From positions 62,001 through 126,000 of the forward strand of contig DASZZN010000018.1 in assembly GCA_035544955.1 (NCBI GenBank): a stretch of DNA of 64,000 nt. Direction: 5' to 3'. Under the pieces are notes generated by a model. It was not told the origin of the DNA. It saw nothing but the letters and a program-made list of their open reading frames with translations, and did no database searches. Positions 1 through 64,000 of this stretch are shown one piece after another. Position numbers and translations under genes: made by a program. This stretch comes from Candidatus Dormiibacterota bacterium. Its GTDB lineage: Bacteria; Chloroflexota; Dormibacteria; CF-121. Within the stretch, counting starts at the first letter, position 1. The number at the start of each line of letters is the position of its first letter.

Positions 1-54
1 GACCTTCACCTCGCCCATAGAGTCGCGTTCGATTCGAGTTCCCTCCTCAGCCAT
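1..54 (-). CDS. fumC: Class II fumarase-like protein, N-terminal fragment
   Basis: Only the first 18 codons are inside the window; the rest lies to the left. The visible peptide MAEEGTRIERDSMGEVKV carries the I-E-R-D-S-M-G-E-V opening of class II fumarases (fumarate/malate interconversion, TCA cycle, cytosol). Aspartase and other members of the superfamily start similarly, so the exact enzyme is inferred. An ATG at 63 is also in frame. I prefer the ATG at 54 because TAGGAT (62-67 on the minus strand) lies 7 nt before it, which fits leaderless transcription, while the ATG at 63 would sit inside that box. It is divergent from the MOSC gene. Confidence 0.6.
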   Translation of the reverse strand, partial: MAEEGTRIERDSMGEVKV

Positions 55-61
55 CGACGTC

Positions 62-67
62 ATCCTA
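62..67 (-). promoter_or_regulatory. -10 element of the fumarase-like gene
   Basis: TAGGAT on the minus strand ends 7 nt before the ATG at 54. No Shine-Dalgarno fits between them, so the mRNA is probably leaderless. Confidence 0.4.
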
Positions 68-117
68 GCAACCGTTTGCCCGCGATCCTTCGCCTCATCG
101 GAGCCTGAGCAATCGCG

Positions 118-123
118 TAATCT
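118..123 (+). promoter_or_regulatory. -10 element of the MOSC operon
   Basis: TAATCT ends 7 nt before the GTG start at 131. No ribosome binding site is present, so transcription probably begins at or next to the start codon. Confidence 0.45.
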
Positions 124-130
124 GTAGGCC

Positions 131-574
131 GTGCAGCCCCGCATCGTCTCGATCCAGCTCTGTCCTGGTCACCGGGAACCGATGAAGCCGGTGGCCACTG
201 CGAACGTGATCGAGGGCCAGGGGCTCGAGGGCGACAAGCACGCGGGCGGCGCTCCCGACCGCCAGGTGCTCCTCGCGGATAAGGAGGCGCTGGACGCGGT
301 CAACGTTCAACCGGGCACGATCAAAGAGAACCTGACCGTCGAAGGGCTCAATGTCATGGAGCTTCCGCCGGGCAGCCGGCTGCACCTCGGGGCGAGCGCG
401 GTGCTGGAGATCACAAAAATTTGCGAGCCCTGTTTCCGAATGGACGAGATTCGCGACGGCTTACGCCAGGAGCTCGTAGGCCGGCGGGGCATGGTTTCGC
501 GCGTGGTCCGGGGCGGGTCGATCCACGTCGGCGATCCAATCACAGTCGAAGAAGCACAGCCGATCGCTTCCTAG
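131..574 (+). CDS. MOSC domain-containing protein
   Basis: A 147-residue single-domain protein resembling the YiiM/MOSC family, which is related to the C-terminal domain of molybdenum cofactor sulfurase and to amidoxime-reducing enzymes. The visible family features are the GLEGDKHAG segment near residue 33, NLTVEGLNV near 68, and a conserved cysteine region CEPC near residue 98, which in this family binds sulfur or Mo-cofactor. The GTG start at 131 is set by a -10 box 7 nt upstream. The stop overlaps the GTG of the downstream amidohydrolase (TAGTG), so the two are translationally coupled. Its substrate is unknown; it may detoxify N-hydroxylated compounds or help mature a Mo enzyme. Xanthine dehydrogenase genes lie about 36 kb away in this window. 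Confidence 0.8.
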   Translation: MQPRIVSIQLCPGHREPMKPVATANVIEGQGLEGDKHAGGAPDRQVLLADKEALDAVNVQPGTIKENLTVEGLNVMELPPGSRLHLGASAVLEITKICEPCFRMDEIRDGLRQELVGRRGMVSRVVRGGSIHVGDPITVEEAQPIAS

Positions 575-1425
575 TGATCCGCGCGGTCGACCTGCACGTT
601 CATCTGCCGCTGAAGGAGTGGCTCGATGGCAGCATGGGCCCCTACCGTGAGGCGGCGGCACGCTACTTCCGGAGCGAGGTCCACGAGCGTAGCGTCGATG
701 AGCTCGCTGTCGAGTATGCCCAGGAGGAAGTCTTCGGTATCCTGCTCGCCTGGGATGCAGAGACGGCCACCCACCGGCCGCCGCTTTCCAACGACCTCGT
801 CAGCGGGATCGTCAAACGCCATCCCAAACGATTCGCCTTCTTCGCCTCGGTCGATCCCTGGAAGCCAAACGCCGTCGAGGAGCTGGTACGCGCCGTCAAA
901 GAGCTGGGGGCGAAGGGTGCCAAGTTCCATCCCTCGATGCAGGACTTCTATCCGAGCGACGAGCGGCACTTCAAGCTCTGGGAGAAGGCTTCCGAGCTGA
1001 AGATTCCGTGCCTCTTTCACACCGGCACCAGCGGCATCGGCGCGGGCCAGCCGGGCGGCCAGGGCATCAAGCTCGACCCGGCCAGGCCGATCCACCTGGA
1101 CACGGTGGCGGCCCGATTCCCGGAGCTTCCCATCATCGCCGCCCATTTCGGCTGGCCCTGGCACCTGGAGCTGATCGCCATGGCGCTGCACAAGACCAAC
1201 GTCTACATCGAGCTCTCCGGCTGGTCGCCGCGCTACTACCCCGATGAGTTGGTGCGCGAGATCGGAGGCCGCTTGCAGGATCGGACCCTGTTCGGCAGCG
1301 ATTACCCCTTCATCAAGCCGGCGCGCGTCCTCGAAGAGCTGGACGCCCTCTCACTCAAGCCCGAGGCCAAGGTGAAGATCCTGCGCGAGAATGCCGCGCG
1401 CCTGCTAAAGCTGGAACTCCGCTAA
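574..1425 (+). CDS. Amidohydrolase family 2 metal-dependent hydrolase
   Basis: A 283-residue amidohydrolase-2 (PF04909-type) TIM-barrel protein, a family that includes non-oxidative decarboxylases and lactonases for aromatic or dicarboxylic acids. Visible are the metal-binding HVH motif at the N-terminus (residues about 7-9, AVDLHVHLPL), the KFHPSMQDF segment, FHTGT, AAHFGWPW and the terminal aspartate in FGSDYPF. The GTG at 574 is the true start: it overlaps the MOSC stop by one base and directly precedes the HVH strand, and the longer open frame upstream encodes only arginine-rich shadow sequence. It forms an operon with the MOSC gene. No substrate can be read from the sequence. Confidence 0.8.
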   Translation: MIRAVDLHVHLPLKEWLDGSMGPYREAAARYFRSEVHERSVDELAVEYAQEEVFGILLAWDAETATHRPPLSNDLVSGIVKRHPKRFAFFASVDPWKPNAVEELVRAVKELGAKGAKFHPSMQDFYPSDERHFKLWEKASELKIPCLFHTGTSGIGAGQPGGQGIKLDPARPIHLDTVAARFPELPIIAAHFGWPWHLELIAMALHKTNVYIELSGWSPRYYPDELVREIGGRLQDRTLFGSDYPFIKPARVLEELDALSLKPEAKVKILRENAARLLKLELR

Positions 1426-1445
1426 AACCCCGTTGTACTGGTACG

Positions 1446-2237
1446 GTGGACGCTCTTCCGCTCGCCTCCGACCCCATGGGATTATTTGGGGTCCTGATCT
1501 TCATCGTCGTCATCCTGCTGGTTTTTGCCGTCTCCATCGCCACCACGTTGGGGCCGATCGCTCTGGTCATCGCCGCGATCGTCAAATCGTTCAGGAATTC
1601 GGCTCCAACCGGTTCGCCCGGGTTCGGGCCGCCGGGAACGAGCTTCACCGTGTCATCCGAGCGGCTGATCGCCGTGGACCCCGCGTCTCCAATGGCGCAG
1701 GCGTTCGGCGCGACGCTCCAGCAGGCCCTTGGCCAGCAGCTGGGGCAAAAACTGGGGCAAATGGTGGCGATGGCTGCGGCGCAGCATCCACTCGAGCTTC
1801 AACTGGCACCGATCGTCATGGCCGTTGAGGCGGCGCGGCGCCAGGGCAACGCGGCGCCGGTCCGGCCGTTCTTGACTGACCAGTTCGCCGCTCGATTTCC
1901 CTCCCAGGCAGGGCAGGGTGGCGTCCTTGGAGCCATCTCCCACATGGAACTCGCGAAAAAGGCCGGGGTGGCCACGGCAGACCATCTCCTCCTCCGGATC
2001 GATCGTGGCAGCATAGCCGTCCGCAGCGAATACTGGAGTTTCCAGCGGGACACGTCGGCGGTGCCCGATGGAACGCCGGTCGTATGTCCCAAATGTGGCG
2101 CGCCGACCGCCGAAGACCACGCGGGGACCTGTCGCTTCTGCGGCGCGACGTTCTCGACTGCCGCACCGACCCTGCCGCAACCGACCCGCTGGCTGCTCGA
2201 CGATATCAGCAACGTTCCGCCGGCCGTTGCCGCCTAG
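1446..2237 (+). CDS. Membrane-anchored Tim44-like protein with inserted zinc ribbon
   Basis: About 263 residues. An N-terminal hydrophobic segment (residues 12-45, GLFGVLIFIVVILLVFAV then a second hydrophobic run) anchors the protein. A Q/A-rich middle follows, then a C-terminal Tim44-like domain with the EYWSFQR strand and the closing WLLDDI strand. A zinc ribbon (CPKCGAP then CRFCGAT, four cysteines) is inserted between those strands, an arrangement I associate with bacterial Tim44-like proteins. In this family the domain is thought to bind membranes or proteins; no enzymatic role is implied. The GTG at 1446 is used here. The ATG at 1476, directly before the membrane segment, is an equally good start. 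It ends overlapping the convergent cupin gene by 4 nt. Confidence 0.6.
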   Translation: MDALPLASDPMGLFGVLIFIVVILLVFAVSIATTLGPIALVIAAIVKSFRNSAPTGSPGFGPPGTSFTVSSERLIAVDPASPMAQAFGATLQQALGQQLGQKLGQMVAMAAAQHPLELQLAPIVMAVEAARRQGNAAPVRPFLTDQFAARFPSQAGQGGVLGAISHMELAKKAGVATADHLLLRIDRGSIAVRSEYWSFQRDTSAVPDGTPVVCPKCGAPTAEDHAGTCRFCGATFSTAAPTLPQPTRWLLDDISNVPPAVAA

Positions 2238-2515
2238 CGCGGCAACGTTGCTTTCGCCTGACCCTCCCAGCAGCTAACGCCCTCCTCGCCGACCACCGCG
2301 CCATGTGGCGTCCCGGCCGGCAAGTCCAGGCGGTCTCCGGGCTTCATGACAATCGCCGGCTTCCCCGCGGGCGTGAAGGTGATAGAGCCATTTTCAACGT
2401 AGAGGATCTTTCGGTAGGGATGATTGTGAACGGCATACTGGGCCCCCGGCCCGTTGCTCCACCGGTAACAGTGGTCCGCCTCCGCCCTGAGCTTCTGTTC
2501 CACGCTGTCGCCCAT
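2234..2515 (-). CDS. Small single-domain cupin protein
   Basis: A 93-residue cupin (98 if the upstream GTG at 2530 is used). The beta-barrel metal motif is visible as H-N-H-P-Y (AVHNHPYRKILYVENG) and the second motif as PGDRLDLPAGTPHG, giving His ligands and a Gly-rich turn. Such small cupins are isomerases, dioxygenases or sensors, and the substrate cannot be assigned. It starts back to back with the MFS transporter gene (ATG 2515 against ATG 2535) and shares a mirrored -10 element with it, so the two are probably co-regulated, for example as a transporter plus an enzyme for the same compound. I chose ATG 2515 because the minus-strand CATTAT lies 6 nt before it. Confidence 0.7.
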   Translation of the reverse strand: MGDSVEQKLRAEADHCYRWSNGPGAQYAVHNHPYRKILYVENGSITFTPAGKPAIVMKPGDRLDLPAGTPHGAVVGEEGVSCWEGQAKATLPR

Positions 2516-2518
2516 CAC

Positions 2519-2529
2519 TGCATAATGCA
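2519..2529. promoter_or_regulatory. Palindromic bidirectional -10 element (cupin / MFS)
   Basis: TGCATAATGCA reads CATAAT on the plus strand (2521-2526, 8 nt before ATG 2535) and CATTAT on the minus strand (2527-2522, 6 nt before ATG 2515). The two -10 boxes overlap almost completely. Confidence 0.55.
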
Positions 2530-2534
2530 CGTGG

Positions 2535-3812
2535 ATGCCACGCGGCTACGCGCGATACGTGCTCGGCGTCATGGTCGGCATCAATTTCCTCAATTACCTC
2601 GACCGCTATATCCTGCCGGCGGTCGCAACCAGGATCCAGGCCGAGTTCCACCTCACCGATAGTCAGGTTGGCCTGCTGGGCAGCGCCTTCCTCCTCGTCT
2701 ACGCGGTCGCCACGATTCCCTTTGGTATCTGGGCCGACCGGGGCGTGCGTAAGACGGTGGTCGGCATCGGCGTCACGATCTGGAGCCTGGCCACGCTCTT
2801 CACCGGCCTGGCCCGCAGCTATCTTCAGCTGTTTGTGGCTCGCGCGGTGTTGGGAATCGGGGAAGCGAGCTACTACCCGGCAGGCACCGCGTTGCTCGGG
2901 GACTACTTCAAGAAAGACGGACGAGCACGCGCCATGTCCGTCTGGGCGGCGGGAACCGCGGTTGGCATCGCCGTCGGTTTTGCCGGCGGCGGGATCGTCG
3001 CCAGCACGCTCGGTTGGCGAGCCGCGTTTTACATGACCGCCGTTCCGGGCCTGGTCTTCGCCGTCCTGGCCTTCGGGCTCCGCGAGCCGATGCGGGGCGC
3101 TGCCGAGCCGCGGGGCCCGCAGACCCAGAAGCCACCGCCGATCACCCTCACCACATTCGTCCGGCTCCTGCAGATCCCGACGTTACGCTCCACCATCGCG
3201 GCCGAGACCGCGCTCTTCTTCGTACTGGGGGGTGCCGCGTTCTGGCTCCCGACCTATCTGAGCCGACGCTTCGGCCTGGGAACCGCAAGCGCCGGGACGC
3301 TGGCGGGTGGCGTCCTCGTGCTCGGCCTGCTCGCCGGTTCGCTTCTCGGTGGGGTGATCGCCGACCGGCTGACGAAGGCGCGACAATCGGCCAGCAACCT
3401 GCCAGTCGGGATCGCGGGCTTCCTTGCCGGCGCCGTGTTCGTCGCCCTGGCGCTGCTGATGCCGAACCTGGCGCTGTTCATCCCGATGTTCCTCCTGGGT
3501 GCAGCGTGCCTCTACCTCTATAACGGCCCGTACACCGCGATCAAACAGAACGTCGTGCTACCGACCGTGCGAGCAAGCGCCGTGACGATCTCGCTTCTGA
3601 TCGAACATCTTCTTGGAGATTCCTACGCACCTTTCGCCATTGGCAAGCTGTCCGACGCGCTTAACAGCCTGCAGCTGGCGCTGCTCATCCTGCTGCCGCC
3701 ACTGCTGGTAATCGCGGCTGTCTTTGCCGCGATGGGCCTCCGACATGAAGACCTAGACGGTCGCGCGATGGAAACCCAGTGGGCAGCGAGCAGTGTCGGA
3801 GCCGAGCCATAG
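2535..3812 (+). CDS. MFS transporter, spinster/hexuronate-like
   Basis: A 425-residue major facilitator superfamily permease with about 12 hydrophobic segments. Visible family features: NFLNYLDRYILPA in TM1, the cytoplasmic loop 2-3 motif GIWADRGVRK, GIGEASYYPAG in TM4, and the second half beginning near residue 220 with repeated loop GGVIADRLTK. This pattern is typical of the spinster-like and anion:cation symporter branches that take up organic acids or lipids. The ATG at 2535 sits 8 nt after a CATAAT -10 element, so the mRNA is probably leaderless. It is divergent from a small cupin and may import that cupin's substrate. The exact cargo is unknown. Confidence 0.85.
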   Translation: MPRGYARYVLGVMVGINFLNYLDRYILPAVATRIQAEFHLTDSQVGLLGSAFLLVYAVATIPFGIWADRGVRKTVVGIGVTIWSLATLFTGLARSYLQLFVARAVLGIGEASYYPAGTALLGDYFKKDGRARAMSVWAAGTAVGIAVGFAGGGIVASTLGWRAAFYMTAVPGLVFAVLAFGLREPMRGAAEPRGPQTQKPPPITLTTFVRLLQIPTLRSTIAAETALFFVLGGAAFWLPTYLSRRFGLGTASAGTLAGGVLVLGLLAGSLLGGVIADRLTKARQSASNLPVGIAGFLAGAVFVALALLMPNLALFIPMFLLGAACLYLYNGPYTAIKQNVVLPTVRASAVTISLLIEHLLGDSYAPFAIGKLSDALNSLQLALLILLPPLLVIAAVFAAMGLRHEDLDGRAMETQWAASSVGAEP

Positions 3813-3822
3813 GGGTGGGTTG

Positions 3823-4239
3823 ATGCCATCGAAGCTTGGCGCCCGCGCGCTACTCATGCCGAGCAGGACGGTCCTGGTTGAGGGCTCCAGGGCCGCGCTT
3901 AGGCAGCTAGCCGGATTGATCAGACCGAAGTCAGCAGTTACAGCTGCGCTAGATAGCCCGCCGTCCGACTCGCCACACGGCACCTGGCTGGCACTCGTGT
4001 CGATAGAGCCGGATGACAATTTCTTGTTGGTAACCACGAGAGGCGGTAGCGTGGTTTTCGCTGGAGATCAGCGCTCGCGCGACTTGTTAGCGCAGAACAT
4101 CGAGGCGTTCGCCGGCGAACTATACGATCCCACCGGTCATATGCACATCGAATACTTTCCGGAACATTCGTATATAAGACGTGGATCCGCTCCACTAGTT
4201 ATCGCACCGGGGGGCCGAATAACTACGAACGGTTCGTGA
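3823..4239 (+). CDS. Small soluble protein, possibly Imm32-like
   Basis: 138 residues counted from the ATG at 3823, which follows a GGGGTGG purine run. No membrane segment or signal peptide. The C-terminal part reads as alternating strand and helix (NFLLVTTRGGSVVFAGD, a helix near residues 85-97, then HMHIEYFPEHSYI and a closing hydrophobic strand), which resembles the Imm32-type polymorphic-toxin immunity fold. That resemblance is from memory and tentative. The base composition is visibly lower in GC than the neighbours, suggesting recent acquisition. No toxin gene is adjacent, so if it is an immunity protein it is an orphan. It lies 10 nt after the MFS stop. Confidence 0.45.
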   Translation: MPSKLGARALLMPSRTVLVEGSRAALRQLAGLIRPKSAVTAALDSPPSDSPHGTWLALVSIEPDDNFLLVTTRGGSVVFAGDQRSRDLLAQNIEAFAGELYDPTGHMHIEYFPEHSYIRRGSAPLVIAPGGRITTNGS

Positions 4240-4253
4240 ACTCAGCCGCGAAC

Positions 4254-5018
4254 TCAGGCCTCGACCCCATCGAAGAGGTCGTTCTCAGTTAGACCTGGCG
4301 CAGCGCCAACAAGTGAGAAGACCTCCATGTCGCCCTGACCTTCGATGAACTTCTGTAGCGGCGCCCACTCCTGCGTCTGCGTCCGGTGATGAGCGAAGGC
4401 GCGTAGTTTCGCCTCTTCAAACCCCCGGATCGAGATACGAGTCGTTATGGGGGGCTGCGGCGGGAGCTGGAGCGATTCGACGGTCATCGTGGTGGCGGTC
4501 TGGAAGTAGAGCTTGCTCGGTGACCAGGATGAGAGGCCGAGCGCGAGCGCCTCGAGCTCGTAGGCCGAAGGATCGCCGCTCAGCGTGCACGCCTGCACCG
4601 TCATGCGGCTGACGACCTTGTGGTCGGGATGACCATAGGTGCCCTCAGGCCCGAAGGTGACGACAACCTGCGGCCGGTGGCTGCGCAGGCAACCCACGAT
4701 GTCGCCCAGCAAGCGCTCCCGGACCGCCTCGACCTCCTCAACTTTTTCCAGGGCTCCATCCGGGTAGTCGAAGGTTTCCAGGAATGCGACGCCCAGTTCG
4801 CCCGCGGCGTCGCGGAGCTCGAGCTCCCGGACGTCCGTCAGCCGGCGGAGGTCGCCCGCCGCCCGGCCACTCCAGAGCCCAGCCCCGCCGCGTGTCATGG
4901 TGACGAGGCTCACAGTTGCCCCCTCGGCGCTGTAGCGTGCGATCGTCGACGCGCACCCGAAACACTCGTCGTCCGGGTGCGGCATCACGATCATCAAGCG
5001 CTGGCCGTCGCGGCTCAT
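4254..5018 (-). CDS. PIG-L family deacetylase (LmbE-like)
   Basis: 254 residues. PIG-L/LmbE enzymes are zinc-dependent N-deacetylases of GlcNAc-type or acyl-cysteine-type substrates. The zinc and catalytic motif PHPDDE is at residues 13-18, and the second His motif GHPDH is near residue 130 in the EGTYGHPDHKVVS segment. The C-terminal part contains AHRTQ-type sequence (AFAHHRTQTQEW), as in MshB/Mca/BshB relatives. TACACT lies 8 nt before the ATG, so transcription is probably leaderless; no ribosome binding site is seen. It is divergent from the small membrane protein gene at 5080. A second PIG-L gene lies at 9780, so the organism keeps at least two. Confidence 0.85.
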   Translation of the reverse strand: MSRDGQRLMIVMPHPDDECFGCASTIARYSAEGATVSLVTMTRGGAGLWSGRAAGDLRRLTDVRELELRDAAGELGVAFLETFDYPDGALEKVEEVEAVRERLLGDIVGCLRSHRPQVVVTFGPEGTYGHPDHKVVSRMTVQACTLSGDPSAYELEALALGLSSWSPSKLYFQTATTMTVESLQLPPQPPITTRISIRGFEEAKLRAFAHHRTQTQEWAPLQKFIEGQGDMEVFSLVGAAPGLTENDLFDGVEA

Positions 5019-5026
5019 TCCGAGCC

Positions 5027-5032
5027 AGTGTA
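5027..5032 (-). promoter_or_regulatory. -10 element of PIG-L gene
   Basis: TACACT on the minus strand ends 8 nt before the ATG at 5018; no Shine-Dalgarno intervenes. Confidence 0.45.
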
Positions 5033-5067
5033 GGGTGGCGGCGGCCGCTGACCCGAATTGCCCAACC

Positions 5068-5073
5068 GATAAT
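5068..5073 (+). promoter_or_regulatory. -10 element of the small membrane protein gene
   Basis: GATAAT ends 6 nt before the ATG at 5080, the same leaderless geometry as at other starts in this window. Confidence 0.5.
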
Positions 5074-5079
5074 GAGCGG

Positions 5080-5457
5080 ATGTCGCACAGCGCCCTGCTG
5101 ATCCTTCACAACGGCTTGTTTCGCGCCGGGCTCCTGATCACCGCCTTCATCGCCGTGTGGGGCCTCTTCACGTTTTTCCGCAAGCAGACGCCCCCTGGCA
5201 GCTTCCGGGCGACCCTGGTGCTGACCGAGCTTCTCTTCATCGTCCAGGGACTGGTCGGGATCGGGATGTTCGCCGGGGGGTCCCGTCCCAGTGACCAACT
5301 TCACTGGCTCTACGGCCCGTTGCTGGTGATCGTGTTCCCGGTCGGAGCGAGTTATCTCTCGGGGCGGGAGAGCCGTCGCGAGGGGCTCGTCTATGGCCTC
5401 GCCGCGCTCTTCATGTTCGGCTTGGCGATCCGTGCCTACATGACCGGGCATGTCTGA
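5080..5457 (+). CDS. Four-helix integral membrane protein, unknown
   Basis: 125 residues with four hydrophobic segments (near residues 12-30, 45-65, 72-88 and 102-118) and short charged loops (FFRKQTPPGS, SGRESRREG). No enzymatic motif and no cytochrome-type paired histidines that would justify a heme role are evident. The start ATG at 5080 lies 6 nt after GATAAT. The frame remains open upstream to 5035, but that extension is hydrophilic and antisense to the PIG-L promoter, so I reject it. It is followed by a bidirectional hairpin and the convergent microprotein gene. I do not recognise the family. Confidence 0.7.
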   Translation: MSHSALLILHNGLFRAGLLITAFIAVWGLFTFFRKQTPPGSFRATLVLTELLFIVQGLVGIGMFAGGSRPSDQLHWLYGPLLVIVFPVGASYLSGRESRREGLVYGLAALFMFGLAIRAYMTGHV

Positions 5458-5474
5458 CAGTCGGGAGAAAACGA

Positions 5475-5500
5475 GAGAGGGGCCCTTTCGGACCCCTCTC
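5475..5500 (-). terminator. Rho-independent terminator of the microprotein gene
   Basis: An 8-bp stem GAGAGGGG / CCCCTCTC with a 10-nt loop. On the minus strand it is followed by CGTTTTCTCC, giving a short T run. It begins 11 nt after the stop of the 19-codon gene. On the plus strand it also ends the membrane protein transcript, though without a good T run. Confidence 0.6.
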
Positions 5501-5511
5501 GTTACCGCTTG

Positions 5512-5571
5512 TTAGCGGCTCTTACGGGTCGCCTTCTTGGCCTTCTTCGTGGCCTTCTTCCTGGTCGCCAT
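5512..5571 (-). CDS. 19-residue lysine-rich basic microprotein
   Basis: Codons from ATG 5571 to TAA 5512 give MATRKKATKKAKKATRKSR, with 8 Lys and 3 Arg in 19 residues and no acidic, aromatic or large hydrophobic residue. The translation signal is as strong as possible: AAGGAGGTGA sits with 6 nt between GGAGG and ATG. A promoter-like TTGGAC/TATGCG pair lies about 50-75 nt upstream and an intrinsic terminator begins 11 nt downstream, so it looks like a self-contained transcription unit. The KKA/KKAT repeat resembles the tails of histone H1-like and AlgP-like bacterial proteins, suggesting nucleic-acid or ribosome binding (inference). No family is recognised. Confidence 0.65.
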   Translation of the reverse strand: MATRKKATKKAKKATRKSR

Positions 5572-5574
5572 GCG

Positions 5575-5584
5575 TCACCTCCTT
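5575..5584 (-). promoter_or_regulatory. Ideal Shine-Dalgarno of the microprotein
   Basis: AAGGAGGTGA on the minus strand is an extended anti-16S match. It decides that the 19-codon frame is a real gene in a genome where most neighbours have no ribosome binding site. Confidence 0.7.
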
Positions 5585-5618
5585 ATCGCGTGAGCGGCGA
5601 ACCGCGCACCGCGTTGTG

Positions 5619-5646
5619 CGCATACCGGAGATAACGCTTAGTCCAA
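5619..5646 (-). promoter_or_regulatory. Possible promoter of the microprotein
   Basis: TTGGAC (5646-5641) and TATGCG (5624-5619) with a 16-nt spacer on the minus strand would give a leader of about 40 nt before the ATG at 5571. Confidence 0.35.
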
Positions 5647-5677
5647 AACGATCTTGCAGATTCGAAATGCAGCCACG

Positions 5678-6661
5678 CTAAAAGAGGCGCAGTTGGTCGA
5701 CGGCGGCCAGAGGTTTCGCGCGCAACCCGCGCCGTCGCAGGTGCATCGCGAGCTCTTCGTCGAAACCCAGCACGGTGTACGTCATGCTCGCTCCGACCTG
5801 CTCCGCGTAACAACACAGTTCTTCGAAGTCCGCGTGGTCGGAGAGCGGGAAGACGGCGTCGACATCGAGGCGATCCTTGAGGCTTCGGTCCATGGCCCAG
5901 CCGGTCAGCGCCGCCGTTTTGAATTCACCAAGCTGGTCGGCAAGGGTAGCGCGGCGGGCGGATGGCGGCATGATCACCACTGCGGGTCGAGGTCCGGGCT
6001 CGCCCAGCTGTTGATATGGCGGGAAGTCACAACCGAGCTCTCGATACACTTCCGTCACGCTGAATGACGACGGGTGAAGAGCGATCGCCAGGTCGGCAGC
6101 GGCGAGCGCGGATAGGATTTCCTGTCCTTTCCCCAGGGAGTAACCAAGCAGTACGGGTGTCGCCCCGCCGTCGAGGACCGTCTTACACCATGAAACCATC
6201 GCCGCTATCACCTCGCCTGCGTCGGGGAAGCGGTAGTGGGGCTTGCCAAAGGTGCTTTCCAGGACCAGCACGTCGGCCGGAACAGGCTTCGCCGCCGTGC
6301 TGGTGAAGCCGCTCCGCGTCTTGAGGTCGCCGGTATAGAGGATGCGGCCGAAGTCGGTATCCACCAGCGTCTGCGCGGAGCCGAGGACGTGCCCGGCTGG
6401 GTAGAACGTGACGGCGCAGTGGTCGAGCGCGACGGACTCGCCATAGGGGATCGCCTCGACGCTGCCGCGGAGGGGCCGCCGCCGTCGGTGGGTGACGAGC
6501 CGGCGGGTTGCGGGTGTGGCGTAGGCGAGGGGGTGGTCGGCGACGTGGTCACTGTGGGCGTGGCTGATGATCGCTCGCGGTCGCGGCTGCCTCGGGTCGA
6601 GCCAGAGATGTTGCTCGGGGAGGTAGACGCCGCTCTCCCACAGGATGGGGTGCGAAATCAA
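5678..6661 (-). CDS. MBL-fold exonuclease, ligase-associated type
   Basis: 327 residues of the metallo-beta-lactamase superfamily with a beta-CASP-like arrangement, matching the 'ligase-associated DNA exonuclease' group related to CPSF/RNase J-type nucleases. Visible are HAHSDH at residues 34-39, GHVLGS near 93 (AGHVLGSAQ), the metal aspartate in YTGDLK near 111, VLESTFGKPHYRFP, and the late LSDHADF motif. It acts in the cytosol on nucleic acid. In many bacteria it is adjacent to an ATP-dependent DNA ligase; here the closest ligase gene is ligD at 60.5 kb and the neighbours are a zinc-ribbon protein (9 nt upstream) and a radical SAM protein. The ATG start is well supported by the conserved N-terminal strand. 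Confidence 0.85.
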   Translation of the reverse strand: MISHPILWESGVYLPEQHLWLDPRQPRPRAIISHAHSDHVADHPLAYATPATRRLVTHRRRRPLRGSVEAIPYGESVALDHCAVTFYPAGHVLGSAQTLVDTDFGRILYTGDLKTRSGFTSTAAKPVPADVLVLESTFGKPHYRFPDAGEVIAAMVSWCKTVLDGGATPVLLGYSLGKGQEILSALAAADLAIALHPSSFSVTEVYRELGCDFPPYQQLGEPGPRPAVVIMPPSARRATLADQLGEFKTAALTGWAMDRSLKDRLDVDAVFPLSDHADFEELCCYAEQVGASMTYTVLGFDEELAMHLRRRGLRAKPLAAVDQLRLF

Positions 6662-6670
6662 GGCGGGTCG

Positions 6671-7018
6671 CTACTCGGTGGCGGCGGCGCTGCGTTCGAA
6701 GAGTTCGTCGCGAAGCGCGCAGTAGGTGCAGAACCGCTGGCCCGGCGGTCCCGCGAAGACGCTGGTCCGGCCACAGTTCGGGCAGGTCTCTTTGGCTTCC
6801 GCGTCAGCAGTGGTCTCGGGAAGCTCGACCAGGGTAAGCACTTCGGCCGACTCGGCCTCGACCGGCTCAGCCACCGCCACCTCTTGGCTCACGGCCACCG
6901 CTTCGCTCGGTGTCGGCTCGGCCACCGCTGCCGGTGGCGTCTCTAGTGGTGGTGCTACTGCCGGGGCGGTCTCAGCCTCGTTGTGTTGCCCGAACAGCCG
7001 GGTCAGCCAGCGGAGCAC
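6671..7018 (-). CDS. Small protein with A/E/P-rich linker and C-terminal zinc ribbon
   Basis: 115 residues. A short amphipathic N-terminus (MLRWLTRLFGQ) is followed by about 65 residues rich in Ala, Glu, Pro and Val with no predicted fold, then a zinc ribbon CPNCGRTSVF..RFCTYCAL with four cysteines. The GTG start is inferred; an in-frame alternative is not evident. Nine nt separate its stop from the downstream exonuclease start, so they are co-transcribed. The ribbon may bind nucleic acid or a partner protein, but function is unknown. Confidence 0.65.
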   Translation of the reverse strand: MLRWLTRLFGQHNEAETAPAVAPPLETPPAAVAEPTPSEAVAVSQEVAVAEPVEAESAEVLTLVELPETTADAEAKETCPNCGRTSVFAGPPGQRFCTYCALRDELFERSAAATE

Positions 7019-7064
7019 TCGCGGCTACGGTAGAACATGCGCTCGCCGAAGTCAAATACGACCA

Positions 7065-7961
7065 CTAGACGGCTAATCCGAGTTGGAGCGGCTCCGGCGG
7101 CGGCTCGGCCCGCCACGCCCGCCGATCACCCACGGCGTAGCGGCGTTTGAGGGCGCTGACCGCCCCGATCACGGGCGCCTTGACGGCGGCCGGCGCATAC
7201 GCTCCGGGGAAGAGATCGCGGTAACGGGCAAGCAGATAGGGATACTCCCTCGCCAGGAACTCCATGAAGTGCTCCTTCGTCCCCGGCTTCAGATAGACGA
7301 TGTTCGCCCAGACGAAGCAGGCGCCCGCTTCCGCCGCCGCCGCGACCGTCGCTTCCAGCTGGGCGAGCGAATCGGAAAGCCCCGGCAGCACCGGGGCCAT
7401 GCCGACTCCGGCCTCGATGCCGGCGTCGACCAGTGCCTTGAGGACCTTGAGTCGCTTGTGCGGAGGAGGCGTCCCCGGCTCGGTCTTCGCCCAGACGGCC
7501 TCATCGACCGTGGGAACGCTGAAGCAGACGGTCGTCTTCGCCTGCCGGGAGAGGTCGACCAGGAGGTCGATGTCTCGGAACACCATCGTTCCCTTGGTGA
7601 TCAGACCGACTGGCGTCTTGAAATCGCGGAAGGCCTCGAGGCACCGGCGCGTCAGGCGGTAGGAGCCTTCGATCGGCTGGTAGGGGTCGGTCGCCGTTCC
7701 GAAGGCTACCGTTTCGCGCTTCCAGCTGCGCCCGGACAGCTCGCGGCGGAGCAACTCGGGCAGGTTGACCTTGACGCCCACCCTCGCGCTGAACCCCGCC
7801 CCTGGGTCGCGGTCCGCCAGCTTCGCATGCGCCCGGGCAAAGCAGTAGACGCAACTGTGAAAGCAACCCTGGTACGGGTTCAGCGACCAGTTGAAGCCCA
7901 TGTGCTGCACCCGGTTGATTGCCGACTTCGACGTGATCTCGAAGTACTCGGTTCGTGGCAT
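7065..7961 (-). CDS. Radical SAM protein, Rv2578c / spore photoproduct lyase-like family
   Basis: About 298 residues. The SAM-binding [4Fe-4S] motif CX3CX2C is visible as CFHSCVYC in the NPYQGCFHSCVYCFAR segment near residue 35. The Rv2578c-type family shows FGTATDPYQPIE and TKGTMVFRDIDLL, which are present, followed by the partial TIM barrel (VCFSVPTVDE, PVLPGLSD). Reaction and substrate are uncharacterised; the family is related to DNA photoproduct lyases, so nucleic-acid repair is one possibility. The ATG at 7961 is preferred to the TTG at 7973, because TATGAT at 7978-7973 would be the -10 box. It is divergent from etfBA. Confidence 0.8.
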   Translation of the reverse strand: MPRTEYFEITSKSAINRVQHMGFNWSLNPYQGCFHSCVYCFARAHAKLADRDPGAGFSARVGVKVNLPELLRRELSGRSWKRETVAFGTATDPYQPIEGSYRLTRRCLEAFRDFKTPVGLITKGTMVFRDIDLLVDLSRQAKTTVCFSVPTVDEAVWAKTEPGTPPPHKRLKVLKALVDAGIEAGVGMAPVLPGLSDSLAQLEATVAAAAEAGACFVWANIVYLKPGTKEHFMEFLAREYPYLLARYRDLFPGAYAPAAVKAPVIGAVSALKRRYAVGDRRAWRAEPPPEPLQLGLAV

Positions 7962-7972
7962 TGGGGTACTCA

Positions 7973-7978
7973 ATCATA
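7973..7978 (-). promoter_or_regulatory. -10 element of the radical SAM gene
   Basis: Consensus TATGAT on the minus strand, 11 nt before the ATG at 7961, leaving a leader of only a few nucleotides. Confidence 0.45.
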
Positions 7979-7991
7979 GTACAAACATCTG

Positions 7992-8018
7992 TTCGACTGG
8001 GCGCTGTTTATCCATAAT
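7992..8018 (+). promoter_or_regulatory. Probable promoter of the etfBA operon
   Basis: TTCGAC (7992-7997) and CATAAT (8013-8018) with a short 15-nt spacer; the predicted start point is about 7 nt before the ATG at 8033. Confidence 0.35.
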
Positions 8019-8032
8019 GGATGTAGCCACCT

Positions 8033-8809
8033 ATGAACGTCCTCGTCTGCATAAAGCAGATTCCCGATCCCAACGCGCCGGGCAAGCTCGACCCTCAGAC
8101 CAAGCGGTTGGTCCGCGAGGGCGTCGACCTGGTCCTCGACCCCGGTGATGAGCACGCGGTCGAAGCGGGACTGCAGATCGTCGAGAAGGATGCGGGCGAG
8201 GTCACGGTCATCTCGATGGGCCCGCCCAAGGCGGTCGACGCCATTCGGCGCGCGCTCGCCATGGGCGCACACCGCGGCATCCTGGTCACCGATACGGCAC
8301 TGGAAAACTCCGACGCGATCAGTACCGCCCGCGCCATCGCGGCCGCGGTCAAGGGTCAGACGTACGACGTGATCATTTGCGGCACCGAGAGCACTGACGG
8401 CTCTTCCGGGGCGGTCCCCGCACAGCTGGCCGAGTTCCTCGCGCTGCCGCTCCTCAGCTTTGCCAAGAAGCTCGAGGTCGCCCAGGGCAAGGCCGTGATC
8501 GACCGGCAGACCGACGACGGCTACGACGTGGTAGAGGCGCCCCTGCCCGCCGTCGTGACCGTAACGGGCGGCATCAACGAGGCGCGCTATCCCGCGCTCC
8601 GGGGGATCATGCAGGCGAAGAACAAGGAAGTGAAGCAGGTCGGACTGAGCGATATCGGCCTGGACGGCCAGGCCGGCAAAGCCGCCCTGACCCAGGAAGT
8701 CGTCGACGCGACGCCGGCCGAGGCGCGCAAGGCCGGGGAAATCGTCGAGGACAAGGGCGACGGGGCCAAACGCGTCGCCGATTTCCTCAAAGAGCTGAAG
8801 GTCATCTGA
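8033..8809 (+). CDS. etfB: Electron transfer flavoprotein, beta subunit
   Basis: 258 residues. With EtfA it forms the FAD/AMP heterodimer that takes electrons from acyl-CoA and related dehydrogenases and passes them to ETF:quinone oxidoreductase. The N-terminus MNVLVCIKQIPDP is the signature first strand. The AMP-binding CGTESTDGSSGAVPAQLAE segment is near residue 118 and the ETF-beta pattern VEAPLPAVVTVTGGINEARYP is near 165-185. The stop codon overlaps the etfA ATG (TGATG), giving coupled translation. An acyl-CoA dehydrogenase at 23.6 kb in this window is a plausible electron donor. Confidence 0.95.
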   Translation: MNVLVCIKQIPDPNAPGKLDPQTKRLVREGVDLVLDPGDEHAVEAGLQIVEKDAGEVTVISMGPPKAVDAIRRALAMGAHRGILVTDTALENSDAISTARAIAAAVKGQTYDVIICGTESTDGSSGAVPAQLAEFLALPLLSFAKKLEVAQGKAVIDRQTDDGYDVVEAPLPAVVTVTGGINEARYPALRGIMQAKNKEVKQVGLSDIGLDGQAGKAALTQEVVDATPAEARKAGEIVEDKGDGAKRVADFLKELKVI

Positions 8810-9780
8810 TGGCCGGCGTCTGGGTCTTCGCGGAGACCGTCGACGGCACGCCGAAGCCCGTCGTGCTCGAGCTGCTGACGAAAGCGCGCTCCCTCGGGGA
8901 CATGACCGCTGTCGCGCTCGGCCCGGGGGCGTCGAAGTCGGTGGAAACGCTCGGGAAGTACGGCGCGAAGAAGGTTTACGTCCACGAAGATGGCGCCTTT
9001 CGGGACGTCCTTGCCACGCCGGCGGTGGAGCTGCTGGCGCGTCTGCTTGCCAAGGACAAACCCGACCTGGTGATCTTCGGCATGACCTACGACGGTCGCG
9101 ACGTGGCGTCTCGCCTCAGCGCACGGCTCGGAACGGCCCTGATCGCCAACGCTACCGACATCGGCGCCAAAGACGGCGGTTGGGCCATCGTCTCGCCGAT
9201 GTTCGGCGGCAGCCTGCTGGTGACAACCGTGCCAAAAGCCAAGGGTCCGACGCTGGTCTTGATACGGCCGAAAGCGGTCACGGCGGAGCCGGCAGCCTCC
9301 GCCGGAGCGCCACAGGTGGAGACGTTGACCGATCCGGTTGACACCAGCAAGCCGGTCGCCCGGGTCTTGCGGCGTGAAACCGAAAAGGCGAGCGGTCCCA
9401 AGCTGGAGGATGCCGCCATCATTGTGAGTGGCGGACGCGGGCTCGGTGCGCCGGAGAACTTCAAGATGCTCGATGAGCTCGCCGCCGAGCTGGGTGCGGC
9501 GGTCGGTGCCAGCCGCGCGGTCGTCGATGCCGGCTGGAAACCCTACTCATTCCAGATCGGCCAGACCGGCAAGACTGTCAAGCCGACGGTGTACATCGCG
9601 CTCGGCATCTCGGGCGCCATGCAGCACACGGTCGGGATGAAGGGTGCCAGGACGATCATCGCCATCAACAAGGACCCGGAGGCGCCGATCTTCAAGATGG
9701 CGGACCTTGGCGTCGTGGGCGATGTCCACAAGATCGTGCCGCAGTTGATCCAGGAAGTCCGCTCGCGCAAGGGCAAATAA
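8809..9780 (+). CDS. etfA: Electron transfer flavoprotein, alpha subunit
   Basis: 323 residues. The N-terminal ETF domain ([20 protein letters not shown]) is followed by the C-terminal FAD-binding domain. FAD-site motifs are visible: [15 protein letters not shown] near residue 203, [10 protein letters not shown] near 235, [11 protein letters not shown] near 250, [16 protein letters not shown] near 264, and [20 protein letters not shown] near 285. It begins by overlapping the etfB stop and ends by overlapping the ATG of the downstream PIG-L gene (TAATG), so etfB-etfA-PIG-L-sirtuin is a single coupled operon. Confidence 0.95.
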
Positions 9781-10631
9781 TGGCGAGCGACCTGAGCCTC
9801 CTTGCGGTCGAGCCGCACCCGGACGACGAATCCATCGGGATGGGCGGAACGCTGGCTCGCTACAGCGCGGAGGGTGTGCGGACGACGCTGGTCACCGCGA
9901 CTCGTGGCGAGGTCGGAGAGATCCTCGATAAAGACCTCGACCCCAAGGATGCTGCGCCACGGCTCGCGACCATCCGCGAAGTGGAGCTGCGCAACGCGGT
10001 CAAGATCCTCGGCATCAACGAGCTCGTCTTCCTCGGTTACGAGGACTCGGGCATGGCCGGCCTACCCCGGAATCGGGAGCCGAAGACCTTCTGGCAGGCC
10101 GATGAGGAAGAAGCGATCGGCCGGCTGATCCAGGTCGTGCGCCGGGTCCGTCCCCAGGTGATCGTCACCCAAAACGAGTTTGGTGGTTACGCGCATCCCG
10201 ATCACATCAAGACTCACCGAGTGGCCATCGGCGCCTTCTTCTACGCCGCCGACGTGGAGCGCTTTCCGGGTGGCGAGCCGTTTCGCCCGAGCAAGCTCTA
10301 CTACTCCGCGTTTCCGAAATCGGTGATGCGGCAGATTGCCGAGGCGATGGAACGGGCCGGCGTGGAGAACCGCTTCTCCAGCGACGGCGAGCCGCCGCCC
10401 TTCGCCGTCTCGGACGACCGCGTCACCACGTGGCTTGACGTGAGCGCGTTCGTCGACAAGAAGCTCGCCGCGATGCGAGCCCATCGGACCCAGATCCCGG
10501 AAGACAGCTGGTTCCTGAAGCTCAATGAGGCGCTCGGCCCCAAAGCCTGGTCTATGGAGACATTCGAGCGGGTGCGCAGCTCGGTGGACGCGCCCATTCC
10601 CGAGGACGACCTCTTCGCCGGCCTACGATGA
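9780..10631 (+). CDS. PIG-L deacetylase, Mca/MshB-like
   Basis: 283 residues. The zinc motif [13 protein letters not shown] is at residues 11-22 and the second motif [11 protein letters not shown] near 141, with the long C-terminal [11 protein letters not shown] segment typical of mycothiol S-conjugate amidase and MshB rather than of general LmbE proteins. Known members cleave amide bonds in mycothiol precursors or S-conjugates; whether this organism makes mycothiol cannot be seen here. It is coupled at both ends (TAATG with etfA, ATGA with the sirtuin gene). That makes a deacylation role linked to the neighbouring NAD-dependent deacylase worth considering. Confidence 0.85.
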
Positions 10632-11389
10632 CCACGGCCACTGAGGCCGCGGTCGCCCAGGCCGCAGCGCTGTTGCTCAACGCGCGTTCCGGCATCGCCT
10701 TCACCGGTGCGGGCGTCTCGGTGGAGAGCGGCATCCCACACTTCCGCGGCGAGGGCGGGCTGTGGACGAAATTCGATCCCTACAAGGTCGCCCACATCGA
10801 TACCTTTCGGAAAGACCCTTCGCAGTACTGGACCTACAGCCTCAACCATCGGCGTCCCGACGCGCAGCCCAATCCCGCCCATCGCGCACTCGCCGAACTG
10901 GAGCGCCGGGGCTACCTGCGCGCAGTCATCACCCAGAACACCGACGGCCTGCATCAACGCGCAGGGAGTCGCGAGGTGATCGAGCTTCATGGCTCGTCGC
11001 ACGCGGTCGTCTGCCTCGATTGTGAGGCACGCTTCCCACGAGACCAGGCGGACCGGCTGAACCGCGAGCACTGCCCACCGAGCTGTCCGTCCTGCGGCGG
11101 CCGCTTCCTCAAACCAACCGTGGTCCTCTTCGGCGAGGCCCTCCCGATGGCGGCGCTGCGAGACGCGCAGGCCCTGGCGATGGCAGCCGACGTGGTACTG
11201 ATCGTCGGCAGCTCGCTGCAGGTGTACCCGGCGGCTGGCATTCCACGATTGGCTCGCGAGCACGGCGCCGATTTGTGCATCGTCAACGCCGAGGCCACCC
11301 CGTTCGACGACGTCGCCGCCACGGTCATCCATGGCAAAGCCGGCGAGGTCCTTCCCGAGATCGTCAGCCGGATCGGGGCCGCTAGGTAG
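10628..11389 (+). CDS. cobB: Sir2-family NAD-dependent protein deacylase
   Basis: 253 residues. Complete sirtuin motifs: GAGVSVESGIPHFRG (residues 28-42), TQNTDGLHQRAG (near 99-110), the catalytic His in ELHGS, a four-cysteine zinc site (CLDC and CPSC, with spacing about 20), LKPTVVLFGEALP, VGSSLQVYPAAG and the NAD-contacting IVNAEATPFD. It removes acetyl or other acyl groups from protein lysines using NAD+. The start overlaps the stop of the PIG-L gene (ATGA). The 3' end overlaps the convergent zinc-ribbon gene by 8 nt. Desuccinylase-type Tyr/Arg signatures are not obvious, so I keep the general call. Confidence 0.9.
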   Translation: MTTATEAAVAQAAALLLNARSGIAFTGAGVSVESGIPHFRGEGGLWTKFDPYKVAHIDTFRKDPSQYWTYSLNHRRPDAQPNPAHRALAELERRGYLRAVITQNTDGLHQRAGSREVIELHGSSHAVVCLDCEARFPRDQADRLNREHCPPSCPSCGGRFLKPTVVLFGEALPMAALRDAQALAMAADVVLIVGSSLQVYPAAGIPRLAREHGADLCIVNAEATPFDDVAATVIHGKAGEVLPEIVSRIGAAR

Positions 11390-11702
11390 GTTCCGGCACG
11401 GGAAACGTCTGGCCGCAGGCGGGACAGACAACGATGGTCTGCTCTTTCGGCGCGCTGAACAGCTCCTCGCAGCTCGGGCACGCATACTCGCGGGCCGGGC
11501 TTTCCTCAGCCTCGCGATCGGCAGCCATCGCACCGGGGACCTCACCCAGGTCGACCACCGGGCTACCACACTCGGTGCACCGATACAGCGGGGCGTCGGC
11601 GGCCTTGTACTCGAGGTAGCGCCCGGAGCTGTCGACAAAAACGGAGGCATTCCAGAGCTCGAACCGGTTCGTGCTGCAGCGGTTCGGGCAGGCGAGGTAC
11701 AT
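11382..11702 (-). CDS. Cysteine-rich zinc-ribbon protein
   Basis: 106 residues containing three cysteine-knuckle sites: CPNRC near the N-terminus (residues 5-9), CTECG near 42, and CPSCEELF plus CPACGQTF in the last 35 residues. It looks like two or more small zinc ribbons without an enzymatic domain. The start ATG overlaps the stop of the upstream aminotransferase gene at 11702, so the pair is co-transcribed. Function unknown; a regulator or RNA-binding adaptor is possible. Confidence 0.6.
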   Translation of the reverse strand: MYLACPNRCSTNRFELWNASVFVDSSGRYLEYKAADAPLYRCTECGSPVVDLGEVPGAMAADREAEESPAREYACPSCEELFSAPKEQTIVVCPACGQTFPVPEPT

Positions 11703-12874
11703 CAGGAAACCCGCTGCAGCTTCTTGAGCCGGTCAGCCGCGCGTCGCAGGGTGTCCATCTTCTTGGGAAAGGAGAACCGGATCTGCCGGCGGCCGCGCTC
11801 CGGGTCCAGGTAGAAACTGCTCCCCGGCACCGTGGCGAGCCCGATGTCGCGCACCATGCGGCGGGCAAGGCTCACGTCGTCCTCGCCGAAGCCGCTGACG
11901 TCGGTCATCACGTAGTAGGCGCCGTCTGGCGGATAGGATTTGAAACCGGCGTCGTCCAGGATCTCGAGGATGAAATCCCGCCGCTCGCGATAGGCGTCGA
12001 GCAGGTCGACGTAGTACTGGTCCGGGAAGCGCAAGGCTGTCGCGGCCGCGACCTGGAGGGGGTGCGGCGCGCCGACGGTGACGAAGTCGTGGACCTTGCG
12101 GATCGCGCTGGTCATCTCGGCGGGCGCGATGGCATAGGCCAGCCGCCAGCCGGTCACGCTGTAGGTCTTGGACAGGCCGTTGATCGTCACCGTGCGATCC
12201 CGCATCCCATCGAGGGTGGCGATGCTGACGTGCTCGCCGCGGTAAACGAGGTGCTCGTAGATCTCGTCGGTGATGGCGATCACGTCGAACTCCTGGCAGA
12301 GTCCGGCGATGAATGAAAGCTCGTCGCGGCTGTAGACCTTGCCGGTCGGGTTGTGTGGGGTGTTGATGATGATCGCGCGCGTTCGCGCGTTGAAGGCCCG
12401 CCGCAGCTGGTCCCGGTCGAAGTGCCAGTCAGGCGGTACGAGCGGGACAACCACCGGTGTTGCTCCCGACAGAATGCAATCCGGCCCGTAGTTCTCGTAG
12501 AAGGGCTCGAAGATGATGACCTCATCGCCAGGGTCGACCAGCGCGAGGATGGTCGACAGCATCGCTTCGGTCACACCGCAGCAGACGGTGATCTCCGTCT
12601 CGGGATCCACGGTCATTTGCCGGAAGTGCTTCGTCTTGGCCGCGATCGCGTCCCGCATGACCTTGGCGCCCCAGGTGGTGGCGTATTGATTGAAGTCCTT
12701 GCGGATGGCGTCGACCGCCGCCTCCTTGAGTTCGGCGGGTGCAGCGAAGTCGGGGAATCCCTGTGCCAGGTTGAGGCAGTTCTCGCCATGCTCGGCGATA
12801 CACAGTCGCGTCATCTCGCGGATGACCGACTCGGTGAACAAGCCCGACTTGCGGGAGATCATGGCGCGCGGCAC
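11702..12874 (-). CDS. PLP-dependent aminotransferase class I/II (KAT/AspC-like)
   Basis: About 390 residues from the GTG at 12874 (ATG at 12862 is the alternative). Fold type I aminotransferase: NLAQGFPDFAAP near residue 35, the substrate motif NQYATTWG, PHNPTGKVYSRDEL, the DEIYEHLVY strand, and the PLP lysine in the NGLSKTYSVTGWR segment. NLAQGFPDF is typical of the kynurenine aminotransferase / cysteine-S-conjugate beta-lyase and methionine aminotransferase branch. The reaction is transamination of a 2-oxo acid, with exact specificity unknown. The long open extension to 13051 overlaps the divergent gene and is rejected. CATTCT lies 6 nt before the GTG. Confidence 0.85.
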   Translation of the reverse strand: MPRAMISRKSGLFTESVIREMTRLCIAEHGENCLNLAQGFPDFAAPAELKEAAVDAIRKDFNQYATTWGAKVMRDAIAAKTKHFRQMTVDPETEITVCCGVTEAMLSTILALVDPGDEVIIFEPFYENYGPDCILSGATPVVVPLVPPDWHFDRDQLRRAFNARTRAIIINTPHNPTGKVYSRDELSFIAGLCQEFDVIAITDEIYEHLVYRGEHVSIATLDGMRDRTVTINGLSKTYSVTGWRLAYAIAPAEMTSAIRKVHDFVTVGAPHPLQVAAATALRFPDQYYVDLLDAYRERRDFILEILDDAGFKSYPPDGAYYVMTDVSGFGEDDVSLARRMVRDIGLATVPGSSFYLDPERGRRQIRFSFPKKMDTLRRAADRLKKLQRVS

Positions 12875-12879
12875 GACAC

Positions 12880-12886
12880 TAGAATG
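12880..12886. promoter_or_regulatory. Mirrored -10 elements of divergent aminotransferases
   Basis: TAGAATG on the plus strand contains TAGAAT (12880-12885, 7 nt before GTG 12893). The minus strand reads CATTCT (12886-12881, 6 nt before GTG 12874). The two -10 boxes occupy the same seven base pairs. Confidence 0.5.
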
Positions 12887-12892
12887 CCAGAA

Positions 12893-14062
12893 GTGTCGCG
12901 CCCAACCGTCCAGGACAACGGCGTCGCGGCGTTCCGCAAACAGTTCCCTATCTTCGACCAGAAGGTGTACCTGAGCAGCTGCTCGCAGGGTGCGCTGTCG
13001 AGGCCGGTGGAAGCCGCCATGCACGAGTTCCTGGAGTCCTGGCACACCCACGGCAATCCCTGGGAGATCTGGGTGGGGCGGATGGAGGAGCTACGAGTCG
13101 AGTTCGCGCGGCTGATCAACGCCGAGCCGGCCGAGGTCGCGGTCACCTTCTCCGTGTCGACCGCCCTCAATTCCCTCGCCAGCGCACTCAGCTACAAAGA
13201 GCGCCCCAAGGTCGTGACCAGCGACTTCGACTTCCCGACCGTGGGCCATATCTGGCTGGCGCAGCAGCGCCGGGGCGCCCAGGTTGCGTTCGCGAAGGCG
13301 ACCGGGACCCGCCTGCCCCTCAGCGCCTTCGAGGACGAGGTCGATGACCGGACGGCGCTGGTTTCCACCACCCAGGTTTGCTACAAGAACGGGTTCAAAA
13401 ACAACATCAGCGCACTGGCCGAGCTGGCCCACGAGCGAGGCGCCTATCTCCTGATTGACGCCTACCAGAGCATGGGAACGCAGCCGATGGACGTCAAGGC
13501 ACTCGACGTCGACATCCTGGTGACCGGTGCGCTGAAGTACCTGCTGGGCGCGCCAGGTGTGGCCTTCATGTACATGCGGCAGGAGCTGATCGACCGCTTC
13601 GAGCCGAGCGACTCGGGCTGGTTCGGGCAGGAGAACGTGTTCGCCTACGACGTCCACCACCTGCGCTACGCGGCGACCGCTCGGCGGTTCGAGACCGGGT
13701 CCCCGCCGGTGCCCAATGTCTATGCCTCACTGGCGGCGCTGCAGCTGCTCGCCGCCGTGGGGCTCGACGTCATCCAGGCGCACGTCCAGGCACTGACCGG
13801 ACGGTTTATCGACGGTGTGCGCGAGCGCGGACTCGCCCTCCTCACGCCGGAGGCGCCGGCCGACCGGGGTCCGCTGGTCATGGTTCGATCGACCGACGCG
13901 CCCAAGCTCGTCGAGGCGCTGGCTCGCGAGAGCATCCTCTGCTCGACCCGCGACGGCTCCCTACGGGTATCGCTGCACTACTACAACACCGCCGCGGACG
14001 TGGACGCGGTCCTTGATGCGATCGACCGGCATCCCGACCTGCTTGTCCAGGCGCCGAATTAG
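12893..14062 (+). CDS. PLP-dependent aminotransferase class V (SufS/kynureninase-like fold)
   Basis: About 389 residues from the GTG at 12893; the ATG at 12884 adds three residues. Features of class V enzymes: VYLSSCSQGALS near residue 25, the VTSDFDFPTVGH segment, STTQVCYKNGF, LIDAYQSMGTQPMDV, and the PLP lysine in VTGALKYLLGAPGVAF. The family covers cysteine desulfurases, isopenicillin N epimerase-like proteins and serine-glyoxylate types. The NGFKNN and GALKYLLG context favours an aminotransferase/epimerase-like role over SufS; no active-site Cys loop is visible. TAGAAT 7 nt upstream implies leaderless mRNA. It is divergent from the class I aminotransferase, with only 18 nt between the chosen starts. 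Confidence 0.8.
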   Translation: MSRPTVQDNGVAAFRKQFPIFDQKVYLSSCSQGALSRPVEAAMHEFLESWHTHGNPWEIWVGRMEELRVEFARLINAEPAEVAVTFSVSTALNSLASALSYKERPKVVTSDFDFPTVGHIWLAQQRRGAQVAFAKATGTRLPLSAFEDEVDDRTALVSTTQVCYKNGFKNNISALAELAHERGAYLLIDAYQSMGTQPMDVKALDVDILVTGALKYLLGAPGVAFMYMRQELIDRFEPSDSGWFGQENVFAYDVHHLRYAATARRFETGSPPVPNVYASLAALQLLAAVGLDVIQAHVQALTGRFIDGVRERGLALLTPEAPADRGPLVMVRSTDAPKLVEALARESILCSTRDGSLRVSLHYYNTAADVDAVLDAIDRHPDLLVQAPN

Positions 14063-14088
14063 AAAGGGTTAGAGCCGCCGGTCGGCGG

Positions 14089-14117
14089 TTGCTCTCCGTC
14101 GTCCAAGCGTGTATAAA
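14089..14117 (+). promoter_or_regulatory. Promoter of the ABC importer operon
   Basis: TTGCTC (14089-14094) and TATAAA (14112-14117) with a 17-nt spacer give a leader of about 45 nt. AGGAGG at 14151-14156 and GGGAGG next to the ATG at 14169 serve translation. A small inverted repeat (14071-14095) overlaps the -35 and may be an operator or the end of the upstream transcript. Confidence 0.5.
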
Positions 14118-14168
14118 GAGCGCACGAATTTAGGTCTTCGACAAAGGAAGAGGAGGTCGACAGGGAGG

Positions 14169-15374
14169 ATGGTAAAGCCAAGGATTCTTGTTCTCGCTGC
14201 CATGGCCAGCGTGGGGCTGGCGGCATGCGGGAGCAGCACAACCGGAACCGCGCCCAGCAAACCCGACAAGGTCCAGATCGCGGCGGAAGGACCCTTCACC
14301 GGCGACGAGGCCTCGATCGGGGCAGGAGCCTTGCGAGGTATCCGGCTTGCGGTCAAGGATTTCAATAACAGCGGCGGCGTTCACGGGACCCAGGTTAACC
14401 TCGTTCCTTGGGATGATCAACACAACTCCCAGACAGCGACGACGTTCCAGGCCCAGGGCTTTTCGGATCCCACCATTCTCGGCGTCGTTGGCCCGATGAA
14501 CTCAAGTCAGGTCTTGGCGACTGAACCGGGTCTCCAGAGTGCGAATCCGCCGCTGCCATTTGTAACGGAGTCGGCGTCGGCCATCAAGGTCACGGAGGGC
14601 GGCTACACCGTGGCTCATCGCGTCAACGCTCGCGACGACAAGCAGGCAGCCCTTGACGGGCAGTTCATGATCGACAAGGGCGCTAAAAAGATCGAGATTC
14701 TCGACTCAGGGACCGACTACTCCCGACCTCTTGCGGACGCCGTTGAAAGCTACCTAAAGGCGCATGCATCGACCGTTCAGACAAAGCGTGACGTCGCCAC
14801 CAATGGCCAGACAAACTTCACGACTGTCGTCACGAACATGAAGGCATTCAACGCCGACTGGGTGTTCTTCGCCGATGAAGGCAGCGAGACTGCGCCGCTG
14901 GTTCAGCAGATGAAGCAAGCGAAGCTCAACATTGGCCAGAACATCAACTTCCTCGGTACGGACGGAGAGGACGACTCGTCGATCATCACCAAGTCTCAAG
15001 GAGCTTACCTCGGCGCGTACGCCTCGAACGTGACCGCGGATCCGCAGAGTGTGTCGACGGCAGCCAGTTTCGTCGCCGGCTATAAGGCGGAGTACGGCGC
15101 CAACTCAATCAGCGACGCGGGGCCATTTTACGGCTCGGCCTACGCTGCCACGCAGGTGCTGCTCCAGGCTATCGCCAATGCACCGGTCAATAACGGCAAG
15201 ATCTCGCGCAAGGACGTCCTGAGCCACCTGGGCAGTGACACCTTCAACACGATCCTTGGGCCGATCAAGTACGACAGCAAGGGCGATGTCACTAACGTAA
15301 CCATTGGTATCTTCCAGGCGCAAGGCACCATCGCCGCGCCTACGATGGTCGCCGTGAAGTCTCTTAGCGGGTAA
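14169..15374 (+). CDS. Branched-chain amino acid/amide ABC transporter, substrate-binding lipoprotein
   Basis: 401 residues. Lipoprotein signal: MVKPRILVL..GLAACGSS with the lipobox LAAC at about residues 17-20, so the mature protein is anchored by Cys20 outside the membrane. The body is a type I periplasmic-binding fold of the Leu/Ile/Val-binding family: GPFTGDEASIGAGALRGIRLAVKDFN, GVVGPMNSSQVLATEPG, and a C-terminal DAGPFYGSAYAATQVLLQAI helix. Four transporter genes follow in the same direction. The ligand cannot be read from the sequence; LIV family members also take urea, short amides and aromatic acids. The ATG at 14169 was chosen because it begins the signal peptide. Confidence 0.9.
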   Translation: MVKPRILVLAAMASVGLAACGSSTTGTAPSKPDKVQIAAEGPFTGDEASIGAGALRGIRLAVKDFNNSGGVHGTQVNLVPWDDQHNSQTATTFQAQGFSDPTILGVVGPMNSSQVLATEPGLQSANPPLPFVTESASAIKVTEGGYTVAHRVNARDDKQAALDGQFMIDKGAKKIEILDSGTDYSRPLADAVESYLKAHASTVQTKRDVATNGQTNFTTVVTNMKAFNADWVFFADEGSETAPLVQQMKQAKLNIGQNINFLGTDGEDDSSIITKSQGAYLGAYASNVTADPQSVSTAASFVAGYKAEYGANSISDAGPFYGSAYAATQVLLQAIANAPVNNGKISRKDVLSHLGSDTFNTILGPIKYDSKGDVTNVTIGIFQAQGTIAAPTMVAVKSLSG

Positions 15375-15414
15375 GCAGTAGCCGGGGGACGGGTAACCGT
15401 CCCCGTTTCCGACA

Positions 15415-16341
15415 ATGGATTACTTCCTGCAGAACTTTCCGCAGCAGCTGGTTAACGGGCTGGAAGCAGGAAGCCTCTATGCGCTCATCGCCCTGGGCTA
15501 CACGCTGGTCTATGGCATCCTGGAAATGCTCAACTTCGCGCATGGCGACGTTTTCATGGCGGGCGGCTTCCTTGCGGCAGGCGTCGCGGTCCTCTTCGTC
15601 CACAATGGCGTCGCCTCCATTCCGGCGGCCCTCGTTGTGGCCCTCATGGTCTTGGCGGCCATAGGAGGAAGCGGACTCCTCGGGGTCGGCATCGAGCGGA
15701 TCGCCTATCGACCCCTTCGAAATGCCAACCGTCTCGCGCCGCTGATCACGGCGATCGGCGTCTCCCTGTTGCTCGAGAGTGTCGTCCAGGTGCAGATCAG
15801 CCCCGCGCCGGTGCTGGTGCCGAGCAACTCGCTGACGCCGCAAGTCGTGTTTCAGGTTGGGAACGTCGCGACTCCATTCATGGGCGCCACGCTGTTCGTC
15901 GCCGCGATTCTTCTCATGGTCGGCCTCGATCTGTTCGTCTTTCGCACCCGGTTTGGCAGCGCGATGCGGGCCACCGCGCAAGATCGCGAAGCGGCCACCT
16001 TCATGGGCATCGACGTCGACCGGGTCATCGTGGTGACCTTCCTCATCGGGTCGGCATTGGCCGGGGTTGGCGGGATCCTCTTCGGCCTCCGCTTCTCAAC
16101 GGTGAATTTCTTCATGGGCTACCTGCTGGGGATCAAGGCCTTCACGGCTGCGGTGATCGGCGGGATTGGAAATCTCCGGGGTGCTATGGTCGGCGGTCTG
16201 TTGCTCGGCGTTCTGGAAAGCATGGGCGGCGGTTTCATTAGCAGCCAGTACCAAGACACGTTCGCCTTCCTGGCGCTGATCCTGGTGCTTCTGGTTCGCC
16301 CTCAGGGACTCTTTGGCCAGCCACTGACGGACCGCGCGTGA
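15415..16341 (+). CDS. livH: ABC importer permease, LivH type
   Basis: 308 residues with 8 or so membrane segments. Family signatures: NGLEAGSLYALIALGYTLVYGILEMLNFAHGD at the N-terminus (read in two parts, GSLYALIALGYTLVYG and LNFAHGDVFMAG), GVGIERIAYRPLR, the EAA-like loop RATAQDREAATFMGIDVDR, and the C-terminal AVIGGIGNLRGAMVGG. It forms the channel with LivM for import driven by LivG and LivF. It starts 40 nt after the binding protein gene, and its stop overlaps the livM GTG (GTGA). Confidence 0.92.
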   Translation: MDYFLQNFPQQLVNGLEAGSLYALIALGYTLVYGILEMLNFAHGDVFMAGGFLAAGVAVLFVHNGVASIPAALVVALMVLAAIGGSGLLGVGIERIAYRPLRNANRLAPLITAIGVSLLLESVVQVQISPAPVLVPSNSLTPQVVFQVGNVATPFMGATLFVAAILLMVGLDLFVFRTRFGSAMRATAQDREAATFMGIDVDRVIVVTFLIGSALAGVGGILFGLRFSTVNFFMGYLLGIKAFTAAVIGGIGNLRGAMVGGLLLGVLESMGGGFISSQYQDTFAFLALILVLLVRPQGLFGQPLTDRA

Positions 16342-17582
16342 GCGCGCACGTCGCTGACGCTGAACCAGTGCACTGGCTCAAGCGCTTATGGGAGTCGGGA
16401 CCGTATGGGTGGAACCGGGCGCTAACCAAACCGCAGGCTCTATTCCCGCTGCTGATCGTCGCTTCTGCCGTGCCTCTTGTGTTGCAGTACGTAGAAGATA
16501 ACTCGGCCTGGACCGGCGCGGAGTTCTGGATCCGCATTCTGACCACCTGCGCCATGTACGCATGCCTGGCGGTCGCTCTCAATCTCGTTGTTGGTTATGC
16601 GGGACTCCTGAATCTCGGCTTCATCGCGTTCTTCGCCATTGGCTCCTACGCCTACGCGTTGGTCGCGAGTGATCAGCTCCATCAGCATCTGCCCCTTTGG
16701 TCGGCTCTCGTCACGGTGGTTGCGGTGACGCTCGGCTTCGCACTTCTCGTCGGGATCCCATCACTTCGCCTGCGCGGGGACTACCTCGCGATTGTCACCC
16801 TCGCCTTCGGCCTGATCATTCGAGAGATCACGATCGATCTCGACCGCCCTCCGGTGCTGGCGGGCCATCAGTTCGGGCCGAGTGACTTCAACCTCACCGG
16901 TGGTACGGCCGGCATTCACATGGTCGATGCTCTCCGGCTGCCATCCTGGGTGCCCTTAATCCACGGCGCCGCCCTTCAATCGCGGACGTACTACTGGATC
17001 TTTCTGGGATTCCTCGCCATCAGCGTTTTCTGCCTGCTTCGATGGCGTGGATCTCGCACCGGAAGGGCCTGGGTCGCAATCCGCGAAGACGAGCTGGCTG
17101 CGCGCGCCATGGGGGTGAACACTTTCAAGTATCGGCTGCTGGCCTTTTGTACCAGCGCGGTCATGGCGGGTATCGTCGGCTTGATCGACGCGGCCTATAT
17201 CCACAATGCTTTCCCCGGCAGCTTCGACGTGCAAGGGACGGTGTTGGTGTTCATCATGGTCGTGCTGGGCGGCCTTGGCAGCATTCCAGGCTCGATCGTC
17301 GGCGCGACGCTGGTTACCATCCTGCCCTTCGTACTCCAGCAGCTTGTCCTCTACAAGTACGTGGTTTTCAGCATCGTTCTTATCGTGCTGATGATCTTCC
17401 GGCCGCAGGGACTGCTTGGCATCGTTTCCATTCGGCCGCGCGCCGCCATGGGAGGCACCGTCGAGCTGCTCAGCGCCGAGTCTGCAATCGAGGCATCCGA
17501 GCTTCCTGCCGTGACGGATCGCGACGCGGCCGACCTGGAAAGCGCCTCGGGCGCGATCGTGGCACCGGAGCCGAAGCCATGA
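16338..17582 (+). CDS. livM: ABC importer permease, LivM type
   Basis: 414 residues. Longer than LivH because of an extra N-terminal helix (VASAVPLVLQ near residue 40) and a hydrophilic C-terminal tail of about 45 residues. Family signatures are ALNLVVGYAGLLNLGFIAFF, the SLRLRGDYLAIVTLAFG segment, RAWVAIREDELAARAMGVN (the coupling loop to the ATPase) and VLGGLGSIPGSIVGA. GTG start overlapping the livH stop. Its own stop overlaps the livG ATG (ATGA). Confidence 0.92.
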   Translation: MSAHVADAEPVHWLKRLWESGPYGWNRALTKPQALFPLLIVASAVPLVLQYVEDNSAWTGAEFWIRILTTCAMYACLAVALNLVVGYAGLLNLGFIAFFAIGSYAYALVASDQLHQHLPLWSALVTVVAVTLGFALLVGIPSLRLRGDYLAIVTLAFGLIIREITIDLDRPPVLAGHQFGPSDFNLTGGTAGIHMVDALRLPSWVPLIHGAALQSRTYYWIFLGFLAISVFCLLRWRGSRTGRAWVAIREDELAARAMGVNTFKYRLLAFCTSAVMAGIVGLIDAAYIHNAFPGSFDVQGTVLVFIMVVLGGLGSIPGSIVGATLVTILPFVLQQLVLYKYVVFSIVLIVLMIFRPQGLLGIVSIRPRAAMGGTVELLSAESAIEASELPAVTDRDAADLESASGAIVAPEPKP

Positions 17583-18367
17583 GCGACGGCACGCCCGTCC
17601 TACAAATCCGAGGATTGAAATGCCACTTCGGCGGATTGACTGCCGTCGATCGCTTCGACGTCGATGTCAACCAGGGTGAGATTGTCAGTCTCGTCGGCCC
17701 AAACGGTGCCGGCAAGACCACCGTGTTCAACCTGATCTCCGGCATTCTGAAGCCGACCGCGGGGTCCGTGCGGTTGCTCGGCCGCGAGCTTGTGCGCCAG
17801 CCGGCACATCGGATCACGCGTCATGGGATCGCCCGAACCTTTCAGAACATCCGCGTGTTCCCGCAGCTCACCGTGCGGGAGAACATTTTGCTCGGCACCC
17901 ACCACTGGACCCGTAGCGGCATGCTGGGCTCGGTCACGTTCTGGCCTACGACCATGCGAGCGGAGCGGGCCGCCCAGGCGGAGGTGCTCACCGCAATCGA
18001 TCTCTTCCGCGAACGGCTCGAGGCGCGGCTCGACGACCCGGCGTTCAGCCTTTCGTACGCCAACCGTCGGCGTACGGAGATTGCCCGGGCGCTGGCCGCG
18101 CGGCCGAAGCTGCTACTACTAGATGAGCCGGCTGCCGGGATGAACCCGTACGAGCGCATCGAAATGGCCGGCCTGATTCGTTCCATGCGCGACCGCGGGC
18201 TTACGATTTTCCTGATCGAACACCACATGCCGCTGGTGATGGAGATCTCGGATCGCGTCGTCGTCATGGACCACGGCGCGAAGATCGCGGAGGGCTTGCC
18301 CAAGGAGGTTCGCAGCAATCCAAGAGTCGTCGAAGCCTACCTCGGCCGACGGGCAGCGTCCGGCTAA
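17579..18367 (+). CDS. livG: ABC importer ATPase, LivG type
   Basis: 262 residues, a cytoplasmic ATPase. Walker A GPNGAGKTT near residue 40, Q-loop in RTFQNIRVF near 88, a degenerate signature region where LSYANRRRTEIARAL replaces the usual LSYGQQRRLEIARAL, Walker B LLLLDEPAAGMNP near 180, and the switch His in LIEHHMPLV. The signature Gly-Gln is changed to Ala-Asn, which is unusual because the LSGGQ-type motif contacts the gamma phosphate of the partner site. The start codon overlaps the livM stop. Confidence 0.92.
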   Translation: MSDGTPVLQIRGLKCHFGGLTAVDRFDVDVNQGEIVSLVGPNGAGKTTVFNLISGILKPTAGSVRLLGRELVRQPAHRITRHGIARTFQNIRVFPQLTVRENILLGTHHWTRSGMLGSVTFWPTTMRAERAAQAEVLTAIDLFRERLEARLDDPAFSLSYANRRRTEIARALAARPKLLLLDEPAAGMNPYERIEMAGLIRSMRDRGLTIFLIEHHMPLVMEISDRVVVMDHGAKIAEGLPKEVRSNPRVVEAYLGRRAASG

Positions 18368-18416
18368 CGCGGCTCCGCCCAAAGCGGACGTCGTCCTGCG
18401 CCTGCAGGCCGTCGAG

Positions 18417-19097
18417 GTGCGCTACGGACCGGTGCCTGCGCTCCGCGACGTCAGCATGGAAATCCGGCGCGGCGAGATCGTCTGCTTGCTCGGCGGCAAT
18501 GCCTCCGGCAAGTCGACCACGATGAAGACCGTCATCGGCTCGGTGCGGCCGGCGAAAGGGTCGGTATGGTACGAGGGCGAGGACATCACCAACTGGAACA
18601 CCTCGCGTCGCGTCGCGCACGGAATCGCGATCGTTCCCGAGGCCCGGCGTATCTTTCCTCGTTTGACCGTGCTGGAGAACCTGATGATGGGCGCGTTCAT
18701 CCGGAACGACCGGGCCGAGATCGACAAGGATCTCGAGAGCGTCCTGGAGATGTTCCCGCGGCTTCGGGAGCGGCGCGCGCAAAAGGGGGGCACGATGTCG
18801 GGCGGGGAGCAGCAGATGCTGGCCATGGCGCGGGCGCTGATGTCACGCCCCCGCTTCCTCTGCATGGACGAGCCATCGATGGGACTTGCGCCGGTGCTGG
18901 TGGAGCAGCAGTTCGAGACCATCCAGCGCCTGAACGCGACCGGGATCACGATCTTCGTGGTCGAGCAGAACGCCACCATGGCGCTGGGCATCGCCAACCG
19001 CGGCTACGTGCTGCAGAGCGGCCGCGTTGTCCTCGCCGGCACGGCAGCCTCACTGCTTCAGAACCCGCAGATGCAGCGCGCCTATCTCGGAATGTAG
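18417..19097 (+). CDS. livF: ABC importer ATPase, LivF type
   Basis: At least 226 residues. Walker A is GGNASGKST near residue 28 and the Q-loop region is VPEARRIFPRLTV. The signature motif MSGGEQQMLAMARAL is near 128, Walker B FLCMDEPSMGLAP near 151, and the switch residue sits in FVVEQNA. The usual N-terminal strand of LivF (LRLQAVEVRYGPVPAL) is encoded directly upstream of the GTG at 18417, but no ATG, GTG or TTG precedes it in frame back to about 18260. A CTG at 18396 or 18402, or an undetected sequencing problem, may be the real start. The gene follows livG by 49 nt. Confidence 0.88.
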   Translation: MRYGPVPALRDVSMEIRRGEIVCLLGGNASGKSTTMKTVIGSVRPAKGSVWYEGEDITNWNTSRRVAHGIAIVPEARRIFPRLTVLENLMMGAFIRNDRAEIDKDLESVLEMFPRLRERRAQKGGTMSGGEQQMLAMARALMSRPRFLCMDEPSMGLAPVLVEQQFETIQRLNATGITIFVVEQNATMALGIANRGYVLQSGRVVLAGTAASLLQNPQMQRAYLGM

Positions 19098-19100
19098 CGG

Positions 19101-19883
19101 TTAGCGGCTCGGAGGAAGCTTGGCTTCGGGAGAGCCCGCAGGCGAGAAGGCGCCTAGCACCTTCATGTCTTCGCGGCCGGTGTTTTCCAGGGTGTGCCGA
19201 ACGCCGATGGGGAAGAAGACCACAGAGCCGGCGCGCAAATCGCCGACCGGAGCGTCCTCGATCCAGAGCCGCCCCGTCCCGGCCAGGATATAGACCGCCT
19301 CTTCATGGGGGTGGGCATGGAGCGGCGCCCGCCCCGTGGGAATCACGCCCGTGAACTGGGTCATCTGGCGGCATCCGACCTCGGGACTGACCAACACCCG
19401 GAAGCTGCGTTCACCCATCAGTGTGGGCGTGACCTGACGTTCGTCCATCATCGTGGGAGCCACACCCCTTTCGTTGAGACTCGAGGATTTCAGGCCGGAT
19501 AGGTCCAGTCGCGGCATCGCCGGATGAATGTCACCGAGGTCGATGGGTGGCGCCATCGCGCCCACGATGACCAGCGGCGTCGCCCCGGTGTTCACGTAGG
19601 TATGCTCGGCGCTGTCGGGGATGAAGACCGCCTGCCCCCCGCCGACCTGGTGCCTCGCTCCCTCCACGTGGACCTCGCCAGCGCCCTCGAGGACGTAGAG
19701 GGCTTCCTCGGCGCCGCTGTGAACATGGCTCAGAGCGGAGTCGGGTTCGAGCACCAGCCGGTACGCCATGACATGCTGGGCCCCGAGATCCCGATCGACC
19801 GTCCATTGCAGGATGCCGCCCTCCAGGGGAAGGCTGGCAATCTCTGACTGATGGCGAAGGCGCGCCCCCTGCTGCACCGACAT
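19101..19883 (-). CDS. Two-domain cupin (bicupin) protein
   Basis: 260 residues with two cupin barrels. The first (about 30-110) shows HVHSGAEEALYVLEG and the QAVFIPDSAEHTYVN motif. The second (about 175-250) shows LHAHPHEEAVYILAGTG and GSVVFFPIGVRHTLENTG, each supplying metal-binding His and Glu. The linker contains a short imperfect repeat (VAPTMMDER, VTPTLMGER). Bicupins include oxalate decarboxylase, gentisate-type dioxygenases and sugar isomerases; the activity here is open. TATCAT (19898-19893) lies 9 nt before the ATG. It is divergent from the catabolic operon starting at 19902 and convergent with livF. Confidence 0.75.
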   Translation of the reverse strand: MSVQQGARLRHQSEIASLPLEGGILQWTVDRDLGAQHVMAYRLVLEPDSALSHVHSGAEEALYVLEGAGEVHVEGARHQVGGGQAVFIPDSAEHTYVNTGATPLVIVGAMAPPIDLGDIHPAMPRLDLSGLKSSSLNERGVAPTMMDERQVTPTLMGERSFRVLVSPEVGCRQMTQFTGVIPTGRAPLHAHPHEEAVYILAGTGRLWIEDAPVGDLRAGSVVFFPIGVRHTLENTGREDMKVLGAFSPAGSPEAKLPPSR

Positions 19884-19892
19884 TCGCTGCCG

Positions 19893-19898
19893 ATGATA
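19893..19898 (-). promoter_or_regulatory. -10 element of the bicupin gene, overlapping the divergent start region
   Basis: TATCAT on the minus strand lies 9 nt before the ATG at 19883. On the plus strand the same bases lie in GATGATAG, 4 nt before ATG 19902. Confidence 0.4.
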
Positions 19899-19901
19899 GC
19901 A

Positions 19902-20915
19902 ATGGCCGAAACGCTTACCATCTCGACGAAGGGAATGCAGTACCGCGCGTTCGGACGGACCGGGATGAAGGTCTCGGTGCTCGGGCTGGGCTGCGGGGGA
20001 TTTGGCGGCGTTGGGTCGGCGCCGGAACTGTTCGGGAAGGGGGAGGACAAGGCGACCGCCTTTGCCTTGATGGACCGCGCCTGGGATGCCGGCATCAACT
20101 ATTTCGACACGGCCGACAGCTACGGAGGTGGGGTCTCGGAGACGATCATCGGCGCCTGGTTGACGGAGCGCAAGGTGCGGGACCGCCTGGTGCTCTCCAC
20201 CAAGGTCTTCTACGCAATCGCCGAGGGCCCCAACGACCGGAGTCTCTCACGACGCCACATCATGCAGGCGGTCGAAGGCAGCCTCCGTCGGCTCCAGACC
20301 GACTACCTCGACCTGTACGTCATCATGGAGCCTGACCCCGCCACGCCCGTCGAGGAGACGCTGCAGACGATGAACGACCTGATGCACGCGGGAAAGGTGC
20401 GGCATGTGGGCGCTAGCAACATCACGGCCGCGCAACTACGCGAGTCGCTGGCCGCCAGCGACCGGTTGGGCGTGCATCGGTACCAATCGGTGCAGAACGG
20501 CTATAGCCTGCTGGAACGCGCCATCGAGGCCGAGGTCCTGCCGCTTGCGATCAACGAGCGGATGGCCGTCACACCCTACAGTCCGACGTCCGGCGGCCTG
20601 CTGACCGGCAAATATCGGTTTGGGGAGCGGCCACCAGCGGGGTCGCGCGTCGACCTTCGACCGCAGCCCTACGGGAACCTGATGACCGCTGGCAACTTCA
20701 AGGCGATCGACGCCCTGCGCGCTGCCGCCGCAGAGCGCGGCCTGGACACCGGAACGCTGGCTCTGGCCTGGGTCCTCAGCCACCCGGCGGTCACGTCGGC
20801 GCTGATCGGCCCGCGCACGGTCGACCAGTTCCGGCCGTGGCTCGAGGCCGTCGACGTGCATCTGACGAGCGACGGGCGCGAGGCGCTGGTCTCACGGATG
20901 GAGGCGGCGGCCTAA
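19902..20915 (+). CDS. Aldo/keto reductase family protein lacking the usual catalytic His
   Basis: 337 residues. AKR barrel with YRAFGRTGMKVSVLGLG at the start, the catalytic Asp/Tyr in YFDTADSYGGGVSE, the lysine in VLSTKVF, GASNITAAQ and the C-terminal cofactor region ALIGPRTVDQF. The family's fourth catalytic residue is a His in a DLYQIH-type strand. Here the strand reads DLYVIMEPDP, so Met replaces His. That may slow hydride chemistry, as in 5-beta-reductases where the His is Glu, or indicate a changed reaction. The start is ATG 19902, with 19893 and 19932 as alternatives. First gene of a five-gene operon; its stop overlaps the next ATG (TAATG). Confidence 0.82.
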   Translation: MAETLTISTKGMQYRAFGRTGMKVSVLGLGCGGFGGVGSAPELFGKGEDKATAFALMDRAWDAGINYFDTADSYGGGVSETIIGAWLTERKVRDRLVLSTKVFYAIAEGPNDRSLSRRHIMQAVEGSLRRLQTDYLDLYVIMEPDPATPVEETLQTMNDLMHAGKVRHVGASNITAAQLRESLAASDRLGVHRYQSVQNGYSLLERAIEAEVLPLAINERMAVTPYSPTSGGLLTGKYRFGERPPAGSRVDLRPQPYGNLMTAGNFKAIDALRAAAAERGLDTGTLALAWVLSHPAVTSALIGPRTVDQFRPWLEAVDVHLTSDGREALVSRMEAAA

Positions 20916-21910
20916 TGGAGGTTCTGGTCCTCAATGGCGAGCAGGTCGCGCAGCTGATGCCGATGCCGGAATGCATCAAGGTGATGCGCGACGCCCTCGC
21001 GGCGCTGGCCCGAGGAGAGGCGCTGGTTCCATTGCGGACGGTGATGCGCGTGCCCGGGGTCAGTGGCTTTCTTGGCTTGATGCCCGGTTACATCTCGCCG
21101 CGCGAGGGACAGGAAGGCGCGCTCGGCCTGAAGGCCGTGTCCGTCTTCCCCGGCAATGCCAGCCGCGGCATCGATACCCACCAGGGCGCGGTGCTCCTCT
21201 TTGAAGCGGACACCGGACGCCTGTCCGCGCTGCTGGACGGAGCGGCCATAACCGCCATCCGCACGGCGGCGGTGTCGGGTGTGGCGACTGACGTGCTCGC
21301 CCGGCCTGACGCCAGCGAGCTGGCGGTCCTGGGCGCCGGCGTGCAGGCACGAACCCACATCGAAGCGATCGCCGCCGTCCGGCCGCTCCGTCGCGTCCGC
21401 ATCTGGAGCCGCAACCCGGAACACGCCGCCGCCCTGGCATCGGAGCTACGCCGGCGCTTCGGGTTCCCGATCGAGGCCGCGCCAAGCGCCGAAGCAGCGG
21501 TCCGTGAGGCCGATCTCGTGGCAACCGTAACCGCAAGCCCCCAACCGATCCTCAAGCGCGAGTGGCTCAAGGAGGGCGTTCACATCAACGCGGTCGGATC
21601 CTCGATACCGACCTCGCGCGAGATCGACACCGCCACCATGGTGGCCTCGCGCCTATTCGTGGACCGTCGCGAGTCGGCGCTTGCGGAGGCCGGTGACCTG
21701 CTGATCGCGATGCGCGAGGATGCAGTCACGGCTGACCACGTGCAGGCCGAGCTGGGCGAGGTCATCATCGGCAAGAACCCGGGCCGCCGGTCGCCCCGCG
21801 AGCTGACGCTGTTCAAATCGCTCGGGCTCGCGGTAGAAGATGTCGCCTCCGCCGCCTATCTGGTTCGCCGGGCGCGTGAAACGGGGACCGGTCAGAAGGT
21901 ACACATGTGA
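20915..21910 (+). CDS. Ornithine cyclodeaminase / mu-crystallin family protein
   Basis: 331 residues. The family contains ornithine cyclodeaminase, alanine dehydrogenase (archaeal), ketimine reductase and EutC-type proteins. Visible are the substrate-side GLKAVSVFPGNASRGIDTH segment, ALLDGAAITAIRTAAVSGVA, the Rossmann motif VLGAGVQARTHIEA, IWSRNPEHAAALA and AVGSSIPTSREID. Start and stop are coupled to both neighbours (TAATG upstream, GTGA downstream). The adjacent threonine dehydratase-like gene recalls the eutB/eutC pairing of ectoine and hydroxyectoine utilisation, though the other ectoine genes are absent here. Confidence 0.85.
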   Translation: MEVLVLNGEQVAQLMPMPECIKVMRDALAALARGEALVPLRTVMRVPGVSGFLGLMPGYISPREGQEGALGLKAVSVFPGNASRGIDTHQGAVLLFEADTGRLSALLDGAAITAIRTAAVSGVATDVLARPDASELAVLGAGVQARTHIEAIAAVRPLRRVRIWSRNPEHAAALASELRRRFGFPIEAAPSAEAAVREADLVATVTASPQPILKREWLKEGVHINAVGSSIPTSREIDTATMVASRLFVDRRESALAEAGDLLIAMREDAVTADHVQAELGEVIIGKNPGRRSPRELTLFKSLGLAVEDVASAAYLVRRARETGTGQKVHM

Positions 21911-22860
21911 AGGCGACCGGGTTGGACATCGACGAAATCCGCCGCGCACGGCCGGTGGTGGCCCAGGCCGGCATCCGCACCCCGCTGGTACGGCTCAACG
22001 TCTGGGATGCGCCTGCTGAGATCTATCTCAAGCTGGAGAACCTGCAGCCGATCGGGTCCTTCAAGATCCGCGGTGCCGCCAACGCGATGAGCGCGAGGTC
22101 GAAGGCGGAGCTCGCCAAGGGCGTCCTGGTCGCGAGCGCCGGCAACATGGCGCAGGGGGCCGCGTGGAACGCGCGCCGGCTCGGCATTCCGTGCACGGTG
22201 ATCGCGCCCGACTACGCGCCGGACACCAAGGTACAGGCGATCGAGCGGCTCGGCGGCCGCGTGATCAAGGTCCCCTTCGACCGCTGGTGGCAGACCTTTA
22301 CCGATCGAAGTTATCCCGGAATCGATGCCGTCTTCATTCACTCCTTCGATGACGATCACGTGATGGCCGGCAACGGCACCATCGGCCTCGAGCTGCTCGA
22401 TGACCTTCCCGAGGTTGATACGGTCCTGATTCCGTGGGGCGGCGGCGGGCTAGCGGGCGGCATTGCCACCGCGCTTCGCGCGCTCAAGCCATCGGTCCGC
22501 ATCTACGCGGTGGAAGCCGAGACCGGCGCGCCGCTCAGGGCATCGCTGAAGGCCGGCTCGCCGCAGGTGGTCGATTACCAGCCGTCGTTCGTCGACGGCA
22601 TCGGCAGCAAGACGGTGTTCCCGAACATGCTGGCTATGGCACGGGAGCTACTCGACGGCTCGTTCACGACGAGCCTCGATGAGATCGCGGCGGCCCTGCG
22701 CCTGATGGCGGAACGCAATCGGGTGATTGCCGAGGGAGCCGGCGCCGTCGCCCTCGCGGTGGCGTTATCGGGGAATGCGGGGAAGGGGCGCATCGCCTGC
22801 ATCGTTTCGGGCGGCAACATCGACCTGCCCAAGCTGACCAAGATCCTGGGCGAGCACTGA
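21907..22860 (+). CDS. PLP-dependent threonine/serine dehydratase-like protein
   Basis: 317 residues, fold type II. The PLP lysine is in IGSFKIRGAANA near residue 54. The phosphate-binding glycine loop is PWGGGGLAGGIATAL near 176-190, ASAGNMAQGAAWNARRLG corresponds to the usual SAGNHAQG motif with His changed to Met, and CIVSGGNIDLPKL closes the domain. There is no C-terminal ACT domain, so it is of the catabolic or serine racemase/EutB size class. GTG start overlapping the preceding stop. The Met in place of His in the NHAQG motif may mark a substrate other than threonine. Confidence 0.82.
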   Translation: MKATGLDIDEIRRARPVVAQAGIRTPLVRLNVWDAPAEIYLKLENLQPIGSFKIRGAANAMSARSKAELAKGVLVASAGNMAQGAAWNARRLGIPCTVIAPDYAPDTKVQAIERLGGRVIKVPFDRWWQTFTDRSYPGIDAVFIHSFDDDHVMAGNGTIGLELLDDLPEVDTVLIPWGGGGLAGGIATALRALKPSVRIYAVEAETGAPLRASLKAGSPQVVDYQPSFVDGIGSKTVFPNMLAMARELLDGSFTTSLDEIAAALRLMAERNRVIAEGAGAVALAVALSGNAGKGRIACIVSGGNIDLPKLTKILGEH

Positions 22861-22862
22861 CG

Positions 22863-23642
22863 TTGGCGGAGCTGACCGGCCGCGTTGCTCTGGTTACCGG
22901 CGGGGGCCGCGGCATCGGCCGCGAGGCTGCCCTAGCCCTGGCATCGGCCGGCGCGGATGTCGCGGTAGCGGCTCGCTCCGGCAATGAGCTGGCCGACACC
23001 GTGGCGGCGATCCGTGCCACGGGGCGGCATGGCGAGCCGTTCGTCTGCGACGTCACCGATCGGGCGCAGGTGGACGCGATGTTCGCCCAGGTCAAAAGCA
23101 CGCTCGGCGAACCGTTGATCCTCGTGAACAACGCCGGAATCGCGGGCAGCGCCAAGCTCACCGATACCACCGACGAGATGTGGGATCGGATGCTGCGGGT
23201 CAACGCGACGGGTGCCTTCTACTGCACGCGAGCGGCGCTGCCCATGATGCTCCAGGCGAAGTGGGGGAGGATCGTCAACATCGCCTCGATCGCCGCCAAA
23301 GTGGGTGCGCCCTACATCGCGGCCTATGCCGCCTCGAAGCATGCGCTGCTGGGCCTGACCCGCGCGGTGGCGGCGGAGGTCGCCACTCGAGGGATCACCG
23401 TCAACGCGGTCTGCCCTGGCTACGTCGATACCAAGATGACCGATGCCTCAACGGCGAACATCTCGAAGCTGACCGGGCGCACCGAACAGGATGCCCGAAA
23501 AATCCTCGAAGGGTTCAGCCCTCAGGGACGTCTGATGACCGTCAAGGAAGTGGCCGCCTTTACGGCCTACCTCTGCTCGGAAGCGGCCCGGGGCGTCAAC
23601 GGCCAGGGCATCGTCATCGATGGGGGCGCCGTGCAGGGATGA
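22863..23642 (+). CDS. SDR-family oxidoreductase
   Basis: 259 residues of classical short-chain dehydrogenase type. Cofactor motif VTGGGRGIGREAAL (residues 12-25), NNAGIAGS near 90, the catalytic Ser in IVNIASIAA, Tyr and Lys in AYAASKHALLG, and PGYVDTKMTD. The NAD(P) choice is not clear; the basic residues after the second strand (AARSGNE) allow NADP. Such proteins act as 3-hydroxyacyl-CoA or alcohol dehydrogenases. The TTG start lies 2 nt after the upstream stop, and its own stop overlaps the acyl-CoA dehydrogenase ATG (ATGA). Confidence 0.88.
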   Translation: MAELTGRVALVTGGGRGIGREAALALASAGADVAVAARSGNELADTVAAIRATGRHGEPFVCDVTDRAQVDAMFAQVKSTLGEPLILVNNAGIAGSAKLTDTTDEMWDRMLRVNATGAFYCTRAALPMMLQAKWGRIVNIASIAAKVGAPYIAAYAASKHALLGLTRAVAAEVATRGITVNAVCPGYVDTKMTDASTANISKLTGRTEQDARKILEGFSPQGRLMTVKEVAAFTAYLCSEAARGVNGQGIVIDGGAVQG

Positions 23643-24781
23643 CGGACAGGGAGCGCTTGTCCGGCGAGGCGACCGCGATGGCCCGGAAACTCGCGCCGGT
23701 CGCTGCCTCTGGGGAGGAGGGACGGGTCAATCGGCGCCTTATCCACGACCTGGCAGAGGGAGGATTGTTGCCGCGGCTGTTTCCGCAACGTGCCGGCGGG
23801 ACGCGCGAGGGCGACGTTTCCGCCATCGATCTCTGCGTCGTTCGCGAGGCACTGGCCCGGGAATCGACTGCGTCCGAGAACGCCATTGCAATTCAGACCC
23901 TGGGCGCCTATCCCATCGTGCTGGCCGGCTCCGAGGAGCAAGCCGGACGGTACGCGGCACCGGTGGCGCGCGGCGAGGCCGTCGCCGCCTTCGCGCTGAC
24001 CGAGCCTGAGGCCGGGACCGACGCCGGAGCGCTTGCGCTGCGTGCGGAGCGTGACGACAAAGGCTATCGGCTGTCAGGCACCAAGGTTTTCATCTCGAAC
24101 GCGCCGGATGCGGACGTCTACACGATCTTTGCCAGGACCACGCCCGGGGCGGGAACGAAGGGGATCACGGCCTTCATCGTGAATGGCGACGCGAAGGGGC
24201 TGAGTGGATCCACGCTTCACCTGCTCTCGGCCCACCCGATCGGCCGGCTCGAGCTGGATGGCGTGTTCGTGTCGGAGCAGCAGGTCCTGGGCGAGGTCGA
24301 CCGGGGCTTCAAGCTGGCGATGCGGACCCTCGACTTATTCCGGCCGAGCGTGGGTGCTTCCGCCATCGGGATGGCGCAGGCCGCACTCGACGCCGCCGTC
24401 GGGCATGCCTCCACCAGGCAGGCCTTTGGGCGAGCCATCAAAGAGTTCCAGGCCGTTTCCCATCAACTCGCCGAGATGGCCACCCGCCTCGAGGCGGCCC
24501 GGGCACTGGTGTACTCGGCCGCGGAGGCGTATGACCGAGGAGACCAGCATGTGGCGCGGCGCTCGGCCATGGCGAAGCTATTTGCCACCGAGACCGCGCA
24601 GCAGGTGATCGACGTCGCGATCCAGGTGCATGGCGCGGTCGCCCTCGAACGTGGGCACCTGCTCGAACACCTCTACCGTGAAGTCCGCGCACCTCGCATC
24701 TACGAGGGGACGTCGGAGATCCAGCGGGAGATCATCGCCCGGGACCTCTTTCGAGCCCGCAGCGAACCGCGCGTCACTTAA
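23639..24781 (+). CDS. Acyl-CoA dehydrogenase
   Basis: 380 residues. FAD-dependent alpha,beta-dehydrogenation of an acyl-CoA, with electrons passed to ETF. Signature 1 is FALTEPEAGTDAGAL near residue 118. The FAD segment is FISNAPDADVYTIFART. The C-terminal signature is QVIDVAIQVHGAVALERGHLLEHLYR, and the catalytic Glu is in RIYEGTSEIQREII. It is the last gene of the operon beginning at 19902. Its TAA overlaps the TAA of the convergent lipoprotein gene in a TTAA palindrome. Substrate chain type is not obvious; together with SDR and AKR it suggests breakdown of a modified amino acid-derived acyl-CoA. Confidence 0.9.
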   Translation: MTDRERLSGEATAMARKLAPVAASGEEGRVNRRLIHDLAEGGLLPRLFPQRAGGTREGDVSAIDLCVVREALARESTASENAIAIQTLGAYPIVLAGSEEQAGRYAAPVARGEAVAAFALTEPEAGTDAGALALRAERDDKGYRLSGTKVFISNAPDADVYTIFARTTPGAGTKGITAFIVNGDAKGLSGSTLHLLSAHPIGRLELDGVFVSEQQVLGEVDRGFKLAMRTLDLFRPSVGASAIGMAQAALDAAVGHASTRQAFGRAIKEFQAVSHQLAEMATRLEAARALVYSAAEAYDRGDQHVARRSAMAKLFATETAQQVIDVAIQVHGAVALERGHLLEHLYREVRAPRIYEGTSEIQREIIARDLFRARSEPRVT

Positions 24782-25869
24782 ACGCCGATCGCGCAGGGGC
24801 AGGGCCAGGTAACCGACGCGTTTCGGATGACGATGCGGGAGTTGCCGTCGGCGTCCACCGCGATGAGGTCGCTGTTGTCGCCCGAAGGACTGGTCACGCC
24901 AATCATGATGTCGTTCGAATTTGGGCGGGCAAGCATTGTGACCGCCACCCCGGGACGACGCCAGACCACCTTCTGGTCCGACCAGGTCGCGACCTGGACT
25001 TCGGCAGATCCTCCAGTTCCGACGTCGACGACGATCCGAGTTCCGTCCGAGCTGAAGCCACGAACGCTCCCTTGCAGGGTCGCTACGGATTTGCCCGTGG
25101 GGACCTCCCGAATAGTGGCGGTGCCATTGAAGATGCCGTTTTCGGCGACATAACGTGCGTCGGGAGATGCGGCGACCAGCACCCAGTCGCCTCGCGGCCC
25201 CGTCTCTAACTGGCCTCCAAGGTTGCCGAGCGGATAATCACGTTCGAACTCGATGGCGCCGGTCGTAAGGTTTACAACCTGGATCTCGGCCGTGATCAGG
25301 TAGCGGTTTGCACCAGGGGGCCAGTGGGGAGACAGCCCTCCGGCGACGATTGCCCGGTTGTTCTTGAGGGAGCACGCCGCGACTCCGGGTTGCGATCCTG
25401 GTTTGCCAACAGCGGCGACAATCCGGCCAGTCTCGCCTGGGGCACCGACCCACAGTGAGGCTTTGCCGGCGTCGGGGCCACTCCCAGGCGGAAAGACGAT
25501 GCCGCAGAAGTGCTGGCCATCGTCAGCCCAGGTTCCTAAACCATAGGAGCTTGCGTCGGCGTCCAGTGCTCCGAGAGTGTGACCACGCCAGTCCTCAACC
25601 ACGATGCGATCAGTTGACCGGAAGAACCTGGAGCCGTCAGGCGAAGGTATGCCGAAACCCTGTGCGGATACCGATCCTCGAACCTTGCCGGACCAATCCA
25701 TTTCGAGCATCCGCGGCGCGTTCGGATCCTGCATGTAAATGAGGTCGCCCGGAGGGGCAGCCGGCCCGGGTGAGTGAGTTGCGGACGCCGCGGATGGCGT
25801 GACATGGGCCAAAGCCTGCGGCTGGCAGGCGGCCAGAGCGAGCGCGATCAAGAGTATGGCCTGTCGCAT
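24778..25869 (-). CDS. Lipoprotein with beta-propeller-like repeats
   Basis: 363 residues. Signal peptide with lipobox LAAC (cleavage before Cys15), then a Ser/Pro/Ala-rich spacer and about 320 residues of repeated strands with recurrent DG/PDG turns (SPDGSRFF, ASPDARYVA, SSDGTRIVV, DADGNSRIV), typical of WD40/TolB-like propellers. No catalytic motif. It is probably displayed outside the membrane for binding. Cysteines at CGI and CSL may form a disulfide. It is convergent with the acyl-CoA dehydrogenase and divergent from the anchored protein at 25955. Confidence 0.65.
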   Translation of the reverse strand: MRQAILLIALALAACQPQALAHVTPSAASATHSPGPAAPPGDLIYMQDPNAPRMLEMDWSGKVRGSVSAQGFGIPSPDGSRFFRSTDRIVVEDWRGHTLGALDADASSYGLGTWADDGQHFCGIVFPPGSGPDAGKASLWVGAPGETGRIVAAVGKPGSQPGVAACSLKNNRAIVAGGLSPHWPPGANRYLITAEIQVVNLTTGAIEFERDYPLGNLGGQLETGPRGDWVLVAASPDARYVAENGIFNGTATIREVPTGKSVATLQGSVRGFSSDGTRIVVDVGTGGSAEVQVATWSDQKVVWRRPGVAVTMLARPNSNDIMIGVTSPSGDNSDLIAVDADGNSRIVIRNASVTWPCPCAIGV

Positions 25870-25954
25870 GATCGATTGAAGGTCGGAGCCGCCCAGAAAT
25901 TACGGAGCGAGACAGTAGCCGGAAGGAGGAACCCACGCGACCCGTTATTCGTAG

Positions 25955-26428
25955 ATGGGACGTCTCTCGACCGTTGCAGCTCGGTGGCCGAGGCTGATCT
26001 ACGGGCTGCTTCCTCTCGCTGTGGTGGGCCTGGTCGTTGCGCTGGGTGCTCCGCCGAGCGCGCCCGTTCATCCGCATCTCTCGAAACAGTCCGTCATCGA
26101 CGCGGGACTCCAGGGATACGACCACAAGGTGTTTTCCCGGGTGGAGGCAAAGCTGATGTACCGTCGCGATTTGCAGCGCGCCGATCCGGAATTAGGCGGC
26201 GGCAACCGTGACGAGCTCATCTGGGTGGTCGCGGTCTCAGGAAACTACGGACTGTCGCCCAGCTTCGGCTGTTGCTCCGTGCCACGTGACTACCCTGGCT
26301 ACAACACCTGGGGACTGGCCATCTTCGTTGATGGTCCCGGGGCGGCACATGCCAATGAGTTCGAGGTTTCATATCATGGCGACTGGCCGCCTTTCTTCGA
26401 TCGGTTACCCGATCTCGCCACGGCCTAG
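25955..26428 (+). CDS. Membrane-anchored extracytoplasmic protein, unknown
   Basis: 157 residues. One N-terminal transmembrane segment (LIYGLLPLAVVGLVVALGA, residues 14-32) followed by an outside domain with the features KVFSRVEAKLMYRRDL, ELIWVVAVSGNYG, GCCSVPRDYPGYNTWG and a closing FEVSYHGDWPPFFDRLP. The vicinal cysteines suggest a disulfide or metal site. I do not recognise the family. The ATG start has no clear ribosome binding site; TTATTC a few bases upstream could be a -10. Confidence 0.55.
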   Translation: MGRLSTVAARWPRLIYGLLPLAVVGLVVALGAPPSAPVHPHLSKQSVIDAGLQGYDHKVFSRVEAKLMYRRDLQRADPELGGGNRDELIWVVAVSGNYGLSPSFGCCSVPRDYPGYNTWGLAIFVDGPGAAHANEFEVSYHGDWPPFFDRLPDLATA

Positions 26429-26553
26429 TCTCGAGCGGCCATGCTGTAACCCCTGTCCGAAGAAACCGAGATAGGGTTCGACTTCGGCGGGCAGTTGGGG
26501 TAACGTCCAAGGCGTCGCGTCAAGGCGCTTGGGGTTGTGGAGGAGGCATTCTG

Positions 26554-27927
26554 ATGAGGCGACTTTTGGCGATCGCCAGTGTGCTCGTTGTTTCCGTATT
26601 CACGACGGCTTCGGCTACGGCTTCGCGGCAGGGTCCGGCGATTGCCAACCTCACTGGGACCCAGGAGGTCATTACGACCGGGACGTCGACGCCGGGAACC
26701 TCGCTGGCGAGCGGCCTCGCTACGTTCCGGCTCAGTGAAGACGGGCAGGCCCTTCGGTATCGCCTGAGCGTCTCCCACTTGACCGGGGCCTTCGCGGCGC
26801 ACATCCACCTGAACGGCGCCGGGGTCAATGGTCCAGTGGTTGTCTTCCTTTTCAATTCCGCCCAGCCAACAGGCGAAGTGAATGGTCTCCTCTCACAGGG
26901 GACGATCCGGGCTACCGACTTCGTCGGCCCATTGTTCGGCCATCCATTTTCAGAGCTCCTTACGGATATCCGCAACGGTGACGCGTACGTCAACGTCCAT
27001 ACGCTGCCCAACCACCCGGGCGGCGAGATCCGCGGACGGGTGCTTGCAAACGCCGGCGAAGACGGTGGCTTCGCCGCGCACCTGACCGGAACGCAAGAAG
27101 TCATCACGACCAGCACGTCCGCACCGGGGACGTCCCTGGCAACTGGTATGGCGACCTTCCAGCTCAGTGAAGATGGGCACGCGCTCCGCTACCGCTTGAC
27201 GGTGTCCCACCTGACCGGGGCCTTCGCGGCGCACATCCACCTCAACGGCGCCGGGGTCAACGGGCCCGTCGTGGTCCCCCTCTTCAATTCGGCTGTGCCG
27301 ACGGGCGAGGTCAACGGCCTGCTCTCACAGGGGACCATCACTGCAGCTAGCCTGGTGGGGCCGCTCTTTGGCCATCCGTTCTCGGAGCTCCTGACCGACA
27401 TTCGCAGCGGCGATGCCTACGTCAACGTGCATACCCTGCCCAGCCATCCGGGCGGTGAGATCCGAGGGCAAGTGGTTTCGGGAGACGAAGGGTTCAAGGC
27501 GTCGCTCACGGGCACTGGCGAGGTCATCACCAGCGGCTCGTCGACACCGGGCACCTCGCTGGCCACCGGACACGCCATCTTCTGGATGGACGAAAACGGA
27601 CGTGCCGTGCATTTCCGGCTGGAGGTCCACAACATCACCGGTGTCTTCGCATCGCACATCCACCTGAACGGTTCCGGCGTGAACGGTCCGGTTGTCGTTT
27701 TCCTCTTTAGCTCGGCCACGCCAACCGGAACGGTCAACGGTCTCCTGTCGCAGGGCACGTTTACGGCTGCGGACTTTAAGGGACCGCTCGCCGGCCATCC
27801 ACTCGCAGAGCTCCTTACCGATATCCGAAGCGGTGACGCGTACGTGAACGTCCACACGCTGCCGAATCACCCGGGTGGCGAGATCCGTGGCCAGATCATC
27901 ATGCGGGCGGATCAAGAGGGCGACTAG
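26554..27927 (+). CDS. Secreted protein with three tandem CHRD domains
   Basis: 457 residues. Sec signal peptide (MRRLLAIASVLVVSVFTTAS, cleaved near ATA or SRQ), then three CHRD domains (residues about 33-163, 177-307, 318-448). Each repeats LTGTxEVIT, HIHLNGxGVNGPVV, GLLSQGT, GHPLxELLTDIRxGDAYVNVHT and HPGGEIRG. CHRD is named for chordin; bacterial copies are extracellular and of unclear function, possibly adhesive or metal-binding through the conserved His residues. The start is supported by GGAGG 8 nt before the ATG. A perfect 11-bp hairpin lies 16 nt after the stop. Confidence 0.88.
   Translation: MRRLLAIASVLVVSVFTTASATASRQGPAIANLTGTQEVITTGTSTPGTSLASGLATFRLSEDGQALRYRLSVSHLTGAFAAHIHLNGAGVNGPVVVFLFNSAQPTGEVNGLLSQGTIRATDFVGPLFGHPFSELLTDIRNGDAYVNVHTLPNHPGGEIRGRVLANAGEDGGFAAHLTGTQEVITTSTSAPGTSLATGMATFQLSEDGHALRYRLTVSHLTGAFAAHIHLNGAGVNGPVVVPLFNSAVPTGEVNGLLSQGTITAASLVGPLFGHPFSELLTDIRSGDAYVNVHTLPSHPGGEIRGQVVSGDEGFKASLTGTGEVITSGSSTPGTSLATGHAIFWMDENGRAVHFRLEVHNITGVFASHIHLNGSGVNGPVVVFLFSSATPTGTVNGLLSQGTFTAADFKGPLAGHPLAELLTDIRSGDAYVNVHTLPNHPGGEIRGQIIMRADQEGD
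26650..27042 (+). repeat. CHRD repeat 1
   Basis: First of three in-frame domain repeats of about 393 nt. It is closest to repeat 2 at both protein and DNA level, for example the shared stretch around HLTGAFAAHIHLNGAG. Confidence 0.8.
27082..27474 (+). repeat. CHRD repeat 2
   Basis: Second domain repeat, 432 nt downstream of the first. Nearly the same core as repeat 1, consistent with a recent duplication. Confidence 0.8.
27505..27897 (+). repeat. CHRD repeat 3
   Basis: Third domain repeat, more diverged (FWMDENGRAVHFRLEVHNITG in place of the LSEDG core) but keeping the HIHLNG and VNVHTLPNHPGGEIRG motifs. Confidence 0.75.
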
Positions 27928-28403
27928 TCGATCGACGCATGGAGAGGGCTTGCGCTCGAGGCAAGCCCTCTTCTCGCTCGCAGATGTCGCTGCTCGCCGA
28001 CGGCGTAGGCCTCGCGTAGCCACTGGCTGACCCGATCGTCGAGTTGATCCGGCGTTTCGATCCGGAACTGGTGGACATGGTTTCCGGGCGAGATCGTCTG
28101 GATGGCGCGAAAGCGCGGGTCTTCCAAGCGGCGGGCGAGGACCACGTGGCCGTCGAGCCACCGTCGCTTGAGCATCACGGCCGCGAAGCTCATTCGAACC
28201 TGGAACGCAATCCGGGTCTTTTCCGGGACAACGGTCACCGGCCCGCAGCTTCGCACCATCGTCGCGAAGCGTCGGTAGAGCGCGACCACCTCGGGCGATT
28301 TCCCGGCGAGATGCTCGGTCAAGGTACGGCGAGCGCAAGTGTGCGATTGATTGCGGTTGGCGAAGCGTCGACCGCAGCGCGGACACCGCCAGAGCGACCG
28401 CAT
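27924..28403 (-). CDS. DUF5655-domain protein with N-terminal Cys/His knuckle
   Basis: 159 residues. An N-terminal CPRCGRRFANRNQSHTC knuckle (Cys-Cys and His-Cys ligands) is followed by the DUF5655 core: HLAGKSPEVVALYRRFATMV, PVTVVPEKTRIAFQVRMSFAAV, WLDGHVVLARR and HQFRIETPDQLDDRVSQWLREAY. The family is uncharacterised and often described as 'transport'-like, without firm evidence. The ATG at 28403 begins just before the knuckle. It lies 8 nt after RidA in the same direction, so the gene is third in the run of ECH, RidA and DUF5655. Its last codons overlap the terminator hairpin of the convergent CHRD gene. Confidence 0.75.
   Translation of the reverse strand: MRSLWRCPRCGRRFANRNQSHTCARRTLTEHLAGKSPEVVALYRRFATMVRSCGPVTVVPEKTRIAFQVRMSFAAVMLKRRWLDGHVVLARRLEDPRFRAIQTISPGNHVHQFRIETPDQLDDRVSQWLREAYAVGEQRHLRARRGLASSASPLHASID
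27943..27971 (+). terminator. Terminator hairpin after the CHRD gene
   Basis: Perfect 11-bp stem AGAGGGCTTGC / GCAAGCCCTCT with a 7-nt loop, 16 nt after the CHRD stop, followed by CTTCTC rather than a full T run. It falls inside the 3' coding end of the convergent DUF5655 gene. Confidence 0.55.
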
Positions 28404-28411
28404 GGACGGGC

Positions 28412-28828
28412 TCAGGCGGTGACGGCGATCCCAATCAGCTCGACCATGGCCTTGGGATCGAAGAGCCGGCGGACCTCGAGTAGCGCCATCGCCGGGTAGT
28501 GGCGGCCGAAATGCCGCCGATAGGCTTGCCCGATTTCCTTCGACTGGCGCCGGTATTCGTCGACGTCCGTCACGAAGATCTGCAGGCTGACCAGGTCCTT
28601 CGGACGAGCGCCGGCCCCCTCCAGGGCCAGCACGACGTTGCCGGCGGCCACGTCGAATTGCTCGGCCATCGTGCCGGCCACGAGACTCCCGTCGGGCCGC
28701 TGTGCTGTCTGCCCAGCCAGGTAGACGGTGCGGCCGGTCTGGGCTACCACCGCGTGAGAGAAACCCATCGGAGGCGGGAGGGTTTCCGGATTGCGGATCT
28801 CGTGGGGGCTCTCTATCGGCCGGTCCAA
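28412..28828 (-). CDS. ridA: RidA/YjgF/YER057c family protein
   Basis: 138 residues. Rid proteins are trimeric imine/enamine deaminases that clear reactive intermediates from PLP enzymes. Visible are the YLAGQTAQRPDGSLV segment, QFDVAAGNVVLALEGAG, LVSLQIFVTDVDEYR and MALLEVRRLFDPKAMVELIGIA. In archetypal RidA the substrate-binding Arg is in a CRVEV-type strand; here LLEVRRLFDP carries arginines shifted by a few residues, so this is probably a Rid1-7 subgroup other than RidA sensu stricto. TTG start overlaps the end of the enoyl-CoA hydratase gene by 16 nt; an internal ATG at 28768 is the alternative. Confidence 0.8.
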   Translation of the reverse strand: MDRPIESPHEIRNPETLPPPMGFSHAVVAQTGRTVYLAGQTAQRPDGSLVAGTMAEQFDVAAGNVVLALEGAGARPKDLVSLQIFVTDVDEYRRQSKEIGQAYRRHFGRHYPAMALLEVRRLFDPKAMVELIGIAVTA

Positions 28829-29640
28829 TTCGGTTGCCGCCCTTCGCGGAATGCCGCGTAAAACTCCGCATGGTCGACGCTCTTCATCAGCAGCGCCTGG
28901 GTCATGCTGTCCAGCTCGAGCGCGGCGCCGAGGTTCATGTCCAGTTGTTTCGAGATCAGCATCTTGGTCGCGGCGTAGGCCAGCGCCGGGCCTTGCGCGA
29001 GCCTCCGGGCCACCTCGGTCGTGGCCGCGCTGAGCTCGCTATCGTCCACCACGGCGTTGGCGAGCCCGACGGCGAGGGCCCGGTCGGCGGTCACCTGCTC
29101 GCCGAGTAAGAGCAGCTCGCTGGCGCGGCCCAGGCCGATCAACCGCGGGAGCAGGTAGGCGGAGCCCATGTCGCCACCCGATAGCCCGACTCTCGTAAAC
29201 AGAAACGAGAACGTGGCCGAGCGGGCGAGGAGGCGAAGGTCGGCGGCGAGCGCGATCACCGCGCCGGCCCCGGCCGCGACCCCGTTGACCGAGGCGATGA
29301 TCGGAAGCGGGCAGTCGCGCATTCGCTGGGTGACGGTTCCGGTCATGCGGGTGAAGGCCAGTAAGTCGCGCGGATCCAGCTTCTGGAGCTCGCCGATGAT
29401 CTCGGTGACGTCGCCACCGGAGCTGAAACCGCGGCCCGTGCCGGTGATGACCAGCACCCGGACGTCCTCGCGCTGCGGGAGATCGGTCAGCAGGTCGCGG
29501 AGATCCGCATAGACCTCGAAGGTCAGAGCATTCAGTTTCTGCGGACGGTCGAAGGTGAGCGTGGCGATCCCGTCGTCGACGGCGAAGCCGAAGTGGTTCC
29601 ACGATTGTGGCGGGGCCGCCGACCCACGGAACGCTGTCAT
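28813..29640 (-). CDS. Enoyl-CoA hydratase/isomerase family protein
   Basis: 275 residues. Crotonase fold: TFDRPQKLNALTFEVYADL, GTGRGFSSGGDVTEI (first oxyanion-hole motif), ASVNGVAAGAGAVIALAADLRLLA (second oxyanion-hole glycine) and the Glu/Asp region VGLSGGDMGSAYLLPRLIG. The usual hydratase Glu pair is not fully conserved: GGD occurs where many members have an acidic active-site residue, and the sequence resembles the PaaG/epoxy-phenylacetyl-CoA isomerase branch. Probably part of aromatic or branched acyl-CoA degradation. The ATG at 29640 is used. It is divergent from the luciferase-like gene. Confidence 0.85.
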   Translation of the reverse strand: MTAFRGSAAPPQSWNHFGFAVDDGIATLTFDRPQKLNALTFEVYADLRDLLTDLPQREDVRVLVITGTGRGFSSGGDVTEIIGELQKLDPRDLLAFTRMTGTVTQRMRDCPLPIIASVNGVAAGAGAVIALAADLRLLARSATFSFLFTRVGLSGGDMGSAYLLPRLIGLGRASELLLLGEQVTADRALAVGLANAVVDDSELSAATTEVARRLAQGPALAYAATKMLISKQLDMNLGAALELDSMTQALLMKSVDHAEFYAAFREGRQPNWTGR

Positions 29641-29681
29641 CCGCAAAAACTTATCATCTCCTCCGAAGGAGCGACGGATAC

Positions 29682-30521
29682 ATGAACATCGGGGTCGGCC
29701 TGCCGACCTCCACGTCGGGAATCGGCGCCGAGCTCCTCTTCGAGTGGGCGAAGCGGGCGGACGCCGGTCCGTTCAGCACTCTGGGGGTGGTGGACCGCGT
29801 CGCCTACCAGAACTACGAGCCCTTCACCGCGCTGGCGGCAGCGGCTGCGGTAACCAGTCGAGTCCGGCTGGCCACCATGGTCGCGATCGCGCCGCTTCGT
29901 AATACGGCCATCCTCGCCAAGCAGGCCGCCTCGCTGGATGCGCTCTCGGGTGGGCGGCTCACCCTTGGCCTGGCGGTTGGTGCCCGCGGCGAGGATTACG
30001 CGGCCTCCGGCATCGACAGCCGCGGACGTGGTCGCCGCTTTGGCGAGCAGTTGGAAGCCATCCGCGACATCTGGGAAGAGGGGAAGATCGGGCCAACGCC
30101 GAAGGCGCCCGGTCCCCGCATGCTGGTCGGCGGTTCCAGCGGCGAGGCGTTGGCCCGGATGGCGCGCTACGGAGATGGTTACATGCATGGAGGCGGACCG
30201 CCACGCGCTTTTGCCGGCGCCGCAGCCAAAGCGCTTACCGCCTGGTCCGATCTGGGCCGGCCGGGAAAGCCTCAGTTGTGGGGGATGGGTTATTTCGCGC
30301 TCGGCGATGGGACCGTGCAGGCCGGCGCCGAGTATCTCCGGCATTACTACGCCTTCACGGGACCGTTTGCCGAGAAGATCGCGGCGGGAAACCTGACATC
30401 GCCCGGCGCCATCGCCGACTTCATCCGGGGTTACGAAGACGCGGGCTGCGATGAGCTGGTGCTGTTCCCCACGGTGTTCAACCTCGAGCAGATCGAGCGC
30501 CTGGCCGAGGTGATCCGCTAG
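29682..30521 (+). CDS. Luciferase-like (F420- or FMN-dependent) oxidoreductase
   Basis: 279 residues of the bacterial luciferase-like TIM-barrel superfamily. Features are MNIGVGLPTSTSGIGAELL at the start, the LATMVAIAPLRNTAILAKQAASLDALSGGRLTLGLAVG region (in parts LRNTAILAKQAASLDALS and GGRLTLGLAVG), RFGEQLEAIRDIW, and PRMLVGGSSGEALARMARYGDGYM. The family members use F420 or FMN; the cofactor is not decided by sequence alone. Translation signal: GAAGGAG 10 nt before the ATG. The monooxygenase-reductase gene follows after 2 nt, so both are co-transcribed and perhaps share a flavin-dependent aromatic pathway. Confidence 0.82.
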   Translation: MNIGVGLPTSTSGIGAELLFEWAKRADAGPFSTLGVVDRVAYQNYEPFTALAAAAAVTSRVRLATMVAIAPLRNTAILAKQAASLDALSGGRLTLGLAVGARGEDYAASGIDSRGRGRRFGEQLEAIRDIWEEGKIGPTPKAPGPRMLVGGSSGEALARMARYGDGYMHGGGPPRAFAGAAAKALTAWSDLGRPGKPQLWGMGYFALGDGTVQAGAEYLRHYYAFTGPFAEKIAAGNLTSPGAIADFIRGYEDAGCDELVLFPTVFNLEQIERLAEVIR

Positions 30522-30523
30522 CG

Positions 30524-32614
30524 GTGCGCTACGCCGTTCTCGGCGGCGGACCCTCAGGACTTTACTTCGCGCTGCTGGCGAAAAAGGCCAACCCGAGCGA
30601 CGAGGTCCTGGTGGTGGAGCGCAATCCACCCGACGCCACCTTCGGGTGGGGAGTGGTCTTTTCCGAGGAAACGCTTGGAGCGCTACGGGATGCCGACTAC
30701 GAGACCTATACCGAGATCGGCGAGAACTTCGCTCGCTGGAATGCGATTGATATCTATTACCAGGACACGAAGGTCCGTTCACGCGGGCATGTCTTTACCG
30801 GGATCTCGCGCAAGGTGCTGCTCAATATCCTTCAGCGGCGCTGCCGGGCGCTCGGGGTACGGCTCGAGTTCGAGCACGAGGTCCGCGATCTCGGCGAGTT
30901 CGAGGGCGCCGATCTCATCGTCGGCGCGGATGGCATCAATGGCCTCGTTCGCCGGACCTACGCGGAGTTCTTCAAGGCACAACTTGCCGTGCATCCGACG
31001 AAATACGTGTGGTTTGGAAGCGATCTTCCGCTCGACGCCTTCACCTTCATCTTCCGTCGCAACCATCACGGCCTGTTCCAGGTCCACGCCTATCCCTTCG
31101 ATGCCCGCACCTGCACCTTCATCGTGGAGTGCCCGGAGGAAGCCTGGCGCCGTGCCGGCCTGGAATCGGCGAGTGAGGCCGACAGCATCGCCTACTGCGA
31201 AGCCCTTTTCCAACCGGAGCTCCATGGGCGGCGTCTGATGTCGAACCGCTCGCTCTGGGTCAACTTCGCCACGCTGCGCCAGGAAAGCTGGCACCACGGC
31301 AACGTCGTGCTGCTCGGTGACGCCGCCCACACCGCTCACTTTTCTATCGGGTCCGGCACCAAGCTGGCGATGGAGGACAGCATTGCGCTGGTTGATGCGT
31401 TGCGCCGGCATCGCGACCCCGCCGCGGCCCTCAACGACTACGAGATGGAGCGCCAGCCGGTGGTCGAGCGGTTCCAGGAGGCCGCGCTCGAAAGTTCCAG
31501 CTATTTCGAGCATGTCTCGCGCTATACGCGCTTCGACCCACGGCAGTTCGCCTTCAACCTGCTGACTCGTAGTCGGCGGATTACCTACATCAACCTGACA
31601 CAGCGCGACCCGGAGCTGGTGCGCACCGTGGATTCCTGGTTCGCCGCCGCCGCGAGCGGGTCGCCAGACGGTGCTTTCCGGCTGAGCCCGCCCCCAATGT
31701 TCACACCGTTCCGCATCGGAGAACTGACCATCCCCAATCGTGTGGCGGTCGCCGCGGGGTCGGACCTCGAGGCAGCCGCTCGCCTGGGGGCGGGCCTGGT
31801 GATCACCGAGTTCGTGAGCGTGACCGAGGACGGCCGCATCACACCTGAGACGCCGCTGATCGACCGGGCCCAGCAGGACAATCTGCGATCGGCGGTCGAG
31901 CGGATACACCAGGCCGGTAGTCGCGTAGCGCTACAGCTCGGTCATGCCGGCCGCCGGGGCTCGATGCGGCCACGCTCGCAGGGTGTCGACCGGCCGCTAC
32001 GTCACGGCGGGTGGCGACTGATGGCGGCCTCGCCCATCGCGTACACGCCTCACGCTGCGCTGCCGAAGGCGATGACGGGGCGCGACATCGAACATGTGGT
32101 GAAGGTCTTCGCCCTAGCGGCAAAGGTGGCAGCCGGCTGCGGTCTCGATGCATTGGAGCTGAACTTCGCGCAGGGATATCTCGTCGCCGGGTTCATCTCG
32201 CCGCTCACCAATCGGCGCAGCGACGAATACGGCGGTTCGCTCGAGAACCGCATGCGCTTTCCCATCCAGGTCCTCGACGCGGTCCGCGTGGCCTGGGAGC
32301 GCCCGCTTTTGATACGGATCTCAGCCAGCGACTGGGCCGATGGCGGGTTGACCCCGGATGAATCGGTTGAAATCGGTGCGATGCTGAAAGCCCATGGTGG
32401 CGACCTGGTCCACGCGGTGATGGGTCAAACCGTCTGGGAGAGCCGCCCCGACTACCGGCGCCTCTTCGCGGTCCCGGCCAGCGACCGCATCCGAAACGAG
32501 GCGGGCATCCCGACGATCGCTTCCGGCAACATCACGACCGCCGATGACGTCAACACCATTCTGGCAGCCGGTCGCGCCGACCTCTGCGTCCTGGAGCTGT
32601 CGGCTTCCGGGTAA
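30524..32614 (+). CDS. Anthraniloyl-/salicylyl-CoA monooxygenase-reductase homologue, C-terminally short
   Basis: 696 residues in two fused flavoprotein domains. The N-terminal FAD hydroxylase has GGGPSGLYFALLAKK, DLIVGADGINGLVR and the GD motif VLLGDAAHTAHFSIGSGTKLAMED. From about residue 390 there is an Old Yellow Enzyme-like TIM barrel: FTPFRIGELTIPNRV, VALQLGHAGRRGS, LNFAQGYLVAGFISPLTNRRSDEYGGSLENR (two parts) and IPTIASGNITT. The order matches anthraniloyl-CoA monooxygenase/reductase and salicylyl-CoA 5-hydroxylase. The barrel stops at RADLCVLELSASG, where homologues continue with a GRPHL-type phosphate loop and a C-terminal helix; about 60-80 residues appear missing. It starts with GTG 2 nt after the luciferase-like gene. 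Confidence 0.82.
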   Translation: MRYAVLGGGPSGLYFALLAKKANPSDEVLVVERNPPDATFGWGVVFSEETLGALRDADYETYTEIGENFARWNAIDIYYQDTKVRSRGHVFTGISRKVLLNILQRRCRALGVRLEFEHEVRDLGEFEGADLIVGADGINGLVRRTYAEFFKAQLAVHPTKYVWFGSDLPLDAFTFIFRRNHHGLFQVHAYPFDARTCTFIVECPEEAWRRAGLESASEADSIAYCEALFQPELHGRRLMSNRSLWVNFATLRQESWHHGNVVLLGDAAHTAHFSIGSGTKLAMEDSIALVDALRRHRDPAAALNDYEMERQPVVERFQEAALESSSYFEHVSRYTRFDPRQFAFNLLTRSRRITYINLTQRDPELVRTVDSWFAAAASGSPDGAFRLSPPPMFTPFRIGELTIPNRVAVAAGSDLEAAARLGAGLVITEFVSVTEDGRITPETPLIDRAQQDNLRSAVERIHQAGSRVALQLGHAGRRGSMRPRSQGVDRPLRHGGWRLMAASPIAYTPHAALPKAMTGRDIEHVVKVFALAAKVAAGCGLDALELNFAQGYLVAGFISPLTNRRSDEYGGSLENRMRFPIQVLDAVRVAWERPLLIRISASDWADGGLTPDESVEIGAMLKAHGGDLVHAVMGQTVWESRPDYRRLFAVPASDRIRNEAGIPTIASGNITTADDVNTILAAGRADLCVLELSASG

Positions 32615-32637
32615 CGTCGATCGAGGCGTCCCGGTGA

Positions 32638-33123
32638 CTAGACGGTCACGATGATCGTTCCGGTCATGCTCGGATGGATCCGGCAGTGGTACGCGAAGCT
32701 GCCCCTGGCCATGAACGTGAAGGCGAAACTCCGACCCGGTGCCAGATCTCCCGAATTGAAGAGGCCGCCGTTTGCGGTGACAGTGTGGGTGACCACATCA
32801 CGATTCATGAACGTGACGCGGGTTCCCGCACGGACGCTGAGGCTGGACGGTGTGAACGCGAAACTCATGATGTTGACCACAGCGGCCATCATCGGAGGCG
32901 CTGTCGGTCGCGGCGTTGGAGCCGGCGTCGGCCGCGGTGTTGAAACCACCGGCTGCGGCGTCGGCGCCGGCGTGTCGACGGGTGTCGGCGAAGCGGTCGG
33001 CGACGGCGTTGAGCTCGCGGCTGCCGCGGATAGAGATGGTGGCGGAGAAGATTGGCTCGTCGCCTGCGTGCCGCAGGCTGTGAGCACGCATACCGCGACG
33101 ATTGCCAATAGCTTTGGTTCCAT
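32638..33123 (-). CDS. Cupredoxin (plastocyanin-like) lipoprotein
   Basis: 161 residues from the ATG at 33123. Lipoprotein signal (MEPKLLAIVAVCVLTACGT, lipobox LTAC) followed by a Ser/Thr/Pro-rich linker of about 70 residues with TPAPTP-type repeats, and a C-terminal cupredoxin domain. Type 1 copper ligands are visible: His in THTVTANGG, Cys and His in YHCRIHPSMTG, and Met in the same motif. It is probably an extracytoplasmic electron carrier tethered to the membrane. A Shine-Dalgarno GGAGG lies 5 nt before the ATG. The upstream open frame is rejected because the signal begins at 33123. Divergent from the adenine deaminase-like gene. Confidence 0.85.
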   Translation of the reverse strand: MEPKLLAIVAVCVLTACGTQATSQSSPPPSLSAAAASSTPSPTASPTPVDTPAPTPQPVVSTPRPTPAPTPRPTAPPMMAAVVNIMSFAFTPSSLSVRAGTRVTFMNRDVVTHTVTANGGLFNSGDLAPGRSFAFTFMARGSFAYHCRIHPSMTGTIIVTV

Positions 33124-33154
33124 GGGCGCCTCCGTCGAGAAAATCAGTTGGAGG

Positions 33155-34600
<1,446 letters not shown>

Positions 34601-34608
<8 letters not shown>

Positions 34609-35428
34609 CGCGCCTAAGGGTAAGTCCGATAAAGCCGTGCGCGGGCTTTGGATCGCTGAAGACTCGAGTCGCGGGGTCCGCCTCGGAGACCTTCGAGGTG
34701 TCCCAAAGGCGGTTCTGCGCCTCGAAGGTGACCTCGGCCATCCCGCTGAATTGGTCGAGGAGGCGAATCCCCATTTCGTGCACCAGGTGCTGGATCGACA
34801 TGCTGACGAACCCATCGAAGGTCGCGGTCACCGCATCGCGCACTGCCTCCGAGGCGATGTGGGCGGGGCCGTCCATGACGCCGTCTTCGGCGCGGCCGTA
34901 GCGCCAGTGCACATCGAGGTAGATGAAGAGCGGCCGGTCCGCGACTTCCGGCAAGGTCGTGTAGGCGTCGCGAGCAAAATCCTTGAAGGCGCTGCCCGTC
35001 AGCTTGACCAGCCGGAGGTTGCGCCGGCCGCAGCGGAGCGCACGCAGCCCGTCTCGTCCGATTTCCAGCTCCACTGACCCGTAATCATCCTCCAGTGGGC
35101 TCAGCAGTTTCGGGCTGTGTTTGGCAAAAGGAATCTCCTGGACGAAGAGGCGCAGCCATTGCATCTGCGGATAGGTCGTAAGGAGGCGGCGGCCGAGGAA
35201 GGCGGCGAAGCCCTCGTGGGTCGCGCCCGGGTACTCGAGCGCCATGGCATACACGAAGTTCTTCATGGTGTCGGTCGCGACCACCTCGCGGTTATCGCCC
35301 TCGGTGTAGGCCGGCAGGAAATTGTCGCCGAAGACGTCGATGCTGACCCGGCCGGCCAGCAGCCCACGGACCTGGTGCGTCCGGTAGAAGGAAACGTTGT
35401 GCTTGCCGTAGCGGATGTCGGCTTTCAC
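34601..35428 (-). CDS. uox: Urate oxidase (uricase)
   Basis: 275 residues. Cofactor-free oxidation of urate to 5-hydroxyisourate. Two T-fold halves: YGKHNVSFYRTHQV near the start, the catalytic Thr region VVATDTMKNFVYAMALEYPG near residue 50, FAAFLGRRLLTTYPQ, RNLRLVKLTGSAFKDFARDAYTTLPEVADRPL (in parts), and the C-terminal MSIQHLVHEMGIRLLDQF. The length is normal for the short bacterial forms. It overlaps OHCU decarboxylase upstream by 4 nt and DUF3830 downstream by 8 nt. Next to HIU hydrolase and OHCU decarboxylase it completes urate to S-allantoin. Confidence 0.93.
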
Positions 35429-35847
35429 GAGCGCAACCGGTCCTCGGCGATGGCCACGATGGCGCGCAGGCCCTCCTCCATCTCTTCCTCGCGCGATCGG
35501 TGCAGACGCTCCTGCAGCACGTCGACGATCTGACCCTTCGGGCGGCGATTGACGAAGACGACGAAGCGGAACCCGAAGCGCCGCTCGTAATCCGCGTTGA
35601 GTCGGTCTAGCTCTGGGACCGAACTGGCACCCTGCTCCTGGAGCGAACGGTGCGAGAGGTGGCGCGGGTCCGCGCCGATCCGTGGATGGGCATTGAGCGT
35701 TGCCACTTTTTCCGCCTCGGTCAGCGTCGGCACGATGGCGCGCATCCCTGCAATCACCTCCGCTGTCGAGTGATAGGGGCCGCCGGCACGAACTTTCTCG
35801 GCCAGTGGCGTCGACCCTTCGAGGGCTTCCTCGATCGTCGTCATCAC
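35425..35847 (-). CDS. uraD: 2-oxo-4-hydroxy-4-carboxy-5-ureidoimidazoline (OHCU) decarboxylase
   Basis: 140 residues, somewhat short for the family. The catalytic His is in the LNAHPRIGADPRHLS motif (near residue 54), and the E-G segment SLQEQGASSVPELDRLNADYERRFGFRFVVFVNRRPKGQIVDVLQERL gives the family's conserved Glu and Arg (read as EQGASSV and RFGFRFVVF). It converts OHCU to (S)-allantoin. A second ATG one codon later at 35844 is the coupled start relative to the HIU hydrolase stop. Between HIU hydrolase and uricase in the run. Confidence 0.92.
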   Translation of the reverse strand: MMTTIEEALEGSTPLAEKVRAGGPYHSTAEVIAGMRAIVPTLTEAEKVATLNAHPRIGADPRHLSHRSLQEQGASSVPELDRLNADYERRFGFRFVVFVNRRPKGQIVDVLQERLHRSREEEMEEGLRAIVAIAEDRLRS

Positions 35848-36152
35848 GTCCCGCGGTAGGTCGTGCAGGAGTAGGGTGCGATCAGCAGCGGCACGTGGTA
35901 GTGTCGCCCTTCGCTGAGCTGGAGCTCGAGGGCGATCGTCTCGAAAAGGTGCGGGGTGGCGCCCCAGTAGGCGCCGACCTCAACCAGCAACCGGTATGAC
36001 CCGGGATTGATCCCGCCGCCACTCAGGTCGGCGATCCGTCCCTCGCTATCGGTGGTGAGCGAGCGCGTACCCAGCGTCACGCGGACGCCCGCGGCCGGCT
36101 GTCCCGAGGCGACGTCGAGGACGTGGGTGGATACCGTCGCCAGCGCGCTCAC
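35844..36152 (-). CDS. uraH: 5-hydroxyisourate hydrolase (transthyretin-like)
   Basis: 102 residues. Catalytic features of HIU hydrolases: the N-terminal STHVLDVASGQPAAGV (His near residue 9), the Arg in the following strand, HYHVPLLIAPYSCTTYRGT with the terminal YRGx signature (YRGS in most, YRGT here). Cytosolic homotetramer that opens the HIU ring to OHCU. It overlaps the xanthine dehydrogenase large subunit gene upstream and OHCU decarboxylase downstream by 4 nt each, showing translational coupling. Confidence 0.93.
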   Translation of the reverse strand: MSALATVSTHVLDVASGQPAAGVRVTLGTRSLTTDSEGRIADLSGGGINPGSYRLLVEVGAYWGATPHLFETIALELQLSEGRHYHVPLLIAPYSCTTYRGT

Positions 36153-38338
36153 AACCCCACCAGGTCATCGGGCTTGACTGGCGCGCGGCGCAGCTCGCGG
36201 CCGGTGGCGTGGCGCAGGGCGGCGACCACCGCCGCGGGGACGACGACCGTCGAGGGCTCGCCGACACCCTTGGCCCCGTAGGGCAGGCCCGGCTCGGGCT
36301 CCTCGACGATTTCCGAAACCACGGGCGGCATATCGAGGATCGTAGGGATGAGGTAGTCGGTGAACGACGCATTCTTCACCTGGCCGTCGACCAGCGCGAC
36401 CTCCTCCATCAATGCCAGCCCCAGGCCCTGCGCCGCGCCGCCCTCGATCTGGCCGAGGACGCTCTGCGGATTGAGCGCGCGACCGACGTCCTGCGCCACC
36501 GCGAGCTGCACGACGCGAACCAGGCCCAGCTCCACATCAACCTCGACCACGGCGCGCGCCGCCCCGAACGCGAAGGTTACGTGCGGATCGCCCTGCCCGT
36601 TCGCATCGAGCTTGCCGGTCGGCCGGTGATGAAAGACGCGGGTCGCCTCGACCGGTCGACGCAAGGCCTGCAGCCCGCCGTTCCGCTCGATCGCCGCATG
36701 CACCGCCTGGCAGGCAAGCTGGACGGCCCCGCCGGTCATCATCGTCTGCCGGGAGGCCGAGCTGGAGCCGGCGGATCCGATCGCCGTGTCAGGCCGGCGG
36801 AGGACGACGCGATCGATGCCGAGCTCCGTGCGGACGATTTGCGTCACGATCGTATCCAGCCCCTGGCCGACCTCGACCGCGGCCGACTTCACTTCGGCGA
36901 TGGGGCCCTCCTTGTCGATCGAGACGCGGACCCATGCCTCAGAGGAATCGTCGAAGCCCTCGCTGTAGCCGAGGTTCTTGTAGCCGACGGCAACCCCGAC
37001 CCCGCGTTTCAGCGCTTCACCGTGGCCGACGTTGCCGGCGCCCCCGGGCAGAAGCATCGGGTCCCGGTCGAGTGCCGACTCCTCGGGCGGAAAAGGGAGC
37101 TGTTGTAACCGCTGAAGGCACTCGCGCACCGGGGCTACGCCGGCAATTGGCTGACCGGTCGGCAGCACCGAACCGGAGTGCACCGCGTTCTTGAGGCGGA
37201 GCTCGATCGGATCGAGGTTGAGCGCCGCGGCCAGCTTGTCCATCTGCGCCTCGTAGGCAAAGCACGCCTGCACCGCGCCGAAGCCGCGCATCGCGCCGCA
37301 TGGCGGGTTGTTGGTGAAGAGCGCCGTCCCCTCGAGCCGCGCGTTCGGGACCTCATAGGGCCCTGCCGCAAAGGTCGTGGCGTTACCGATGACGGCTGGC
37401 GACGTCGAGGTGTAGGCGCCACCGTCGACCAGCAGGCGAGCCTGGACGTTGACCAGCGATCCGTCTCGGGTCGCGCCGTGCCGCATCCAGACCCGTGAGG
37501 GATGCCGATGCACGTGCCCGAAAAACGATTCCTGCCGGCCGTACGCCATCTTGACTGGCCGCTTCGTTCGTAGCGCCAGCAGGCAGGCATGGATCTGCAT
37601 GCTGACATCCTCGCGCGCGCCGAAGGCGCCACCCACGCCGGAGAGGTGCAGCCGCACACGTTCAGGTGAGAGATCGAGGCAGGGCGCCAGCTGTTCGAGA
37701 TCCGCGTGGAGCCACTGGGTGGCGATGAAGAGGTCGACGCCGCCGTCGGCGGCAGGAACAGCGAGACCCGCTTCCGGGCCAAGCGGTGCCTGGTCCTGCA
37801 TCCCGGTCTCGTACATGCCTTCGACCCAGACATCGGCCGGCGCGTTGGGGTCGCCGTGGACGATCGTCAGGGTCCGCACGATGTTGCCCTGGGGATGGAC
37901 GGAGGGCGCCGTCGGTTCGAGTGCCCGCTCCATGTCGGTGACGGGGGTCAGGACCTTGTAGTTGACGGCGATCTTCTTCAGCGCGGCCCGCGCCAGTTCC
38001 GGATCCTCGGCGGCAAGGATCGCCACGGCCTCGCCGGCGTAGCGAACGACATCCACGGCCAGCACGGGCTGGTCCTGCACATCCAGCCCGAAGGTTTTCT
38101 TGCCGGGCACGTCGGCGTGGGTCAGCACGGCGCTCACGCCTGGCGTCTCGAGGGCCGCCGACGTATCGATCGAAACGATCCTGGCATGTGGATGCGGGCT
38201 GCGAAGGGTCGCGCCCCAGAGCATCCCGTCGCGGTGGAGGTCGCTCGCGTACTCGAACTCTCCCTTGACCTTGGGGACGCCGTCGACCCGTCGGACCGAC
38301 TGACCAACGCCGCCCTGGCGGCGGAGGTTGACACTCAT
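36149..38338 (-). CDS. Xanthine dehydrogenase, molybdopterin-binding subunit
   Basis: 729 residues from the ATG at 38338, which overlaps the preceding stop as ATGA. It is the large subunit of a three-subunit xanthine dehydrogenase. Features: KVKGEFEYASDL, the Mo-ligand segments DQAPLGPEAG, SGVGGAFGAREDVSMQ, PPCGAMRGFGAVQACFAYEAQMD and the catalytic Glu in GAKGVGEPSTV. MCD or Mo-MPT would be needed. It hydroxylates hypoxanthine to xanthine and urate, or a related heterocycle. Separated from the FAD and Fe-S subunits by an amidohydrolase gene, an unusual order. Confidence 0.88.
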   Translation of the reverse strand: MSVNLRRQGGVGQSVRRVDGVPKVKGEFEYASDLHRDGMLWGATLRSPHPHARIVSIDTSAALETPGVSAVLTHADVPGKKTFGLDVQDQPVLAVDVVRYAGEAVAILAAEDPELARAALKKIAVNYKVLTPVTDMERALEPTAPSVHPQGNIVRTLTIVHGDPNAPADVWVEGMYETGMQDQAPLGPEAGLAVPAADGGVDLFIATQWLHADLEQLAPCLDLSPERVRLHLSGVGGAFGAREDVSMQIHACLLALRTKRPVKMAYGRQESFFGHVHRHPSRVWMRHGATRDGSLVNVQARLLVDGGAYTSTSPAVIGNATTFAAGPYEVPNARLEGTALFTNNPPCGAMRGFGAVQACFAYEAQMDKLAAALNLDPIELRLKNAVHSGSVLPTGQPIAGVAPVRECLQRLQQLPFPPEESALDRDPMLLPGGAGNVGHGEALKRGVGVAVGYKNLGYSEGFDDSSEAWVRVSIDKEGPIAEVKSAAVEVGQGLDTIVTQIVRTELGIDRVVLRRPDTAIGSAGSSSASRQTMMTGGAVQLACQAVHAAIERNGGLQALRRPVEATRVFHHRPTGKLDANGQGDPHVTFAFGAARAVVEVDVELGLVRVVQLAVAQDVGRALNPQSVLGQIEGGAAQGLGLALMEEVALVDGQVKNASFTDYLIPTILDMPPVVSEIVEEPEPGLPYGAKGVGEPSTVVVPAAVVAALRHATGRELRRAPVKPDDLVGL

Positions 38339-39648
38339 GCCCAAATCATGGTGGCCTCGCTGAGGTTCACCAGCTGTCCGTCATGGACCACGGGCTGTCC
38401 CTCGACGAAGAGGTGCTGCACCGGTCCCGGGTTGCAGAAGACGAGGGCCGCGACTGGATCTGCTTCCGCACCGCGATGCGGAAGTCCATCGATCGGAAAG
38501 AGCGCGATATCGGCCCGCTTGCCGACCTGGATCGAGCCGACGTCGTCGCGGCCGAGGCACGCCGCCCCGCCGCGTGTCGCCACTCGCAACGCCTCGCGCG
38601 CGGTCATCGCCGCCGGCCCCTTGCGTCCCCTGGTGGTCAGCAGCGCCTGCCGCACCTCGCCCAGCATGTTGCCGCTGTCGTTCGAGGCGGAGCCGTCCAC
38701 CGCGAGGCCGACCGCCACCCCCGCATCGAGCATCTCTCTCGCCGGCGCGAACCCCGATCCCAGCCGCATGTTCGAGGTGGGGCACCAGGCGACCGCGGTC
38801 CCGGTGGCTCCCATGCGGCCGATGTCGACGTCGTTGACGTGCACGCAGTGGGCGAGCCAGACGTCCGAGCCGAGGAAACCGAGATCCTCGAGCAGCTCGA
38901 GCGGCCGGCGCTTGAAGGTTGCCTGGCAGTACGCCTCCTCATCGAGTGTCTCGGCGATGTGGGTGTGCAGGCGCACGTTGCGGCGCCGAGCGAGCGCCGC
39001 CGACTCGCGCATCAGCCGCTCGGAAACGGAGAAGGGAGAGCACGGTCCAACCGCGATCCGCCGCATCGCGCCCGGTGCAGGATCGTGGAAGCGCTGGATC
39101 GCCTCATCGGTCGCCGCAAGAATGGTGTCGATGTCCTCGACCACCCGATCCGGGGGTAGGCCGCCACTCGACTGGCCCAGGTCCATCGATCCCCGGCAGG
39201 GGTGGAATCGCAGGCCGAGCTGCTCCGCGACTTCGATCTCGGCCTCGAGCAGGCCGATGACGCCCGAAGGGAAGACATAGTGGTGGTCGGTCGTCGTCGA
39301 GCAGCCGCTGAGCGCCAGCTCGGCGAGGCCGACCTCGGCGGCGGTGCGCTCCCAGTCGGCGTCGATCGTCGCCCATATTGGGTAGAGCTCGCGGAGCCAG
39401 TCGAACAAGCCGCCCTGCTGGGCATGGACCCGCGTGAGCGTCTGGTAGAGGTGGTGGTGGGTGTTGATCAGCCCCGGCAGTGCGACCAGGCCGCGGCCGT
39501 CGATGACGTCCGGTTGGTCCCGAACTGGGGGGCGTCCCTGGCCAACCCAGCTGATGACACCCCCGTCGATCAGGACGGAGCCGTTCTCCAGCTCCGTGCC
39601 GTCGTCGTCCATGGTGACGACCACCCGGCAACCGTCGAGCAGGATCAT
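38335..39648 (-). CDS. 8-oxoguanine deaminase-type amidohydrolase
   Basis: 437 residues. Amidohydrolase superfamily, of the 8-oxoguanine deaminase / atrazine chlorohydrolase-like branch. Visible are GLINTHHHLYQTLTR (metal His pair near residue 66), the substrate-binding region TTDHHYVFPSG, HTHIAETLDEEAYC, WLAHCVHVNDVDI and LAVDGSASNDSGNMLGEVR with the metal Asp. Deamination of 8-oxoguanine gives urate, matching the neighbouring uricase. The ATG at 39648 is used; the upstream extension is arginine/glycine-rich shadow. It sits between the Mo and Fe-S subunits of xanthine dehydrogenase. Confidence 0.85.
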   Translation of the reverse strand: MILLDGCRVVVTMDDDGTELENGSVLIDGGVISWVGQGRPPVRDQPDVIDGRGLVALPGLINTHHHLYQTLTRVHAQQGGLFDWLRELYPIWATIDADWERTAAEVGLAELALSGCSTTTDHHYVFPSGVIGLLEAEIEVAEQLGLRFHPCRGSMDLGQSSGGLPPDRVVEDIDTILAATDEAIQRFHDPAPGAMRRIAVGPCSPFSVSERLMRESAALARRRNVRLHTHIAETLDEEAYCQATFKRRPLELLEDLGFLGSDVWLAHCVHVNDVDIGRMGATGTAVAWCPTSNMRLGSGFAPAREMLDAGVAVGLAVDGSASNDSGNMLGEVRQALLTTRGRKGPAAMTAREALRVATRGGAACLGRDDVGSIQVGKRADIALFPIDGLPHRGAEADPVAALVFCNPGPVQHLFVEGQPVVHDGQLVNLSEATMIWA

Positions 39649-40109
39649 GCGCCGGCTCGCAGGCGGGCAGCCGCCAGCTCGACCGCGTCGACGATCTTCT
39701 GGTACCCGGTACAGCGACAGATATTTCCGCTCAGCGCCTCGCGCACGGTGACCGGGCTGGGGTCCGGGTCTTGCTGCAGCAGGTCGGCCACGGCCACCAC
39801 GAAGCCGGGCGTGCAGAAGCCGCACTGCACCGCACCCGCCTCGAGGAACGCCTCCTGGATCGGATGGAGCTTGTCGCCATCGATGAGGCTCTCGACGGTC
39901 CGCACCTCGCGCTCGTGCGCCTGGGCCGCCAGCACGAGGCAGCTGCAGACGAGCGTGCCGTCGAGCCAGACCGAGCACGATCCGCACTCACCCTGCTCGC
40001 AGGCGTTCTTCGAGCCGTAGAGACCGAGCGCTTCTCGAAGGAAGACCAGCAGGCTGGTTCCTGGCCAGACCTCGGCCTCCCGCCAGTCGCCGTTGACGCG
40101 CGTTCTCAC
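39645..40109 (-). CDS. Xanthine dehydrogenase, 2Fe-2S subunit
   Basis: 154 residues. The two [2Fe-2S] clusters are bound by CEQGECGSCSVWLDGTLVCSC (in parts CEQGECGSC and LVCSC) in the N-terminal ferredoxin domain, and by CGFCTPG plus CRCTGY in the C-terminal domain. It transfers electrons from the Mo centre to FAD. The GTG at 40109 overlaps the FAD-subunit stop (GTGA); the longer open frame upstream is the shadow of that subunit. Confidence 0.92.
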   Translation of the reverse strand: MRTRVNGDWREAEVWPGTSLLVFLREALGLYGSKNACEQGECGSCSVWLDGTLVCSCLVLAAQAHEREVRTVESLIDGDKLHPIQEAFLEAGAVQCGFCTPGFVVAVADLLQQDPDPSPVTVREALSGNICRCTGYQKIVDAVELAAARLRAGA

Positions 40110-40984
40110 AACCACGTCGGCAGTCTCCGTTCGGCGAGCGCCCACCCGATCGCTCGCCGCGCCAGCACGCGGCACCCGTGGCGCCGGTAGGCGGCGGTCC
40201 CGCGCACGTCGTCGAGCGGTTGCGCCGCGGCGGCGACCAGCTCGGCGAATTCGTCGGCCCATTGCTCGCTGAGCGGTGCCGACCGGTCGTCCCACGTCCC
40301 TGAGGTCGTGAGTGCTGCGGCCACGCGCTCTTCCGCCTGAGTCGCGCGCAAGATGGTTGGCCCGACCGAGCCGAGCGCCACGTTGACGCGCCGGCGCTCC
40401 TCGTCGATGACCAGGCAGAGGCCGGCCACCGCGATGACCATCGCGTTGCGTGTGCCGATCTTGGAAAAGCTGCCCGGGCCGCGAAGCCGTCGCCAGCGGG
40501 CGCCGATGATCAGCTCGTCGGGCGCAATCGCGGTCTTCTTCGGGCCGGTGAGAAAGAGGTTCCAGGGTAGTGAGCGTTCGCCGCGGGGGCCGCTCTTCAG
40601 CACCACCTCAGCGTCGTACGCCGCCAGCACCGGGAGCGCATCCCCCGCGGGCGAGGCGGTCCCAAGGTTGCCACCCACGGTGCCACGGTTGCGGATCTGC
40701 GGCGAACCCACAGAGCGCGAGGCCTGCATCAGCGGCTTGAACGCCGGCATCTCCCTGACGATGGTCGCGTAGGTCACGCCCGAACCGAGGAAGACATGGC
40801 CGCTCTCCTCCCGCCATTGGGTCAGCTCGGCAACCCGGTTGAGGTCGAGCATCGCCGGCGGGCGCAGGCGGCCAAAGTTCAGGTCGACCATCAGGTCGGT
40901 CCCGCCGTTGAGGGGGACGGCCTCCGGGCGCTCGGCCTTCATCGCGAGCGCTTCATCGAGCGAGTGGGGCAGCAGCACCTCCAT
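40106..40984 (-). CDS. Xanthine dehydrogenase, FAD-binding subunit
   Basis: 292 residues. CO dehydrogenase/xanthine dehydrogenase medium-subunit fold: PLNGGTDLMVDLNFG (FAD pyrophosphate site near residue 25), LGSGVTYATI, SVGSPQIRNRGTVGGNLGTASPAGD (in parts, the flavin ring site), and a C-terminal domain with LRGPGSFSKIGTRNAM. It overlaps the Fe-S subunit gene at its end and follows the allantoate-type hydrolase by 10 nt. Confidence 0.9.
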   Translation of the reverse strand: MEVLLPHSLDEALAMKAERPEAVPLNGGTDLMVDLNFGRLRPPAMLDLNRVAELTQWREESGHVFLGSGVTYATIVREMPAFKPLMQASRSVGSPQIRNRGTVGGNLGTASPAGDALPVLAAYDAEVVLKSGPRGERSLPWNLFLTGPKKTAIAPDELIIGARWRRLRGPGSFSKIGTRNAMVIAVAGLCLVIDEERRRVNVALGSVGPTILRATQAEERVAAALTTSGTWDDRSAPLSEQWADEFAELVAAAAQPLDDVRGTAAYRRHGCRVLARRAIGWALAERRLPTWL

Positions 40985-40994
40985 GGCGGTGCGA

Positions 40995-42233
40995 CTACTT
41001 TATCCGCGCCGCCACCGTCCGGACTCCTCGAAGGAGCGCCCGCGCGCCCAGAACCAGGTGCTCGTCGGAGGTTGTTTCCCGCGGCGAGTGGCTGACGCCA
41101 CCCACGCTGGGGACGAACAGCATGCCGCTGGGAACGTGATGGGAGAGCACCGCGGCGTCGTGCCCGGCGCCGCTCGACAACCTTGCCGACTTCCGCCCCA
41201 GCTCGGTGCAGGCCTGCCCAAGTGCGTCCATGACGGTGGCATCCATCGGCGCCGGCGGCACCGAGGACAAGAGTTCCACGTCGACGCGGCATCCCTCCTC
41301 GGCGCCGATACGTTCGAGCCGGCTCGCGAACGCCCGGACGGCTTCCCCCAGGACACGCTCATCGAGGTGGCGGACTTCGAGCGTGAACTGGGCGCGCCCG
41401 GGGATGACGTTGACGCCTCCCGGGTGGAAGCGCATCGATCCGATGTTGGCCACCGCCTCGACGTCGACGCCCTGCACGAGGTCGCGCAGCTCAGACGCGG
41501 CGCGCGCGGCAGCCCGCCCGGCGTCATGGCGCAGCCGGAACGGGGTCGTCCCCGCGTGATTTTGCGTGCCGTGGATCTCGATCCGCTGGCGGTGGACGCC
41601 GACGATGCCGGTGACCACCGCGAGGTCGATCCCGTCCGCCTCCATCCGGGGTCCCTGCTCGATGTGCAGTTCGACGAATCCCTTGATCGACGTCAGGTGC
41701 TCCTTGACCTCGAGCATCCGGTCGATGTCGCGGCCGGCCGTGGCCAGGACCTCGCGGATAGGGACGCCCTGCCAATCGAGCCCTTCACGGAGTCGTTCGA
41801 CGTCGAGCTCGCCGATCAGCGCCAGGCTGCCGATGAGGCCGATCTCGAAGCGAACGCCCTCCTCGTCGGCAAAACCGACGATCTCCACCTCCTGCGCGAG
41901 CGGATCACCAGATTCGGCAAGGGTGCGAAGGACTTCGAGCGCGGCGATGGCCCCATACGCGCCGTCGAGCCCGCCGCCGTGGGGGACGCTGTCGAGGTGG
42001 GAGCCGGTGAGTAACCAGGGTCCGGTCGTGCCCGGCATATGACCGAAAACGTTCAGGGCGGCGTCCACGCGTGGCTCGATCCCCGCCTGGCTCATGCGTT
42101 CCGCGAACCATCGCCGTCCGGCCAGATCGTGATCGGACCAGGCGAGCCGGTCGACGCCACCGTCGGGAAGCCCGCCGATGCCGGCCAGCGTCCGCAGGTC
42201 GGCCAGCAGCCGGTCGCCGTTAATGTCGCTCAA
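40995..42233 (-). CDS. Allantoate/N-carbamoyl amino acid amidohydrolase (M20 family)
   Basis: 412 residues from the TTG at 42233, which overlaps the preceding stop as TTGA; the upstream codon at 42266 would add a long overlap. M20 metal motifs: TGSHLDSVPHGGGLDGAYG, DEEGVRFEIGLIGS (catalytic and metal Glu), HIEQGPRMEADG (the dimer His), and FVPSVGGVSHSPRETTS with the last His. The sequence fits hydantoinase/carbamoylase enzymes, which include allantoate amidohydrolase AllC. Within a urate-allantoin run, allantoate is the likely substrate, but an N-carbamoyl amino acid is not excluded. Confidence 0.85.
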   Translation of the reverse strand: MSDINGDRLLADLRTLAGIGGLPDGGVDRLAWSDHDLAGRRWFAERMSQAGIEPRVDAALNVFGHMPGTTGPWLLTGSHLDSVPHGGGLDGAYGAIAALEVLRTLAESGDPLAQEVEIVGFADEEGVRFEIGLIGSLALIGELDVERLREGLDWQGVPIREVLATAGRDIDRMLEVKEHLTSIKGFVELHIEQGPRMEADGIDLAVVTGIVGVHRQRIEIHGTQNHAGTTPFRLRHDAGRAAARAASELRDLVQGVDVEAVANIGSMRFHPGGVNVIPGRAQFTLEVRHLDERVLGEAVRAFASRLERIGAEEGCRVDVELLSSVPPAPMDATVMDALGQACTELGRKSARLSSGAGHDAAVLSHHVPSGMLFVPSVGGVSHSPRETTSDEHLVLGARALLRGVRTVAARIK

Positions 42234-43606
42234 AGCGGCACCATCTCCGGGTCGAACGTCCGGCATTTCAGGAAACGGCCGAAGCCGCGGTCGCCAACAA
42301 TGGCGCCGTCTCGGTAGATCACCTGACCGCGACAGATCGTGGTCCGCACCTTGCCGGTGACGGTCAGGCCTTCATACGGTGAAAACCCCGCGCGGCTGTG
42401 CAGTTCCGAGGCGGAGAGGACGCGTCGTGGCCGTGGGTCGAAGAGGACGAGGTCGGCGTCGGAGCCGGGTAGCAGATCCCCCTTTTGCGGCCACAATCCA
42501 AAGATCTTCGCCGGGTTAGTGCTGAGCAGGCGGACCATGTCCGGGCGCGAGAGCCGTTGCGGCACCACGCCGAAGCTGTGCAGCAGCAGCAGCGAGGTCT
42601 CGACGCCAGGGATGCCCGGGCTGATCGCACGGAAGTCGTCGATACCGGCTCGCTGCGACAGCGAGAAACCGCAATGGTCGCTGCCGATGGTCTGGATCGC
42701 GCCGCGCGAGAGCCGCTCCCAGAGTTGTGCCTGGCTCTCGGGATCGCGAAGCGGCGGCGTCATCACGTAGCGGGCCGCATCCGGCTGGTCGTACCGGGAG
42801 TCATCCAGCACGAGGTAATGGGGGCAGGTTTCGGCGATCGCCTGCACGCCGCTGCGGCGGGCGTCGCTGATGAGGTCGACCGCCAGCGGCGTCGACAGGT
42901 GCACGAAATACACGGGGCTGCCGGTCGCGCGGCTGAAGAGCAGGCCGCGACCAACCGCCTCGGCCTCGGCGATGCCCGGGCGAGCCAAGGCGTGGTATTT
43001 CAGCGATCGTTTCCCCTCGTCGACCAGTTGTTGCGACCTGCCTTCGACGATGGCATCGTTCTCCGCGTGGACCTGGACCAGGAATCCGGCCTCACCCGAC
43101 CGCTCCATCAGCCGGTACCAGGTCCAGTCGTCGGCATAGAAGATCGTGCCGCGGTAGGTCGTGTAGATCTTCGCGCTGGTCACCCCCGCCTCTACCAGCC
43201 CGGCCAGGTCGCGCTCCCAGCCCGGTGGAAGATGCGCGATGTTGAGGTGGATCGCGTAGTCGATGTGCGAACGGGCCTCGATCAGGTCGAGTCGCGATTG
43301 GAGCGCCTGGGCAAAGCGCTGGCCCGCTTGCTGCGGGGCGAAATCGAGAAAGGTGGTGACGCCCCCCGCCGCCGCCGACCGCGAGCCGCTCTCGAAATCG
43401 TCGGCGGTACGCGCCGTCCCGGTGTCGAGCAGTAGATGCGTGTGCGGGTCGACGACGCCGGGCAAGACGAGCAGGCCGGTCGCGTCGATGACGTCGGCGT
43501 CGCCCGCGATGCCCTCGCGGACTCCGGCGACTTTCCCGTCGCTAATGAGGACATCGGCGGTACGCTCACCGTCGGCGGTGACCACCGTTCCGCCACGAAT
43601 CAGCAT
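42230..43606 (-). CDS. Hydantoinase/dihydropyrimidinase-type amidohydrolase (candidate allantoinase)
   Basis: 458 residues. Cyclic amidohydrolase: metal motif VVDPHTHLLLD near residue 55, the carbamylated lysine in VTSAKIYTTYRG near 145, the QVHAEND and FVHLSTP His, and the active-site Asp in IQTIGSDHCGFS. The C-terminus GRFLKCRTF resembles D-hydantoinases (GRFLKR) more than allantoinases. Located with uricase and allantoate hydrolase genes it may open allantoin, or act on other hydantoins together with the adjacent carbamoylase-type enzyme. ATG start 4 nt downstream of the dehalogenase-like gene. Confidence 0.82.
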   Translation of the reverse strand: MLIRGGTVVTADGERTADVLISDGKVAGVREGIAGDADVIDATGLLVLPGVVDPHTHLLLDTGTARTADDFESGSRSAAAGGVTTFLDFAPQQAGQRFAQALQSRLDLIEARSHIDYAIHLNIAHLPPGWERDLAGLVEAGVTSAKIYTTYRGTIFYADDWTWYRLMERSGEAGFLVQVHAENDAIVEGRSQQLVDEGKRSLKYHALARPGIAEAEAVGRGLLFSRATGSPVYFVHLSTPLAVDLISDARRSGVQAIAETCPHYLVLDDSRYDQPDAARYVMTPPLRDPESQAQLWERLSRGAIQTIGSDHCGFSLSQRAGIDDFRAISPGIPGVETSLLLLHSFGVVPQRLSRPDMVRLLSTNPAKIFGLWPQKGDLLPGSDADLVLFDPRPRRVLSASELHSRAGFSPYEGLTVTGKVRTTICRGQVIYRDGAIVGDRGFGRFLKCRTFDPEMVPL

Positions 43607-43610
43607 GGGC

Positions 43611-44513
43611 TCAGCGTTGCTGTCGAGACAACCAATCCGCGATCACCCGACCGACCTGATCCCCCTGGTCCTCTTGCAGGAAATGCCCGGCGTCCCGAAT
43701 CACCGTCAGGTCTTCTGCCGTCCGGAACAATCGCTGGAAGGCACGACCAACCGGTTCCAGCGGCAGCACCATGTCGCCGTCCGCCCACAGCACCAGGGCG
43801 GGGCGCTGGTCGCGGACCAGCCGCTGCATAACGGCGCGTCCTTCTGACGCGCCAGGCGCCGCCGGTTCTAGCGGGATCAGCTCTGGGAAACGCCGTGCCC
43901 CCGCCTTCGAAGCCTCGTTTGGAAAGGGCGCCTCGTAGGCAGCCAGCACCTCGGCCGAGGGCGGCGTCTTGCAGCCGCCTCGAATCAGTGGTCGGATTGG
44001 AACGTCGGGGCGCGCGGCGACGAAGGCCCGAAAGCGTAGCCATTCGTCACTCATCTGCTGTTCGCCGGTGAACACCCCAGTGTCCATCAGAACCAGGCGG
44101 TCCACCGACTCCGGTCGTTCGTTCATCGCGACCCGTAAACCGATCGGTCCACCCCAATCGTGCATCACCAGCGTCACCCCATGAAGGTCGAGGTCGTCGA
44201 TCAGCGAGACCAGGGCCGCGGTGTGGTTGGCGTATGAGTACCAGGTGGGATCCACGGGTTTGTCGGAGCGGCCAAAACCCGGAAGATCCGGCGCGATACA
44301 ACGAAAACCGGCTTCGACGATTGGCGGGATAACCTTCCGCCAGAGATACGACCAGGTCGGCTCGCCGTGCAGCAACACCACGATCGGCCCCCGGCCAACA
44401 TCGATATGGGCGAGCCGCATCCCCTGCCACTCACGGAATTCCGGTGGGTAGGGAAAGTCGAGGATACTGTCGAAGCGCTCGGCGGGCGCACGGAAGAACT
44501 CTGCCGCAGACAC
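43611..44513 (-). CDS. Alpha/beta hydrolase of the haloalkane dehalogenase type
   Basis: 300 residues. The nucleophile is Asp in MHDWGGPIG near residue 117. The oxyanion region is LLHGEPTWSYLWRKVI, with the Glu and Trp typical of haloalkane dehalogenase subfamily I, the acid Asp lies in WADGDMVLP, and the His in RDAGHFLQED. These enzymes hydrolyse carbon-halogen bonds, but epoxide hydrolases and others share the scaffold. GTG at 44513 was chosen because the ASAAEFFRAPAERFDS-type N-terminal extension starts there; a longer frame is shadow. It sits between the ligase/67-residue pair and the hydantoinase gene. Confidence 0.82.
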   Translation of the reverse strand: MSAAEFFRAPAERFDSILDFPYPPEFREWQGMRLAHIDVGRGPIVVLLHGEPTWSYLWRKVIPPIVEAGFRCIAPDLPGFGRSDKPVDPTWYSYANHTAALVSLIDDLDLHGVTLVMHDWGGPIGLRVAMNERPESVDRLVLMDTGVFTGEQQMSDEWLRFRAFVAARPDVPIRPLIRGGCKTPPSAEVLAAYEAPFPNEASKAGARRFPELIPLEPAAPGASEGRAVMQRLVRDQRPALVLWADGDMVLPLEPVGRAFQRLFRTAEDLTVIRDAGHFLQEDQGDQVGRVIADWLSRQQR

Positions 44514-44536
44514 CCGCCGCTGGTCGCCTGCCGTGC

Positions 44537-44740
44537 TCAGGCGCCGATCTCGTACAGCTGGCCGGGGTCGAGGTCGAGGCCGTTGACGACCTGCCAGAGC
44601 GCGGCCACGGCCTTCAAGGCGTTTCGGCGTTCGAATGGAGCCAGGTCTTTGCCGTCCTTCAGCACGCGGACCAATCCCTGGTAGCACTCGACCAAAGAGC
44701 GCTCGGACTCGCTCAGCTCGACACCCATCGCGTTCTTCAT
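44537..44740 (-). CDS. 67-residue protein of unknown function, coupled to the CoA ligase
   Basis: 67 residues, all helical in appearance (ELSESERSLVECYQGLVRVL and RRNALKAVAALWQVVNGL), acidic N-terminal half, ending LDLDPGQLYEIGA. The ATG overlaps the stop of the PaaK-like ligase (ATGA), so translation is coupled. It has no Cys pair, signal or known motif. Its size and position suggest a small subunit or regulator of the ligase (inference). It is followed 23 nt later by the dehalogenase-like gene. Confidence 0.6.
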   Translation of the reverse strand: MKNAMGVELSESERSLVECYQGLVRVLKDGKDLAPFERRNALKAVAALWQVVNGLDLDPGQLYEIGA

Positions 44741-46101
44741 GCCGTTACCCTCCGCTCGCCGGCCGTGCCGATGACGATGCGGTCATCCTGGAGCCGTTTC
44801 GCCTTGAGCTCGAAGCGCGGCAGGCTGCCATTCTCGACTCGCTTGCAGCCGAAGCGGAGACCTTCATGCGCCTGCGAGAGCGACTTGGCGAGCTCGCTCA
44901 CGATGCGGTCGGCGTTGACGCCTTCCCGCTCCGGAATCTCGACCAATACTTCGATCTCGTCCTGGCGACCGTCGGCGGTGTAGAGGTGGATGCGGAACTC
45001 GTCGATCTCCTTGTACTCGCGGACGATCGCCTCGACCGCGCGGGGATAGACGTTGGTCCCACGAACCAGTTTCATGTCGTCGACCCGACCGCGAATGCCG
45101 CCCTCATAGAGATCGAAGGTGCGTCCACAGGTGCAGCCGCTGGCCGGTACCCTGACGACGAGATCGCGGGTCCGATAACGCAGTACCGGGATGAACCCCC
45201 GGCCAAAAGACGTGATCAATCGTTCACCCAGCTCGCCGTAGCCGACGGGCTCACCGGTCTCAGGGTCGACGACCTCCTCGATGTAATGGTCCTCGATGAT
45301 GTGGGTGCCGCCGGGCTGCTTCTCGCACTCGAAGATCATGATGGTGCCCACCTCGGTCATGCCGGCGGTGTCGGCGGCTTTGGCCCCCCATTCCTCCTCG
45401 ATCAGGTGTTTGGTTGCCGGGATGGACCCGGCCGGCTCCCCCGAGAGGATGAGGCGCTTGACCGGGCTGGCGGCCAGGTCGACGCCCATCGTTTTCGCCT
45501 CCTGCGCCATCCGCAGCGCGTAGGTCGGCGTGGAACAGACCACGGTCGCCTTCATGGATAGGATCTGCTTGACGCGCGCCTCGGTCGTCATGTTGCCGCC
45601 CGGCAGCACCAGGCAGCCGATCTTCTCGCAGGCATAGTGGGCGCCCCAGAAGCCGACGAAGGTCCCGTAGCTGAAGGCGAAGAAGACGATATCGCGCGGC
45701 CGAACGCCGAAGCCCCAGAAACCGTAGCACCACATCTCGGCGATCCATTCCCAGTCCTTCATGCTGTCGAGCACCTGGAGCGGGATGCGGCCAGTCGTCC
45801 CCGAGGTCAGGTGGTAGCGGATCGCGACCTCCTGCGGGGCGGCGAGCAGCGGGCCATAGGGCGGGTCTTCCAGCTGTGCCTGCATCCACTCGTCGCGGGT
45901 CATCATGGGAATCCGCCGGAGATCCTTGAGACTCTTGATCGATTCCGCGGTGACGCCGGCGGCTTTGAGCCGCTTCGCCTGCCAGGGGACGCGCGCCTCC
46001 GTCCAGGCGACCAGGTTCTTGAGTTTGCGGACCTGCAACGCCTCGATCTGGTCGCGCGGCATGGTCTCGTGCCGGGGGTTCCAGTAGGGTGATTCGTGCA
46101 C
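44737..46101 (-). CDS. Phenylacetate-CoA ligase (PaaK) family AMP-forming ligase
   Basis: 454 residues. ANL superfamily: P-loop LTSGTTGRIPLQV near residue 98, the adenylate motif GMTEVGTIMIFEC, and RYRTRDLVVRV then GRVDDMKLVRGTNVYP (hinge and catalytic lysine region). PaaK relatives activate aryl acids to CoA thioesters; the substrate is not readable. Because tryptophan dioxygenase is divergent and kynureninase is nearby, anthranilate is an attractive candidate. GTG start with a strong AAAGGAGGGG ribosome binding site 8 nt upstream. It is the first gene of the 13-gene minus-strand run. Confidence 0.88.
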   Translation of the reverse strand: MHESPYWNPRHETMPRDQIEALQVRKLKNLVAWTEARVPWQAKRLKAAGVTAESIKSLKDLRRIPMMTRDEWMQAQLEDPPYGPLLAAPQEVAIRYHLTSGTTGRIPLQVLDSMKDWEWIAEMWCYGFWGFGVRPRDIVFFAFSYGTFVGFWGAHYACEKIGCLVLPGGNMTTEARVKQILSMKATVVCSTPTYALRMAQEAKTMGVDLAASPVKRLILSGEPAGSIPATKHLIEEEWGAKAADTAGMTEVGTIMIFECEKQPGGTHIIEDHYIEEVVDPETGEPVGYGELGERLITSFGRGFIPVLRYRTRDLVVRVPASGCTCGRTFDLYEGGIRGRVDDMKLVRGTNVYPRAVEAIVREYKEIDEFRIHLYTADGRQDEIEVLVEIPEREGVNADRIVSELAKSLSQAHEGLRFGCKRVENGSLPRFELKAKRLQDDRIVIGTAGERRVTA

Positions 46102-46160
46102 GCATCCCCTCCTTTCTTCGGACTCGTTGTAACACTTTTTTGGAATAAGCTGGAGCCGAC

Positions 46161-46955
46161 TTGGCCACCGCCGGAAAACCGACGCAAGAAGGCGCTCCCT
46201 ACCGTCTCGGCGGAATGGGCTTTCAGGACGCCTCAGGTCGCCGCCTGAGCTACGAATCGTATCTTCATATCCCGGAACTTCTCGCCCTGCAGAGCGGGTT
46301 GACCGAGGCCCACGACGAGTTGCTCTTCATCGTGGTCCACCAGGCATACGAGCTCTGGTTCAAAGTGGTGATCGACGAACTCGAAAGTGTTCGCAGCGCC
46401 ATCGAGACCGAGGATCTGCGCGCCGCGAGGCACTCCCTCAACCGGGTCAAGGTGATCGAGGACCTGCTCGTGGAACAGGTCGCGGTTCTGGAAACGATGG
46501 CGCCCCAGGACTTTCTGACCTTTCGCTCCGAGCTGGCGCCGGCCAGCGGTTTTCAGTCCGTCCAGTTTCGCGAGATCGAGTTCCTGTCGGGACTGAAGGA
46601 CGCTGGGTACATCAAGGCGCTCGCTGGGGAAGGAGATGCACGTGCCCGGCTACAGCGTCGCCTGGATGAACCATCGCTCCACGATGTGTTTTCTGCGTTG
46701 CTGAAACGCCGCGGCGTCACGGTGAGCGACCTCTATCGCCAGGGCGACCGCAACGCGGACCTGCTTGAGCTGGCCGAAGCGCTGCTCGACCACGATGAAG
46801 GGTTTCGGCTCTGGCGGCTGCGTCATGTCGAAATGGTCTCTCGCCAGATTGGCGACAAGCCCGGCACCGGTGGATCAACCGGCGTACGGTACCTGCAATC
46901 GACGCTGAGCAAGCGCTTCTTCCCCGAACTCTGGGAGGTCCGTTCGCAACTCTAG
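46161..46955 (+). CDS. kynA: Tryptophan 2,3-dioxygenase
   Basis: 264 residues. Heme dioxygenase that opens the indole ring to N-formylkynurenine. Signatures: YESYLHIPELLALQ, ELLFIVVHQAYELWFKVVIDEL (active-site His55-equivalent region, in parts), APASGFQSVQFREIEF and the C-terminal GTGGSTGVRYLQSTL. Length is typical. TTG start with GGAG 5 nt upstream. Convergent with the small membrane protein gene at 46952 and divergent from the PaaK-like ligase, with a 59-nt intergenic promoter region. Confidence 0.95.
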   Translation: MATAGKPTQEGAPYRLGGMGFQDASGRRLSYESYLHIPELLALQSGLTEAHDELLFIVVHQAYELWFKVVIDELESVRSAIETEDLRAARHSLNRVKVIEDLLVEQVAVLETMAPQDFLTFRSELAPASGFQSVQFREIEFLSGLKDAGYIKALAGEGDARARLQRRLDEPSLHDVFSALLKRRGVTVSDLYRQGDRNADLLELAEALLDHDEGFRLWRLRHVEMVSRQIGDKPGTGGSTGVRYLQSTLSKRFFPELWEVRSQL

Positions 46956-47401
46956 CGGCCGTTGGCGAAAAGACGGGTGAAGTAGGCGATACCGAGCGGC
47001 ACCAGCAGCGCGAGCAACGATGTCACCACCGCCAGGGTGTCGGGGAGATGGCTCGGGTTACTCATCCCGATGTAGGTGAAGATGGCCGCGCCGATCGAGG
47101 TGGCGAGGACCACGATCGTGGCGATGATGGTCGCCCACTCCTGGTGCTGGAGGTAGATCGCGATCGATCGCCGGGCGGCCAACCGCAGCAACCAGGAAGC
47201 GGTCAGGCCGTTGAGCACCAGCGAGCTGATCAAGGCGCAGACAGCGATGCCGACCCGGAACTGCGCCAGGTTTCGCATCACAAAGGCCGCGCCGTTGACG
47301 ACGAGGATGCCGATCGGTGTGATGATGCCGATCGCAACCAGTAGGATCCGGCTGCTCAGGTAGCCGCGTAGGAGACGATCGCCCTGCTTGTCCGTCATCA
47401 C
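46952..47401 (-). CDS. Four-helix membrane protein, unknown
   Basis: 149 residues with four hydrophobic segments (LLVAIGIITPIGILVVNGAA, VGIAVCALISSLVLNGLTA, WATIIATIVVLATSIGAA, LAVVTSLLALLVPLGIAYF; each about 20 residues). No family recognised. Its ATG overlaps the kynureninase stop (ATGA), so it is co-translated with kynU, and its stop overlaps the convergent kynA stop by 4 nt. A transport or membrane-anchoring role for the kynurenine pathway is possible but not shown. Confidence 0.65.
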   Translation of the reverse strand: MMTDKQGDRLLRGYLSSRILLVAIGIITPIGILVVNGAAFVMRNLAQFRVGIAVCALISSLVLNGLTASWLLRLAARRSIAIYLQHQEWATIIATIVVLATSIGAAIFTYIGMSNPSHLPDTLAVVTSLLALLVPLGIAYFTRLFANGR

Positions 47402-48630
47402 GTCACGGGAAGGCGGTTGGCGTACTCGGGCCGGTTCCAGGCTCGCGAGGTCAACACCTCACGAAGGGAGCGCACCGCGTCGAAGACGTCGACATAGCGC
47501 GTGTACAGCGCGGCAAAGCCGAACCGCATCAGGTCCGGGGCGCGGAAATCACCGACTACGCCGCGGTCGATCAGGGCGCGCATCACGCGGTAGGCCTCCT
47601 TGTGCCGCAGCGAAACCTGCGAGCCGCGCAGCTTCGCTTCGCGTGGCGACGCCACTTCGACACCGAGATCGCGGCAGGTTTCTTCGACCTGCTTGATGAA
47701 CAGGTCGCCAAGCGCCATCGACTTGCGCCGGGCCTCCTGCTGGTCAACCCGCAGCCAGAGGTCGACCGCCACCTCTAACGCCAGCATGCTCAGGATGGGC
47801 GGCGATCCCGCGAGTTGCCGGGTGATCCCGGCGGCCGGGCGATATTCTGGCTCGAAGGCAAAGGGCGCCGCGTGCCCCATCCAGCCCGCGAGCGGCGACT
47901 GAATCGCATCCTGCAGGCCCTTGGCGACGAAGAGGTAGGCCGGCGCACCCGGGCCGCCGTTCAAGTACTTGTAACCGCAGCCCACCGCGAGGTCGACCTG
48001 GGCGGCATTCAGATCGATCGGCACCGCACCGGCGCTGTGCGAAAGATCCCAGAGCACCAGGGTGCCCACCTTTTGGGCGGCCGCGGTGATATGGCGCATG
48101 TCGTGGATCTCTCCGCTGGCGTAATCGACGTGGGTGAGCATCAGGACGGCGACGCTGCCGTCGAGCGCTTGCTCGATCTCGCTCCGCTCGACCACGCGCA
48201 GGGCGTGGTTGCCACCGAGGAAGTCGATCAACCCCTGGGCGACATAGAGGTCGGTGGGAAAATTCGATGCCTCCGTCAGGATGAAATGGCGGCCCGGCTG
48301 AACGCGCAGCGCCTCCGCCAGCAGCTTGAACAGGTTGACCGAGGTGCTGTCGGCGACGATCACTTCGCCGGCTTTGGCGCCAATCAATCGGGCGATCTTG
48401 TCTCCGATGCGCGCCGGGGCCTCGATCCAGTTGGCGGCATTCCAGCTACGGATCAGCCCGCTTCCCCATTCCTCGGCGATCACCTGCGTCATGCGGGGCA
48501 AGGTCTGGCGTGGTAATGCCCCAAGCGAGTTGCCATCGAGATAGATGACGCCTTCTGGCAGGACGAACTCGTCCCGTACGGAAGCAAGCGGGTCCTGCCG
48601 ATCGAAGGCCAAGCAGGTCTCGCGGTCCAC
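47398..48630 (-). CDS. kynU: Kynureninase
   Basis: 410 residues. Hydrolyses kynurenine to anthranilate and alanine (or 3-hydroxykynurenine). PLP fold type I: VIYLDGNSLGALPRQT at the start, SWNAANWIEAPARIGDKIA, VADSTSVNLFKLLAEAL, FPTDLYVAQGL, LWDLSHSAGAVPIDL with the PLP Asp, and GCGYKYLNGGPGAPAYLFV with the Schiff-base lysine. GTG start 6 nt after GATAAT on the minus strand, so the mRNA is probably leaderless and independent of the upstream acetyltransferase. Sits beside kynA, giving the tryptophan-to-anthranilate route. Confidence 0.95.
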   Translation of the reverse strand: MDRETCLAFDRQDPLASVRDEFVLPEGVIYLDGNSLGALPRQTLPRMTQVIAEEWGSGLIRSWNAANWIEAPARIGDKIARLIGAKAGEVIVADSTSVNLFKLLAEALRVQPGRHFILTEASNFPTDLYVAQGLIDFLGGNHALRVVERSEIEQALDGSVAVLMLTHVDYASGEIHDMRHITAAAQKVGTLVLWDLSHSAGAVPIDLNAAQVDLAVGCGYKYLNGGPGAPAYLFVAKGLQDAIQSPLAGWMGHAAPFAFEPEYRPAAGITRQLAGSPPILSMLALEVAVDLWLRVDQQEARRKSMALGDLFIKQVEETCRDLGVEVASPREAKLRGSQVSLRHKEAYRVMRALIDRGVVGDFRAPDLMRFGFAALYTRYVDVFDAVRSLREVLTSRAWNRPEYANRLPVT

Positions 48631-48636
48631 GGAGCG

Positions 48637-48642
48637 ATTATC
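48637..48642 (-). promoter_or_regulatory. -10 element of kynU
   Basis: GATAAT on the minus strand ends 6 nt before the GTG at 48630; no ribosome binding site intervenes. Confidence 0.5.
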
Positions 48643-48657
48643 CCGCCTCGGCGACCT

Positions 48658-49893
48658 CTAGAAGTGGCTGGGACACCAGGGCGCGCGGTCGGTGGCGAAC
48701 ATCCCGTCGGCACGGGCGACGGCCCCCGGACGGAGCTCATTAATGCGGCCGGCCTCGAAAAGCGCGCGAAACCGATTGCCCCCAAGGTAAACAGCGGCGA
48801 GATCAGCAGCGTCGAGTTCGAGATCGAGTGTGCCGCCGGTGGATTTGCACTCGGCGCCAGCCGGCCCGCCGACCAGCTCGTAGGACCCATCGTTCCATGG
48901 ACAGAACGTATCGCGGACGCGCAGCCCAAGGCGGCCCTCGGCGGAATAACGGCGACCAGTTAGGGCGGCGGCGACATCCACCAGGCGCAACCACACGCCA
49001 TCTTCGATCCTGGTCTTCGGCTGCCGCGAGTCGGCCAGCAGGAATCGAAGGGGCTCGTCCACCGGGCGCATCTCCGCTGAGACCCGCGCCATCAAGTCCA
49101 CGTCGAGCACGTGGCGCCAGAGCGCTGCGTAGGCATCGGCCGTTGTCGCGATCAACATCCCGAGTCGTAGCGTCCCGTTTGGGCCGGACGCATCCCATTC
49201 CAGCTTGATTCGGTAAATCGCGAAGCCCGTCGGATTCCCGTCGGTCTGGTGGAGCACGCGATACTGTGGGCTGGCGCCTTCCCTGGCCAGGTCGAGGTCG
49301 GCCAGCATGTTGTGCATCCAGCGTTCATCGAGTCCGAGCATGCCCGGTTGGTTGTGCCGGGCCAGCGCCCAGACGCGGGTGAAGGCGCCAACCGCCGTCG
49401 GGACGTCCACCATCGAGAGGCGCCCGCTGGTGCTGACCTTCCTGGCAAAGGAAGTGTGGCGGCGCTCGATCTCCACCGCGGCCTGGTAGGTCGCGAGGCC
49501 GTAACCAAAACGCCCATAGATCGGCGCCTCCGACGCATACAGTGCCGCGAGCGGCTCACCCCGCTCTCGCATGTCACCGAGCTGGCGGCGCATCATGGCC
49601 GTCAGCAGCCCGCGCCGGCGATAGGTGCTGAGCACGCTGACACGCGTGACGCCGCCGCAGGTCAACGCACCTCCAGGAACCGTCATCTCATAGGAGAAGA
49701 TTCCCGCGGTGGCAACCATGTTCATGCCATCGAAGAACGCCAGCGTGCGGTCGAACTCGGTGATCTCCCTGGAGAGCATCAGCTCCTCATCGGTTGGGAG
49801 CGCCGCGCCAAAGGCGCGCCGCATCAGGGTCGAGTACGCCCGCTGCTCCTCCAGCGTGACCGGCCGGAGCTCGAGACCGGACGGCGCGCTTAT
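48658..49893 (-). CDS. Eis-like N-acetyltransferase (GNAT plus sterol-carrier-type domains)
   Basis: About 411 residues. N-terminal GNAT domain (LELRPVTLEEQRAYSTLMRRAFG, then the acetyl-CoA loop VSVLSTYRRRGLLTAMMRRQL), a second GNAT-like middle part (RVLHQTDGNPTGFAIYR), and a C-terminal SCP2-like domain (LRVRDTFCPWNDGSYEL). This order matches the Eis family, which acetylates aminoglycosides or protein lysines. The start is uncertain: no ATG, GTG or TTG lies near the first strand. The ATA at 49893 overlaps the cyclase stop as ATAA, and the first ATG at 49824 would cut into the GNAT core. It follows the cyclase gene in the same direction. Confidence 0.8.
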   Translation of the reverse strand: MSAPSGLELRPVTLEEQRAYSTLMRRAFGAALPTDEELMLSREITEFDRTLAFFDGMNMVATAGIFSYEMTVPGGALTCGGVTRVSVLSTYRRRGLLTAMMRRQLGDMRERGEPLAALYASEAPIYGRFGYGLATYQAAVEIERRHTSFARKVSTSGRLSMVDVPTAVGAFTRVWALARHNQPGMLGLDERWMHNMLADLDLAREGASPQYRVLHQTDGNPTGFAIYRIKLEWDASGPNGTLRLGMLIATTADAYAALWRHVLDVDLMARVSAEMRPVDEPLRFLLADSRQPKTRIEDGVWLRLVDVAAALTGRRYSAEGRLGLRVRDTFCPWNDGSYELVGGPAGAECKSTGGTLDLELDAADLAAVYLGGNRFRALFEAGRINELRPGAVARADGMFATDRAPWCPSHF

Positions 49894-50675
49894 CGCTGAA
49901 CCAGTGCCAGGGCCCGGCAGGGGCTGCCCGATCCTTTCACCAGCTTGAGCGGGGCCACCACCAGCACCGCGCCGGTCGGCGGCAGCTTCGACAGGTTGGC
50001 CAGCTGCGTCAGCCCGTACTTGTTGGCGCCGAGCAAGAACTGGTGGCAGGGGAACGGCGGGTTGAACGAATGGGCTGCGCCCGCGTCGGTGCCAACCGTT
50101 TCCACGCCCACGCCTACGAATGGGCTTTCGTTCGCCAGCCACTGCGCCAGCTCGATATCGATGCCAGGGGTATGGGGACCGGTCTCGTTCGCGTTGAGGA
50201 AGGCATTCTGGTCATTGGCGCGGGCATCCCAACCCGTGCGGTAGAGCAGCCAGGAGGCCTTGGGCAACCCGCCATGCTGCCGCTCGAATGCTCGGATGTC
50301 ATTCAGCGTCAAGAGGTAGTCGGGATTCGCCTGTGCCTCCTTCGACTTGTCGATCACGACCGCCGGGCCGATCAGGCGCTTGACCGGAACTTGCGAGACG
50401 TCGTCCTTGTCTTTGCCGGTGACCCAGTGGATCGGCGCGTCGAAGTGGGTGCCGGCGTGCTCACCGCCCTCGAACCAGTTCCAGTACCAGGCCGGGCCTT
50501 TCTCGTCGTATCGGCTGATCTCGTGCGTCTTCCAATTCGGCGTGTTGGCGAAGGGCGGCGGAAGCTGGATCATCGGCGTCCGCTCCGACAGAGGCTGGGT
50601 GAGATCGATGATGTCGATCGAACCGGAGATGAGGCCCTCGACGAAGGACGCCAGGCTATCGATTCGCGTGCTCAT
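49890..50675 (-). CDS. Cyclase-family hydrolase (kynurenine formamidase-like)
   Basis: 261 residues of the PF04199-type cyclase family. The metal motif is HAGTHFDAPIHW near residue 73, preceded by IIDLTQPLSERTPMIQLPPPF and followed by FVGVGVETVGTDAGAAHSFN and FPCHQFLLG. Kynurenine formamidase (KynB) is in this family, though the family also hydrolyses other N-formyl or lactone substrates. Placed between ThDP enzyme genes and kynU, it could provide the formamidase step between kynA and kynU. The start overlaps the ThDP subunit gene by 20 nt. Confidence 0.82.
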   Translation of the reverse strand: MSTRIDSLASFVEGLISGSIDIIDLTQPLSERTPMIQLPPPFANTPNWKTHEISRYDEKGPAWYWNWFEGGEHAGTHFDAPIHWVTGKDKDDVSQVPVKRLIGPAVVIDKSKEAQANPDYLLTLNDIRAFERQHGGLPKASWLLYRTGWDARANDQNAFLNANETGPHTPGIDIELAQWLANESPFVGVGVETVGTDAGAAHSFNPPFPCHQFLLGANKYGLTQLANLSKLPPTGAVLVVAPLKLVKGSGSPCRALALVQR

Positions 50676-51270
50676 TCATTCCTTCCTTTGCTTGCAGCGC
50701 CCGCGGAAATTCGAACCGGTTCTCGAGCATGTGGACGTCTATCAAGAAGCTCTTGGGCATCTCGGCCTCGACCTTGGCGACGATGCAGGTCAGCTGGTCA
50801 CCTTTGATCGCGTCGAGTGCCGCTTCCTCGAAATCCTCCAGCTCGCGGACCAGCTGTGCCCTGGGAAAGCCGGCCGCCTTCGCAATGCCGGCCAGGTCCG
50901 TGCCCGCGGAGGTCGCGGTTGTGAACCACTTGTAGCCACCAGGAGCGCCGCCGCCCACCGAGAGGAGCGTTTCGTTGTCGAAGATGACGTGCACCAGGTT
51001 GTTCGGCCGGGAGCGCGCCAGCGTCGTCAGGCCGCCGAGGTTCATCAGCACCGACCCGTCGCCGTCGAGCACGACCACTTTGCGGTCCGGCTGCGAGAGC
51101 GCGATGCCCAGCCCGATCGAGGAGGCGAGGCCCATCGCGTGCTCGAGGTAGAAGAAGTTGGCGCGGTGCCCCAGTGAGTAGAGCTCGGCCGCGACCGCGC
51201 CCATGATGGTGACGACGGCGCAGTCCTCGAGCTGCGGATAGATGGCCTTGAGGCAGTCCAGGCGTTTCAT
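50656..51270 (-). CDS. ThDP-dependent decarboxylase, C-terminal (ThDP-binding) subunit
   Basis: 204 residues from the ATG at 51270, which overlaps the alpha-subunit stop (ATGA). It carries the diphosphate-binding domain of ThDP enzymes: VVVLDGDGSVLMNLGGLTTLA (GDG with N-terminal Asn partner, in parts) and HVIFDNETLLSVGGG. It forms a split enzyme with the preceding gene, as sulfopyruvate decarboxylase ComDE and phosphonopyruvate decarboxylase do. The 2-oxo acid decarboxylated is unknown. Confidence 0.82.
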   Translation of the reverse strand: MKRLDCLKAIYPQLEDCAVVTIMGAVAAELYSLGHRANFFYLEHAMGLASSIGLGIALSQPDRKVVVLDGDGSVLMNLGGLTTLARSRPNNLVHVIFDNETLLSVGGGAPGGYKWFTTATSAGTDLAGIAKAAGFPRAQLVRELEDFEEAALDAIKGDQLTCIVAKVEAEMPKSFLIDVHMLENRFEFPRALQAKEGMNEHANR

Positions 51271-51785
51271 TTCGGCTCCTGCCACATCAGGTTGCGCTGG
51301 AGGAGCAGTGCCACCGGCGAGAGCGAGGCATGCGCCAGCGTCATCGCGTGCGCAATCTTCGGTAGCACGTCATCTGGTCGGCCCAGGTCGTCGTGCGCGA
51401 TGTGGAGCGCGTCGAGGACCGGCCGGGTGTACTTGCCGCCCTCCGTCTGCCACGGATCCTTCTCACCGAAGCTGCCACGATCCGTGATCAGCATCAGCAG
51501 CGGGATTTTGTAGAGGAGGGAGACCCCCACGATGCCGTTGATCGCCTGCAGGAACCCGTGGTTCTGCAGCAGCATCGCCGATTTGACGCCCGCAAAGTGC
51601 GCGCCGGCGGAAACGCCCACGCCCTCTTCCTCCTTGGCGAGCCGCACCAGCGTCATCGCCGGATCGTCATCCGCCATGCGGATCAGGTGCACGAGCCACG
51701 TCTCTGGGAGCGCGCTCACCAGCGTGACGCCGACGCCCTTCATGGCGTCGTAGACCACTTGCGAATTGGCCACCGATACCGGCAC
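51267..51785 (-). CDS. ThDP-dependent decarboxylase, N-terminal (Pyr) subunit
   Basis: 172 residues. Pyr domain of a split ThDP enzyme: VVYDAMKGVGVTLVSALPETWL, the activating Glu in RLAKEEEGVGVSAGAHFAG, LQNHGFLQAINGIVG and LLMLITDRGSFGEKDPWQ. It starts with GTG at 51785, with a GGAGGGAG ribosome binding site just upstream. Together with the next gene it gives a complete decarboxylase in two chains. The operon continues with cyclase and acetyltransferase genes. The sulfopyruvate or phosphonopyruvate type is inferred from domain layout only. Confidence 0.82.
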   Translation of the reverse strand: MPVSVANSQVVYDAMKGVGVTLVSALPETWLVHLIRMADDDPAMTLVRLAKEEEGVGVSAGAHFAGVKSAMLLQNHGFLQAINGIVGVSLLYKIPLLMLITDRGSFGEKDPWQTEGGKYTRPVLDALHIAHDDLGRPDDVLPKIAHAMTLAHASLSPVALLLQRNLMWQEPK

Positions 51786-51824
51786 GACTCCCTCCCTCCT
51801 CGGAACTGAGGCCGATTCTACGCA

Positions 51825-51830
51825 TACAAT
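51825..51830 (+). promoter_or_regulatory. -10 element of the transsulfuration operon
   Basis: TACAAT ends 8 nt before the GTG at 51839, implying a leaderless mRNA. GGAACT at 51802-51807 lies 17 nt upstream and could be a -35. Confidence 0.5.
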
Positions 51831-51838
51831 GGGGCCCA

Positions 51839-53215
51839 GTGCAGGTCCTGGGCAGCATCCTGGAGGCCGTCGGGCACACACCGCTGGTGCGGCTCCAGCG
51901 CATCACTGCCGGGCTCCGCCCGACCATCCTGGCCAAGGTGGAGACGCTCAATCCCGGCGGCAGCGTGAAGGACCGGATTGGTTTGCGCATGATCGATGAT
52001 GCCGAGCGGCGCGGACTGCTAAAGCCGGGTGGCACGATCGTCGAGCCGACCTCCGGCAATACCGGCCACGCTCTCGCCATCGCGGCGGCCCTCAAGGGCT
52101 ACCGAATGATCTTCGTGATGGCCGACAAGCAATCACCGGAGAAGATCGCGCTGCTGCGCGCCTACGGCGCGGAGGTCGTCGTCTGTCCGACCGCCGTTCC
52201 CCGCGAGTCGCCTGAAAGCTACTACTCGGTGGCCGAACGGTTGAGCCACGAGATCCCGGGCGCCTTTCAGCCGAACCAGTATTTCAATCAGGCCAACCCG
52301 CAGTCTCACTATGAAACCACTGGTCCGGAAATCTGGGAGCAGACGGACGGCAAGGTCGACGTGGTGGTGGGCGGCCTGGGGACGGGCGGGACCATGACGG
52401 GCGTGGCCCGCTTTCTCAAGGAAAAGAAGCCGTCGGTGATGACGGTGGGCGCCGACCCGGAGGGATCGCTCTACTCCGGCACCACCATCAAGCCCTACAA
52501 GGTCGAGGGGATCGGCGAAGACTTCATTCCCGGCACCATCGACCTGAAGCTGATCGATCGCATCGTCCAGGTCAACGACCGCGACTCCTTCCTGACCGCC
52601 CGGCGCATCACACGAGAAGAGGGGATCCTGGTGGGCGGCTCCTCGGGCACCGCCATGAAAGCGGCGATGGAGGTGGCGCGCGAGCTCGACGAGAAGACGC
52701 TGATGGTCGTCATCCTGCCCGACACCGGTCGGAACAACCTGAGCAAGATCTACAACGACGAGTGGATGCGCCAGAACGGCTTCTTCGAACGCTTCCCGCG
52801 CCAGCTCGTCCACGACGTGGTTGCCACGCGAGAGCGCGAGATCCCCGAGCTGATCACGGTGTCATCGAAGGAGAAGGTGGGCCGCGCCATCGACCTTCTC
52901 CAGGAATACGGCATCTCGCAGATGCCGGTGACCGAAGATGGCGGCGGTCCCGGCACCCGGCTGGTCGGCAGCATCCAGGAACGCACCCTGCTCGACCGGG
53001 TGTACCGTGATCCCGGTTTGATCGAGACCACCGTCGGCGCTGCGATGGACGGCCCTTTTCCGACCATCGCCGCCGGGGCACACGTCGACGAGGCCTTCAA
53101 TGCTCTGCTCGGTGGCACCACCGCCCTGGTGGTCATGGATGCCGAGCGGCCGGTCGGGATCATCACCCGCGTCGATCTATTGGAGTTCATGGCCCACACC
53201 CGCGCGTCCCGTTGA
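51839..53215 (+). CDS. cbs: Cystathionine beta-synthase with C-terminal CBS domains
   Basis: 458 residues. PLP fold II synthase domain (about 1-310): NPGGSVKDRIGLRMI with the PLP lysine near residue 43, PTSGNTGHALA, the GLGTGGTMTG phosphate loop and VGGSSGTAMKA. Two CBS motifs follow (about 330-455), a regulatory Bateman module that in other enzymes senses adenosyl compounds. It condenses serine and homocysteine into cystathionine; an O-acetylserine sulfhydrylase role is the alternative. GTG start 8 nt after TACAAT. Its stop overlaps the TTG of the next gene (TTGA). Confidence 0.9.
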   Translation: MQVLGSILEAVGHTPLVRLQRITAGLRPTILAKVETLNPGGSVKDRIGLRMIDDAERRGLLKPGGTIVEPTSGNTGHALAIAAALKGYRMIFVMADKQSPEKIALLRAYGAEVVVCPTAVPRESPESYYSVAERLSHEIPGAFQPNQYFNQANPQSHYETTGPEIWEQTDGKVDVVVGGLGTGGTMTGVARFLKEKKPSVMTVGADPEGSLYSGTTIKPYKVEGIGEDFIPGTIDLKLIDRIVQVNDRDSFLTARRITREEGILVGGSSGTAMKAAMEVARELDEKTLMVVILPDTGRNNLSKIYNDEWMRQNGFFERFPRQLVHDVVATREREIPELITVSSKEKVGRAIDLLQEYGISQMPVTEDGGGPGTRLVGSIQERTLLDRVYRDPGLIETTVGAAMDGPFPTIAAGAHVDEAFNALLGGTTALVVMDAERPVGIITRVDLLEFMAHTRASR

Positions 53216-54372
53216 GCGCCGAAGGTAGGCCCGGGTTCGCAACCCGCGCGATCCACGCCGGCCAGGCTCCTGACCCGGCGACCGGCGCCGTGGTGGTTCC
53301 CATCTACCAAACCTCGACCTTCGCCCAGGACGGCCTCGGCAAGCATCGCGGTTACGAGTACTCACGGACCGGGAACCCAACACGTGCCGCGCTCGAGACC
53401 TGCATCGCCGCGCTGGAAGGCGGCGCCCACGGGCTCGCCTTCGCCTCCGGCATGGCGGCGGAGGCGGCGATCATGCAGCTGCTCAAGCCGGGCGACCACA
53501 CGGTCGCGGTCGACGACCTTTACGGCGGCAGTTACCGGCTGTTCCGCCGGGTGCTGGAGCCGATGGGTCTCACGTTTTCCTTCGCAGACGGCTCCGACCT
53601 CACGGCTGTCGAGAAATCCCTGACCGATCGCACCCGGATCGTCTGGGTGGAATCGCCGACCAATCCGCTCCTCAAGCTGGTCGACATCGAGGCGGTCAGC
53701 AAGCTGGCGCACGCGCGCCAGGCGCTGCTGGTCGTCGACAACACCTTCATGAGCCCTTACTTTCAGCGTCCCTTGTCGCTGGGCGCCGACATCGTGGTGC
53801 ACAGCGCCACCAAGTACCTTGGTGGGCACAGCGATGTGATCGGCGGCACGCTGGTGGTGAACCGGGACGACCTGTTCGAGCGGTTGTCATTCCTCCAAAA
53901 CGCGGTCGGCGGCGTGCCGGGGCCGATGGACGCCTGGCTGGTGCTGCGCGGGGTCAAGACGCTCGCCATCCGCATGCGCGAGCACGAGCACAATGCCCGG
54001 CAGGTCGCCGCCTTTTTGGTCGATCACCCCAAGGTGGCGCGCGTCTTCTATCCCGGGTTGGCCGACCACCCGCAGCGGGACCTGGCTCGGCGGCAGATGT
54101 CCGGCTTCGGCGGCATGATCTCCTTCGAGGTCACGGGTGGCCTCGAGCCGGCGCGTCGCGTTGTCGAGCGGACTCGGCTATTCACACTGGCCGAGAGCCT
54201 GGGTGGCGTGGAGTCGCTGATCGAGCTGCCGGCGGCGATGACGCATGCCTCCATCCCGGCGGAGACACGGCGAGCACACGGGGTGGCGGATGGGCTGGTT
54301 CGCGTCTCGGTCGGGATCGAGGACGTCGCCGACCTGATCTCAGACCTTGACCGAGCATTGGCCGAAGCCTGA
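53212..54372 (+). CDS. Cystathionine gamma-synthase/lyase
   Basis: 386 residues of the Cys/Met metabolism PLP family. Signatures: ATRAIHAGQAPDPATGAVVVPIYQTSTFAQ (in parts), YEYSRTGNPTRAALE with the Tyr and Arg of the neighbouring subunit, ASGMAAEAA, the DNTFMSPYFQRPL loop and VVHSATKYLGGHSDVIGG with the PLP lysine. It makes or splits cystathionine and cannot be resolved by sequence alone; with CBS the reverse transsulfuration direction (homocysteine to cysteine) is likely. The TTG at 53212 overlaps the CBS stop. Confidence 0.9.
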   Translation: MSAEGRPGFATRAIHAGQAPDPATGAVVVPIYQTSTFAQDGLGKHRGYEYSRTGNPTRAALETCIAALEGGAHGLAFASGMAAEAAIMQLLKPGDHTVAVDDLYGGSYRLFRRVLEPMGLTFSFADGSDLTAVEKSLTDRTRIVWVESPTNPLLKLVDIEAVSKLAHARQALLVVDNTFMSPYFQRPLSLGADIVVHSATKYLGGHSDVIGGTLVVNRDDLFERLSFLQNAVGGVPGPMDAWLVLRGVKTLAIRMREHEHNARQVAAFLVDHPKVARVFYPGLADHPQRDLARRQMSGFGGMISFEVTGGLEPARRVVERTRLFTLAESLGGVESLIELPAAMTHASIPAETRRAHGVADGLVRVSVGIEDVADLISDLDRALAEA

Positions 54373-54383
54373 AGCTCAACAAC

Positions 54384-54393
54384 AAGGAGGTGA
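54384..54393 (+). promoter_or_regulatory. Ideal Shine-Dalgarno of the small membrane protein
   Basis: AAGGAGGTGA with 6 nt from GGAGG to the TTG at 54397, the same sequence and spacing as at the 19-residue microprotein. Confidence 0.65.
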
Positions 54394-54396
54394 GCA

Positions 54397-54588
54397 TTGA
54401 AAGCCGACATTAACTTCTCGAACATCCTGGTGGCCATCGTCCTGTTGCTGCTGGGCCTCGCGGTCTTCACCCGTCACCGGATCGCGTCGTACGTCGTGGG
54501 CGGGTTTCTCATGGTGCTAGCCGCCATTAGCATCCTCGCGTTTCTGAAGATCCTCAACGTCACGACCGGTCCGATCACCATTGGTTAA
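54397..54588 (+). CDS. 63-residue membrane protein
   Basis: 63 residues with two hydrophobic segments (ILVAIVLLLLGLAVFT and YVVGGFLMVLAAISILAFL) joined by a short basic loop RHRIAS. TTG start, chosen because of the extended AAGGAGGTGA just upstream. No family recognised. It lies 24 nt after the cystathionine enzyme gene in the same direction and could be co-transcribed with it, though the strong own ribosome binding site suggests separate demand. Confidence 0.6.
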   Translation: MKADINFSNILVAIVLLLLGLAVFTRHRIASYVVGGFLMVLAAISILAFLKILNVTTGPITIG

Positions 54589-54660
54589 GGAATCGCCGCC
54601 GCCGACCGAGGCGTAACGTTCTCGTCACCGTTCGATAGCTTCGCGCCTCGGATCCACGGG

Positions 54661-54666
54661 TAGACT
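54661..54666 (+). promoter_or_regulatory. -10 element of ispH
   Basis: TAGACT ends 6 nt before the GTG at 54673. The same hexamer lies 9 nt before the next gene's ATG at 55558. Confidence 0.5.
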
Positions 54667-54672
54667 CCAAGC

Positions 54673-55545
54673 GTGGACGTCCTCAAGATCACGCCGCGCG
54701 GATATTGCCACGGCGTCGTGGAAGCGATCCGTGCCGCCAAGCAGACCGCCAAAGCCCGTCCCGGCGAGAAGATCCGGATGCTCGGCTACCTCGTTCACAA
54801 CACGCACGTGACCGACGAGCTGCAGGAAAACGGCATCGAGCTAGTCGACAGCGACAACCGCCTGGAGGGCCTGGAGACGATCGACGGCGGCACCGTGATT
54901 TTCACCGCGCATGGCGTCTCGCCCGCGGTGAAGGCGAAGGCCGCGGAGCGCGGTCTCAACATGGTGGACGCGACCTGTTCCGATGTCGTCGTCACGCATG
55001 ATCTCGTCAAGGACCTCGTCGAACGCGGTTACGACGTGGTCTACATCGGCCGCCGTGGTCACCCGGAGCCGGAGGGCGTCGTCGGTGAAGCGCCGGACAG
55101 GGTGCACCTGGTGCAGGACCCGCAGGATGTCGATGCGCTCGACCTCAAGAACGAGAAGATCGCGGTCACCTGTCAGACCACGTTGAGCATCTGGGACACG
55201 GCGGCGATGATCAAACGAGTCCGCGAGAAGTACCCGCAGACGGAGGCCTACAACGAAATCTGCCGCGCAACGCAGGACCGTCAGGAGGCGGCCGTCGAGG
55301 CCGCGAAGGACTGCGACGTCGTGATCGTCGTCGGCAGCGAGCGGAGCTCGAACTCCAAGCGCCTGGTGCAGGTGGTCAAGGAGCTCGCGCACAAGCCGGC
55401 CTACCTGGTGGACACTGCGAGGGACATCAAGCCGGAGTGGCTGCAGGGAAAGGCGCGCGTCGGGGTCACCTCCGGCGCGTCCACGCCCACCCAGCTCACC
55501 CGCCAGGTGATTGAGTACCTCGAAGCTCTCGAAGCGCCGCGGTAG
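54673..55545 (+). CDS. ispH: 4-hydroxy-3-methylbut-2-enyl diphosphate reductase
   Basis: 290 residues. Last enzyme of the MEP isoprenoid pathway, producing IPP and DMAPP with a [4Fe-4S] cluster. The three cluster cysteines are visible in PRGYCHGVVEA (near residue 12), VDATCSDVVV (near 99) and YNEICRATQDRQ (near 197). Supporting motifs are YLVHNTHV, FTAHGVSP, RRGHPEPEGV, VVGSERSSNSKRLV and SGASTPTQLT. GTG start 6 nt after TAGACT, so leaderless. The gene lies alone between a small membrane protein gene and a membrane protein gene. Confidence 0.95.
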   Translation: MDVLKITPRGYCHGVVEAIRAAKQTAKARPGEKIRMLGYLVHNTHVTDELQENGIELVDSDNRLEGLETIDGGTVIFTAHGVSPAVKAKAAERGLNMVDATCSDVVVTHDLVKDLVERGYDVVYIGRRGHPEPEGVVGEAPDRVHLVQDPQDVDALDLKNEKIAVTCQTTLSIWDTAAMIKRVREKYPQTEAYNEICRATQDRQEAAVEAAKDCDVVIVVGSERSSNSKRLVQVVKELAHKPAYLVDTARDIKPEWLQGKARVGVTSGASTPTQLTRQVIEYLEALEAPR

Positions 55546-55557
55546 ACTCGCGCGGCA

Positions 55558-56316
55558 ATGAAACCGGTCACGGGACTGGTGTTGGGCTCGGTGGTGTTCA
55601 CGGTCGGGCTCGTGACCGGGCTCAAGTGGGTGCCCGCGTCGGTTGCGGACGCCATCGAGTACGGCCCGGCGGGAGCCTGCCAGCAGCCGACCGCGAACGG
55701 ATCAGGCTGCTGGACCGAGGTGGGTGCCGTGGTAACCGCGACACATGTCGACCCTCGCCCGCGTGGAAACAGCAACTGGGTTGTGGAGCTCAGCGACGAG
55801 TTCGGTCGCCAGCGTCCCCAGGTCGCCCACCGCGACGTCTTCTACCATCTGACACCCGGTGAGCCGGTCTCGGTCAGGTTCTGGAAGGGTCGGGTCGCCC
55901 TCATCCACGTCCCCGGCGCCGGCGACCTGCCCACCGACGACGAACCGGGCCGGCAGCTCGGCATCGCGAGCCTGAGCACGGTGTTCGCCGTGCTTGGCGG
56001 CTTGGTCGTGTTTCTCGGCGCGCTTGGTGTGCACCGGCACTCGGGGTCATGGATGCGCTCAGTGACCCGCACAGAGTGGAGTGAGGATCTCTTCGATATG
56101 GTTGCGCCGCCCGCGCGGCTATGGTTCCAGGCTATCTGCTTCATCCTCTTTGGGGGCCTGGCCGCCACCACCATCGCCTGGGTGTGGTTCGATGTGCCCC
56201 TCCTCGCGGCTGCAGCCGCCAGCTTCGGTTTAGCGGCGCTCTGCTGGGCGTGGAGTCTGCATCACCGAGCGCGCACGGTGATGGAGGAGCGGCATTTGCC
56301 CCGAAAACCGCGCTAG
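55558..56316 (+). CDS. Membrane protein with extracytoplasmic domain, unknown
   Basis: 252 residues. An N-terminal signal-anchor (VLGSVVFTVGLVTGLKWV), an outside region of about 110 residues with a Cys pair (GACQQPTANGSGCW) and a beta-rich stretch (VVTATHVDP, PVSVRFWKGRVALIHVPG), and then three more hydrophobic segments near residues 140-160, 185-205 and 210-228. It resembles DUF3592-type proteins loosely. TAGACT lies 9 nt before the ATG, overlapping the ispH stop. First of three genes that may work together. Confidence 0.65.
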   Translation: MKPVTGLVLGSVVFTVGLVTGLKWVPASVADAIEYGPAGACQQPTANGSGCWTEVGAVVTATHVDPRPRGNSNWVVELSDEFGRQRPQVAHRDVFYHLTPGEPVSVRFWKGRVALIHVPGAGDLPTDDEPGRQLGIASLSTVFAVLGGLVVFLGALGVHRHSGSWMRSVTRTEWSEDLFDMVAPPARLWFQAICFILFGGLAATTIAWVWFDVPLLAAAAASFGLAALCWAWSLHHRARTVMEERHLPRKPR

Positions 56317-56367
56317 TCTGTCAGCGTCTTTGACGTTCTTCTTCCAGTACCTCAAGGGGTGAGTCTC

Positions 56368-57024
56368 ATGCGCCTGTACCCCGATGTCTACGGCCGTCGC
56401 TTCGCTTGGATGCTCGCCGACCTCGTGATGGTCGCGTGGATTTACCTGTGTGTTCGGGCGGGCCTGTGGGTGAACAATCTGGTCCTGCAGCTGGACGCCC
56501 TCGCCCAGGGCGTAATCAATGCCGGCAAAACGTTCGATAGCTGGATCCTGTCCTTCGAGCAAGGGATCCCGAATAACGTGCCCTACCTCTCCGATTTCCT
56601 GCACCGCACGGCGGAGGCGCTCAAGACCCATTCCGGCGATTCCTTGATCTCGGCCGGCATGGCGGGCTCTCACGGCATCCACCTTCTGGCGCTCATCCTG
56701 GCGATCATCGTCACGACGGTCCCCCTGGTGTTTGCCCTGGCCATCTTCCTGCCGCGCCGGCTGCGGCTGATCGCCGACATGCGCGGGATCCACGTGACGT
56801 TGCGGCGGGCCCTCGCCCAGCCGGAGCTGACCTCCCAGATGATGGAGATCCTGGCCGGCCGGGCGATCTACACGCTTCCCTACAACCAGCTACTCGCCTA
56901 CTCGCACAACCCGGCTGAGGACTGGTATCTGCGGCGGTTCGAGCCCCTGGCGCGGGCCGAGCTGGAGCACCACGGCCTGACCGTGGAACGTTATTTCGGA
57001 CCCCGACCGGCCCTCGACGCCTGA
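56368..57024 (+). CDS. Two-helix membrane protein, unknown
   Basis: 218 residues from the ATG at 56368, which follows the purine-rich AAGGGGTGA 5 nt upstream. Membrane segments at about residues 12-32 (FAWMLADLVMVAWIYLCVRAG) and 112-135 (LLALILAIIVTTVPLVFALA) bracket an 80-residue extracytoplasmic loop. The C-terminal 80 residues are soluble with conserved-looking GIHVTLRRALAQ and AIYTLPYNQLLAYSHNPAEDW. No family recognised. Directly upstream of the AAA ATPase gene in the same direction. Confidence 0.65.
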   Translation: MRLYPDVYGRRFAWMLADLVMVAWIYLCVRAGLWVNNLVLQLDALAQGVINAGKTFDSWILSFEQGIPNNVPYLSDFLHRTAEALKTHSGDSLISAGMAGSHGIHLLALILAIIVTTVPLVFALAIFLPRRLRLIADMRGIHVTLRRALAQPELTSQMMEILAGRAIYTLPYNQLLAYSHNPAEDWYLRRFEPLARAELEHHGLTVERYFGPRPALDA

Positions 57025-57097
57025 GTTCGATCTCGCAAGAAAGTCGAGCGGCTACAGGTTGCTCTGGAGAGCCGCCCAGCCGGCGGCCTCCTTGCTA

Positions 57098-58396
57098 ATG
57101 GCCATTCAGCCACCGCCTCAAGCCACCGCCCCGGAGTTCTTCCCGATCGCCCCGGCACGGACCGAAGATTCTGGACTCCCAGTGGCGCGGCTGGCCGACC
57201 TCCTCCTGAAACACATCTATTTCAAGTCGCCCATGTCGGCCAAGGACTGGGCGGCGGCATTGTGCCTGCCCTATCAAACCGTGACGCCGGCGATCCAGAG
57301 CCTCGTGGAGCAGGGCTGGGCACAGACCATCGGCCGGATGGCGGGACCGTCCCAGAGCCATGACTTCGGGGAGACGCTCGGGTACCTGATCACCGACCCG
57401 GGGCGGCTCCGCGCTCGAGACGTGCTGGCGCGCGACCACTACGTTGGTCCGGCACCGGTGCCCTTCGCGCAGTACGACGTGTCAGTCCGCGCCCAGGTCA
57501 GCCAGGCTGACGTGACCGCGGCCTGGTTGACCCGGGCGCTGCAGCACCTCACGCTCAGCCCGGACCTGCTGGTTCAGCTCGGTCCTCCGGTCAACGCCCG
57601 AGCGCCACTATTTCTTTACGGCGCGCCGGGCAACGGGAAGACCACCATCGCCGAAGCCTGCGCCGAGCTCCTGGGTGAGCCGATCTTCATCCCCTATGCG
57701 ATCGACATCGAGGGCCAGGTGATGCGCCTTTACGACCCGCTCCACCACCAGCGCATCGTGCGGCAGATGCCGGTGAACTTCGACCCGCGCTGGGTGCTGG
57801 TCAAGCGGCCCTTCGTCAAAGCCGGCGGCGAGCTGACGACGGCGCAGCTGTCCCCCTCATTCGACCCGCTGATGCGGTACTACGAAGCGCCGATCCATCT
57901 CAAAGCCAATGGGGGCATCTTCCTGCTCGATGACTTCGGGCGCCAGGACTCATCGCCCCGCGCCTTGCTGAACCGGCTGATCGTCGCCCTCGAGCGACGC
58001 ATCGACTACCTGACGCTCGCCGGCGCCGGCATGGCGGTCGGCGCCCCGTTCGAAGCCATGGTGGTGTTCAGTACCAACCTCGAACCGGGATCACTCGTCG
58101 ACGAGGCGTTTCTCCGGCGGGTGCGCTATAAGATCCACGTCCCCGACCCGACCGCGGTCGAATTCCGGCAGATCTTCGAGCGGGCATGCAAGGAGTTCGA
58201 GATCGTCTTCAACGAGGTCGGCTACCAGTACGTGCTCGACCGGTATTACAAGCCCTTCAAGCGGCCGATGCGGGGATGTCAGCCGCGCGACATCCTCAAC
58301 CAGCTCGACGAGGTGGCGTACTTTCTGGGGCGCCCGTCGCGGCTGGAACCAGACCTTATCGACCTCGCCTGTCGCTCCTATTTCGTCCAGGCGTAG
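57098..58396 (+). CDS. AAA-type ATPase with N-terminal winged-helix-like region
   Basis: 432 residues from the ATG at 57098 (a TTG at 57059 is the alternative). An N-terminal helix-turn region (DLLLKHIYFKSPMSAKDWAAALCLPYQ) reads like a winged helix. It is followed by an AAA domain with Walker A GAPGNGKTTIAEA near 175, Walker B GGIFLLDDFGRQDSS near 272, sensor segment VVFSTNLEPGSLVDEAFLRRV and a C-terminal lid. No known family: it is not a clear RuvB, MoxR or FtsH. Context with two membrane proteins suggests a membrane-associated remodelling or transport machine. Confidence 0.75.
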   Translation: MAIQPPPQATAPEFFPIAPARTEDSGLPVARLADLLLKHIYFKSPMSAKDWAAALCLPYQTVTPAIQSLVEQGWAQTIGRMAGPSQSHDFGETLGYLITDPGRLRARDVLARDHYVGPAPVPFAQYDVSVRAQVSQADVTAAWLTRALQHLTLSPDLLVQLGPPVNARAPLFLYGAPGNGKTTIAEACAELLGEPIFIPYAIDIEGQVMRLYDPLHHQRIVRQMPVNFDPRWVLVKRPFVKAGGELTTAQLSPSFDPLMRYYEAPIHLKANGGIFLLDDFGRQDSSPRALLNRLIVALERRIDYLTLAGAGMAVGAPFEAMVVFSTNLEPGSLVDEAFLRRVRYKIHVPDPTAVEFRQIFERACKEFEIVFNEVGYQYVLDRYYKPFKRPMRGCQPRDILNQLDEVAYFLGRPSRLEPDLIDLACRSYFVQA

Positions 58397-58409
58397 CCGA
58401 TCAGACTGG

Positions 58410-58805
58410 TTAGCTGCGAATCTGGTTATAGAACTCGAGCTGCCAGCGCCACTCCTTGCGGTCGTCCGCGTTCCACCAGCTCTTGAGGATCCCGGCCTCG
58501 CCGCCCGGGAGGAGGACGACCCGGCCGATGTCCTGCTCGGTCGGCCAGCCGTCTTCGAGCGTGATGGTGGCACCGTGCCGAACGAGAAAACTCATCGGTC
58601 CGGGCTGGTGGCGCTCCAGTCCGTTGCCGCTCGCCAGCACGTTGCCGCTCGCGTCCCGAACCGTCACCTGTAACTTTGTTGGGGCCGCGTGAACCAGAAC
58701 GCGGTCGCCGGCATCTTTCTCACTGATGCGGCTGCGAGCAAAGGACAGCCCCGTCGCACCCGGTCCCGGCAACCAGAGGTCCCAGACTTCGATCCCGTCA
58801 CTCAT
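58410..58805 (-). CDS. Conserved small protein, unknown
   Basis: 131 residues, no signal or membrane segment. The middle reads DRVLVHAAPTKLQVTVRDASGNVLASG followed by SFLVRHGATITLEDGWPTEQDIGRVVLLPGGEAGILKSWWNADDRKEWRWQLEFYNQ (in parts), a beta-rich fold. The WPTEQDIGRVVLLPGGE part looks like a recurrent motif of uncharacterised proteins. TGTAAA about 8 nt before the ATG on the minus strand may be the -10. Convergent with the ATPase gene. Confidence 0.6.
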   Translation of the reverse strand: MSDGIEVWDLWLPGPGATGLSFARSRISEKDAGDRVLVHAAPTKLQVTVRDASGNVLASGNGLERHQPGPMSFLVRHGATITLEDGWPTEQDIGRVVLLPGGEAGILKSWWNADDRKEWRWQLEFYNQIRS

Positions 58806-58829
58806 GCACTGGTTTTACATCAATCCAGG

Positions 58830-59366
58830 TCAGGTCGTGGCTGTCGCGGATCGTTCATAACCCTGCGCGCGAAAAGAGCCGAGACCACCATTCATCAGGT
58901 CGGGCAGCGGCCCAGTGTCGCGAAAGCCGAGCTTCTCCGCGACTCGGCGGCTGGCGCGGTTCTCGACACCGGCCCAGAGTGTGAAGGATTCAAGGCCGAG
59001 CTCGTCAGCGCCCCAGCGGAGGATCCGCTCGCCCGCCTCGGTGGTGTAGCCGCGGCCGGAGCGATCCGACCGGATCCAGTAATGCAGCTCGGCGCTCCCG
59101 TCGGGGTTGCGATTCAAGCCCATCACGCCGAGGACGAGGTTTTCTTCCATGACGGCGAAATGGAACTCCTCACCGTCCTCCCACCAGCGCCCAGCATCGG
59201 TCGCGTAGTGCTGGTTGCCTTCCAGCGTGATGTCGGTGGCCCACGGCATCCAGGGCAACAGCTCCGCCCTCGATGCGCGGGCGGCCTGATAGAGACCCTC
59301 GGCGTGGCGGCCCTCTACGGGTTCCAGGCGCAGCCGGCGGGTGACCAACGGCGTCCTCGGTTTCAT
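58830..59366 (-). CDS. GNAT family N-acetyltransferase (RimJ/RimL-like)
   Basis: 178 residues. GNAT domain: TRRLRLEPVEGRHAEGLY at the start, HFAVMEENLVLGVMGLN, the acetyl-CoA loop YWIRSDRSGRGYTTEAGERILRWG and AGVENRASRRVAEKLGFRDTG. The RGYTTEA and ENRASRRVAEKLGF motifs are those of RimJ/RimL-like enzymes, which acetylate ribosomal proteins or small molecules. The target is unknown. It lies 24 nt upstream of the start of the preceding small gene. Confidence 0.88.
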   Translation of the reverse strand: MKPRTPLVTRRLRLEPVEGRHAEGLYQAARASRAELLPWMPWATDITLEGNQHYATDAGRWWEDGEEFHFAVMEENLVLGVMGLNRNPDGSAELHYWIRSDRSGRGYTTEAGERILRWGADELGLESFTLWAGVENRASRRVAEKLGFRDTGPLPDLMNGGLGSFRAQGYERSATATT

Positions 59367-59439
59367 GGCCTAGACGCAATGACACCCGGGATTACTCCCG
59401 GGCGCCACTGCAGGAGGCGAGGCGTTCGAGGTTAAACCG

Positions 59440-59745
59440 TTAGGTGCGGACCTGCTTGATGAGGCGGTCCTGCGCCTCGAAGATGATGTCCTGGATGTCA
59501 AGGGCGCTGGGGCCGGATTGGTCCATGCGGTAGGCGAGCTGGGGATCGACGGCTTCGACGATCTGGCGCAAGCGGGCCTGCATTTCGATCGGGACTTCCA
59601 TCATGTCGCTCTCGAGCAAGCGTTCCACCTGTTCCAGTGCCTGGTAGAGCGAGTACCGAAGCGTCCGGCGTGCCGACTCTTCGCGGCGTAGCTGGTTGAA
59701 CCATTGGTCCTGCTGGTTGATCATCCTGAGCGTGTTCCTGAGCAT
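59440..59745 (-). CDS. 101-residue helical protein of unknown function
   Basis: 101 residues, nearly all helical and polar: the N-terminal helix MLRNTLRMINQQDQWFNQLRREESARRTLRYSLYQALEQVERLLESD (in parts) and a second helix MQARLRQIVEAVDPQLAYRMDQSGPSALDIQDIIFEAQDRLIKQ. It reads like a coiled-coil or small helical bundle. No known family. It has the strongest promoter of the window (TTGACA/17/TATGAT) and a 154-nt leader with hairpins, so it is likely strongly or conditionally expressed. A GGGGGAGA purine run lies just before the ATG. Confidence 0.6.
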   Translation of the reverse strand: MLRNTLRMINQQDQWFNQLRREESARRTLRYSLYQALEQVERLLESDMMEVPIEMQARLRQIVEAVDPQLAYRMDQSGPSALDIQDIIFEAQDRLIKQVRT

Positions 59746-59867
59746 GGTCTCCCCCTAGCTCACAAACGAGCGCCGGCACACTGCGCGCCGTCCGGCGTCT
59801 GCCGCCGCCGGTAGTTCCCCTTTCACGCGTGAGCCTTGGTTCGCCTACCTCCCCCTAAATATGGGGC

Positions 59868-59896
59868 TTGACGATCCGATCCAGCACAAGATATAG
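59868..59896 (+). promoter_or_regulatory. Plus-strand promoter-like element inside the leader
   Basis: TTGACG (59868-59873), 17-nt spacer, ATATAG (59891-59896). The predicted start lies near 59903, a few bases from the minus-strand start near 59899, so the two transcripts would diverge. No plus-strand gene follows before 60153. Confidence 0.4.
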
Positions 59897-59905
59897 GTTT
59901 GCCGC

Positions 59906-59934
59906 ATCATACCGCCGCCCTGCGCCGGTGTCAA
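59906..59934 (-). promoter_or_regulatory. Consensus sigma-70 promoter of the 101-residue gene
   Basis: TTGACA (59934-59929), exactly 17-nt spacer, TATGAT (59911-59906), all on the minus strand. The -35 is perfect and the -10 differs from consensus at one base. Predicted start about 59899, 154 nt before the ATG at 59745. Confidence 0.7.
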
Positions 59935-59961
59935 GGACGGCCAACGCGCACACGGTTGCAG

Positions 59962-60140
59962 TTATCCACCAAGCCTTCCCGGTTTCTTTCCCACCCTGAC
60001 GACACTCTTCTCGACGTAGCCCGCTAACTTGATCGGGGACATAAAAATACGACCCGCGGTTTGAACCGTCCAGACGGAACATTTGTTGCGTGCCTTTTTC
60101 CACCAACTGCTAACAGAGCGTGCATAAGTCCTGTGGAAAA
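59962..60140. other. Cluster of four DnaA-box-like 9-mers
   Basis: TTATCCACC at 59962-59970 and TTTTCCACC at 60096-60104 on the plus strand; TTATGCACG at 60127-60119 and TTTTCCACA at 60140-60132 on the minus strand. The last is a full match to TTWTNCACA. The flanking genes (GNAT, MazG, ligD) are not those usually near oriC, so an origin is not established. Confidence 0.4.
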
Positions 60141-60153
60141 GTGGTGCAGGATG

Positions 60154-60474
60154 TTACGGCTGAGCTCGGCTGTTGTACTTTTCGAGCGTCGCCGACAGCG
60201 CCGACGCGAGGTCGATCCCCAGGTAATTTGCAAGCAGGATGACGATGAACAGCACATCACCAAGCTCATCGGCGATGGAGCCGTCGGCATCCTTTGCTCC
60301 ACGTGGCTTGTCGCCGAATCGGAAGTTCAGCTCGCGTCCGAGTTCGCCGACCTCCTCCGCCAGCCGCGCGTACTGCGACAGCGGCGACCAGTAGTGTCCG
60401 CGTTGTTTGATCCAGGCGTCGACGAAAGCCTGGACTTCGGGAAGGTCGGACGGAAGCTCGTGGTCGTCGGCCAC
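60154..60474 (-). CDS. MazG-like nucleotide pyrophosphohydrolase
   Basis: 106 residues. All-alpha NTP-PPase fold: the segment LSQYARLAEEVGELGRELNFRFG carries the EExxE metal site, and DGSIADELGDVLFIVILLANYLGID carries the second acidic ExxD motif. The short single domain is of the MazG/iMazG type; it hydrolyses canonical or damaged (d)NTPs to monophosphates. It is separated from ligD upstream by 3 nt, so it is likely co-transcribed with that repair gene. Confidence 0.85.
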   Translation of the reverse strand: MADDHELPSDLPEVQAFVDAWIKQRGHYWSPLSQYARLAEEVGELGRELNFRFGDKPRGAKDADGSIADELGDVLFIVILLANYLGIDLASALSATLEKYNSRAQP

Positions 60475-60477
60475 CGG

Positions 60478-63180
60478 TCAGATCGCCGGCAGACGTTGCC
60501 GCAGGGTCAGCGCGTCGTGAAAAAGATCGCCCACCTCGAGCAGCCGATCGCCGATGGTTTTGATCGTCCACTTGTCGGGGCGCAGGCGAGGATCATCGAG
60601 CTCTTTCCACGCGATCGCAGTCGACACCGGCGCGTGGATCGCCGGCCGCACCGAGTACGGACCGGCCAGCGTCTTGTTGATGACGTTCTGCGTGTAGTCG
60701 ATCCTGATCTTGCCGGTGCGACGCTTGACCTCCCAGATCTCGGTCACCTTGTCCGGCATCAGCTCCGCAATCATGTGCGCCAGCTTGGCGACGAAGTTAC
60801 GGCTTTCTTCCAGCGTGTAGCGGCGCTCGATCGGGATATAGATGTGCAGTCCGGTCTGGCCGGTGGTCTTGAGCACCGCTTTGAGCTGGAGGTGATCGAG
60901 CGCGCTTTTGAGCACTTTCGCCACAGCGATGATGTCTTTGAACGTCGCGCCCTCGGCGGGGTCCAGGTCCACCACGGACCAATCGGGGTATTCCGGTTTG
61001 TCGAACCGCGAGTACCAGGGATGCATGTCGATCACCGCGTGGTTTGCGAGCCAGGCCAGCGTTGCGACTTCCTCGATGAGGATCCAGTCTTTGAGGCTCT
61101 TCTGGTCCTGGTAGCGGAAGGTGGGAATCCAGTCGGGGGCGTAGGCCGGCTTGTCCTTGACCCAATAGCTCTTGCCGTGGATGCCGTCGGGGTGCGGGTT
61201 CATCGAGAGGGGGCGGTCTTGGTAGTGAGGGATCATGACGGGCGCCACCTGGACGTAGTAGCGGATCAGGTCGCGCTTGGTGTACTTGTCCTCCGGGAAG
61301 AGCACTTTGTCGAGGTTGGTGAGATGGACGACCCGGCCGCCGATTTCCCAATTTCCCTCTTTCGCAATGGCGTCGAGCGCTTTCAACTCGGAGGCGGTCG
61401 CCCCGCGAATCTTGGTGCCGAGCTGCCTGGCAATCTGGGCGGCCGCCCGGCTCAGCGGCGTGTCGGGGATGTCGGTCACGGTGGCCTTCCGGGGTGAGGC
61501 CACGCTGGGGCGCGCCGCCGGTGTTGATGTCTTCTTCGCGACGCGGGCGCGCTGCGTTGCGCCTTTCGCCGCGGGTCGGGCCGCAGCACCGGCGATGGCT
61601 TTGGCCCGCGATGTTTCAGGGGCCGTGTCGCCGGGCAGTTCGCGGCGGACCTCGCGCGGATCGACGTCGTCGCGCGGTCCAAGGAAGACGGGCTGCCGCA
61701 TGACGCCGTCGCGCGTCCACTCGGTGAATTTGACCTCCACGACCAACTGCGGTTTCACCCACGTCGGTTTCTCGTTGGCATGAGGCGGCGGTCCGCCGAA
61801 CGGCGGTGTCTTGACGATCAGCGGCTTCATCAGCTTGTTGAGCTCAGCGAGGGTCCGTTCGTCGAAGCCGCCCCCGACGTGGCCGGTGTAGACGAACCTG
61901 CCGTCCTCGTAGACGCCGACCAGGAGAGCACCGAAATGCTTGCGGCTGTTCCGCGGTGCGGTGAAGCCGCCGATGACGACTTCTTGCTGAAGGATGGCCT
62001 TGATCTTCCGCCAGGCACCGCTGCGTGCGCCCGGCTGGTAGGGGCTGTCACGCCGCTTGGCTACGATGCCCTCCAGGTGATTCTCCTTGGCGGCCTTGAA
62101 GAAGGCCGTGCCCTCACCGATCACATGCTCGGAAAACTTGAGGAGCGACGTATCACGCATCACGTTCCGCAGCAGCCGCTTGCGGTCCTCGAGCGGCACC
62201 TTGAAGAGCCGCTGGCCGTCCAGGTAGACGATGTCGAAGACAACGTACTGCATCGGGTGCTCTTCAGTCCCGCGGTTCTGCAGCAGCTGGAAGGACGGCC
62301 GGCCTTCGTCGTCCAGGGCGACGATCTCGCCGTCGAGAATCGCCTGGCGGGCGCTGACGAGTCCGGCGACGGCCTGCAGCTGCGGATACTCATCGTCGAC
62401 CCATCGGCCGGCACGGGTTTGTAAGCGGACCTTGCCCCCGTCGATGAAGCTGATCAGGCGGATCCCGTCCCACTTGACTTCGAACAGCCAGTGCTCGTCA
62501 TCGAAAGCCTTCTCGAAGAGCTCCGCCTTCATCGGGTCCAGGCTTTTCGGCATCGGGCCCTTTTCCGCGTTCGCGAGGTTGATCAGGCCGCCTTCGCCTT
62601 CGGCGCGGCGGCTCGACCAGACCGCGTCCTTCCCTTGCTCGACTTCTTCCTTTGTCCGCCCTGTCTTCACCGACGTGTCGAATTTCTCGATGTCGAAGCC
62701 CGGATCGGCGCATTCGTCCTTCTTCTTGATCAGGAGCCAGTCCTTTTCCGATCGGGTCCGGACCAGCGCGTAGCGGCCGCAAAGGCGCACGCCGCTGAGG
62801 CGGAACTTCACTTCGCCCCGCCGCAGCGATTCAGCCGGGGTGGACTCTTCCAGCTCGAAGGTGCCCCAGTCCCAGATCATCACGGTGCCCCCGCCGTACT
62901 CACCCTTGGGAATGGTGCCCTCGAAGTCGTAGTAGCTGACCGGGTGGTCTTCCACGTGGGCCGCCAGGCGCTTCTCGACCGGGTTCAGGGTCGGGCCTTT
63001 GGGAATGGCCCAACTGACCAGCACCCCATCCATCTCCAGCCGGAAGTCGTAATGAAGTCGCGTCGCCCAGTGCTTCTGGACGACGAAGCGGTTCTGCCCG
63101 CTGGGCTCCGGGGTGCCCTTGGGCTCGGGCGTCTTGCTGAAATCGCGTTTTCGCTGGTACTCGGCGAGCGAACGCGGCAT
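60478..63180 (-). CDS. ligD: ATP-dependent DNA ligase D (PE-LIG-POL)
   Basis: 900 residues from the ATG at 63180; the upstream frame is shadow of the divergent gene. Domain order: 3'-phosphoesterase (about 25-165: RLHYDFRLEMDGVLVSWAIPKGP, DHPVSYYDFEGTIPKGEYGGG), ligase (about 215-520: nucleotidyl lysine in EVKWDGIR near 236, LDGEIVALD, LEGIVAKRRDSPYQPG, EVKFTEWT) and polymerase/primase (about 605-890: SMNPHPDGIHGK, SVVDLDPAEGATF). It repairs double-strand breaks by NHEJ together with Ku; no Ku gene is in this window. CAAACT lies 7 nt before the ATG. MazG follows after 3 nt. Confidence 0.95.
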   Translation of the reverse strand: MPRSLAEYQRKRDFSKTPEPKGTPEPSGQNRFVVQKHWATRLHYDFRLEMDGVLVSWAIPKGPTLNPVEKRLAAHVEDHPVSYYDFEGTIPKGEYGGGTVMIWDWGTFELEESTPAESLRRGEVKFRLSGVRLCGRYALVRTRSEKDWLLIKKKDECADPGFDIEKFDTSVKTGRTKEEVEQGKDAVWSSRRAEGEGGLINLANAEKGPMPKSLDPMKAELFEKAFDDEHWLFEVKWDGIRLISFIDGGKVRLQTRAGRWVDDEYPQLQAVAGLVSARQAILDGEIVALDDEGRPSFQLLQNRGTEEHPMQYVVFDIVYLDGQRLFKVPLEDRKRLLRNVMRDTSLLKFSEHVIGEGTAFFKAAKENHLEGIVAKRRDSPYQPGARSGAWRKIKAILQQEVVIGGFTAPRNSRKHFGALLVGVYEDGRFVYTGHVGGGFDERTLAELNKLMKPLIVKTPPFGGPPPHANEKPTWVKPQLVVEVKFTEWTRDGVMRQPVFLGPRDDVDPREVRRELPGDTAPETSRAKAIAGAAARPAAKGATQRARVAKKTSTPAARPSVASPRKATVTDIPDTPLSRAAAQIARQLGTKIRGATASELKALDAIAKEGNWEIGGRVVHLTNLDKVLFPEDKYTKRDLIRYYVQVAPVMIPHYQDRPLSMNPHPDGIHGKSYWVKDKPAYAPDWIPTFRYQDQKSLKDWILIEEVATLAWLANHAVIDMHPWYSRFDKPEYPDWSVVDLDPAEGATFKDIIAVAKVLKSALDHLQLKAVLKTTGQTGLHIYIPIERRYTLEESRNFVAKLAHMIAELMPDKVTEIWEVKRRTGKIRIDYTQNVINKTLAGPYSVRPAIHAPVSTAIAWKELDDPRLRPDKWTIKTIGDRLLEVGDLFHDALTLRQRLPAI

Positions 63181-63194
63181 CGAATTCAGTTTGA

Positions 63195-63201
63195 CAGAAT
63201 G
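63195..63201. promoter_or_regulatory. Mirrored -10 element between ligD and the M20 gene
   Basis: CAGAAT at 63195-63200 on the plus strand ends 7 nt before the ATG at 63208. The minus strand reads CATTCT over the overlapping bases (63201-63196), 15 nt before the ligD ATG. Confidence 0.4.
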
Positions 63202-63207
63202 CTTTCG

Positions 63208-64000
63208 ATGGCCTCGAAGCCGCCGCCCGCTGTGCGTGAAGTTGACGCCGCCACCACGCAGCACCTCATCACCCATCGACGCGACCTGCACGCCTCTCCC
63301 GAGCTGAGCTTCAAGGAGGATGAGACGGCGCACTACATCGCTGAGCGGCTGGAGGCGCTCGGGGTCGACAAGCTGACGCGGGGGGTCGGCGGCACGGGCG
63401 TCGTAGCCGAGATCCATGGGGAGCGGCCGGGGCGCTCGGTGTTGGTCCGGGCCGACATGGATGGCCTGCCGCTGACGGAAACGGTGGATGTGCCCTTCCG
63501 CTCGAGGCACGTTGGGGTGATGCATGCCTGCGGCCACGACGTCCACATGTCGATCGCGTTGGAGCTCGCCCGCTGGCTCGCGGATCGGCGGCATGAGCTA
63601 CCAGGGATGGTTCGTTTCGCGTTCCAGCCGGCCGAGGAGCAGGCAGGCGGCGCCAAGCCGATGATTGACGCGGGGGTCCTTAACGGCATCGACCGCGTGG
63701 TCGGTCTGCACGTGTGGTCAGGGCTGCCGACCGGTCAGGTCGCGGTGCCTCGCGGCATCGTGATGGCGAGCGCGGATATGTTCACGCTGACCATTCGCGG
63801 ACGAGGCGGTCACGGGGCCCAGCCCCATCTGACGATCGATGCGGTCGTCATCGCCGCGGAGGTGGTAGTGGCATTGCAGACGCTCGTGAGCCGAGAGACG
63901 CCTCCGCTGGCCCCCGCCGTGATCACCCTCGGCAGTATCCACGGCGGAACCGCCGCTAACATCGTAGCGGGTGAGGTCGTGATGCAGGGTACATTGCGCA
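63208..64000 (+). CDS. M20 family amidohydrolase (hippurate/N-acyl amino acid hydrolase type), 5' part
   Basis: 264 codons from the ATG at 63208 run open to the window end, so the stop lies beyond. Metal-site motifs: RADMDGLPLTET near residue 80, VMHACGHDVHMSIALE near 105 (Cys-Gly-His), FQPAEEQAGGAKPMIDAGVL with catalytic Glu near 140, GLHVWSGLPTGQVAV, and the dimerisation domain beginning RGRGGHGAQPHLTIDAVVIAAEVV. The class includes aminobenzoyl-glutamate, hippurate and N-acyl amino acid hydrolases. The CAGAAT -10 lies 7 nt upstream. It is divergent from ligD. Confidence 0.85.
   Translation, partial: MASKPPPAVREVDAATTQHLITHRRDLHASPELSFKEDETAHYIAERLEALGVDKLTRGVGGTGVVAEIHGERPGRSVLVRADMDGLPLTETVDVPFRSRHVGVMHACGHDVHMSIALELARWLADRRHELPGMVRFAFQPAEEQAGGAKPMIDAGVLNGIDRVVGLHVWSGLPTGQVAVPRGIVMASADMFTLTIRGRGGHGAQPHLTIDAVVIAAEVVVALQTLVSRETPPLAPAVITLGSIHGGTAANIVAGEVVMQGTLR

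What the first reader, a model, noticed from the sequence alone, without database searches (positions are those of the whole stretch)
5512..5584. Lysine-rich 19-residue microprotein with ideal translation signals
Seen: a complete mini-gene below normal annotation limits, with AAGGAGGTGA, ATG, 11 Lys/Arg in 19 residues, a stop and an intrinsic terminator 11 nt later. Neighbouring genes mostly lack ribosome binding sites, so this looks made for high translation. Inference: a DNA-, RNA- or ribosome-binding peptide; no family recognised.
Basis: partly seen in the sequence, partly recalled or inferred. Interest (0 to 1): 0.65.

Follow-up and report, generated by a model that had tools for sequence, protein, structure and literature searches.

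The report
Conserved stand-alone lysine-rich microprotein gene
A 19-residue, almost purely basic protein with its own strong translation start and terminator is a real gene, kept nearly unchanged in all 18 genomes of its bacterial family; look-alike unannotated mini-genes of 19-35 residues occur in more than 20 phyla, probably as tiny tail-like proteins that stick to DNA or RNA.

Summary
On the minus strand the window has AAGGAGGTGA (5584-5575), a 19-codon ORF (5571-5512, MATRKKATKKAKKATRKSR; 10 Lys/Arg, not 11) and an intrinsic terminator 11 nt after the stop. The 16S 3' end of this genome carries the matching anti-Shine-Dalgarno. No comparable ORF arose in 60 shuffles. The unit is present in all 18 genomes of its family. 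Its peptide is 95-100% identical while both flanking proteins fall to 53-89%. Codon changes are 8 synonymous to 2 conservative, one indel is exactly one codon, and the terminator stem shows compensatory changes. In one genome the unit lies inverted between the same two neighbours, so it is autonomous. The genus has a second such gene (MAAKKKAGGKKKAAKKSSKKK), seen in all 15 genomes. None tested matches Pfam or NCBIfam. Downstream genes are oriented almost at random, which argues against a lysine attenuator. Best explanation: a highly translated, disordered polycationic microprotein that binds nucleic acid, like a histone-H1 tail without a body. That it is a translated gene is near certain; the ligand (DNA, ribosome/RNA or polyphosphate) is inferred. 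Cross-phylum common descent is not shown.

The parts
5512..5571 (-). ORF of 19 codons plus TAA: MATRKKATKKAKKATRKSR
   Evidence: Sequence; conserved in 18/18 family genomes with 8 synonymous vs 2 nonsynonymous variant codons and one in-frame codon insertion in G013
5575..5584 (-). Shine-Dalgarno AAGGAGGTGA, complementary to the 16S 3' end of the same genome
   Evidence: invariant in the family alignment
5475..5500 (-). Intrinsic terminator, GAGAGGGGTCC-GAAA-GGGCCCCTCTC, followed by TCGTTTTC
   Evidence: compensatory changes in genus relatives, e.g. G-C to A-U in 6 of 16 at one pair
5504..5519 (-). Small hairpin across the stop codon (CCGCTAACAAGCGG), kept in the genus but not in two of the other family genera
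5590..5609 (-). Conserved leader segment GTGCGCGGTTCGCCGCTCAC; can form its own hairpin or pair with the SD/start region
   Evidence: conserved, but without covariation, so the pairing is unproven
5630..5659 (-). Conserved promoter-like element CTGCAAGATCGTTTTGGACTAAGCGTTATC; two blocks about 17 bp apart, no strong sigma-70 match
   Evidence: conservation starts at CTGCAAG in the family; unique in the genome at 0 mismatches; no sigma-70 match
5678..6661 (-). Upstream neighbour, metallo-beta-lactamase-fold protein (context only)
   Evidence: PF12706, E 5e-5, below the curated cut-off; 63-89% identical in relatives
5035..5457 (+). Convergent downstream neighbour, weak DUF998 match (context only)
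   Evidence: E 4e-4, below the curated cut-off; 53-75% identical in relatives

Best explanation
It is an autonomous, strongly translated monocistronic microgene. It makes a 19-residue intrinsically disordered polycation (+10, no acidic residue, no large hydrophobic residue besides the start Met) that works as a free-standing histone-H1-like tail. By charge it coats or bridges polyanions, most likely chromosomal DNA and/or RNA or ribosomes, and so contributes to compaction or stabilisation. Shown: gene unit, selection on the frame, autonomy, paralogue, wide occurrence of look-alikes. Inferred: translation level, disorder, nucleic-acid binding, physiological role.
For: Unit conserved in 18/18 family genomes. 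Synonymous-biased changes 8:2 against 23% expected, crude binomial P = 2e-4, and a one-codon insertion. Peptide 95-100% identical beside neighbours at 53-89%. Perfect SD to the genome's own 16S. Paralogue with SD and stem in all 15 genus genomes. Similar genes in another family of the class, up to two in tandem. 91 stand-alone Lys-rich ORFs of 19-35 aa in over 20 phyla, median 55% Lys/Arg. Some relatives continue the same repeat to about 100-130 aa (L081, L092, L107, L170), so they grade into H1-like repeat proteins. KPAA-repeat peptides of the H1-like AlgP bind DNA in vitro (PMC9239181). The only HU-family match in this genome has no Lys-rich tail.
Against: No expression, ribosome-profiling or mass-spectrometry data. 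Low-complexity sequence cannot prove common descent or a specific ligand. Conservation also reaches silent positions of codons 2-7 and the leader, so part of the selection is on RNA. No sigma-70 promoter was recognised. Two of four families of the class show no such mini-gene with these patterns.
Confidence: 0.6

Rival explanations
1. A small ribosome-associated protein (in the manner of bTHX, bS22 or bL37): the peptide is a lineage-specific structural part or hibernation-time stabiliser of the ribosome.
For: Very strong SD, tiny and basic, near-invariant sequence in the family, single own transcription unit.
Against: Look-alikes are simple KKxxKK repeats of varying length and number, unlike a part that must fit one rRNA pocket; a look-alike peptide has no match among solved chains; sequence comparison cannot settle it.
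Confidence: 0.17
2. A lysine leader peptide: translation of Lys codons senses Lys-tRNA and controls the terminator, as in amino-acid operon attenuators.
For: Strong SD, short ORF rich in one residue and a terminator just after it is attenuator anatomy; a Thr/Lys-rich leader peptide has been proposed in Sinorhizobium (SEP5, PMC10117765).
Against: The next gene after the terminator is convergent here. Across the loci the downstream gene is co-directional in 45 and opposite in 63 (greedy ORF caller). Neighbours sampled in different phyla do not look like lysine genes (read by eye). Selection on amino acids such as Ala, Thr, Arg and Ser is not expected of a pure codon sensor.
Confidence: 0.05
3. 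Dual-function or regulatory RNA: the structured transcript is the main product and the peptide secondary, or translation is switched by the leader that can pair with the SD.
For: Transcript folds far better than shuffles (z -4.2); leader and SD region conserved at nearly every base; the paralogue has a leader of over 300 nt with near-invariant blocks.
Against: Synonymous-biased change and in-frame indels show the peptide is selected; no covariation supports the leader pairing; no Rfam family.
Confidence: 0.13
4. Chance ORF between two convergent genes, with no product.
For: Length is far below annotation limits.
Against: 0 in 60 shuffles, conserved in 18/18 genomes and moved as an inverted block in G016. 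A similar-looking ORF at G000:C5:20048 is not conserved in the genus, which shows the test can fail.
Confidence: 0.02

Closest known systems
Bacterial histone-H1-like Lys/Ala-rich repeat proteins and tails (AlgP and PhaF C-terminal KPAA domains; chlamydial Hc1; Lys-rich HU tails)
   Same: Lysine-rich low complexity with Ala, Thr, Ser, Pro spacers, no acidic residues; expected disorder and electrostatic DNA/polyanion binding
   Different: 19 residues, stand-alone, no globular or helical domain, one residue-level conserved sequence in the family, own strong SD and terminator; AlgP has a 154-residue repeat region behind a helical domain
Tiny basic ribosomal proteins (bTHX, bS22, bL37)
   Same: Size, charge, stand-alone gene
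   Different: No sequence match found in libraries or solved chains with the peptides tested; repeat-like, length-variable relatives. The comparison with these families rests on general knowledge
Amino-acid attenuator leader peptides (trpL, hisL, thrL type)
   Same: SD, short ORF rich in one residue, terminator close behind
   Different: No co-directional target gene behind the terminator; amino-acid sequence conserved beyond the lysines

Membership tests
Histone-H1-like Lys-rich proteins/tails | Lysine-rich (with Ala/Ser/Thr/Pro) low-complexity sequence without acidic or bulky hydrophobic residues | tested here: met
   10 of 19 residues K/R, rest A, T, S and start M; look-alikes median 55% K/R
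Histone-H1-like Lys-rich proteins/tails | Match to a curated family model (Pfam, NCBIfam) | tested here: not met
   0 families at E up to 10 for nine peptides; models are poor for 20-residue low-complexity queries
Histone-H1-like Lys-rich proteins/tails | Length of tens to hundreds of residues, usually attached to another domain | tested here: not met
   19 residues with own start and stop; longer repeat relatives exist elsewhere
Histone-H1-like Lys-rich proteins/tails | Binds DNA or another polyanion in the cell | not testable with these tools
   needs binding assay or ChIP
Small basic ribosomal proteins | Sequence similarity to a known ribosomal chain | tested here: not met
   0 PDB chains for a 22-residue look-alike; no NCBIfam model
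Small basic ribosomal proteins | Present in purified ribosomes | not testable with these tools
   needs proteomics or cryo-EM
Amino-acid attenuator leader peptide | Co-directional regulated gene behind the terminator | tested here: not met
   next gene is convergent; 45 co-directional vs 63 opposite over loci
Amino-acid attenuator leader peptide | Run of codons for the sensed amino acid | tested here: met
   7 Lys codons in 19

The most novel reading that the evidence does not exclude
An unannotated, nearly pan-bacterial (and sporadically archaeal) class of 19-35-residue lysine-repeat microproteins, made from dedicated strong-SD microgenes often carried in two or more copies, acts as a stand-alone minimal chromatin or ribonucleoprotein tail, a nucleoid component missed because it is below annotation limits.
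Probability: 0.35. Interest if true: 0.8.

Novelty: new variant of a known kind. Interest (0 to 1): 0.6.

Why it matters
Genes this short are skipped by annotation. A highly translated polycation kept in whole families and mirrored in more than 20 phyla would be an overlooked part of how bacteria, many of them uncultured, package nucleic acid or protect ribosomes. It would also give the smallest natural unit for asking what an H1-like tail does alone. It is directly testable: a peptide of about 20 residues can be synthesised and its gene deleted in a culturable host.

Tried and rejected
Rfam on the window and on ten loci: nothing credible. tRNA/tmRNA: none. Pfam and NCBIfam for nine peptides at E up to 10: none (the window peptide was padded to 20 residues for the length limit). 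PDB by sequence with one look-alike: none. sigma-70 promoter: none. Regulon search with the conserved upstream element: no other intact copy in the genome. Lysine attenuator: rejected on gene orientation and neighbours. Phage origin: 17 hits in viral contigs, only three of them stand-alone Lys-rich peptides of 21-25 aa (L203, L209, L213), so not a phage family. A third look-alike ORF in this genome (MAKKGGKKGYAKPKTTTKPKPKK, C5) is not conserved and was dropped. A stem between the Lys codons and CTTCT motifs after the stop: CTTCT in 20 of 78 representatives against 1 of 78 upstream, but the pairing test is weak (mean z -0.6), so left open. Ten literature searches found no description of such microproteins in the held open-access library; absence there is not proof of novelty.

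Full report
What is there. On the minus strand between a metallo-beta-lactamase-fold gene (6661-5678) and a convergent gene with a weak DUF998 match (5035-5457, plus strand) lies a complete transcription-translation unit. It has AAGGAGGTGA at 5584-5575, ATG at 5571, 19 codons (MATRKKATKKAKKATRKSR), TAA ending at 5512, and an 11-pair terminator stem at 5500-5475 with a T-rich tail. The 16S 3' end of this genome reads GGATCACCTCCTTT, so the SD can pair over 10 bases. Long ORFs in the window mostly lack such signals: 12 of 45 have at least 5 matching bases and 2 of 45 have at least 7. In 60 dinucleotide-preserving shuffles of the window no short SD-led ORF with at least 45% Lys/Arg appeared.

Is it a gene? 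The 121-bp unit was found in all 18 genomes of the family held. Eleven distinct coding sequences show 8 synonymous and 2 non-synonymous variant codons (Lys to Arg, Ser/Ala), against 23% synonymous expected for random single changes (crude binomial P = 2e-4, no tree correction). G013 carries one extra codon, exactly in frame. Flanking proteins drop to 63-89% (MBL) and 53-75% (DUF998 neighbour) identity while the peptide stays 95-100% identical apart from that insertion. The terminator stem is kept by compensatory changes (G-C to A-U in 6 of 16 sequences at one pair). In L018 (G016) the whole unit, from the conserved upstream element to the terminator, sits inverted between the same two neighbours. 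So it is autonomous and not a 3' part of the MBL transcript.

Who carries it. This is inference from equal lengths and identical peptides. Other members of the class are titled Dormibacterota.

A second gene and a wider class. Every one of the 15 genus genomes also has MAAKKKAGGKKKAAKKSSKKK or a one-codon-shorter form, with AAGGAGGTGA and a downstream GC-rich stem. Its leader of over 300 nt has near-invariant blocks. A second family of the class carries MAKKKAAKKPAKKAAKKSSKKK-type genes, some genomes with two in tandem. Ninety-one of these are Lys-rich ORFs of at most 36 residues (19-35), in over 20 named phyla including Bdellovibrionota, Myxococcota, Pseudomonadota, Eiseniibacteriota, Patescibacteria groups and archaeal Nanobdellota/Diapherotrites. 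The 90 nt after the stop fold much better than shuffles (mean z -3.0, 71% below -2, 78 representatives), as expected of terminators. The pattern itself demanded the start, the basic end and the SD, so these are not evidence about those features; the post-stop structure and the stand-alone repetition across phyla are. Low complexity means common descent across phyla is not shown, and the motif can arise repeatedly. Some relatives run on to about 100-130 residues of the same repeat (L081, L092, L107, L170), so there is a continuum with H1-like repeat proteins.

How it probably works. The peptide has +10 charge, no acidic residue and no hydrophobic side chain larger than alanine besides the start Met. 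It can have no hydrophobic core, no signal peptide and no membrane-active amphipathic face (sequence and general knowledge). The simplest mechanism is electrostatic binding of polyanions: DNA, RNA/ribosomes or polyphosphate. Precedent: KPAA-repeat peptides of the H1-like AlgP bind DNA in vitro, and its tail positions polyphosphate granules (PMC9239181). The one HU-family match in this genome lacks a Lys-rich tail, which fits, but does not prove, a tail supplied in trans. Strong SD and near-invariant initiation region suggest high output; that step is inferred.

Rivals. A ribosomal role cannot be excluded by sequence. A lysine attenuator is disfavoured: the gene behind the terminator is convergent here; over the loci 45 downstream genes are co-directional and 63 opposite by a simple ORF caller, and sampled neighbours differ from phylum to phylum. 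An RNA role alongside the peptide stays open: the transcript folds with z -4.2, and GCGTTATCTCC at 5637-5627 is complementary to GGAGGTGACGC around the SD, but if the upstream element is the promoter that stretch would not be transcribed, and no covariation supports the pairing.

Known or new. No Pfam or NCBIfam model matches nine such peptides, a look-alike has no PDB match by sequence, and ten full-text searches found no description. Works like: an H1-like tail. Membership: composition met, length/architecture and family model not met, binding not testable. I therefore rate it a new variant of a known kind.

Noticed in passing
L042:600-1570 (G000:C14): In this genome only, the second mini-gene's leader is tandemly duplicated; the first copy joins at a shared GATGGCCGCAAA stretch to a second copy of the C-terminal end of an upstream small zinc-finger ORF, with no mini-gene in between.
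   Followed up: partly
L028, L031, L035, L038, L042, L094, L099, L195 upstream of the second mini-gene: A leader of over 300 nt with near-invariant blocks (TTGCTTCCGGTACCCGG...GGCGGCGGCG) and no Rfam match; it looks like a structured RNA or a regulated 5' UTR.
   Followed up: partly
L217-L223: Other genomes of the family also encode a 150-166-residue Lys/Arg/Thr/Ser-rich protein (STAKR repeats, in most with a conserved PSYGGFGSE-like end), a longer basic protein of similar style.
   Followed up: no
window 5627-5637 and 5571-5585: GCGTTATCTCC is perfectly complementary (with G-U) to GGAGGTGACGC covering the SD; could sequester the SD if transcription starts upstream of it.
   Followed up: partly
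L020-L022, L047-L054, L080, L093, L168, L175, L183 just after the stop: CTTCT occurs within 25 nt after the stop in 20 of 78 representatives versus 1 of 78 in an upstream control stretch; it could pair with the AAGAAG lysine codons.
   Followed up: partly
window 54384-54393 (+): The only other AAGGAGGTGA in the window precedes a TTG-started ORF of a small hydrophobic protein (KADINFSNILVAIVLLLLGLAVFTRHRIASYVVGGFLMVLAAISILAFLKIL...).
   Followed up: no
L228 (G000:C15): Divergent HU-family protein (MAKTQKWTASTFVSLVHENLTDKGHKVKKSDLSWAVKDAF...), the only PF00216 match found in this genome, without a Lys-rich tail.
   Followed up: partly
window 3793-4239 (+): ORF matching Imm32 (immunity protein 32) at E 1.2e-12, next to MFS and PIG-L genes.
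   Followed up: no
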